NCBI RefSeq assembly: GCF_004297345.1
Contig: NZ_SCTN01000485.1
Location: 1-32,968, forward strand
From: Aquabacterium sp.
GTDB lineage: Bacteria; Pseudomonadota; Gammaproteobacteria; Burkholderiales; Burkholderiaceae_C
Direction: 5' to 3'
Length of the DNA: 32,968 nucleotides
A model generated the notes under the pieces. That model was not told the origin of the DNA and ran no database searches. It was given only the letters and a program-made list of their open reading frames with translations. Shown one piece after another: positions 1 to 32,968 of this stretch. Each line of letters opens with the position of its first letter. Position 1 is the first letter of the stretch. The position numbers and the translations under genes are program-made.

Positions 1-585
1 CCAGAAGTGACCGATCCCGTTGATCACGCCTGCGGCCATGATGGGAATCCACAGCATCTGCACGGCCCACACGGTGATGCCGATGGCACCAAACAGCGCC
101 AGATCGATCAGCAACATGGCAATGGGGCCCCAATTATTGCGGGGGGTGTACAGGTTGCGCTCCAGCCAGTCATCGGGCGTGCCGTGACCATACTTCTTGA
201 GCGTCTCGGCCTTCATGGACTCGTCGCGATACAGCTCACGCCCCTCCAGCAGCACTTTCTTGATGCCGCGGGTAACTGGGCTGTGCGGATCTTCTTCGGT
301 TTCGCACTTGGCGTGGTGCTTGCGGTGCACCGACACCCACTGCTTGGTGACCGTGCTGGTGGTCAGCCACAGCCAGAAGCGGAAGAAATGGGAGGGAATG
401 GCATGCAGCTCCAAGGCACGATGCGCCTGAGCACGATGCAGAAAGATGGTGACAGAAGCAATCGTGATATGCGTCAAAACCAGTGTGTAGGCAACAATTT
501 GCCACCAACTGGCGTCTGTCAGACCTTGGATCGCCCATTGCACGAGGGCATCATGCAGCGACCCGAAAAACTCGGAAGAAAACAT
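1..585 (-). CDS. Fatty acid desaturase (acyl-CoA desaturase family), C-terminus truncated by window edge
   Basis: My reverse-strand translation from ATG at 585 is MFSSEFFGSLHDALVQWAIQGL...FLHRAQAHRALELH...VSVHRKHHAKCETEEDPHSP...GVINGIGHFW. It carries the membrane desaturase histidine boxes HRAQAHR and HRKHH and is open to the window edge. Confidence 0.9.
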   Translation of the reverse strand, partial: MFSSEFFGSLHDALVQWAIQGLTDASWWQIVAYTLVLTHITIASVTIFLHRAQAHRALELHAIPSHFFRFWLWLTTSTVTKQWVSVHRKHHAKCETEEDPHSPVTRGIKKVLLEGRELYRDESMKAETLKKYGHGTPDDWLERNLYTPRNNWGPIAMLLIDLALFGAIGITVWAVQMLWIPIMAAGVINGIGHFW

Positions 586-653
586 CAGGGACCTTTCAAC
601 GGGACGCGAGATTGTAGAGGTCCCCGAGAATTTGTCTTTGTCCAGAAACAATA

Positions 654-689
654 AAGGGTTGCCACGCGGTCAAACGCGTGACAACCCTT
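654..689 (-). terminator. Stem-loop terminator candidate downstream of the PstS-like gene
   Basis: Inverted repeat aagggttgccacgcg-gtcaaa-cgcgtgacaaccctt (15-bp arms, one mismatch) lies 12 bp past the stop of the 702..1133 gene. It has only a weak U-rich tail on the minus strand. Confidence 0.7.
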
Positions 690-701
690 GCCTGGAGAGA
701 C

Positions 702-1133
702 TTATTCCACGGTCAGAACAACTTTGACCGTGCTATCCACGGCAGACTTTTCGATATAGCCAATGGCATCCACGTTGGAGGCCACATGCTTCTTCACGTC
801 AGCGGCGCTCGGCACTTCCTTGGGAGGCGTGGCCTTACCAGAGAAGGTCAGACGCGCCCAGGTGGCCTTCACCTGCGCAGACGACTTGCCAGCAGCCTTG
901 CTGTAGAACATGTCGCGCGCTGCAGTCGATTCAGGCAGGTCTGCGGGCACCGCAGTCTGACCGGTCGGCAGCGTCGAGGTTTTACCCAGGAAGATGGCGG
1001 CGGCTTGTTCTGGCGTCATCGATGCCAGCGAGCTCTTGGGGTTGACGATCACAGCGACCTGCGCGCTGGCTGCTTGAGCCAGGGTCAGAAGTGCAACTGC
1101 GGCGGCGGCTTGAAGGGTGTGCTTGATGTTCAT
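702..1133 (-). CDS. Short periplasmic phosphate ABC transporter substrate-binding-like (PstS-like) protein
   Basis: 143 aa with a signal peptide (MNIKHTLQAAAAVALLTLAQAASAQ). The body resembles the short PstS-like family (VIVNPKSSLASMTPEQAAAIFLGK...IGYIEKSAVDSTVKVV). An SD-like GGGAG lies upstream of the ATG. Confidence 0.7.
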   Translation of the reverse strand: MNIKHTLQAAAAVALLTLAQAASAQVAVIVNPKSSLASMTPEQAAAIFLGKTSTLPTGQTAVPADLPESTAARDMFYSKAAGKSSAQVKATWARLTFSGKATPPKEVPSAADVKKHVASNVDAIGYIEKSAVDSTVKVVLTVE

Positions 1134-1150
1134 GTGATGCTCCCTTCCGC

Positions 1151-2530
1151 TCAGAACACGAAGTCAACCGAAACGGACAACACGTTGACCGTTCGCTTGG
1201 AGTTCAGGAAATTCTGAGCCGTGGTGGTAGCCGGATCGGGAATCAGGAACATGCCATTGGAATCTACCGGCTTGATGATGTGATCGACTTGGGCCTTGAT
1301 CGCCATATTGCTTGTGGCATCCCAACGCACCCCCAACGTCGTCGTCTTCTGGTCAAGCTTTTCAACCCCCAGAACCTGATTCACGCCGCCCTGTACCGTC
1401 AAGATATACGCATCCAAACCGGTGCCGGAAAGCTGAGTGACCGGATTCGCTGATCTGCGATTTGTCACAACCTTGGAGAGACCGATGTAAGGGGTGAATT
1501 TCTCAACACGGTAGCCCAAAGTGCCGTACCAACCTGTCGTGTCCGTCACGAAACTGTCAGTTTTACGCTTTGTATACTCGCCATTGAATACCCAATTGTC
1601 TTGGTCATAGCTCAAGCCAAAACCTGTGAAGGTTGCATTCACGCCGGAAGGATTAACCAGCGCATCGACCTGATTCAATTGCCCAAGAATGACTTGACCA
1701 GTCGCACCAAGCCCCCCCGCAATTTGACCGCGACGCAATGCACCTGCGGCGGCAGCACCTTGCGAAGTCGCAGAATCACCTGCAATTGTTTGCCCTGAAG
1801 CCAAAGCGCGCAGGTTGCTGTTGCTTTCGGAATTCAGGGTCAATTTCCCCTGACTCCGGCCGAGACGCATCGACCAGCCTTCACTCAACTCGGCTTGGAT
1901 ATTCAGGCCAATCTGCCCTTGAATCAACACCTCCGTTGGCGCTTTCACACTTGCCGAATTAAAGAGGGCCTTTGAATCACCCGCCCACAAGGTCGCCGTC
2001 ACGGTAGAGGCACCTATACTCATCTGATAACTCGCGTCAGCCCCCTGGAACTGACTAACCGGCACCTGACCGTAGACATCCAGATTTGGACGAACAGTGG
2101 TGTTCGCATAACCGACGTCGCGAAAATCAGAAATCATGAAGTAGGGAGCACCCATGCGGCCTGCACGAAGCGATAGGCCAGGCAAAGCTTGCCATTTAGC
2201 AAAGGCCCACTCAATGTTGGGGATGTACTGCCCCTCCGCATCGTACTTGGTCATGACCTGAGCGGTACCTGAGACGGTAGGCGCAAACTTGTACGTGCCC
2301 TGAACGGCAACTTTACTATCAGGACTCAGGCTTCCACGCTTGGTAGCACCACCCCCTTGACCAGGATAGTTGAACTCCGCATCGTCCGTACCGTTCTTAA
2401 CAGCACCCAAGGTGCCAAAACCAGACATCCGGAAGTTGCCATCAGGCGACTGGTACTCAGCATGAGCACCCATACAGGTGACCAAAGCTGCGGCCGCCAA
2501 GGGTAGGCGCCGAAGTTTTTTCTCTGACAT
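1151..2530 (-). CDS. Outer-membrane porin-like beta-barrel protein
   Basis: 459 aa with a signal peptide ending AHA, alternating amphipathic strands, GFGTLGAV near the N-terminus and a terminal Phe (VSVDFVF), which is typical of outer-membrane barrels. Confidence 0.75.
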   Translation of the reverse strand: MSEKKLRRLPLAAAALVTCMGAHAEYQSPDGNFRMSGFGTLGAVKNGTDDAEFNYPGQGGGATKRGSLSPDSKVAVQGTYKFAPTVSGTAQVMTKYDAEGQYIPNIEWAFAKWQALPGLSLRAGRMGAPYFMISDFRDVGYANTTVRPNLDVYGQVPVSQFQGADASYQMSIGASTVTATLWAGDSKALFNSASVKAPTEVLIQGQIGLNIQAELSEGWSMRLGRSQGKLTLNSESNSNLRALASGQTIAGDSATSQGAAAAGALRRGQIAGGLGATGQVILGQLNQVDALVNPSGVNATFTGFGLSYDQDNWVFNGEYTKRKTDSFVTDTTGWYGTLGYRVEKFTPYIGLSKVVTNRRSANPVTQLSGTGLDAYILTVQGGVNQVLGVEKLDQKTTTLGVRWDATSNMAIKAQVDHIIKPVDSNGMFLIPDPATTTAQNFLNSKRTVNVLSVSVDFVF

Positions 2531-2714
2531 AGGAGGGACTCCTCAACAGGGTTGACGGGACGCCAATTCGGACTGCTCCACCTGATGCTTTTGGTATCGG
2601 CTATATGTCCGAATGCGCGACCACTTTGCCTAAGGGCTTGGCGGTTGTCGTCAGAGTAGTGTTACCACTTGACACCTATCCCCTGAATAAGGTGTATCGC
2701 AACGTGCAATTTTT

Positions 2715-2734
2715 CACTAATGCACGAATTAGTG
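2715..2734. promoter_or_regulatory. Perfect inverted repeat overlapping the plsC stop codon (function unassigned)
   Basis: CACTAAT-gcacga-ATTAGTG: perfect 7-bp arms with a 6-nt spacer. Confidence 0.4.
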
Positions 2735-3523
2735 ATTTGAAACCTGAAGGAATTGAGCCGTCTGGGCCTGTAAGGACTCGGCCAACGCCCTTCTGTCAGC
2801 GTGCGTCACTGTCTGCAACGGCAGGATCTGGGCATGCACACACAGGCCTCTGGCGGTGACGATCCACCACAGGGATTGCATGAGTGTGGTGTCGCCAACA
2901 TAGGCTGCGATGGGGCTCACGGCGTGCTGAGGGTCGCTATAACGCAACACAACAGGTTGTACAGGGGCCGGCGCATCGATGGCCGCCTGCAACAGGTTGG
3001 CGTGGAAATGCATCACGCCATGCCCATCGCCTGTGGTGCCCTCCGGGAAGACCGCCACGGTGTGCCCCTCGCGCATGGCTTGGGACATGAGCCCCAGCAC
3101 GCGCATGGCATCCCGCCGGCGCTCACGCCTCAGGTACAGGGTTCCGGCAGCCGTCACCAAGCGCCCGACGAGCGGCCATTTCGCCACCTCGGCCTTGGAG
3201 ACAAAGCGGGATGGCACCACGGCATTGATGGCCACGATGTCCAACCAGGACACATGGTTGGACACCACCAGCTTGGCGCCGGGCCGTGCCTGGCCTTGCA
3301 CTTGAAGGCGTATGCCCAGAATGGCGAGCAACTGGCGAGACCAGCGGCTGGTTTCGTCATGCCAACCCTGCTCGTCCAATCCCGGCCAGATCGCATAGGA
3401 GCGCACGTAGCCCACCAGCAGGTGCAGCAGCACGCGCAGCAGCCGCCAGGCCGCCAACGGCACAGCCGTGATCAAGCCCAGGCCTGAGGGGCCGGGGGAT
3501 CGCTCGCCCAAGGCTGCACTCAT
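2729..3523 (-). CDS. plsC: 1-acyl-sn-glycerol-3-phosphate acyltransferase (PlsC family)
   Basis: The HX4D motif NHVSWLD and FPEGTT motif are present. The likely start is MSAALGERS at 3523, which overlaps the stop of the upstream pyrC' gene by 4 nt. The longer ORF-track start at 3853 lies inside pyrC'. Confidence 0.85.
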   Translation of the reverse strand: MSAALGERSPGPSGLGLITAVPLAAWRLLRVLLHLLVGYVRSYAIWPGLDEQGWHDETSRWSRQLLAILGIRLQVQGQARPGAKLVVSNHVSWLDIVAINAVVPSRFVSKAEVAKWPLVGRLVTAAGTLYLRRERRRDAMRVLGLMSQAMREGHTVAVFPEGTTGDGHGVMHFHANLLQAAIDAPAPVQPVVLRYSDPQHAVSPIAAYVGDTTLMQSLWWIVTARGLCVHAQILPLQTVTHADRRALAESLQAQTAQFLQVSNH

Positions 3524-4863
3524 GCTGCAGCGCTGTCGGGTTCTGCTTCGTGGGCCACCTGCCCGGCTACCAAGGTCAACTTCACGCGGCCCACTAACTC
3601 GAACCCGGTCGAACTGAAGGCAAACGGCGTGTGCTTGCCCTGGCTGACCAGCGCAGATGGCTCCACGATCCAGCGGGCAGCCGGATCGAACACAACGACG
3701 TCGGCCACGCCGCCAGCCACCAGGCGGCCAGCGCTGGATGACAGCGACCCCAGCGCATCGCCCAGCACCTTGACAGGGCCTTGGGTGACCACGGACAAGG
3801 CGCGACGCAATTTGTCGGGCGCAGGCTTGTCCCCCTGATCGGCGCCGGACCACTTGAGCGCCAGGCTCAGCAGCAATTCCAGGCCCGTCGCGCCTGGTTC
3901 TGCCTCGCCGAAGGGCAAGGTCTTCTCGTCTTCGTCCACCGGCGTGTGATCGGACACCAATGCGTCCAGCGTGCCGTCAAGCAGACCGGCTTGGAGCGCG
4001 TCGCGGTCGCGGCCCTGACGCAGCGGAGGCGTCAGGCGCATGGCGGAGTTGAAGTAGCCGATATCGATGTCGGTCAGCAGCAGGGAATTGATGCTGACGT
4101 CGGCAGTGATAGGCAGGCCTTGAGCCTTGGCCTGACGGATCAGTTCGACACCTGGAGCGCTGGAGATGCGGCAAATGTGCACGCGCGCACCTGTGGCGCG
4201 CACCAGTTCGATGATCGTGTTGAGGGCGATGGTTTCGGCGGCAACCGGCACGCCAGACAGGCCCAAACGCGTGGCCACAGGGCCGCTGGCCGCCACACCT
4301 TTGCCAAGCCAGGCATCCAGGGGACGCAGCCAGACCGTGTAGCCAAACGTTGATGCGTATTGCAGCGCGCGTTGCAGCACCTGCGTGTCCTTGACTGGCA
4401 CTTCGGCTTGCGAATAGCCCACGCAGCCAGCTTCATGCAACTCGGCCATCTCGGTCAGTGTTTCGCCCTTGAGGCCGCGGGTGAGCGCACCCAGCGGGAA
4501 CAAACGGCAGCGGCTGAGCTTGCGGGCACGCAGCTTGAGCATCTCGACCAGGCCGGGTTCATCCAGCGTCGGATCGGTATCGGGCAGACAGACCACGCTG
4601 GTCACGCCGCCAGCGGCCGCAGCCGCGAGTTCGGACTCCAGCATGCCTTCGTGCTCGTGGCCGGGCTCTTTGAGGCGCGCGGCCAGGTCCACCAGGCCGG
4701 GCGCCACGATCATGTTGGTGGCGTCGATCACACGGTCAGCCGCGAAATCGCCGTTGACGTTGCCAATGGCGCTGATGCGGCCGGAAGTGATGGCCAGGTC
4801 ACCGATTTGGTCCAGGCCGGAAGCGGGGTCGACCAGGCGGCCGTTCTTGATCAGAATCTTCAT
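3520..4863 (-). CDS. pyrX: Dihydroorotase-like protein, probably non-catalytic PyrC' (PyrX)
   Basis: 447-aa amidohydrolase-fold homologue (MKILIKNGRLVDPASGLDQIGDLAI...). The metal-binding HxH is replaced (VDLAARLKEPG). It lies directly after pyrB. Confidence 0.88.
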   Translation of the reverse strand: MKILIKNGRLVDPASGLDQIGDLAITSGRISAIGNVNGDFAADRVIDATNMIVAPGLVDLAARLKEPGHEHEGMLESELAAAAAGGVTSVVCLPDTDPTLDEPGLVEMLKLRARKLSRCRLFPLGALTRGLKGETLTEMAELHEAGCVGYSQAEVPVKDTQVLQRALQYASTFGYTVWLRPLDAWLGKGVAASGPVATRLGLSGVPVAAETIALNTIIELVRATGARVHICRISSAPGVELIRQAKAQGLPITADVSINSLLLTDIDIGYFNSAMRLTPPLRQGRDRDALQAGLLDGTLDALVSDHTPVDEDEKTLPFGEAEPGATGLELLLSLALKWSGADQGDKPAPDKLRRALSVVTQGPVKVLGDALGSLSSSAGRLVAGGVADVVVFDPAARWIVEPSALVSQGKHTPFAFSSTGFELVGRVKLTLVAGQVAHEAEPDSAAA

Positions 4864-4870
4864 GATGTGT

Positions 4871-5833
4871 TCAAGCCTCGTTGCCAGCGATGATGGACAT
4901 GACGGCCATGCGGACCGCGATACCGAAGGTCACCTGCGGCAGGATCACGCTTTGCTTGCCATCGGCCACGGCGGAGTCGATTTCGACGCCACGGTTGATC
5001 GGGCCCGGGTGCATCACGATGGCGTCAGGCTTTGCCAGGGCCAGCTTGGCCTCGGTCAGGCCGAACTCCTTGAAGAATTCGCCAGCGCTGGGCAACATGC
5101 CGCCGCTCATGCGTTCGTTTTGCAGGCGCAGCATGATGATGACGTCCGCACCGCGGATACCCTCCTCCATGCTGTGGCACACGCGCACGCCCATCTCGCG
5201 CAGATCGCCAGGCACCAGGGTGCGAGGGCCCACCACGCGCACTTCGGGCACGCCCAAGGTGGTCAAGGCATGGATGTTGGAGCGGGCCACGCGCGAGTGC
5301 ACGATGTCGCCCACGATGGCCACGGTCAGGTTGCTGAAGTCCTTCTTGAAATGCCGGATCGTGTACATATCCAGCAAGGCCTGCGTGGGGTGCGCATGGC
5401 GGCCGTCACCAGCATTGACCACGTGCACATGCGGCGCCACGTGCTGGGCAATCAGATAAGGCGCACCCGACTCGGAGTGGCGCACGATGAACATGTCCGC
5501 CTGCATGGCGCTCAGGTTCGAGATCGTGTCCAGCAGGCTCTCGCCCTTGGACGCCGATGAACGCGCGATGTCGAGGTTGATCACGTCGGCGCTCAGGCGC
5601 TTGGCGGCGATCTCGAAGGTCGTGCGGGTGCGGGTGCTGTTCTCGAAGAACAGGTTGAACACGCTCTTGCCACGCAGCAAGGGCACCTTCTTGACCTCGC
5701 GCTCGTTGACGCTCAGGAATTGCTCGGCCGTATCCAAAATCTGGTGGATATTGGCCTTGGGCAGCCCTTCAGTGGACAGCAGGTGGATCAGCTCGCCGTG
5801 CTTGTTGAGCTGGGGGTTGTTCTTGTACATCAA
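4871..5833 (-). CDS. pyrB: Aspartate carbamoyltransferase catalytic subunit
   Basis: 320 aa with the [13 protein letters not shown] carbamoyl-phosphate motif and [12 protein letters not shown]. Confidence 0.97.
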
Positions 5834-6354
5834 ACCCTCTCGAAATGAAATTGGAAACGGCCTTCAGGCGTGCGGTCCAGCGAGACGCGCTCGTTGGCAG
5901 GCAGCGTGATGCGGGCGGCAGACAAGGCAGGCTCGATCGGCAACTGGCGACCACCACGGTCCACCAGCACGGCCAGGGTCACGCTGGCGGGACGGCCGAA
6001 GTCGAACAGTTCGTTGATCACGGCGCGCGTGGTGCGGCCGGTGTAGAGCACATCGTCGATCAGCAGGATGTGGCGGCCTTCCACCTCAAAGGGCAAATGG
6101 GTCGCATCCTTGGTCGCGCTCATGCCGCGTGAGCTGTAGTCATCACGATGCAGGGCCGACGAGATCACGCCGTGCGGGGTCTTCAAGCCCAGATCGGTGT
6201 TGAGGCGTTCAGCCAGCCAGGCGCCACCCGACCAGACGCCCACCAGGGTCGTCTCCGGCGTGACGATGCGGCGAATGCCCACCAGCAGGCTGTCGTACAG
6301 GGCCTCGGCATCGAGGTGCAGGGCATGGTTCTGCGCAGGGGACGGATTGCTCAC
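5830..6354 (-). CDS. pyrR: PyrR bifunctional pyrimidine regulator / uracil phosphoribosyltransferase
   Basis: 174 aa with the PRPP-binding motif [16 protein letters not shown]. It overlaps pyrB by 4 nt. Confidence 0.93.
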
Positions 6355-6363
6355 TGGGGCCTC

Positions 6364-6771
6364 TCAGCTTTCGGATGGCTCGGAATGATCGTTGAAATAT
6401 TGTTGCAGCAAGATGGCAGCCGAGGCCGCATCCAGATCGCGTGCGCCCATGGCGATGGCCTCGGTGGTCGAGTAACGCTCGTCCACCTCGTGCACGGGCA
6501 GATGGAATCGCCCGCGCAACTGCCCACCGAACTTGCGTGCGCGAACGGTATTGTCGTGCTCAGCGCCGTCAGGATGAAAGGGCACACCGATGACCAGCGC
6601 ATTGGGGCGCCACTCTTCGATCAATTGCCCGATCTGCTCGAAACGAGGCTTGCCTTCGGCCGCGATGGTGCGCAGCGGCTGGGCCTGGCGCGTGAGGCTG
6701 TTGCCCGTGGCCACGCCCACTCGCTTGAGACCGTAGTCAAAGGCGAGATAAGTCAGAACCGGCCCGCTCAT
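6364..6771 (-). CDS. ruvX: Putative pre-16S rRNA nuclease / Holliday junction resolvase-like YqgF (RuvX)
   Basis: 135 aa with LAFDYGLKRVGVATGN and VDERYSTTEA motifs. It overlaps the yqgE gene by 4 nt. Confidence 0.93.
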   Translation of the reverse strand: MSGPVLTYLAFDYGLKRVGVATGNSLTRQAQPLRTIAAEGKPRFEQIGQLIEEWRPNALVIGVPFHPDGAEHDNTVRARKFGGQLRGRFHLPVHEVDERYSTTEAIAMGARDLDAASAAILLQQYFNDHSEPSES

Positions 6772-7355
6772 GCGTGCCCGGCCTCGCCCATCAGGAAGTT
6801 GCGGTCGATGCCAAGCAGAGACAAAGCCTTGTCATAGCGTTGTTCAACCGGCGTATTGAAGATGATCTCGGGTTCAGCATCTACATTGAGCCACCCGTTG
6901 CGGCCCAATTCTTCTTCGAGCTGCCCGGCGCTCCAGCCCGAGTAGCCCAGGGTGATGAACACCTTACGTGGGCCGGCACCGTTGGACAACGCTTCCAGCA
7001 CATCGCGCGAGGTGGTCATCTCCAGGCCATCGGCGATCTTGAGCGTGGAGTTGTAGTGGCCGCCTTCCGCATCCAGACTTTCATGCAGCACGAAACCACG
7101 CTCGGTCTGAACCGGGCCACCAAAAAACACCGGACGACTAGCCAGATCCGATCGCTCCAGGCTCAGGTCAACCTTTTCGAAGAGCTTGCGCAGATTGATG
7201 TCAATCGGGCGATTGATGACCAAGCCCAGCGCACCTTTTTCGTTGTGCTCACACATATAGACCACCGCACCGGCAAAATTGCCGTCCTTCATCCCCGGCA
7301 TGGCGATGAGGAACTGGTTGGTCAGATTGATGGGGTTGGGCGCGCCTGCAGACAT
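6768..7355 (-). CDS. yqgE: YqgE/AlgH family protein (UPF0301)
   Basis: 195 aa, NQFLIAMPGMKDGNFAGAVVYMCEHNEKGALGLVINRP, GYSGWSAGQLEEEL. Confidence 0.93.
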   Translation of the reverse strand: MSAGAPNPINLTNQFLIAMPGMKDGNFAGAVVYMCEHNEKGALGLVINRPIDINLRKLFEKVDLSLERSDLASRPVFFGGPVQTERGFVLHESLDAEGGHYNSTLKIADGLEMTTSRDVLEALSNGAGPRKVFITLGYSGWSAGQLEEELGRNGWLNVDAEPEIIFNTPVEQRYDKALSLLGIDRNFLMGEAGHA

Positions 7356-7452
7356 CCCGCGATTTTAGACGCGCCAGCCCTGCCCGTTCATGCAGATTCC
7401 CGCATTTACCCACCAGCAACCCGTGCTTGCCGACCGAAGCGATACTCCTGAC

Positions 7453-9048
7453 ATGCATCCGGTATTCGATTCCGCCCTCGTATGGTTCCGGCGCGACTTG
7501 CGCAGCACGGATCACGCCGCGCTCTACCACGCTTTGAAAAACGCCCGCAAAGTGTGGTGCGCCTTCGTGTTCGACACGGACATCCTGGATGAACTGCCTC
7601 GCTTTGACCGTCGCGTGGACTTCATCCACCGCAGTGTGATCGAGCTGGATCAGGCGCTGGAGGCGCTCGGCCAGCAGCATCCTCTGGCGCAATTGACCTC
7701 GTCAGCAGCGAGCGGCGCCACCACCGGCCTGATCGTGCGGCACGGCTCAGCCAAAGTCGAAATCCCGAAGCTGGCAGCGCAACTGGGCGTGCAGGCGGTT
7801 TACGCCAATCACGACGACGAACCTGCAGCACTGGAGCGCGATGCCTTCGTACGCGGCCCCTTGAGCAACATCGGCGTGGCCCTGTTCACCTCGAAAGACC
7901 ATGTGATCTTCGAGCGCAACGAGGTGCTCACAGGCAATGACTCGCCCTATGGCGTGTTCACGCCCTACAAGAACGCTTGGCTCAAGAAAATTGATCCTTT
8001 CTACGTCAAACCCTACCCTGTTGAACGCTTCAGCGCTCAATTTGCAACTATCCCAGCCAAAGTTCACCCCATTGGCCAAGCCAGAGTGCCGTCACTGAAA
8101 GCACTGGGCTTCGAAGAGGTGGGGTCGTTGAAGATCCCTGCCGGCATGAGCGGCGCCCAGGCCCTGCTGGACGACTTCCTGCACCGCATCGATCGTTATG
8201 ACGAAACGCGCAACTTCCCCGGTGTCAAAGGGCCCAGCTACCTGTCCACCCACCTGCGCTTTGGCACGGTGTCGATCCGCCAGCTCGCTGGCCTGGCATG
8301 GGAGCGCGCCAAAGCGGGCTCCTCAGGCGCGCAAACGTGGCTGTCGGAGCTGATCTGGCGCGATTTCTATCACCAGATCCTCTTCCACCATCCCCATGTG
8401 GTGGGCCAGGCTTACAAGCGCGAATACGACCTCATCAAGTGGGCCCACGGTGCGCACGCCGAGGCGAACTTCAAGGCCTGGTGCGAAGGGCAGACCGGCT
8501 ACCCGCTGGTGGATGCAGCCATGCGCCAGCTCAACGAGACAGGCTATATGCACAACCGCCTGCGCATGGTCGTGGCCAGCTTCCTCATCAAGGATCTGGG
8601 CATCGACTGGCGACGCGGCGAGGCCTACTTCGCCGAAAAGCTGCTGGACTTCGATCTGGCCGCCAACAACGGCGGCTGGCAGTGGGCGGCCTCCAGCGGC
8701 TGTGATGCCCAGCCCTGGTTCCGCATCTTCAACCCGATCAACCAGAGCGAGAAATTCGACCCGCAGGGCAAATTCATCCGGCGCTATGTGCCCGAGCTGG
8801 CCGCCCTGCCCGACCAGGCCTTGCATGCACCCTGGCTGGCTCGCCCGGCCGATCTGGCCAGTACGGATGATGTCGTGATCGGCCGCGACTACCCCAAACC
8901 ACTGGTGATGCACGATGTGGCGCGACAGGAAACGCTGGACCGCTATGCCGTGGTCAAAACGGTGACAGACAAGGACATCCAGAAGCTGGCGCGCAAGAAG
9001 GCACCACGCAAAACGGCCGCAAAGAAGAAAAGCGCGAACAGTACCTGA
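7453..9048 (+). CDS. phrB: Deoxyribodipyrimidine photolyase (class I CPD photolyase/cryptochrome family)
   Basis: LVWFRRDLRSTDHAAL N-terminus, FAD-binding region (SELIWRDFYHQ...GYPLVDAAMRQL...MHNRLRMVVASFL) and CDAQPWFRIFNP. The start at MHPVFDSAL (7453) is preferred over the ORF-track start at 7390. Confidence 0.95.
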   Translation: MHPVFDSALVWFRRDLRSTDHAALYHALKNARKVWCAFVFDTDILDELPRFDRRVDFIHRSVIELDQALEALGQQHPLAQLTSSAASGATTGLIVRHGSAKVEIPKLAAQLGVQAVYANHDDEPAALERDAFVRGPLSNIGVALFTSKDHVIFERNEVLTGNDSPYGVFTPYKNAWLKKIDPFYVKPYPVERFSAQFATIPAKVHPIGQARVPSLKALGFEEVGSLKIPAGMSGAQALLDDFLHRIDRYDETRNFPGVKGPSYLSTHLRFGTVSIRQLAGLAWERAKAGSSGAQTWLSELIWRDFYHQILFHHPHVVGQAYKREYDLIKWAHGAHAEANFKAWCEGQTGYPLVDAAMRQLNETGYMHNRLRMVVASFLIKDLGIDWRRGEAYFAEKLLDFDLAANNGGWQWAASSGCDAQPWFRIFNPINQSEKFDPQGKFIRRYVPELAALPDQALHAPWLARPADLASTDDVVIGRDYPKPLVMHDVARQETLDRYAVVKTVTDKDIQKLARKKAPRKTAAKKKSANST

Positions 9049-9068
9049 GGCGCTGACGATACGCCGAC

Positions 9069-10178
9069 TTAGAACAGCTCGACGTCGCCGACGTGCGTGT
9101 CTTCCGACTTCAGCACACCTTCACGCACCAGCGCCTCGTAACACAGCACTTGATTGCGCCCCTGGTGCTTGGCTTGATAAACGCCCTGATCCGCACGGGA
9201 GAAGGACACGTTGGGCGTGTCCTTGTGCTCGATCTCGGTGAAGCCCACGCTCACCGTCACCCGGTTGATCTGCGGGAAAGGATAGGACTCGACGTTCTTG
9301 CGGAAGCGCTCGAAAGCGCCCATGGCATCGACCTCGGTACCGCCACGCAGCAAGATCACGAATTCCTCGCCGCCAAATCGGTACAGGCGATCGTAGTGAC
9401 GGAATGACTGGCGCATGATGCGCGCCACCAGCACCAGCACTTCATCACCGATCAGGTGGCCAAAACCATCGTTGACCTTCTTGAAGTGGTCGATGTCCAC
9501 CACGCCAAGCCAGTAGCCTGTTGCAGGAACCGAGCGGCGCTCGCCGGCCGGCACCTGGTAGGCGTCCGCCGTAACAGGCATCGAGGCCTTCAGAAACGTG
9601 GCATCGAAGGTCTGACGGTTGAGCAGCCCCGTCAAGGCATCACGCTGGCTGGATTCCAGCAAATTCTGGAAGTTGCCAAACACCTTGAGCAAGGTTTGTA
9701 TCGGGCGCAAGGATTGCAGCGAGAGGGGCTTTTCAGACCAGACCTCCAGCACACCAGGCAAACCCACTTCGACCAGCAAAGGCAATACCGTCACGTGCCG
9801 CAAGCCAGGCTCGGTCACCTCTTCACTCAATTCGGCCTGCTCCAGCAAGCGCGAATCCAGCACAGAGGCACGCATGGGATAGGCCGCCAGAGGGGGCAAA
9901 GACTCCAGATCCACCCAGGGCGGATCACTGACCGTCAATTGACCACGCCTGGCCAGGCCGCTGCACAGCCAGTGCCGAGGTTCGTCGTCGCGACCGACCA
10001 GGCGGTACACGCCCACACTGGTCACCGACAACAACTCCAGCACCCCCTGAGCCAGCGACACATCCAGCATCTCGCGATCGCGCTGAGCAGTCAGGGCCGC
10101 CAGATGGGAAATGGCATCCTCCACGACCGGTTGCACGGTCACGTGGTGTGATGGAGGAGGTGTGGTGTGCGCCAACAA
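9069..10178 (-). CDS. Diguanylate cyclase (GAF-like sensor plus GGDEF domain)
   Basis: RFGGEEF active site and RHYD I-site five residues upstream; DALTGLLNRQTFD. The N-terminal ~170 aa is GAF-like. The exact start is uncertain: the track uses a TTG, with downstream GTG alternatives. Confidence 0.9.
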   Translation of the reverse strand: MLAHTTPPPSHHVTVQPVVEDAISHLAALTAQRDREMLDVSLAQGVLELLSVTSVGVYRLVGRDDEPRHWLCSGLARRGQLTVSDPPWVDLESLPPLAAYPMRASVLDSRLLEQAELSEEVTEPGLRHVTVLPLLVEVGLPGVLEVWSEKPLSLQSLRPIQTLLKVFGNFQNLLESSQRDALTGLLNRQTFDATFLKASMPVTADAYQVPAGERRSVPATGYWLGVVDIDHFKKVNDGFGHLIGDEVLVLVARIMRQSFRHYDRLYRFGGEEFVILLRGGTEVDAMGAFERFRKNVESYPFPQINRVTVSVGFTEIEHKDTPNVSFSRADQGVYQAKHQGRNQVLCYEALVREGVLKSEDTHVGDVELF

Positions 10179-10195
10179 GTCAGTACTACTGTGGA

Positions 10196-13100
10196 TCAGG
10201 CCACCACCTCATGCAGAGCGGCATAGCGGCCCACCAGGGCCAGCAGCTCTTCTTCACCATACGGTTTGCCCAGGTAGTGGTTCACACCCAGTTCGGTCGC
10301 ATAGTCACGATGCTTCTGAGCAATACGTGAGGTGATCATGATGACGGGCAGATCAGACAATTTTTGATCCGCACGGATGTTGCGTACGAGGTCGAAACCA
10401 TCCATGCGGGGCATTTCAATGTCCGACAGTATCACTGCGGGGCGCTCTTGTGCCAGCAATTCGAGGGCTTCCAACCCATCTTTTGCGAGCATCACGCGAT
10501 AACCTTCACGAGCTAGCAGGCGCTGGGTCACCTTGCGCACGGTCAAGGAGTCATCAACGACCAGCACAAGCGGGGTCTGCGCCTCCGTGGACTCCGTCAC
10601 GGTCTTGGCCGTTGGCTTGTTGTTAGGCAGCAGCCAACCGTCGAGCTCCGAGCCCGCTGCGGCCAGTGCTTGCGTCGTCTGAGCCTGAGCGCGGTCACCG
10701 TACACGGTCGCCAAAGCCACCGGGTTGTAGATCAGCGACACGGCGCCCGATGCCAGCAGCGTCATCCCGGCCAGGCCAGGCAAGCGAGCCAGTTGCGGCC
10801 CCAGGTTCTTGACGACCACTTCCTGGTTGCCCAGCACTTCGTCGACGTGCAGCGCAATACGTTGCTGCGCCGAGCGCACGATCACGATCGGCAGGCTACG
10901 GCCACCTTCCATGCCGCGCGGACTGAAGTCCAGCAGCGAGCCCAGCCAGTAGAACGGCAGCACCAGATCGGCAAAGCCGTAGGAGCCTTGCTTGTAGGCC
11001 TGCTCAACCTCTTGCGGACGCGCGCGACGCACCATCTCGATCAGATGGGTTGGCACGGCGATGTTGATGGCGCCACAACGCAGCATCACCACCTTCGTGA
11101 CAGCCGTGGTCAGCGGCAGGATCAGCGTGAAGCTGGTGCCCTTGCCTGCCGAGGTCGCCGTTTCGATGCGACCGCCCATGGCGTTCACTTCGGATCGGAC
11201 CACGTCCATGCCGATGCCACGACCAGCCAGCTCGGTGACCGACTCGGCCGTCGAGAAGCCGGAGGTGAAGATCAGTTGAGACAGTTCGGCTTCGCTGGGC
11301 GTGTCATCCGGCAGCAGCAGGCCCATGGCCACCGCACGCTTGCGGATGCGCTCCAGGTTCAGGCCGGAACCGTCATCACGGAACTCGATGGCCACTTCGT
11401 TGCCCTCATGGCGCAGGGCCACGATGACCTGACCGGCGGCATCCTTGCCTGCGGCCGTGCGTGCAGCCGCATCCTCGATACCGTGGGTGATGCAGTTACG
11501 CAGCAAGTGCTCGAAGGAGCCTGTCATGCGTTCCAGCACGCCGCGGTCGATTTCCGTGGAACCGCCCACAATGTCCAGACGCACCTGTTTGCCGGTTTCC
11601 TTGGCCGCCTGGCGCACCACGCGGTACAAGCGATCAGACAGGCCGTCGAACTCCACCATGCGGGTGCGCAGCAGATCGTCCTGCAGGTCACGCGTCAGGC
11701 GGGCCTGGGCGGCCAACTGGTCTTCTGCCGTTTCAAGGTTGCGCTGCAAGGTGCGCTGCACGGTGGCCACGTCGTTCACCGACTCGGCCATCATGCGGGT
11801 CAACTCCTGGAATCGCGTGTAGCGGTCAAACTCCAGTGGATCGAAGTTCTGGCTCTGTGCACGGGCTGCTTCCATGCGGGTGCTCAGCTGGGTTTCAGCT
11901 TGCAACTCGATGTCACGCAGTTGTTGGCGCAGACGCTCCAGGTTGTCCGTCAGGTCGGTCAACGAACCGCGAATCTGCCCGACCTGCGATTGCAAGCGCG
12001 TGCGGGTGATACTGACTTCACCCGCGTGGTTGACCAGGCGATCCAGCAACTGAGGGCGCACGCGCACCACGGCTTGCGAAGGCGCATGGGCATGCTCGCG
12101 GTCCAGCCGCGCGGTCGGGCCTTGCGCGGCCCGAGGCAAGGTGCCCCAGTCGATCGGTGCCAGCTTGACCTCGGGTTGCTGGCGAGACGTGATCGGCGAC
12201 ACCACCTCGGATGCCACCTCAGGTGCAGCGACTTCAACCGGCGCTGCTGTCGATGGCTCGACAAGCTCGCGCGCTGGCGCCGCGCTCAAACGCTCAGGCG
12301 CGGCCACCACGGGCTCGGCTGGCGGCAAGTCGCGGTTGACCTGCTCGTCATAGCTTTGCGCATCATTGGCACGCAAGGCTTCGAACACTTCAACCAGCCG
12401 GTCGACGCGCCCTTCCAACGGGGCGATGTCGGCGTGCGTGATTTGATCGGACGCCAACAGGCGCTCGATCGTCGATTCCATTCGGTGAGCCAGTTCACCC
12501 AAACGCATGGCACCGGCCAGGCGTGCACCACCCTTGAACGTATGCAAGGTACGCATGCAGGCCGCCGCGGCCGCCGGGTGATCCGGCATCTCCAGCCACT
12601 GGCGCGTCTGGCTGGCCAATTGAGGCAGCAATTCCTGCGCTTCTTCCTCGAAAATCGGGAACAAGTCAGGATCGACGTTGTCCTGCGCATCGATGTCGGA
12701 CTCATCATCCCAATGCACCGGACCAGCCCCCGTCAGCGGCTGCGATGTCGACAGGCCTGATTGCAAGGGATCGGTATCAGCCGACAGGGGCGACAACTCA
12801 CGGAACTCGGCCACACCCAAAGGCGCAGGCTGGGTGACCTCGACCTCTTCAGCCGAGCGAACCAGGCGCAGGTGCGGGCGGGCATCCTCGACTGGCAGAT
12901 CACCCAGCTGAGAATCGCTCAAGACGATGGCTTCAGCGTCTTGCGGAGCTGGCGCAAAAGGATCGGTCTGTGCGTCGCTGGCGGCCTCGTCATCGAGGTC
13001 ACTGACCAGGCTACGCGCTTCGATGCGGCGCGAGGCGTCGTGGTCGTACCACTCCAGGCGGCGCATCAACTCATCTGATGGCGTCTTGAGGAAACCTGCC

Positions 13101-16100
13101 GCGAACTGATGCAGCAAGCGACGGATTTCTTCTGCTGCCTCGTTGAACAGGGCAGCGGCCTCGGTTTCGCCACCACCCAGCGCTTGCGAACGCATCAAGG
13201 CGTGCTCCAGCAAGCGGGCCAGTTGAGACAACTCGGTATAGCCCACGGTGCCGGAGTTACCTGCCAGCGAGTGCGCCAGCGCAATGGCCTCGTCGCTCAC
13301 AGGACGGTGCAACTCAAGCGCCCACTCGCCCAGCGCAGTGGACAAGCGGCGAGATTGCTCGTCTGCTTCGTTCAGGTAGATGTTGAACAGCGGGATGCTG
13401 ATGCGCAGCGGCCCCACCACCTTGACCTGTTCGTCCGCACTCTCTGCATCAGGCGAAGGATCGGCATCAACAGGCACATCGACCGCATCAAAGCCAGCGG
13501 GCTCGACAGGGATCACGACATCCAGATCGGCGGCCTGAGTGGGATCGTCATCGTCCAGGATCACGACCTCTTTGGGATCGGTCAGTTCGACCTCACCCAA
13601 TGGCGCTTCTTCAATCTGCTCATGCTCCGAATACAGCGCAGCAGGCGCGGACGGTGCGTGAATGGTTTCAACTTCGATACCGCTTGCCGCATCAGGCAGC
13701 ACAAGCTCATTGGCAGGAGAAGCCAGATCCAGCACGATCAACTCGTGATCGGGCACAGGCTCGGGCATCAGCGACTGAGGCTGAGTGTCAACCTCAGGCA
13801 AGGCATCCAGATCGAGAACGGTGTCTGACTCAGGGACGTCGATATCCAGCAAAGTGACATCGACATGAGGCAGCTCATGGACATCTTGACCAGACTGCGG
13901 CGGCAGATCAGGCAAGTCCAAATCGTCGAACGACAGTGTCTCGACAACCGGCAGGGACTCGGCCTTGATCTCGTCGACAGCCTGACCCAGGGAGGGCAAC
14001 TCCCAATCGGGCTCGGTGAAGGACTCGGTGAAAGCGGGGCGAGGCTCAGCCTGCAACGCAGGCGCCGGCTCGATCTCTTCTACGTCCGGCAGTTCGGGCT
14101 GAATCGGCTCGGCCAGTACTGCAATGACGGGCTCTGGCGGTTCTTCTGGCAGGCTCTCCGCCTCGGCTGCCGGCGCGGCACCCGTTTCAGCAATGGCACG
14201 GCGCTCACCGCGCAGGCGCAAGGCATCGGCCACATCGATCACAGGCTGAGCAGACCAACCCTTGTCCTGCTTGGCAGAGATGGCATCTGTCCACAGTGCA
14301 AAGTGGCCCAGCACATCAGCCGTCACGGCTTGCAGATCGGCACTGGCAGGCTCTTGCGATGCCAGCCAGGCGTTGTACATCTGCTCGCAAGCCCAACCAG
14401 CCTCGCCATACTCCTTGAGTCCCACCATGCGGGAACTGCCCTTGAGCGTGTGGAACCCGCGGCGCACGGCTGTCAGCGAACCCACATCATCGGGCTGTGA
14501 AGCCAGATGAACCAAGGCCTGCTGCATGTTGTCGATGACCTCGCGCGCTTCCTCCAGGAAGATGTCGCGCATTTCATCGTCTTCTTCCAAACCCGTTTCC
14601 TCAGGCGCAGCCGCAGCGGGCGCCAGAGACAGCGGCGCCTGCGGCGGGAACTGTGGCTCGGGCTGCAGGGTTTCGGCGTCAGACACCGATTGCGTGAAGT
14701 CGCTCAGCACCTGCGAGACCTGCTCGCGGGCAGCGGCCAGAGCCGTTTCGTCCTCGCTGGCCTGAGCGGATTCCAGAGCGGCCTGTGCCGCTGCCACGCT
14801 CTCGGCCAGCCCAGCCTGCTCCTGCACGTGCTGCGTGTCAGCCAGCTTCTGCAGTTGCTCGGAGACCTCGGTCAGGGAAGCGTCATCACGCTCCAGCACC
14901 TCGGCCACCTCTTCGGCCACCGCGTGTGCTTCCTCCTGCTGCACATGCTGCGCAACAAACTCTACCGGGTCAGCCTGGGTTTTTTTTTCCCGGCCCATCA
15001 CGGGCGCCAGCACGCCAGTGGCTTCGTCCATGGTGAACAGGGACTTGGCCAGCGCGGGCTGCACGCCCATCATGTCGATCAGGAAGCCCAGTGCGCCCAG
15101 ATTGGTAGCCAGGCGATCGAACACGCCATCCTGCGCAGCCTGATCCAGATCGGCATCAGGCACCAGCAGGTGATCCACGGCTTCGCGCATGCGCACGGTG
15201 GCGTGCGCCGCGACATCCAGGCCCAGCACGGCCAGCACGCCGCGCATGGATTGCAATTGCGAAGGCACATTGACCAGCGGGGTCACGTCCTTGGGATCGC
15301 GGAAGAACTGATCGATGTGCTTTTCGCAATCGCTCAGGGTGTTGCGCAACTCTTGCACCACACTGCCAATGGTCTGGCGATCGGAGACACGGCGATACAG
15401 CGCTTCCATCCAGGCTTCCAGCGGCTGGGCTTCATGGCCTTCGCTGATGTTCTGAATGCGCTGAGCCAGGCGCTGCACGCGCTGCTGCTGATCCGGATTG
15501 TCGAACTCGCCGTCCTCCAGCGAAGCTTCCAGGTAAAGCAGGCTGGTAGCCACTTCCATGGCCAACGCAGGAGCCGGTGCCTGAGCCGCCTGCACGGTGG
15601 TCTGCACGGCATGGGTCAAGGCATCAGCCAGCACCTGCCCGTCAGGGAACAGGCGGCGCAGGGAGTCGGCCACCAGCGAGAACTGCTCGTTCAAACCACC
15701 CAGGCGCAAAAGCTCGCCTGCCGCGACGGCAGACCAGCCATCCTTGGCACCGGCCACGCGCTTGAGGGCCTGTGCCACCCAGGCGGGGTCGTACTTGCCC
15801 AGCGCCGAGGCCTGCAGATCCACAGGCTTGTGGCGCTCCAGACCAAATGTGCGGCGCACACGGGCCAGCACGGAGTGCTCGGCAGCAGGCACATCAGAGG
15901 CCTGCGCGCAGAAGAACAGGAGTTCATTGGCCAGTCGGTCAGACGGCGTGGCGTTGCCCTTGACCAGCACACGCAACTGGCTGAGCAGTTGCGACAGCAC
16001 ACGCTTGGCGTGCACGGTCAGGGGCACATGGGCGCCGGCCAGACCTTCCAGGAAACCGCTGGCCAGCATCCACGTGGCCGATTCGCGGTGCGCGGATCGC

Positions 16101-16762
16101 TGCACGGCGCCACTGGCCAATGCGGCGCACAGATCGGCCAAAGCCACAGCATCAGCGGGCTGATTGCGCTTGAGCAGGTTCAGCAGGCCGGTTTCGAAAT
16201 CATCAACAGTGCGCGCATCGGCCGCACGGGCCGACACGTTCTCAGGCGGTGCCAGCGGCGCCTCCAGAGACAGATCAGGCCAGTCCTGCGACCACAGATC
16301 GGTGGGACGAGGCAACACACTGCCCACGCGGGCCATCAACGCCTCATATTGAGGAAACAGCGCCATGGCCGAAACAGGCTTGCCAGCCAGTCGGCGGCTC
16401 ACGTAATCGAGCAGCGCAAACGACGCCTTCTCGACGTCGCGCACCGCATCTTCGGTGATGGACTGTGGACGATTGACGAACTTCTGGACCACCGCTTCGG
16501 CGGCACGCAACAAGGTGGCACCAGCAGGCACACCAGCCAACTCCAGCGCACCCACACCCTGGTGGATCTGCTGACGGGCCGTGCGCAGGATCGCAGGGTC
16601 CATGGCGTCCATGTCGGACAGCCCGGCTGATGTCACATCCTTGAGGCAACGATGCAGCGCCTTGTGTGCCGAGTCCAGCGACTTGCGCAGTTCCTCATGC
16701 ACCCAGGCCAATGCACTGAGGTCGTCAGATGGCGAGGGATCGTCGTGGTGCAAGCTGTCCAT
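10196..16762 (-). CDS. chpA: Pil-Chp hybrid chemosensory histidine kinase/response regulator (ChpA/PilL)
   Basis: 2188 aa. FimL-like N-terminal region; several Hpt segments (FHTLKGSSRMVGL, AHSLAGNSGTVGY, LHTFKGGARLAGA); CheA dimerisation (LLDRLVNHAGEVSITRTRL), HATPase and CheW-like domains; C-terminal REC (LVVDDSLTVRKVTQRLL...SDIEMPRMDGF). Adjacent to pilGHIJ. Confidence 0.95.
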   Translation of the reverse strand: MDSLHHDDPSPSDDLSALAWVHEELRKSLDSAHKALHRCLKDVTSAGLSDMDAMDPAILRTARQQIHQGVGALELAGVPAGATLLRAAEAVVQKFVNRPQSITEDAVRDVEKASFALLDYVSRRLAGKPVSAMALFPQYEALMARVGSVLPRPTDLWSQDWPDLSLEAPLAPPENVSARAADARTVDDFETGLLNLLKRNQPADAVALADLCAALASGAVQRSAHRESATWMLASGFLEGLAGAHVPLTVHAKRVLSQLLSQLRVLVKGNATPSDRLANELLFFCAQASDVPAAEHSVLARVRRTFGLERHKPVDLQASALGKYDPAWVAQALKRVAGAKDGWSAVAAGELLRLGGLNEQFSLVADSLRRLFPDGQVLADALTHAVQTTVQAAQAPAPALAMEVATSLLYLEASLEDGEFDNPDQQQRVQRLAQRIQNISEGHEAQPLEAWMEALYRRVSDRQTIGSVVQELRNTLSDCEKHIDQFFRDPKDVTPLVNVPSQLQSMRGVLAVLGLDVAAHATVRMREAVDHLLVPDADLDQAAQDGVFDRLATNLGALGFLIDMMGVQPALAKSLFTMDEATGVLAPVMGREKKTQADPVEFVAQHVQQEEAHAVAEEVAEVLERDDASLTEVSEQLQKLADTQHVQEQAGLAESVAAAQAALESAQASEDETALAAAREQVSQVLSDFTQSVSDAETLQPEPQFPPQAPLSLAPAAAAPEETGLEEDDEMRDIFLEEAREVIDNMQQALVHLASQPDDVGSLTAVRRGFHTLKGSSRMVGLKEYGEAGWACEQMYNAWLASQEPASADLQAVTADVLGHFALWTDAISAKQDKGWSAQPVIDVADALRLRGERRAIAETGAAPAAEAESLPEEPPEPVIAVLAEPIQPELPDVEEIEPAPALQAEPRPAFTESFTEPDWELPSLGQAVDEIKAESLPVVETLSFDDLDLPDLPPQSGQDVHELPHVDVTLLDIDVPESDTVLDLDALPEVDTQPQSLMPEPVPDHELIVLDLASPANELVLPDAASGIEVETIHAPSAPAALYSEHEQIEEAPLGEVELTDPKEVVILDDDDPTQAADLDVVIPVEPAGFDAVDVPVDADPSPDAESADEQVKVVGPLRISIPLFNIYLNEADEQSRRLSTALGEWALELHRPVSDEAIALAHSLAGNSGTVGYTELSQLARLLEHALMRSQALGGGETEAAALFNEAAEEIRRLLHQFAAGFLKTPSDELMRRLEWYDHDASRRIEARSLVSDLDDEAASDAQTDPFAPAPQDAEAIVLSDSQLGDLPVEDARPHLRLVRSAEEVEVTQPAPLGVAEFRELSPLSADTDPLQSGLSTSQPLTGAGPVHWDDESDIDAQDNVDPDLFPIFEEEAQELLPQLASQTRQWLEMPDHPAAAAACMRTLHTFKGGARLAGAMRLGELAHRMESTIERLLASDQITHADIAPLEGRVDRLVEVFEALRANDAQSYDEQVNRDLPPAEPVVAAPERLSAAPARELVEPSTAAPVEVAAPEVASEVVSPITSRQQPEVKLAPIDWGTLPRAAQGPTARLDREHAHAPSQAVVRVRPQLLDRLVNHAGEVSITRTRLQSQVGQIRGSLTDLTDNLERLRQQLRDIELQAETQLSTRMEAARAQSQNFDPLEFDRYTRFQELTRMMAESVNDVATVQRTLQRNLETAEDQLAAQARLTRDLQDDLLRTRMVEFDGLSDRLYRVVRQAAKETGKQVRLDIVGGSTEIDRGVLERMTGSFEHLLRNCITHGIEDAAARTAAGKDAAGQVIVALRHEGNEVAIEFRDDGSGLNLERIRKRAVAMGLLLPDDTPSEAELSQLIFTSGFSTAESVTELAGRGIGMDVVRSEVNAMGGRIETATSAGKGTSFTLILPLTTAVTKVVMLRCGAINIAVPTHLIEMVRRARPQEVEQAYKQGSYGFADLVLPFYWLGSLLDFSPRGMEGGRSLPIVIVRSAQQRIALHVDEVLGNQEVVVKNLGPQLARLPGLAGMTLLASGAVSLIYNPVALATVYGDRAQAQTTQALAAAGSELDGWLLPNNKPTAKTVTESTEAQTPLVLVVDDSLTVRKVTQRLLAREGYRVMLAKDGLEALELLAQERPAVILSDIEMPRMDGFDLVRNIRADQKLSDLPVIMITSRIAQKHRDYATELGVNHYLGKPYGEEELLALVGRYAALHEVVA
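14980..14988 (-). other. A9 homopolymer (in-frame A_AAA_AAA slippery heptamer) inside chpA
   Basis: The minus strand reads ATG GGC CGG GAA AAA AAA ACC CAG GCT GAC. The -1 frame reads AAC CCA GGC TGA. Confidence 0.6.
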
Positions 16763-16778
16763 GGGTCAATGCGCTCTC

Positions 16779-19118
16779 TCAGGAAGCGATCTTGAATCGG
16801 GCCACCGATTGCTGGAGTTCGTTGGCGGTACGGGACAACTCACGCACCAACTGCGTAGTCGAACGGGTACCTTCACCGGTCTGCTCGGTCACGGCGAAAA
16901 TGTGCTGGATGTTGGCCACCACCACGTTCGCCGATTCGGCTTCACGCAAGGCTTGCGAGGAAATCTGCTCAATCAGCTCGGCAAGGCGGCGTGACACGCG
17001 GTCGATGTCGCCCAGCGCGGAACCGGCGGCGTCAGACAGTCGGGCCCCTTCCACCACACCCTGCGTGGAGCGTTCCATAGCGGCCACGGCATCTTGCGTG
17101 TCAGTCTGAATGGTACGCACCAACGCAGCAATTTCACGGGTCGCATCGCCGGAACGTTCAGCCAGACGCTGCACTTCTTCGGCCACCACAGAGAAGCCGC
17201 GACCGGCTTCACCCGCAGATGCCGCTTGAATGGCGGCGTTCAAAGCCAGCACGTTGGTCTGCTCGGTAATGTCAGAAATCAGCTCGGTGATTTCGCCGAT
17301 TTCCTGAGAAGACTCACCCAGTCGCTTGATGCGCTTGGAGGTTTCCTGGATCTGCTCACGGATGGTGTTCATACCGCCGATGGCGTTCTGCACGGCAGCC
17401 AGACCGGAGTCAGCGGCGGCCAGCGATTGGCGCGCCACCTCGGCGGAGTGCTGGGCTTGCGCGGACACCTCGTTAATGCGGCCGGCCATCTGCAGCACCG
17501 ACTCACCGGTTTCGCGGATCTCGCGCAGTTGCTCGTCAGATGCGGCCAGCAGTTCGGTCGACGTGGTTTCCACCTCACCGGTGGTTTCCGTCACCCGTTG
17601 CACCGTGCCTTGCACTTGCGACACCAGGTTACGCAGCTCTTCCACCGTGAAGTTCACCGAGTCGGCGATGGCGCCGGTGATGTCTTCCGTCACGGTTGCT
17701 TGTTGCGTCAAGTCACCTTCAGCGACCAGTTGCAGTTCGTTCATCAGTCGCAGAATGGCCGCCTGGTTGGCGTCGTTCACGCGCTTGGCTTCGCGCTCCA
17801 TGCGCTCGGCTTCCTGCCGCTGTTGCTCAGCGATCTGACGACGGTGCGTTTGATCGGTCACGAACACACGGAACAGGCCGTAGGCCGAGGCCACGGTCAC
17901 CAGCAGCGACACCAGAATCATGGCCACGTTCAGGCCACCGATGCCAGCGCCCTCGGTCAGCTTCTGCTGCACGGTCTCCAGGCCCTTGCGCAGAGGCTCG
18001 GAGTCATCGATCACCGCCACCTGAGCATCACGCGCAGCCACCAGGCCTTGCAGCGAACCCAGGATGAAGGTCGATTGCGTGCGGGTGCGTTCGAAGATTT
18101 TCAGCAGGGCTTCCAGCTGCTCACGCACAGCCGGATCCTTGGAGGCCACCAGCTTCAACTCGCCATTGCCGTTGAGCATGCCTTCGGCGATTTCCTTGAA
18201 GGCGTTCAAGTCCTTGCCCAGCAGGAACACGGCCTCGGTCGACACGCCTTCCACGGTCAGGAATTCGTTGGCCGACTTACCGATACGCTGCGTCAGCATC
18301 ACCAACTGGTTGAGCGACGACATTTCAGAGGAAGACACACCGCCCTTGTCGATCTTGGTCGAGGCGATACCTTCGGCCAGATCCAGCAGTTCGGACGACT
18401 GGCTGTTGACTTCACGCAGGGCCTGGCTCACCTGAGTCAGGGTCTGCTTCTGCTTCAACACGTAGTCGGCGTTCTTCTCGGCGCGGTCTACCAGAGGCAG
18501 CAGCTTGGTCAGCTCTTCCTTAGCAGCGCCATGCACTTCGCTCAGACCCAGCTTGGCGTCGCCCTTGTCCAGACCACGCACGTTGCTGGCCAGCACCTTG
18601 GAGCTATCGGCCACTTCGCCGAAAGCCTGTGCACGACCGATCAAAGCCTGCGAGACCGACTTCGCCAGACGTTGCGACTGCATCAGCGCCTGACCGGTTG
18701 CCCCGGTTTGCGCGGCGCGACGGTCTGCGGAGGTCACCGACAGGAAGGCCGACAAGAGCAGGCCCACCATGCCGACACCCAAGGCGCCGCCGATGAAGCG
18801 CTGCTGTTTGTCCAGGCGCCACTGACCGATAACGGGCAGGCCGGTCTGGGGCTCCAGCAAAGCGTTGGGCGTGTCAACAGCCTCGTTCTTGAGCCGGTTG
18901 TCGTGATAGTCGGGCGGGAACTCGGAAGGCGCAGCCTCCGAGATGATCGAGTCCGACGTGATCGTGCTGCCCGGCTGAAGGGTTGAAGGCGCAGCCTGCG
19001 TGTCCACAGACTGGGCACCCGAGGACGTGACCATCCCTTCGGTGCTCAAGGCTTCCGACTGGACCTCCTCGTCGTCCTGTGTTTTGCCCAGGTCCTTGAT
19101 TCGACTCAGGAAACTCAT
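16779..19118 (-). CDS. pilJ: Twitching-motility methyl-accepting chemotaxis protein PilJ
   Basis: Two TM segments, an MCP signalling domain ([43 protein letters not shown]) and the ending VARFKIAS. The start [10 protein letters not shown] at 19118 is preferred over the track start at 19133. Confidence 0.94.
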
Positions 19119-19169
19119 GTCCTTACACTCCAAACAGTCAGCTGTGACAGCCAGACGGGGTTGAGCCCG

Positions 19170-19712
19170 TCAAACATCAATTTTCAAAAAGGCCTCGTCA
19201 GCCACCAGGCTGGCCAGGTCGAGTTCGTACCAGGTGCGCCCTTGCACGTCGTTCAATTGCTGGCCGATGAAATGGGGGCTGGGCGCGCCTGAACCTGCCT
19301 CAGCGGGCGTCAGGGCACTGGCGTTACGCAAACCCATCAAGCGATCGATCAGCAAGGCTGCATTCATTTGCAAACCCGAGTTGAAGGCGATCAGGCGGCC
19401 GGCATCGCGTGCGGCCACTTCGGCCAGGTTGCGGGTCTGGCGCTGCGGCAAGCCCAGAAAGGCCGCCATGTCGATCACACCGTGCAACTGCCCACGCAGG
19501 TTGGCCACACCCAGGAACCAGTCCTGGCTATGAGGCACGGGCTGAATGGTGGACAGCGGGAAGATTTCGCCCGCTTGATCCAGCGACAGCAAAAAGCCGT
19601 GACCGGCGATCTCGACGGCCAGCCAGCTGCGAGCAGGCGCCTGCTGGCGCACCATCTGCAGACGATCTGCCAGACGTTGCTGCAACTCCCTCAGGGCTTC
19701 TTTATTGGCCAT
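19170..19712 (-). CDS. pilI: CheW-like chemotaxis adaptor PilI
   Basis: 180 aa with a CheW domain (FLLSLDQAGEIFPL...FLGVANLRGQLHGVIDMAAFLGL). It sits between pilH and pilJ. Confidence 0.9.
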   Translation of the reverse strand: MANKEALRELQQRLADRLQMVRQQAPARSWLAVEIAGHGFLLSLDQAGEIFPLSTIQPVPHSQDWFLGVANLRGQLHGVIDMAAFLGLPQRQTRNLAEVAARDAGRLIAFNSGLQMNAALLIDRLMGLRNASALTPAEAGSGAPSPHFIGQQLNDVQGRTWYELDLASLVADEAFLKIDV

Positions 19713-19753
19713 CTGGATGCGCTCTCTTGTTCTTTCTTCTTACCCTGCCGATC

Positions 19754-20119
19754 TCAGCCGAAGGCTTTGATCTTGGACAGCAGTTCTTCAGGATTGACCG
19801 GCTTGACCACGTAATCACGTGCGCCCTGGCGCATGCCCCAGACGCGGTCGGTCTCCTGGTTCTTGCTGGTGCAGATGATGACCGGCACGTTGGCAAACGA
19901 CGGATCGCGCGTGATGGCGCGCGTCAACTGGAAACCATTCTGACCGGGCATGACCACATCCATGAGGATCAGGTCGGGCTTTTCTTCCTGCAGACGGCGC
20001 ATGGCTTCTTCGCCGTTCTCGGCCGTTTTCACCTGGTAGCCCTTTTTCGTGAGCAACTCGGACAGCACGTGCAGTTCGGTCTTGGAATCGTCAACCAGCA
20101 ATATTTTCTGAATAGGCAT
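19754..20119 (-). CDS. pilH: Response regulator PilH
   Basis: 121-aa single REC domain (ILLVDDSKTELHVLSELL...LILMDVVMPGQNGFQ...VVKPVNPEELL). SD GAGGAG upstream. Confidence 0.93.
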   Translation of the reverse strand: MPIQKILLVDDSKTELHVLSELLTKKGYQVKTAENGEEAMRRLQEEKPDLILMDVVMPGQNGFQLTRAITRDPSFANVPVIICTSKNQETDRVWGMRQGARDYVVKPVNPEELLSKIKAFG

Positions 20120-20217
20120 TTCAACTCCTCAGTGCACGCTCGTTTTGGCTTTCAGCCAGCCGGCGCACACACATTATTCACCCTGTCAGACAGACAGGCT
20201 TACAGGCTCTGTTGCAC

Positions 20218-20616
20218 TCAACCGGCGCTGTATTGCGCCACGGCCTGCAGCAATTGGTCTTTGGTAAAAGGCTTGGTCAGGTAATCCTGCGATCCCACCA
20301 TGCGCCCGCGCGCCTTGTCAAACAGACCATCCTTGGAGGACAGCATGATCACCGGCGTGCTCGTGAAACGGGGGTTTCTTTTGATGATGGCGCAGGTCTG
20401 ATACCCGTCCAGACGGGGCATCAAAATGTCACAAAAAATAACATCTGGATTGTGGTCATTGACCTTCGAGAGCGCGTCAAAACCATCTTCGGCCAGCACG
20501 ACTTCATATCCACCCTGTTTCAGGAAGATTTCCGCACTGCGACGAATGGTGTTGCTGTCGTCAATGACCAGCACTTTGGTTGCCGCCTTCACTTCGGGGC
20601 TATCTGCTTCAGACAC
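20218..20616 (-). CDS. pilG: Response regulator PilG
   Basis: REC domain (KVLVIDDSNTIRRSAEIFLKQGGYEVVLAEDGFDAL...FCDILMPRLDGYQTC). A GTG start at 20616 is preceded by a GGAGGA SD; the ORF track extends to 20664. Confidence 0.92.
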   Translation of the reverse strand: MSEADSPEVKAATKVLVIDDSNTIRRSAEIFLKQGGYEVVLAEDGFDALSKVNDHNPDVIFCDILMPRLDGYQTCAIIKRNPRFTSTPVIMLSSKDGLFDKARGRMVGSQDYLTKPFTKDQLLQAVAQYSAG

Positions 20617-20682
20617 GGACGCGTTCCTCCAGACTGTCAGAGCCCTCGTCAGGCCCTGAACCAATTCAATTCGATCAAGGAA

Positions 20683-20835
20683 TCAGACCTGAACCATCTC
20701 GAAGTCGTCCTTGCGTGCACCGCACTCGGGACAGACCCAGTTCATCGGAACGTCTTCCCAGCGGGTGCCGGGCGCGATACCCTCTTCAGGTAATCCGGCG
20801 GCTTCGTCATAAATCCAGCCACAAATCAGGCACAT
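20683..20835 (-). CDS. Rubredoxin
   Basis: MCLICGWIYDEAAGLPEEGIAPGTRWEDVPMNWVCPECGARKDDFEMVQV, with both CxxC knuckles. An upstream GTG at 20856 is an alternative start. Confidence 0.95.
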   Translation of the reverse strand: MCLICGWIYDEAAGLPEEGIAPGTRWEDVPMNWVCPECGARKDDFEMVQV

Positions 20836-20966
20836 CCAGGTACGAAACTCGTTCACGTCGGTCCAAACCAGCTTGAATACAATGAACTGATTGTAGCCAT
20901 CAGCCGCTCCCGCAAATCCGAGGGTTTGTGGGCACGGGCTCACCTTCTAGCCAATACTGCACACGC

Positions 20967-21920
20967 ATGAACGCCCCACAGACAGGTCCAACAGACCACA
21001 CCGCCGCCGAAGACCAGGACGCGGGCTCGCCAGCATGCGTCATGAGTTTCAATGCCAATGACGCCAGCGGCGCATCCGGCATTGGTGCCGACATCGCCAC
21101 CATTTCCGCCATGGGTGCGCACGCGCTGCCCGTGGTCACCAGCCTGCTGATTCGCGATTCCGCCGAGGTGTTCGAGTCGCACGAGATCGATTCCGACGCC
21201 ATCGTGGACCAGGCGCGCAGCGTGCTGGAAGACGTCACGATCGCATCGTGGAAAGTCGGCTTCCTGGGCAGCGCCGATGGCATCAGCGCCGTCGCCGAGA
21301 TCCTGTCCGATTACACAGACATCCCGCTGGTGTCCTATTTACCCAACATGTCATGGCTGGAAGAAGACGCCCAGATGGCCTATCTGGAAGCCTTCCGCGA
21401 ATTGATCCTCCCCTCTAGTCACGTGTTGGTGGGAAACCACAAGACCCTGACCGATTTCCTGCTGCCGGAGTGGGATGCCGAACGCGCGCCCTCCGCCCGC
21501 GAGCTGGCCGTGGCCGCCGCCGAGCACGGTTGCGGTTACGTGCTGGTCACCGGCGTGCAATTGCCTGACCAGTTCATTGACAACGTGCTGGCGTCGCCGC
21601 AAGGTGCCGTTGCCGGAGAGCGATTCGAGCGTTTCGAGGCCAGTTTTGTGGGCGCGGGTGACACCCTGTCCGCCGCACTGGCTGCCATCCTGGCCAGCGG
21701 AACCGAACTGGATGTGGCTGTTTCGGAGGCCTTGAGCTTCCTGGATCAGGCGCTGGATTCGGGCTTCCGCCCTGGCATGGGTGGCGTGGTGCCCGACCGT
21801 TTCTTCTGGGCCTTGCCTCCTGGCGAACAACCACCCGAGGGTGTCGTGACCGACGAATCCACCCACCCGGAGATGGACGACGCCAACATCCCGCCGCCCC
21901 ACGCGCGCAACGTCCACTGA
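20967..21920 (+). CDS. ThiD-like hydroxymethylpyrimidine/phosphomethylpyrimidine kinase family protein (ribokinase fold), divergent
   Basis: NANDASGASGIGADIATISAMGAHALPVVTSL N-terminus corresponds to the ThiD AGSDPSGGAGIQAD region. A C-terminal GAGDTLSAALAAILASG motif is present. Confidence 0.75.
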   Translation: MNAPQTGPTDHTAAEDQDAGSPACVMSFNANDASGASGIGADIATISAMGAHALPVVTSLLIRDSAEVFESHEIDSDAIVDQARSVLEDVTIASWKVGFLGSADGISAVAEILSDYTDIPLVSYLPNMSWLEEDAQMAYLEAFRELILPSSHVLVGNHKTLTDFLLPEWDAERAPSARELAVAAAEHGCGYVLVTGVQLPDQFIDNVLASPQGAVAGERFERFEASFVGAGDTLSAALAAILASGTELDVAVSEALSFLDQALDSGFRPGMGGVVPDRFFWALPPGEQPPEGVVTDESTHPEMDDANIPPPHARNVH

Positions 21921-21948
21921 TCTTTTCGATCGATAGTTAGCAGTCCGC

Positions 21949-23241
21949 ATGACCACGAACGCCTCGCTTTTTGAACGCGCCCAGCGCGTCATCCCTGGCG
22001 GCGTCAACTCGCCCGTGCGCGCCTTCCGCGCCGTGGGCGGTACGCCCCGTTTCATCACCCGCGCCCAGGGCGCCTACATCTGGGATGCCGAAGACAAGCG
22101 CTACTTCGACTACATCGGCTCCTGGGGCCCGATGATCCTGGGCCATGGCCACCCCGAGGTGGTCGAGGCCGTGCAGAAGGCCGTGCTGGAGGGCTTCTCG
22201 TTTGGCGCCCCCACCGAGCGAGAGATCGAACTGGCCGAAGAGATCCTGAAGATCGTGCCCAGCGCCGAGCAGGTGCGCCTGGTGAGTTCGGGCACCGAAG
22301 CCGGCATGAGCGCCATCCGCCTGGCGCGTGGCTTCACCGGCCGCAGCAAGCTGATCAAGTTCGAGGGCTGCTACCACGGCCATGCCGACGCGCTGCTGGT
22401 CAAGGCCGGCTCGGGCCTGGCCACTTTCGGCCACCCCACCAGTGCGGGCGTGCCGCCTGAAGTGGTGCAGCACACGCTGGTGCTGGAGTACAACAACATC
22501 GCCCAGATTGAAGAGGCCTTCGCCACGCAAGGTGCCGATATCGCCTGCGTGATGATCGAGCCGATCGCCGGCAACATGAACTTCGTGCGCGCCAGCGTGC
22601 CCTTCATCAAGCGCATCCGCGAACTGTGCGACCAGCACGGCGCCTTGTTCGTGTTCGATGAAGTGATGAGCGGTTTCCGCGTGGCCCTGGGCAGTGCACA
22701 GAGCATCTACGCCAAGGCCCTGCCTGGCTTCAAGCCGGACATCAGCGTGTTCGGCAAGGTGATCGGTGGCGGCATGCCGCTGGCCGCCTTTGCCGCATCG
22801 AAAGAGATCATGGCCAAGCTGGCGCCGCTGGGCCCGGTCTACCAGGCCGGCACGCTGTCGGGCAACCCGGTGGCCACCGCTTGCGGCCTGGCCACGCTCA
22901 AGCTGATCCAGCGCCCCGGCTTCTTCGAGGCTTTGTCGGCCTCCACGCGCAGCCTGATGGCGGGGTTCGAAGCCGAAGCCAAGGCAGCCGGTGTCGAGCT
23001 GACCACCGATTGCGAGGGCGGCATGTTCGGCTTCTTCTTTGCCGATCACCTGCCCCAGCACTACCAGGCCGTGATGGCCAAGGGCACGGACAAGTTCAAC
23101 AAGTTCTTCCACCTCATGCTGGACCAGGGCGTGTACCTGGCGCCCGCCATGTATGAGGCCGGCTTCGTGAGCGCGGCTCACACGGCCGATGACATCGCCC
23201 AAACCGTGGCGGCAGCCGGCCAGGCCTTCTGCCAACTCTGA
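21949..23241 (+). CDS. hemL: Glutamate-1-semialdehyde 2,1-aminomutase
   Basis: 430 aa, [57 protein letters not shown]-Lys region [10 protein letters not shown]. Confidence 0.96.
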
Positions 23242-23248
23242 GTCTTTC

Positions 23249-24625
23249 ATGCACATCCACATTCTCGGCATTTGCGGCACCTTCATGGGTGGCGTGGCCG
23301 CCCTGGCCCGCGAAGCCGGCCACCGTGTGACCGGTTGCGACGCCGGTGTCTACCCGCCCATGAGCGACCAGCTCCGCGCCCTGGGCATCGATCTGATCGA
23401 AGGCTATGGCGTTGACCAGATCGACCTCAAGCCCGATTTGTTCGTGATCGGCAACGTGGTCTCGCGTGGCAACCCGCTGATGGAAGCCATCCTGGACGCG
23501 GGCCTGCCCTACACCAGCGGCCCGCAATGGCTGAGCGAAAACGTGCTGCAGGGCCGCCATGTGCTGGCCGTGGCCGGCACGCACGGCAAGACCACGACCA
23601 CCTCCATGCTGACCTGGATCCTGGAGTTCGCTGGCAAGCAGCCGGGCTTCCTAGTGGGTGGCGTGCCGCAGAACTTTGGCGTGTCGGCCCGCCTGGGTGA
23701 CATCGCTGCTGATACGCGCCCTGCATCGGGCCATCCCTTCGTCATTGAAGCGGATGAATACGACACGGCCTTCTTCGACAAGCGCAGCAAGTTCGTGCAC
23801 TACCGCCCGCGCACGGCCATCCTCAACAATCTTGAGTTCGACCACGCCGACATCTTTGCCGACCTGGCCGCCATCGAGACGCAGTTCCACCACCTCGTGC
23901 GCACCGTGCCTGGCACCGGCCGCCTGGTGGCGAATGCCCGTGAGGAATCGCTGGACCGCGTGCTGGCGCGCGGTTGCTGGAGCGATGTGGCGCGCTTCGG
24001 TGTGCGTGGCGATACGCCCGGCTTCCGTGCCCGCGGCGAGCCGCACTCGTTTGACGTGCTCAAGGCTGGCGTGCTCGTCGGCCGGGTTGAATGGGCGCTG
24101 CAGGGTGAACACAACCAGATGAACGCGCTGGCCGCCATCGCGGCTGCCGAGCATGTGGGCGTGACGCCTCAACAAGCATGCGAAGCCCTGGGGCAGTTCG
24201 CCAACGTGAAGCGCCGCATGGAAGTCAAAGGTGAGGTCAAAGGCATCACCGTTTATGACGACTTTGCCCATCACCCCACCGCCATCCGCACGACCGTGGA
24301 CGGCCTGCGCCGCAAGCTGGCGCCGGGCACACGCATCCTGGCGGTGTTCGAGCCTCGCTCCAACACCATGAAGCTGGGCACCATGAAGGCCCTGCTGCCC
24401 TGGTCACTGGAAGAAGCCGATCTGGCCTTCTGCCACAGCGGCGGCCTGGGCTGGGATGCCAACGAAGCGCTGGTGGAGATGGGCGATCGAGTCATCGTGG
24501 CCGATACGATCGACAGCCTGGTGGCCAAGGTGGTCAAACACGCGAAGCCCGGTGATCAGATCCTGTGCATGAGCAACGGCGGCTTTGGTGGCGTGCACGA
24601 TAAGCTGCTCAAAGCCTTGGCTTGA
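23249..24625 (+). CDS. mpl: UDP-N-acetylmuramate:L-alanyl-gamma-D-glutamyl-meso-diaminopimelate ligase
   Basis: MHIHILGICGTFMGGVAALAREAGH..., Mur ligase P-loop AGTHGKTTTTSML, VYDDFAHHPTAI. The start at 23249 is preferred over the track start at 23189. Confidence 0.95.
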   Translation: MHIHILGICGTFMGGVAALAREAGHRVTGCDAGVYPPMSDQLRALGIDLIEGYGVDQIDLKPDLFVIGNVVSRGNPLMEAILDAGLPYTSGPQWLSENVLQGRHVLAVAGTHGKTTTTSMLTWILEFAGKQPGFLVGGVPQNFGVSARLGDIAADTRPASGHPFVIEADEYDTAFFDKRSKFVHYRPRTAILNNLEFDHADIFADLAAIETQFHHLVRTVPGTGRLVANAREESLDRVLARGCWSDVARFGVRGDTPGFRARGEPHSFDVLKAGVLVGRVEWALQGEHNQMNALAAIAAAEHVGVTPQQACEALGQFANVKRRMEVKGEVKGITVYDDFAHHPTAIRTTVDGLRRKLAPGTRILAVFEPRSNTMKLGTMKALLPWSLEEADLAFCHSGGLGWDANEALVEMGDRVIVADTIDSLVAKVVKHAKPGDQILCMSNGGFGGVHDKLLKALA

Positions 24626-24649
24626 GCTGACGGGATTGAGTTCACCGCA

Positions 24650-24673
24650 TGAGCCGCCCGGGAGGACGGCTCA
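24650..24673. terminator. Stem-loop between convergent mpl and GDPD genes (possible bidirectional terminator)
   Basis: TGAGCCGcCC-ggga-GGaCGGCTCA: near-perfect inverted repeat in the 60-bp convergent gap. There is no U-tract. Confidence 0.5.
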
Positions 24674-24685
24674 CGGCGAATCCGC

Positions 24686-25498
24686 TCAACAAGCGAACTC
24701 TTCGGCCTCGACCATCAGTCTGGCCGGATTCGCACCCAGCCGTGCCTGAGGCTCGAACAGGTCCACCCGATCGGTAATCAGGCCATCCAGGCCTGACAGC
24801 CACAAGGTGCTGGCGCGCGAAGCGTCATTGACCGTGTAGGTCAGCACCTTCAGGCCACCTGCGTGGCCGGCCGCAATGCGTTCTTCGTCCAGTTGCGTCT
24901 GGTTGACCACCAGCGCCTGGCAGCCGAGAACCAGCGCCGTATCTACGGCATCGCGGCTCCACTTGTCCAGCAAGAGCGCACGAGGCAAGTCGGGCTGAGC
25001 CTCCTGTGCGGCCCTCAGCGCCTCGACGCTGAATGAGCTCAACAAGGGCTTGATCTGCGACTGCGCCCACAAGCGCGCCACATGCTGCGCCACCACCCGA
25101 CCCGTGCGCACCTCTTCGCCCGGCGTGGGCTTGATCTCCAGGTTGACCATCAAGCCCAAGGCCTGCAACCAGCGCGCCAGCGACTCCAGCCTCAGCAAAG
25201 GCTCGCCGGCATAAGTGCGGCCATGCCAGCTGCCAGCGTCCAGGCGCGACAAGGCATCCCACTTCAGAACACCGGCCACGCCCTGGCCATTGGTCGTGCG
25301 GTCCAGTTCGGCGTCATGCAACAGAAAAGGCTCGCCATCGGCGCTGAGCTTGACATCACATTCAAACATCGCAAAACCGTGTTCGGCGCCCAGGCGGAAG
25401 GCCGCCATGGTGTTTTCAGGCGCGAGCTTGCCGGCACCTCGGTGGGCGATCCAGCAGGGATAAGGCCAGAAAACGGCATTGGTTCCGGTATGGGTCAT
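24686..25498 (-). CDS. ugpQ: Glycerophosphodiester phosphodiesterase
   Basis: WIAHRGAGKLAPENTMAAFRLGAEHG, HDAELDRTTNG, VNLEIKPT and LITDRVDLF are GDPD motifs. The likely start is at 25498. Confidence 0.93.
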   Translation of the reverse strand: MTHTGTNAVFWPYPCWIAHRGAGKLAPENTMAAFRLGAEHGFAMFECDVKLSADGEPFLLHDAELDRTTNGQGVAGVLKWDALSRLDAGSWHGRTYAGEPLLRLESLARWLQALGLMVNLEIKPTPGEEVRTGRVVAQHVARLWAQSQIKPLLSSFSVEALRAAQEAQPDLPRALLLDKWSRDAVDTALVLGCQALVVNQTQLDEERIAAGHAGGLKVLTYTVNDASRASTLWLSGLDGLITDRVDLFEPQARLGANPARLMVEAEEFAC

Positions 25499-25516
25499 GG
25501 CGAACTCGACTTCTGA

Positions 25517-25542
25517 GTATTCTGAACTGGTGGTCAGAATAC
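25517..25542. promoter_or_regulatory. Dyad symmetry element 19 bp upstream of the GDPD start (candidate operator)
   Basis: GTATTCTGA-actggtgg-TCAGAATAC: perfect 9-bp arms in the divergent GDPD/FAD-oxidoreductase intergenic region. Confidence 0.5.
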
Positions 25543-25733
25543 CGATTTGAGCTGAGCCTAAACGAAGCCAGAAGCCCCTGTCGGTTGCCCTTTTCTGCCC
25601 GAGGGCTTGACCTGCTGCGTTAACATCTCGCCTCAGGCGCGAAAACCACCCTCCCCCGCAGTGCCTGGGCGTTATCCCAAACCCCAGGCGAATTGCTCTT
25701 TGTTGAACCGGTTTGTTCGCGTCTGGCGCCTTC

Positions 25734-28700
25734 ATGAACGCACCCATCGAGTTGACCCACATGACCGCCCAGGCCGCCGACGCACACGGCGACGGCCAGC
25801 CCCGCCTGCGCGAGATCCCCTACAACTACACCTCCTTCTCGGATCGTGAAATCGTCCAGCGCCTGCTGGGCCAACGTGCCTGGGAGGTGCTGAGCCTGCT
25901 GCGCACCGAGCGCCAGACCGGCCGCTCCGCCCGCATGCTCTATGAAGTGCTGGGCGACATCTGGGTCGTGCAGCGCAACCCCTATCTGCAAGACGACCTG
26001 CTGGACAACCCCAAGCGCCGCGGCCAGCTGATCGAGGCCCTGCATCACCGCCTGGGTGAGGTCGATAAGCGCCGCCAACCCACCAAGAACGCGGGCAACG
26101 ACAGCTCGCGCGACACCCTGGTCGGCGAACTGCTGAACGCCGCCCGTGGTGCGATCGACCGCTTCGCGCGCACGTTCGAGCACATGGGCGAGTTGCGCGA
26201 GCGCACCAACAAGGTCCTGCGCAAGGTCACCCGCCACGACAACATCAAGTTCGATGGCCTCAGCCGCGTTTCGCACGTGACCGACGCCACCGACTGGCGC
26301 GTCGAATACCCCTTCGTCGTCCTCACACCGGACACGGAAGAAGAGATGGCCGGCCTGGTCAAGGGCTGCGTCGAACTCGGCCTGACCATCATCCCGCGTG
26401 GGGGTGGTACCGGCTACACCGGTGGCGCCGTGCCGCTGACCTGGAAGAGCGCGGTGATCAACACCGAGAAGCTCGAGCAGATGACCGAAGTCGAGATGGT
26501 GACCCTGCCTGGCGTGAGCAAGCCCGTGGCCACCATCTGGACAGGCGCCGGTGTGGTGACACAACGCGTGGCCGATGCGGCCGAACGTGGCGGCTTCGTG
26601 TTCGCCGTGGACCCGACTTCTGCCGAAGCCTCGTGCGTGGGCGGCAACATCGCCATGAACGCCGGCGGCAAGAAAGCCGTGCTGTGGGGCACTGCGCTGG
26701 ACAACCTCGCCTCGTGGCGCATGGTCACGCCCGATGCCGAGTGGCTGGAGGTCGTGCGCCTGGACCACAACCTGGGCAAGATCCATGATGTAGCGACCGC
26801 CAGTTTCGAGCTGAAGTACTTCCAGGCCGATGGCAAAACGCCGATCCGCACCGAACGCCTCGACATCCCCGGCCGCGTTTTCCGCAAGGAAGGCCTGGGC
26901 AAGGACGTCACCGACAAGTTCCTCGCCGGCCTGCCCGGCATCCAGAAGGAAGGCTGCGACGGCCTGATCACCAGCGCCCGCTGGGTCGTGCACCGCATGC
27001 CCAAGCACGTGCGCACCGTGTGCCTGGAGTTCTTTGGCAATCCCACCGAGGGCGTGCCATCGATCGTCGAGATCAAGGACTTCATGTTCGAGGAAATGAA
27101 GCAGGCTGGCGGCGCCATCCTCGCAGGCCTGGAACACCTGGACGACCGCTATCTGCGTGCCGTCGGTTACGCCACCAAGAGCAAGCGCGGTACCCTGCCC
27201 AAGATGGTGCTGGTGGGCGACATCGTCGGTGACGACGAAGACCGCGTGGCCCGCGCCACCAGCGAAGTCATCCGCCTGGCCAATGGCCGTTCGGGCGAGG
27301 GCTTCGTGGCCGTGAGCGCCGATGCCCGCAAGAAGTTCTGGGCCGATCGCAAGCGCACCGCCGCCATCGCCAAGCACACCAACGCCTTCAAGGTGAATGA
27401 AGACGTGGTGATCCCGCTGCCGCGCATGGGCGAGTACACGCTGGGCATCGAGCGCATCAACATCGAGCTGAGCCTGCGCAACAAGCTGGCGATTGCCGAT
27501 GCGCTGACGGCCTTTGTGCAAGGCGGCAACCTGCCCATGGGCAAGGTGGAAGACGCCGAAGAGCTGCCCAGCCCCGAGCAGCTCGCCGAGAAGGTGTCTG
27601 CCGCGCTGGCACAGCTCAACGCCGTGCGCACCCGCTGGCAGTTCCTGTACGACCACATCGACAGCCCGCTCACGCAAGTAGGAGATCAACTGGTCGCACT
27701 GGGCTATGAGCAGCATCGCAACGGCAGCTACAGGCCCGCTGAAGGCGACACCGTCTTCAACCTGCTGCAAACCTGGACGATCCGCGCCAGCTGGAAGCGC
27801 GAGATCCGCGACGAACTCGCCAAGATCTTCAACGGTGCCGCCCTGAGCACCATCGTCGACGAGCTCAAGCGCATCCACAAGCAGGTGCTGCGTGGCCGCG
27901 TGTGGGTGGCCCTGCACATGCACGCCGGCGACGGCAATGTGCACACCAACCTGCCCGTCAACAGCGACAACTACGAGATGCTGCAGACGGCGCACGAAGC
28001 CGTGGGCCGCATCATGAAGCTGGCGCGCAGCCTGGACGGCGTGATCTCCGGCGAACACGGCATCGGCATCACCAAGCTCGAATTCCTGACCGATGACGAG
28101 ATGGCCAACTTCACCGCCTACAAGCAGAAGGTGGACCCCGAAGGCCGCTTCAACAAGGGCAAGCTGCTGCGCGGCTCGGCCTTGAAGGCGCTGGGCGATG
28201 ACGTGCACGCCGCTGACCTGACCGAGGCCTACACGCCCTCGTTCGGCCTGATGGGTCATGAATCGCTGATCATGCAGCAGTCGGACATCGGCGACATCGC
28301 CACCTCCGTCAAGGACTGCCTGCGCTGCGGCAAGTGCAAACCGGTGTGCGCCACCCACGTGCCACGCGCCAACCTGCTCTACAGCCCACGCAACAAGATC
28401 CTGGCCACCTCGCTGCTGGTCGAAGCCTTCCTGTACGAAGAGCAGACGCGCCGTGGCGTGTCCATCAAGCACTGGGAAGAGTTCGAGGACGTGGCCGACC
28501 ACTGCACGGTCTGCCACAAGTGCCTGACGCCCTGCCCGGTCAAGATTGACTTCGGCGACGTGTCAATGAACATGCGCAACCTGCTCAACAAGCTGGGCAA
28601 GAAGAGTTTCCGCCCAGCTGGTGCCGCCGGCATGGCGATGCTCAACAGCAACAACCCGCAGACCATCAAGCTGATCCGCACGGCCTTGGTCGATGTCGCC

Positions 28701-29729
28701 ATGCCGCTGCAGCGCGTGGCCAATGACGTGATGAAGGTGGTGGCCCGCAAGCAGACCAGCGCACCGCCAGCTTCGGTGGGCACCGCGCCGCTCAAAGAGC
28801 AGATCATCCACTTCGTCAACAAGAAGATGCCGGGTGGCCTGCCCAAGAAGACCGCCCGCGCCCTGCTGGACATCGAAGACAAGGACTACGTCCCCATCAT
28901 CCGCAACCCCAAGCAGACCACGGCCGATACCGAGGCGGTGTTCTACTTCCCTGGTTGCGGCTCGGAACGCCTGTTCTCGCAAGTGGGCCTGGCCACGCAA
29001 GCCATGCTGTGGCATGCCGGCGTGCAGACCGTGCTGCCTCCAGGCTACTTGTGCTGCGGTTACCCACAACGTGGTGCCGGCCAGTTCGACAAGGCCGAGA
29101 AGATGATCACGGACAACCGCGTGCTCTTCCACCGCGTCGCCAACACGCTGAACTACCTGGACATCAAGACCGTGGTCGTGTCCTGCGGCACCTGCTACGA
29201 CCAGTTGCAGGGCTACCAGTTCGACAAGATCTTCCCGGGCTGCCGCATCATCGACATCCACGAGTACCTGCTGGAAAAGGGCATCACCCTCCAAGGCAAG
29301 GGTGCCTTCCTGTACCACGATCCCTGCCACACGCCCATGAAGCTGCAGGATCCGATGAAGACCGTCAAGGCCCTGGTGGGCGATGGCGTGATCAAGTCGG
29401 AGCGCTGCTGCGGTGAGGCCGGCACGCTGGCCGTGAACCGCCCGGATATCTCCACGCAGATCCGCTTCCGCAAGGAGCAGGAGATCCGCAAGGGCGAAGC
29501 CGAGTTGCGTGACAAGGGCTTGCTGGGCGAGAAAGACAACGTCAAGGTGCTGACTTCGTGCCCCGCTTGCCTGCAAGGCCTGAGCCGCTACGAGGACGAC
29601 GCCAAGACCGGCCTGCTGGAAGCCGACTACATCGTGGTTGAGATGGCCAAGCAGATCCTGGGTGACAACTGGATGCCTGACTATGTGGCGCAAGCCAACA
29701 ACGGTGGCATCGAACGCGTGCTGGTCTGA
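25734..29729 (+). CDS. Large FAD-linked oxidoreductase with DUF3683, FAD-binding, 4Fe-4S and CCG domains
   Basis: ~1331 aa. N-terminal DUF3683-like region ([22 protein letters not shown]); FAD_binding_4 ([17 protein letters not shown]); LDH/glycolate-oxidase C-terminal type region ([28 protein letters not shown]); two Fe-S motifs ([31 protein letters not shown]); CCG-type motifs ([36 protein letters not shown]). Confidence 0.92.
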
Positions 29730-29731
29730 TC

Positions 29732-30178
29732 ATGGGACAACTCGATACATCGCGCGCCGTAGGCTGCGAACTGTGCACGCAGGACGGGGGCGTCCTCGTC
29801 GTGCGCACCGACAAGCTGCGTGTGATCCGCGCCACTGATGCGGATCACCCGGCCTTCTACCGCGTGATCTGGAACGACCACGTGGCCGAGTGGACCGACC
29901 TCGTGCCGGAAAACCGCAGCCACATCATGCAGACCGTGGCCAAGGTCGAAACGGTGCTGCGTGAAGCGCTCGCCCCGACCAAGATCAACCTGGCCTCCCT
30001 GGGCAATGTGGTGCCGCATCTGCACTGGCATGTGATCGCCCGCTATGACTGGGATGCCCGCTGGCCTGCGCCGGTGTGGGCCCCCAAGCAGCGCGAGGTG
30101 GACGATGCCGCCAAGCGCCTGGCCCTGCCTCTGGAAAAGCTCGATGCGCTGATCGCCAGCGCCTTGCTGGCTCGCTGA
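29732..30178 (+). CDS. HIT family protein
   Basis: 148 aa with the histidine triad NVVPHLHWHVIARY. It begins 2 nt after the preceding stop codon. Confidence 0.93.
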   Translation: MGQLDTSRAVGCELCTQDGGVLVVRTDKLRVIRATDADHPAFYRVIWNDHVAEWTDLVPENRSHIMQTVAKVETVLREALAPTKINLASLGNVVPHLHWHVIARYDWDARWPAPVWAPKQREVDDAAKRLALPLEKLDALIASALLAR

Positions 30179-30193
30179 GTTCGAACTACGCCG

Positions 30194-30847
30194 TCAGGCA
30201 GGCGCGCTTTCCGCGCCTCCTGATGCACTGCTCTGGCGCCGTGCAAGTTGCCGCTCCATGCGCACGTAATGGCTCACCATGTGAGCCAGGCCATCGACCA
30301 GCTCGTCATACGAAATGGGCGGATTGGGATCCGACATGTGGCGAATCACGGTGAACATGCCCGCGTTGACGAAGATGTAGCTCATCGCCGCAAAGCGCCG
30401 CATGCCGGCGTACTGCGGGTTGTGCAGCAGGAACTGCACGATGATGTCGCCCAATGAGCGCGAGACATCGCTCAGGTCGAAGCGCACATCAGCATTGAAC
30501 ACCTCGCGGGCGTACTTCAGGTAGCGCTGATCATCGCGCAGCAGCAAGGCCTGCACGTCGTACAGGATGGTTGGAATCGCCTCCGTCAAGGGCAGGCGCA
30601 CGATGCGCGGCGTCAAAGGCTGCAGCACGCCGATCAGATCCCGCACGAAGCGATCCCGCATCGCCTCATAGATCGCTTCCTTGTTCTTGAAATACTCATA
30701 CAACGAGCCCACGCTGACGCCGGCGATGTCCGCGATGTGCGTCGTCGTGGTGCCAGCCAAGCCATGGCGCCCCAGGCTGATGTAGCCCGCATCCAGGATG
30801 GCTTCGACGGTGGACTTGGCTCGCTGCTGTCGGGGAACGCGTTGCAT
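30194..30847 (-). CDS. TetR/AcrR family transcriptional regulator
   Basis: 217 aa with an N-terminal HTH (ILDAGYISLGRHGLAGTTTTHIADIAGVSVGSLYEYFKNKEAIYEAM). Confidence 0.95.
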   Translation of the reverse strand: MQRVPRQQRAKSTVEAILDAGYISLGRHGLAGTTTTHIADIAGVSVGSLYEYFKNKEAIYEAMRDRFVRDLIGVLQPLTPRIVRLPLTEAIPTILYDVQALLLRDDQRYLKYAREVFNADVRFDLSDVSRSLGDIIVQFLLHNPQYAGMRRFAAMSYIFVNAGMFTVIRHMSDPNPPISYDELVDGLAHMVSHYVRMERQLARRQSSASGGAESAPA

Positions 30848-30887
30848 GGGCAGTAGGCCTGTGGCCGAAATACTGGGATCCCGAAGA

Positions 30888-30916
30888 TCCGAATTGAATC
30901 CGAATAAACATTCGGA
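30888..30916. promoter_or_regulatory. Candidate TetR operator: three TCCGAAT half-sites at 11-bp periodicity
   Basis: TCCGAAT-tgaa-TCCGAAT-aaac-ATTCGGA. The last two form a perfect 18-bp dyad between the divergent tetR and COG3687 genes. Confidence 0.6.
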
Positions 30917-30982
30917 ACAAACTGGCGCTGATTATCGTGCACGTCAAGCAAACGTGCCAGCCTCAGTACGGAGACGCCAACC

Positions 30983-31867
30983 ATGACCGATACCACCGCA
31001 ACACGTTCCCTCACCGGCGCCCAGGTGGGCATTCCGCCCCGCCACATCGATTTCAAGTTCTCACGCAACGCAGACCGCTACTTTTTCTACGACAACAACC
31101 CGCTGGCCAGCCTGCTGTTCGTGGTCTTCTCCGGTGCCTTCCCGCCGGGCGAACGCTTCTTCATGGAGTCGGTGCGCCACTTCCGCGACCAGATCACCGA
31201 TCCGGTGCTGAAGGCCCAGGTTTCGGGCTTCATGGGCCAGGAAGCCCTGCACAGCCGCGAGCACGGACGCCTCAATGAGCTGTTCCGCGAACGGGGGCAG
31301 GATGTGGATCTGGCTGAACGCTATGTGCGCTTCGGCCTGCGTCAGCTGGAGCGCTTCTCGCCCCGCCTGCAACTGGCTTGCACCACCATGATGGAGCACT
31401 TCACCGCACACCTGGCCGAAGAGTGGCTCACCAACAAGGCCCTGACCGAATCATCCGATCCGGAGATGCTCAAGCTCTGGTACTGGCACGCGCTGGAAGA
31501 GCTGGAGCACAAATCCGTGGCCTACGACGTGTTCGAGCTCATCGGCGGCACGCAGAAAGAGCGCAAACAAGCCGGCTGGCTGGTCGGCACCTTCGTGATG
31601 CCTTTCGTGGTCGCAGCCTGGGTGCGCCTGCTGATCAAGGAGGGGCACTTGTTCAACCGTGCAGAGAACCGCCGTGGCTACAGGGCGCTATTCGGACGCG
31701 GTGCGCTGATCAGCAACGTGCTTCGCCACATGCCCAAGTTCTGGCGCCGCAAGTTTCACCCACAGCAGCAGCAAACGCAGGAACTGGAAGAGACCTGGCG
31801 CGCTCGACTGTTCGGACCGCAGGGGGATCTGATCGAGGTCTACCGCAACCCCAAGGCTACAGCCTGA
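30983..31867 (+). CDS. COG3687-type predicted metal-dependent hydrolase (di-iron ferritin-like)
   Basis: 294 aa, [40 protein letters not shown]; ExxH motifs in [10 protein letters not shown] and [15 protein letters not shown]. Confidence 0.85.
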
Positions 31868-32968
31868 ACTTGCCAACCACTTGCGTCAGCGTCTGCGCTT
31901 GAGACTTCAGACTCTCTGCTGCAGCTGCTGACTCCTCAACCAGCGCAGCGTTCTGCTGCGTCATCTGGTCGAGTTGCGTCACAGCCGAGTTGATCTGGCC
32001 AATGCCCTGCGATTCCTGCTCGGCAGCCTGCGTGATCTCGCTGATGATCTGGGTCACGCGCTCGACGCCGGCCACGATGTCCTGCATCGAAACGCCGGCT
32101 TCTTGCACCAGCTTCGTCCCCGCTTCCACACGTTCGGTGGACGAGTTGATCAGCGATTTGATCTCACGCGCGGCATCAGCGCTGCGCTTGGCCAACGATC
32201 TCACCTCGCCAGCCACCACGGCAAAACCGCGCCCTTGTTCACCAGCACGCGCGGCCTCAACGGCTGCATTGAGGGCCAGGATGTTCGTCTGGAAGGCAAT
32301 GCCATCGATCACGCTGATGATTTCGTTGATCTTGCGCGAGGCCGTGTCAATGTCAGCCATGTTGGATACGACCTGTTCCATGACATTGCCGCCACGCTTG
32401 GCCGCGTCCGAGGCGGAGTGGACCAGGCTGTTGGCCGAGCGCGCGGACTCCACCGTGTGACGCACGGTGCCGGTCAACTGCTCCATGGACGAAGCCGTTT
32501 GCTGCAAGCTGGAAGCTGTGTTCTCTGTGCGGTTGCTCAAATCCTGATTGCCTGCGGCGATCTCGGATGAAGATTGCCCGATCGAGTTCGCCGCGGACTG
32601 CACCGTCAGCAGCGACGAGGACAGCTCGCGCACCATGCGCCCGAGCGCATCCAGCAACTGCCCGACCTCGTCATTGCGTTGGCTGTGAATGTCCTGATCA
32701 AAATGCCCTTGCGCCACCTCTTCGGCAGCATGCGCAGCCAGATGAACATCGCGAATGATCCGGCCTTGCGTCAGCCAGGCATAGCCAAAGGCACCACCGG
32801 CACCCAACAGGCACAACAAGGCAATCAACATGATCTGACGGCTGGCACTGGCCTCCATGGCCAGGGCATCCTGGTTTGACTGCTGCTGCACCTTGCCCAC
32901 CAGCACACCCAACTGGCCAATCATCTTCTTGTATTGCTCGTCGGTAGCCTGCATGGCCGCCACGCCGG
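31857..32968 (-). CDS. Methyl-accepting chemotaxis protein, N-terminus beyond window edge
   Basis: TM segment, HAMP ([17 protein letters not shown]) and signalling hairpin [44 protein letters not shown]. The reading frame is open to the window end. Confidence 0.94.

Follow-up and report, generated by a model that had tools for sequence, protein, structure and literature searches.

Aquabacterium sp. (Burkholderiales) carries an unbroken run of nine A residues within chpA, and this raises the question whether the run simply encodes two lysines or also gives rise to a second, shorter protein of the size of FimL, which in Pseudomonas aeruginosa is homologous to the first 563 residues of ChpA (PMC3019171). 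The run lies in a window of 32,968 nt, the whole stretch of DNA analysed here, which is part of a genome of 4.63 Mb and contains a type IV pilus chemosensory cluster on the minus strand. The chpA product comprises Hpt (three stretches), HATPase_c, CheW and Response_reg domains, with H-kinase_dim slightly below the cut-off. An earlier note on this DNA had read the run as a dnaX-like slippery site within chpA, and on re-reading, the sequence, coordinates, phase, both stops and the 597-residue -1 product that it gave were all found to be exact (Table 1).

Table 1. Features of the chpA locus, in window coordinates
Feature	Position	Strand	Remarks
chpA, hybrid CheA-type kinase	10196-16762	-	intact open reading frame, 2188 codons (2188 aa)
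FimL-like N-terminal region, residues 1-594, body of the proposed short product	14981-16762	-	AlphaFold2; stand-alone homologue
Predicted disordered linker, residues 591-600, contains the run	14963-14992	-	AlphaFold2, pLDDT <50
A9 run, proposed slippery site	14980-14988	-	GAA AAA AAA A; holds in-frame A_AAA_AAA
TGA closing the -1 frame (one A inserted)	14970-14972	-	read AAC CCA GGC TGA; three codons (NPG), 597 aa
TAG closing the +1 frame (one A deleted)	14962-14964	-	read CCC AGG CTG ACC CGG TAG; five codons (PRLTR), 599 aa
pilJ, upstream of chpA	16779-19133	-	
pilI, CheW-like, upstream of chpA	19170-19712	-	
Response regulator of a pilH-/pilG-like pair (pair listed in that order)	19754-20119	-	
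Second response regulator of the pilH-/pilG-like pair	20218-20628	-	
Upstream pil gene block as a whole	16779-20682	-	

The run is read as E592 GAA (14989-14987), K593 AAA (14986-14984) and K594 AAA (14983-14981), followed by ACC, and the heptamer A_AAA_AAA is in frame in the window and in all 17 genomes of the genus that carry a run. The TAG closing the +1 frame is created by a rare codon, GTA at V600. With respect to stimulators, the earlier statement that no AGGAG-type motif lies upstream held, whereas the hairpin it had pointed out downstream (14938-14956) was unremarkable (z = -0.90) and not conserved. An AGGAGG motif (14937-14932, minus strand) is located about 30 nt beyond the -1 stop and 11 nt ahead of an in-frame GTG (14920-14918); the pair (14918-14937) could permit a restart giving ChpA without its N-domain, but the motif is altered in near relatives.

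The whole genome contains four A9 runs, one of them in chpA and the remaining three in what look like intergenic regions, and within the window the chpA run is the sole run of seven or more A. The same site was also the only one with A7 or longer in the predicted genes of the window and of twenty 20-kb neighbourhoods, being occupied in 15 of these 21. The number of A9 runs in relatives' genomes ranged from none to about a dozen, and a genome of 5.4 Mb (G012) has none besides that in chpA. Twenty further sites of A9 or longer were inspected and appeared intergenic, a status judged by frame and third-position GC without a gene caller; genome-wide counts of coding A9 runs are based on pattern searches and inspected samples.

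A chpA match was obtained in 39 of 42 genus genomes. A8 or A9 is present at the site in 17 of the 39, which fall in two supported clades; the other 22 show AAG AAG, partly broken runs or no Lys pair, and the sister lineages have AAG AAG. Of the isolates, Aquabacterium commune DSM 11901 carries A9 in chpA and A. parvum B6 carries A8. The earlier note had asked whether the run, its phase and the -1 stop are kept while flanking codons vary, and had regarded AAG-encoded orthologues as speaking against recoding. In the 17 genomes the three features are indeed kept and AAG is not used; in the 22 others the run is absent, and for these the objection holds. Among 366 conserved degenerate N-terminal columns of the 17 run genomes, 29 use one codon throughout, and 26 of these codons end in G or C. 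The only three that end in A are consecutive and correspond to E592 GAA, K593 AAA and K594 AAA. Codons adjoining the run vary silently in the same genomes, with three codons each for G590 and R591. AAA makes up 17% of the Lys codons in the sampled neighbourhoods (554/3235), and a two-state model fitted on 70 other conserved Lys columns gave a chance of about 5e-5 for a conserved Lys to remain AAA in all 15 genomes tested; as this model ignores site-to-site variation, the empirical rate of all-AAA conserved Lys columns elsewhere, 1/70 or 1/80 in two counts, is the safer figure. Two changes on the tree suffice to explain the run state, so that the evidence lies in its retention and not in repeated gain. 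Its retention at silent sites extends across species, one of the features looked for in truncating programmed slippage of the Thermus thermophilus dnaX type.

No A or T run of at least seven was found near the boundary in 68 chpA genes from other genera of the family. Shortened chpA frames in this family (G097, G183, G094, G158, G163, G159 and G131) were considered as natural frameshifts and rejected, since they were not seen broken at the run; several of them are cut by contig ends. In one further genome (G045, a single contig, L173), chpA is broken at several places, for which sequencing error and decay are both possible reasons.

A -1 stop within nine codons combined with a +1 stop within five codons was found in 16 of the 17 run genomes versus 2 of the 22 genus genomes lacking the run, with distance thresholds chosen after the data had been seen and related genomes that do not count as independent. 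The near -1 stop is present in all 17, and it is the near +1 stop that is missing in one genome. At other N-terminal positions, near stops in both frames occur at a rate of 2%. When the amino-acid sequence was held fixed, the chance of both stops lying this near was 0.002-0.026 in the clade of the window, compared with about 0.1-0.2 for the A8 clade and 0.25-0.53 for other lineages; the signal is therefore clearest in the window's clade. Throughout the near clade V600 is kept as GTA, a codon used at <2% of conserved Val positions; among the 413 Val columns conserved in this clade, only 2 have GTA in every genome. The other such column, in five near genomes, is codon 161, counted stop to stop, in 6771-7364 (minus strand).

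The AlphaFold2 model of the N-terminal region (53 relatives; mean pLDDT 86.6) is folded and mostly helical, with high confidence mostly up to about residue 590; after the linker, more helices are predicted, then the first Hpt near residue 730. The slippery codons would thus sit in a predicted linker behind a folded domain, in agreement with the truncation point between N-terminal region and first Hpt that had been suggested from the reading frames. A relative of the same family (G140), which also has a full chpA, encodes a stand-alone ChpA-N homologue with 44% identity; counted from the likely ATG, this protein is about 593 aa long. It stops about 14 residues beyond the last conserved block, the same boundary as that marked by the run in chpA. 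Its gene (L166:1957-3879) adjoins a selenide,water dikinase-like gene and not pil genes. Residues H67-Q68 (H67 at 16562-16564, minus strand) are invariant across 53 ChpA N-domains, this stand-alone protein included. A search of the genus genomes with the ChpA N-terminal query revealed no separate FimL-like gene, and Pfam, NCBIfam and PDB searches by sequence or fold gave no FimL model or structure match; what they did return were weak hits to CheA P1 (Hpt) bundles.

From the pattern of conservation we consider recoding at the run, whether by polymerase or by ribosome, to be likely, and with somewhat less assurance we favour the view that the A8/A9 run is a selected, truncating transcriptional-slippage site from which a ChpA-N of 597 or 599 residues is made. 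RNA polymerase would stutter on the run and generate a mixed mRNA pool. Messages with the templated number of A residues, or differing from it by multiples of three, would encode full-length ChpA, and translation of the remaining ones would end a few codons further on, whichever of the other two frames was entered. The resulting short product would comprise all of the FimL-like N-terminal domain and lack the Hpt, kinase and receiver domains. Polymerase slippage is preferred over a -1 shift of the Escherichia coli dnaX type because the +1 stop is kept as well and no stimulator is conserved. Such a ribosomal shift needs only a -1 stop, usually together with stimulators. The idea of recoding to a FimL-sized protein, as first put forward for this site, is well supported by the comparative evidence, and its ribosomal mechanism less so than slippage. 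Genome-wide data from E. coli indicate chiefly insertions at such runs (PMC5574713), so that the deletion frame may matter little, even though insertions of two residues also enter that frame. We infer that slippage probably occurs and, by analogy with FimL, that the short product may work in the Chp pilus system, either as a partner like FimL or as a competitor. More tentatively, one chemosensory kinase gene could set the ratio of full kinase to detached N-domain by slippage and so replace the division between chpA and fimL in Pseudomonas, a possibility to which we would not yet commit.

A programmed -1 ribosomal frameshift on A_AAA_AAA, giving the 597-residue product and leaving the +1 stop as incidental, agrees with the in-frame heptamer and near -1 stop of all run genomes. 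A genus genome encodes both Lys tRNAs, CUU and UUU, and since AAG would weaken the shift, its avoidance would be accounted for; for the same reason AAG avoidance alone cannot decide between polymerase and ribosome. No Shine-Dalgarno-like motif was found, however, in the 49 nt preceding the run in 15 run genomes, the downstream folds of these 15 differ without a conserved hairpin, the fold in the window being the unremarkable one noted above, and neither the kept near +1 stop nor the conserved rare GTA is explained, which makes a ribosomal shift unlikely. It is less probable still that the codon pair AAA AAA slows or pauses translation at the domain boundary and so aids folding, without any frameshift. 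Rare Lys codons that directly follow a folded domain and fall within a linker predicted to be disordered would suit such a role, but this reading leaves unexplained the preceding GAA, the near stops in both frames and the exact, unbroken A8/A9, such runs being missing from other sampled genes.

Two further explanations dispense with a function in recoding. The A-rich EKK motif may have been retained by chance in two clades, inherited without selection, as would be compatible with the two changes required on the tree and the AAG AAG of sister lineages. Yet silent sites nearby vary while the three codons of the run do not, the modelled probability per Lys codon is very low, and the run and the close stops occur together; we regard this as very improbable. 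Finally, the run might be a contingency locus, with tract-length mutations toggling chpA between an on and an off state within the population. Runs of A9 may be hypermutable, and genes for pili belong to those known to vary in phase (PMC1088944, PMC3711429), but all 39 matched genus genomes, sampled at one genome per species, have an open frame at this site, with no off variant, and A8 and A9 are both arranged so that the frame stays open. Phase variation, which the earlier note had offered as an option, is accordingly disfavoured, and we give it hardly any credence. Transcriptional slippage remains the preferred reading.

Downstream, a GGDEF gene (9069-10178, minus strand) starts about 17 nt after chpA and has a homologue in 20 of 20 sampled genus neighbourhoods; early stops arising from slippage in chpA could reduce its expression via polarity.

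Functional slippage sites that merely truncate are hard to spot by comparison and were hence omitted from the main genome survey (PMC1088944). In the GC-rich freshwater genus studied here, the signature at silent sites is unusually clear, and the gene concerned is neither mobile nor dnaX. If the proposal is true, a signalling kinase joins the short list of bacterial slippage genes, and a route is suggested to a FimL-like short form without gene duplication. The mechanism as such is already known; the gene, its setting and the comparative signature appear to be new. A literature search that covered few subscription papers found slippage described for neither chpA nor cheA.

Compared by its published description, FimL of P. 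aeruginosa resembles the proposed product in having about the size of a ChpA N-terminus. In parallel with the Chp system it promotes the synthesis of cAMP and the function of pili, and Gln is reported to occupy both of its putative phosphoacceptor sites (PMC3019171). FimL is encoded by its own gene, whereas the Aquabacterium short form would derive from chpA itself, and the Aquabacterium N-domain has the invariant H67, a possible counterpart of one of the FimL sites. Slippage in genes of surface apparatuses yields two length variants in Shigella spa33 and mxiA and in Yersinia pseudotuberculosis tssM3 (PMC5009743, PMC4256274); these are secretion-system genes, whereas chpA encodes a chemosensory kinase and the evidence for it comes from conservation in 17 species, not from experiment. 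E. coli dnaX shares with chpA an in-frame A-rich heptamer (X_XXY_YYZ), a near -1 stop and a short product. It has stimulators, however, while for chpA no Shine-Dalgarno-like stimulator was found upstream and no conserved hairpin or other structure downstream, and the +1 frame of chpA is closed as well. In Thermus thermophilus dnaX, polymerase slippage on an A9 run with stops in both non-zero frames produces the short gamma subunit (PMC5009743, PMC1088944). Gene and organism are different, some genomes of the genus have A8 and not A9 in chpA, and slippage at chpA is a prediction from sequence. Nevertheless, chpA has the same layout, an A run of about 9 nt within one long open gene and near stops in both other frames (16/17), where frame 0 specifies the long product and the near stops of the other frames would specify a short N-terminal one.
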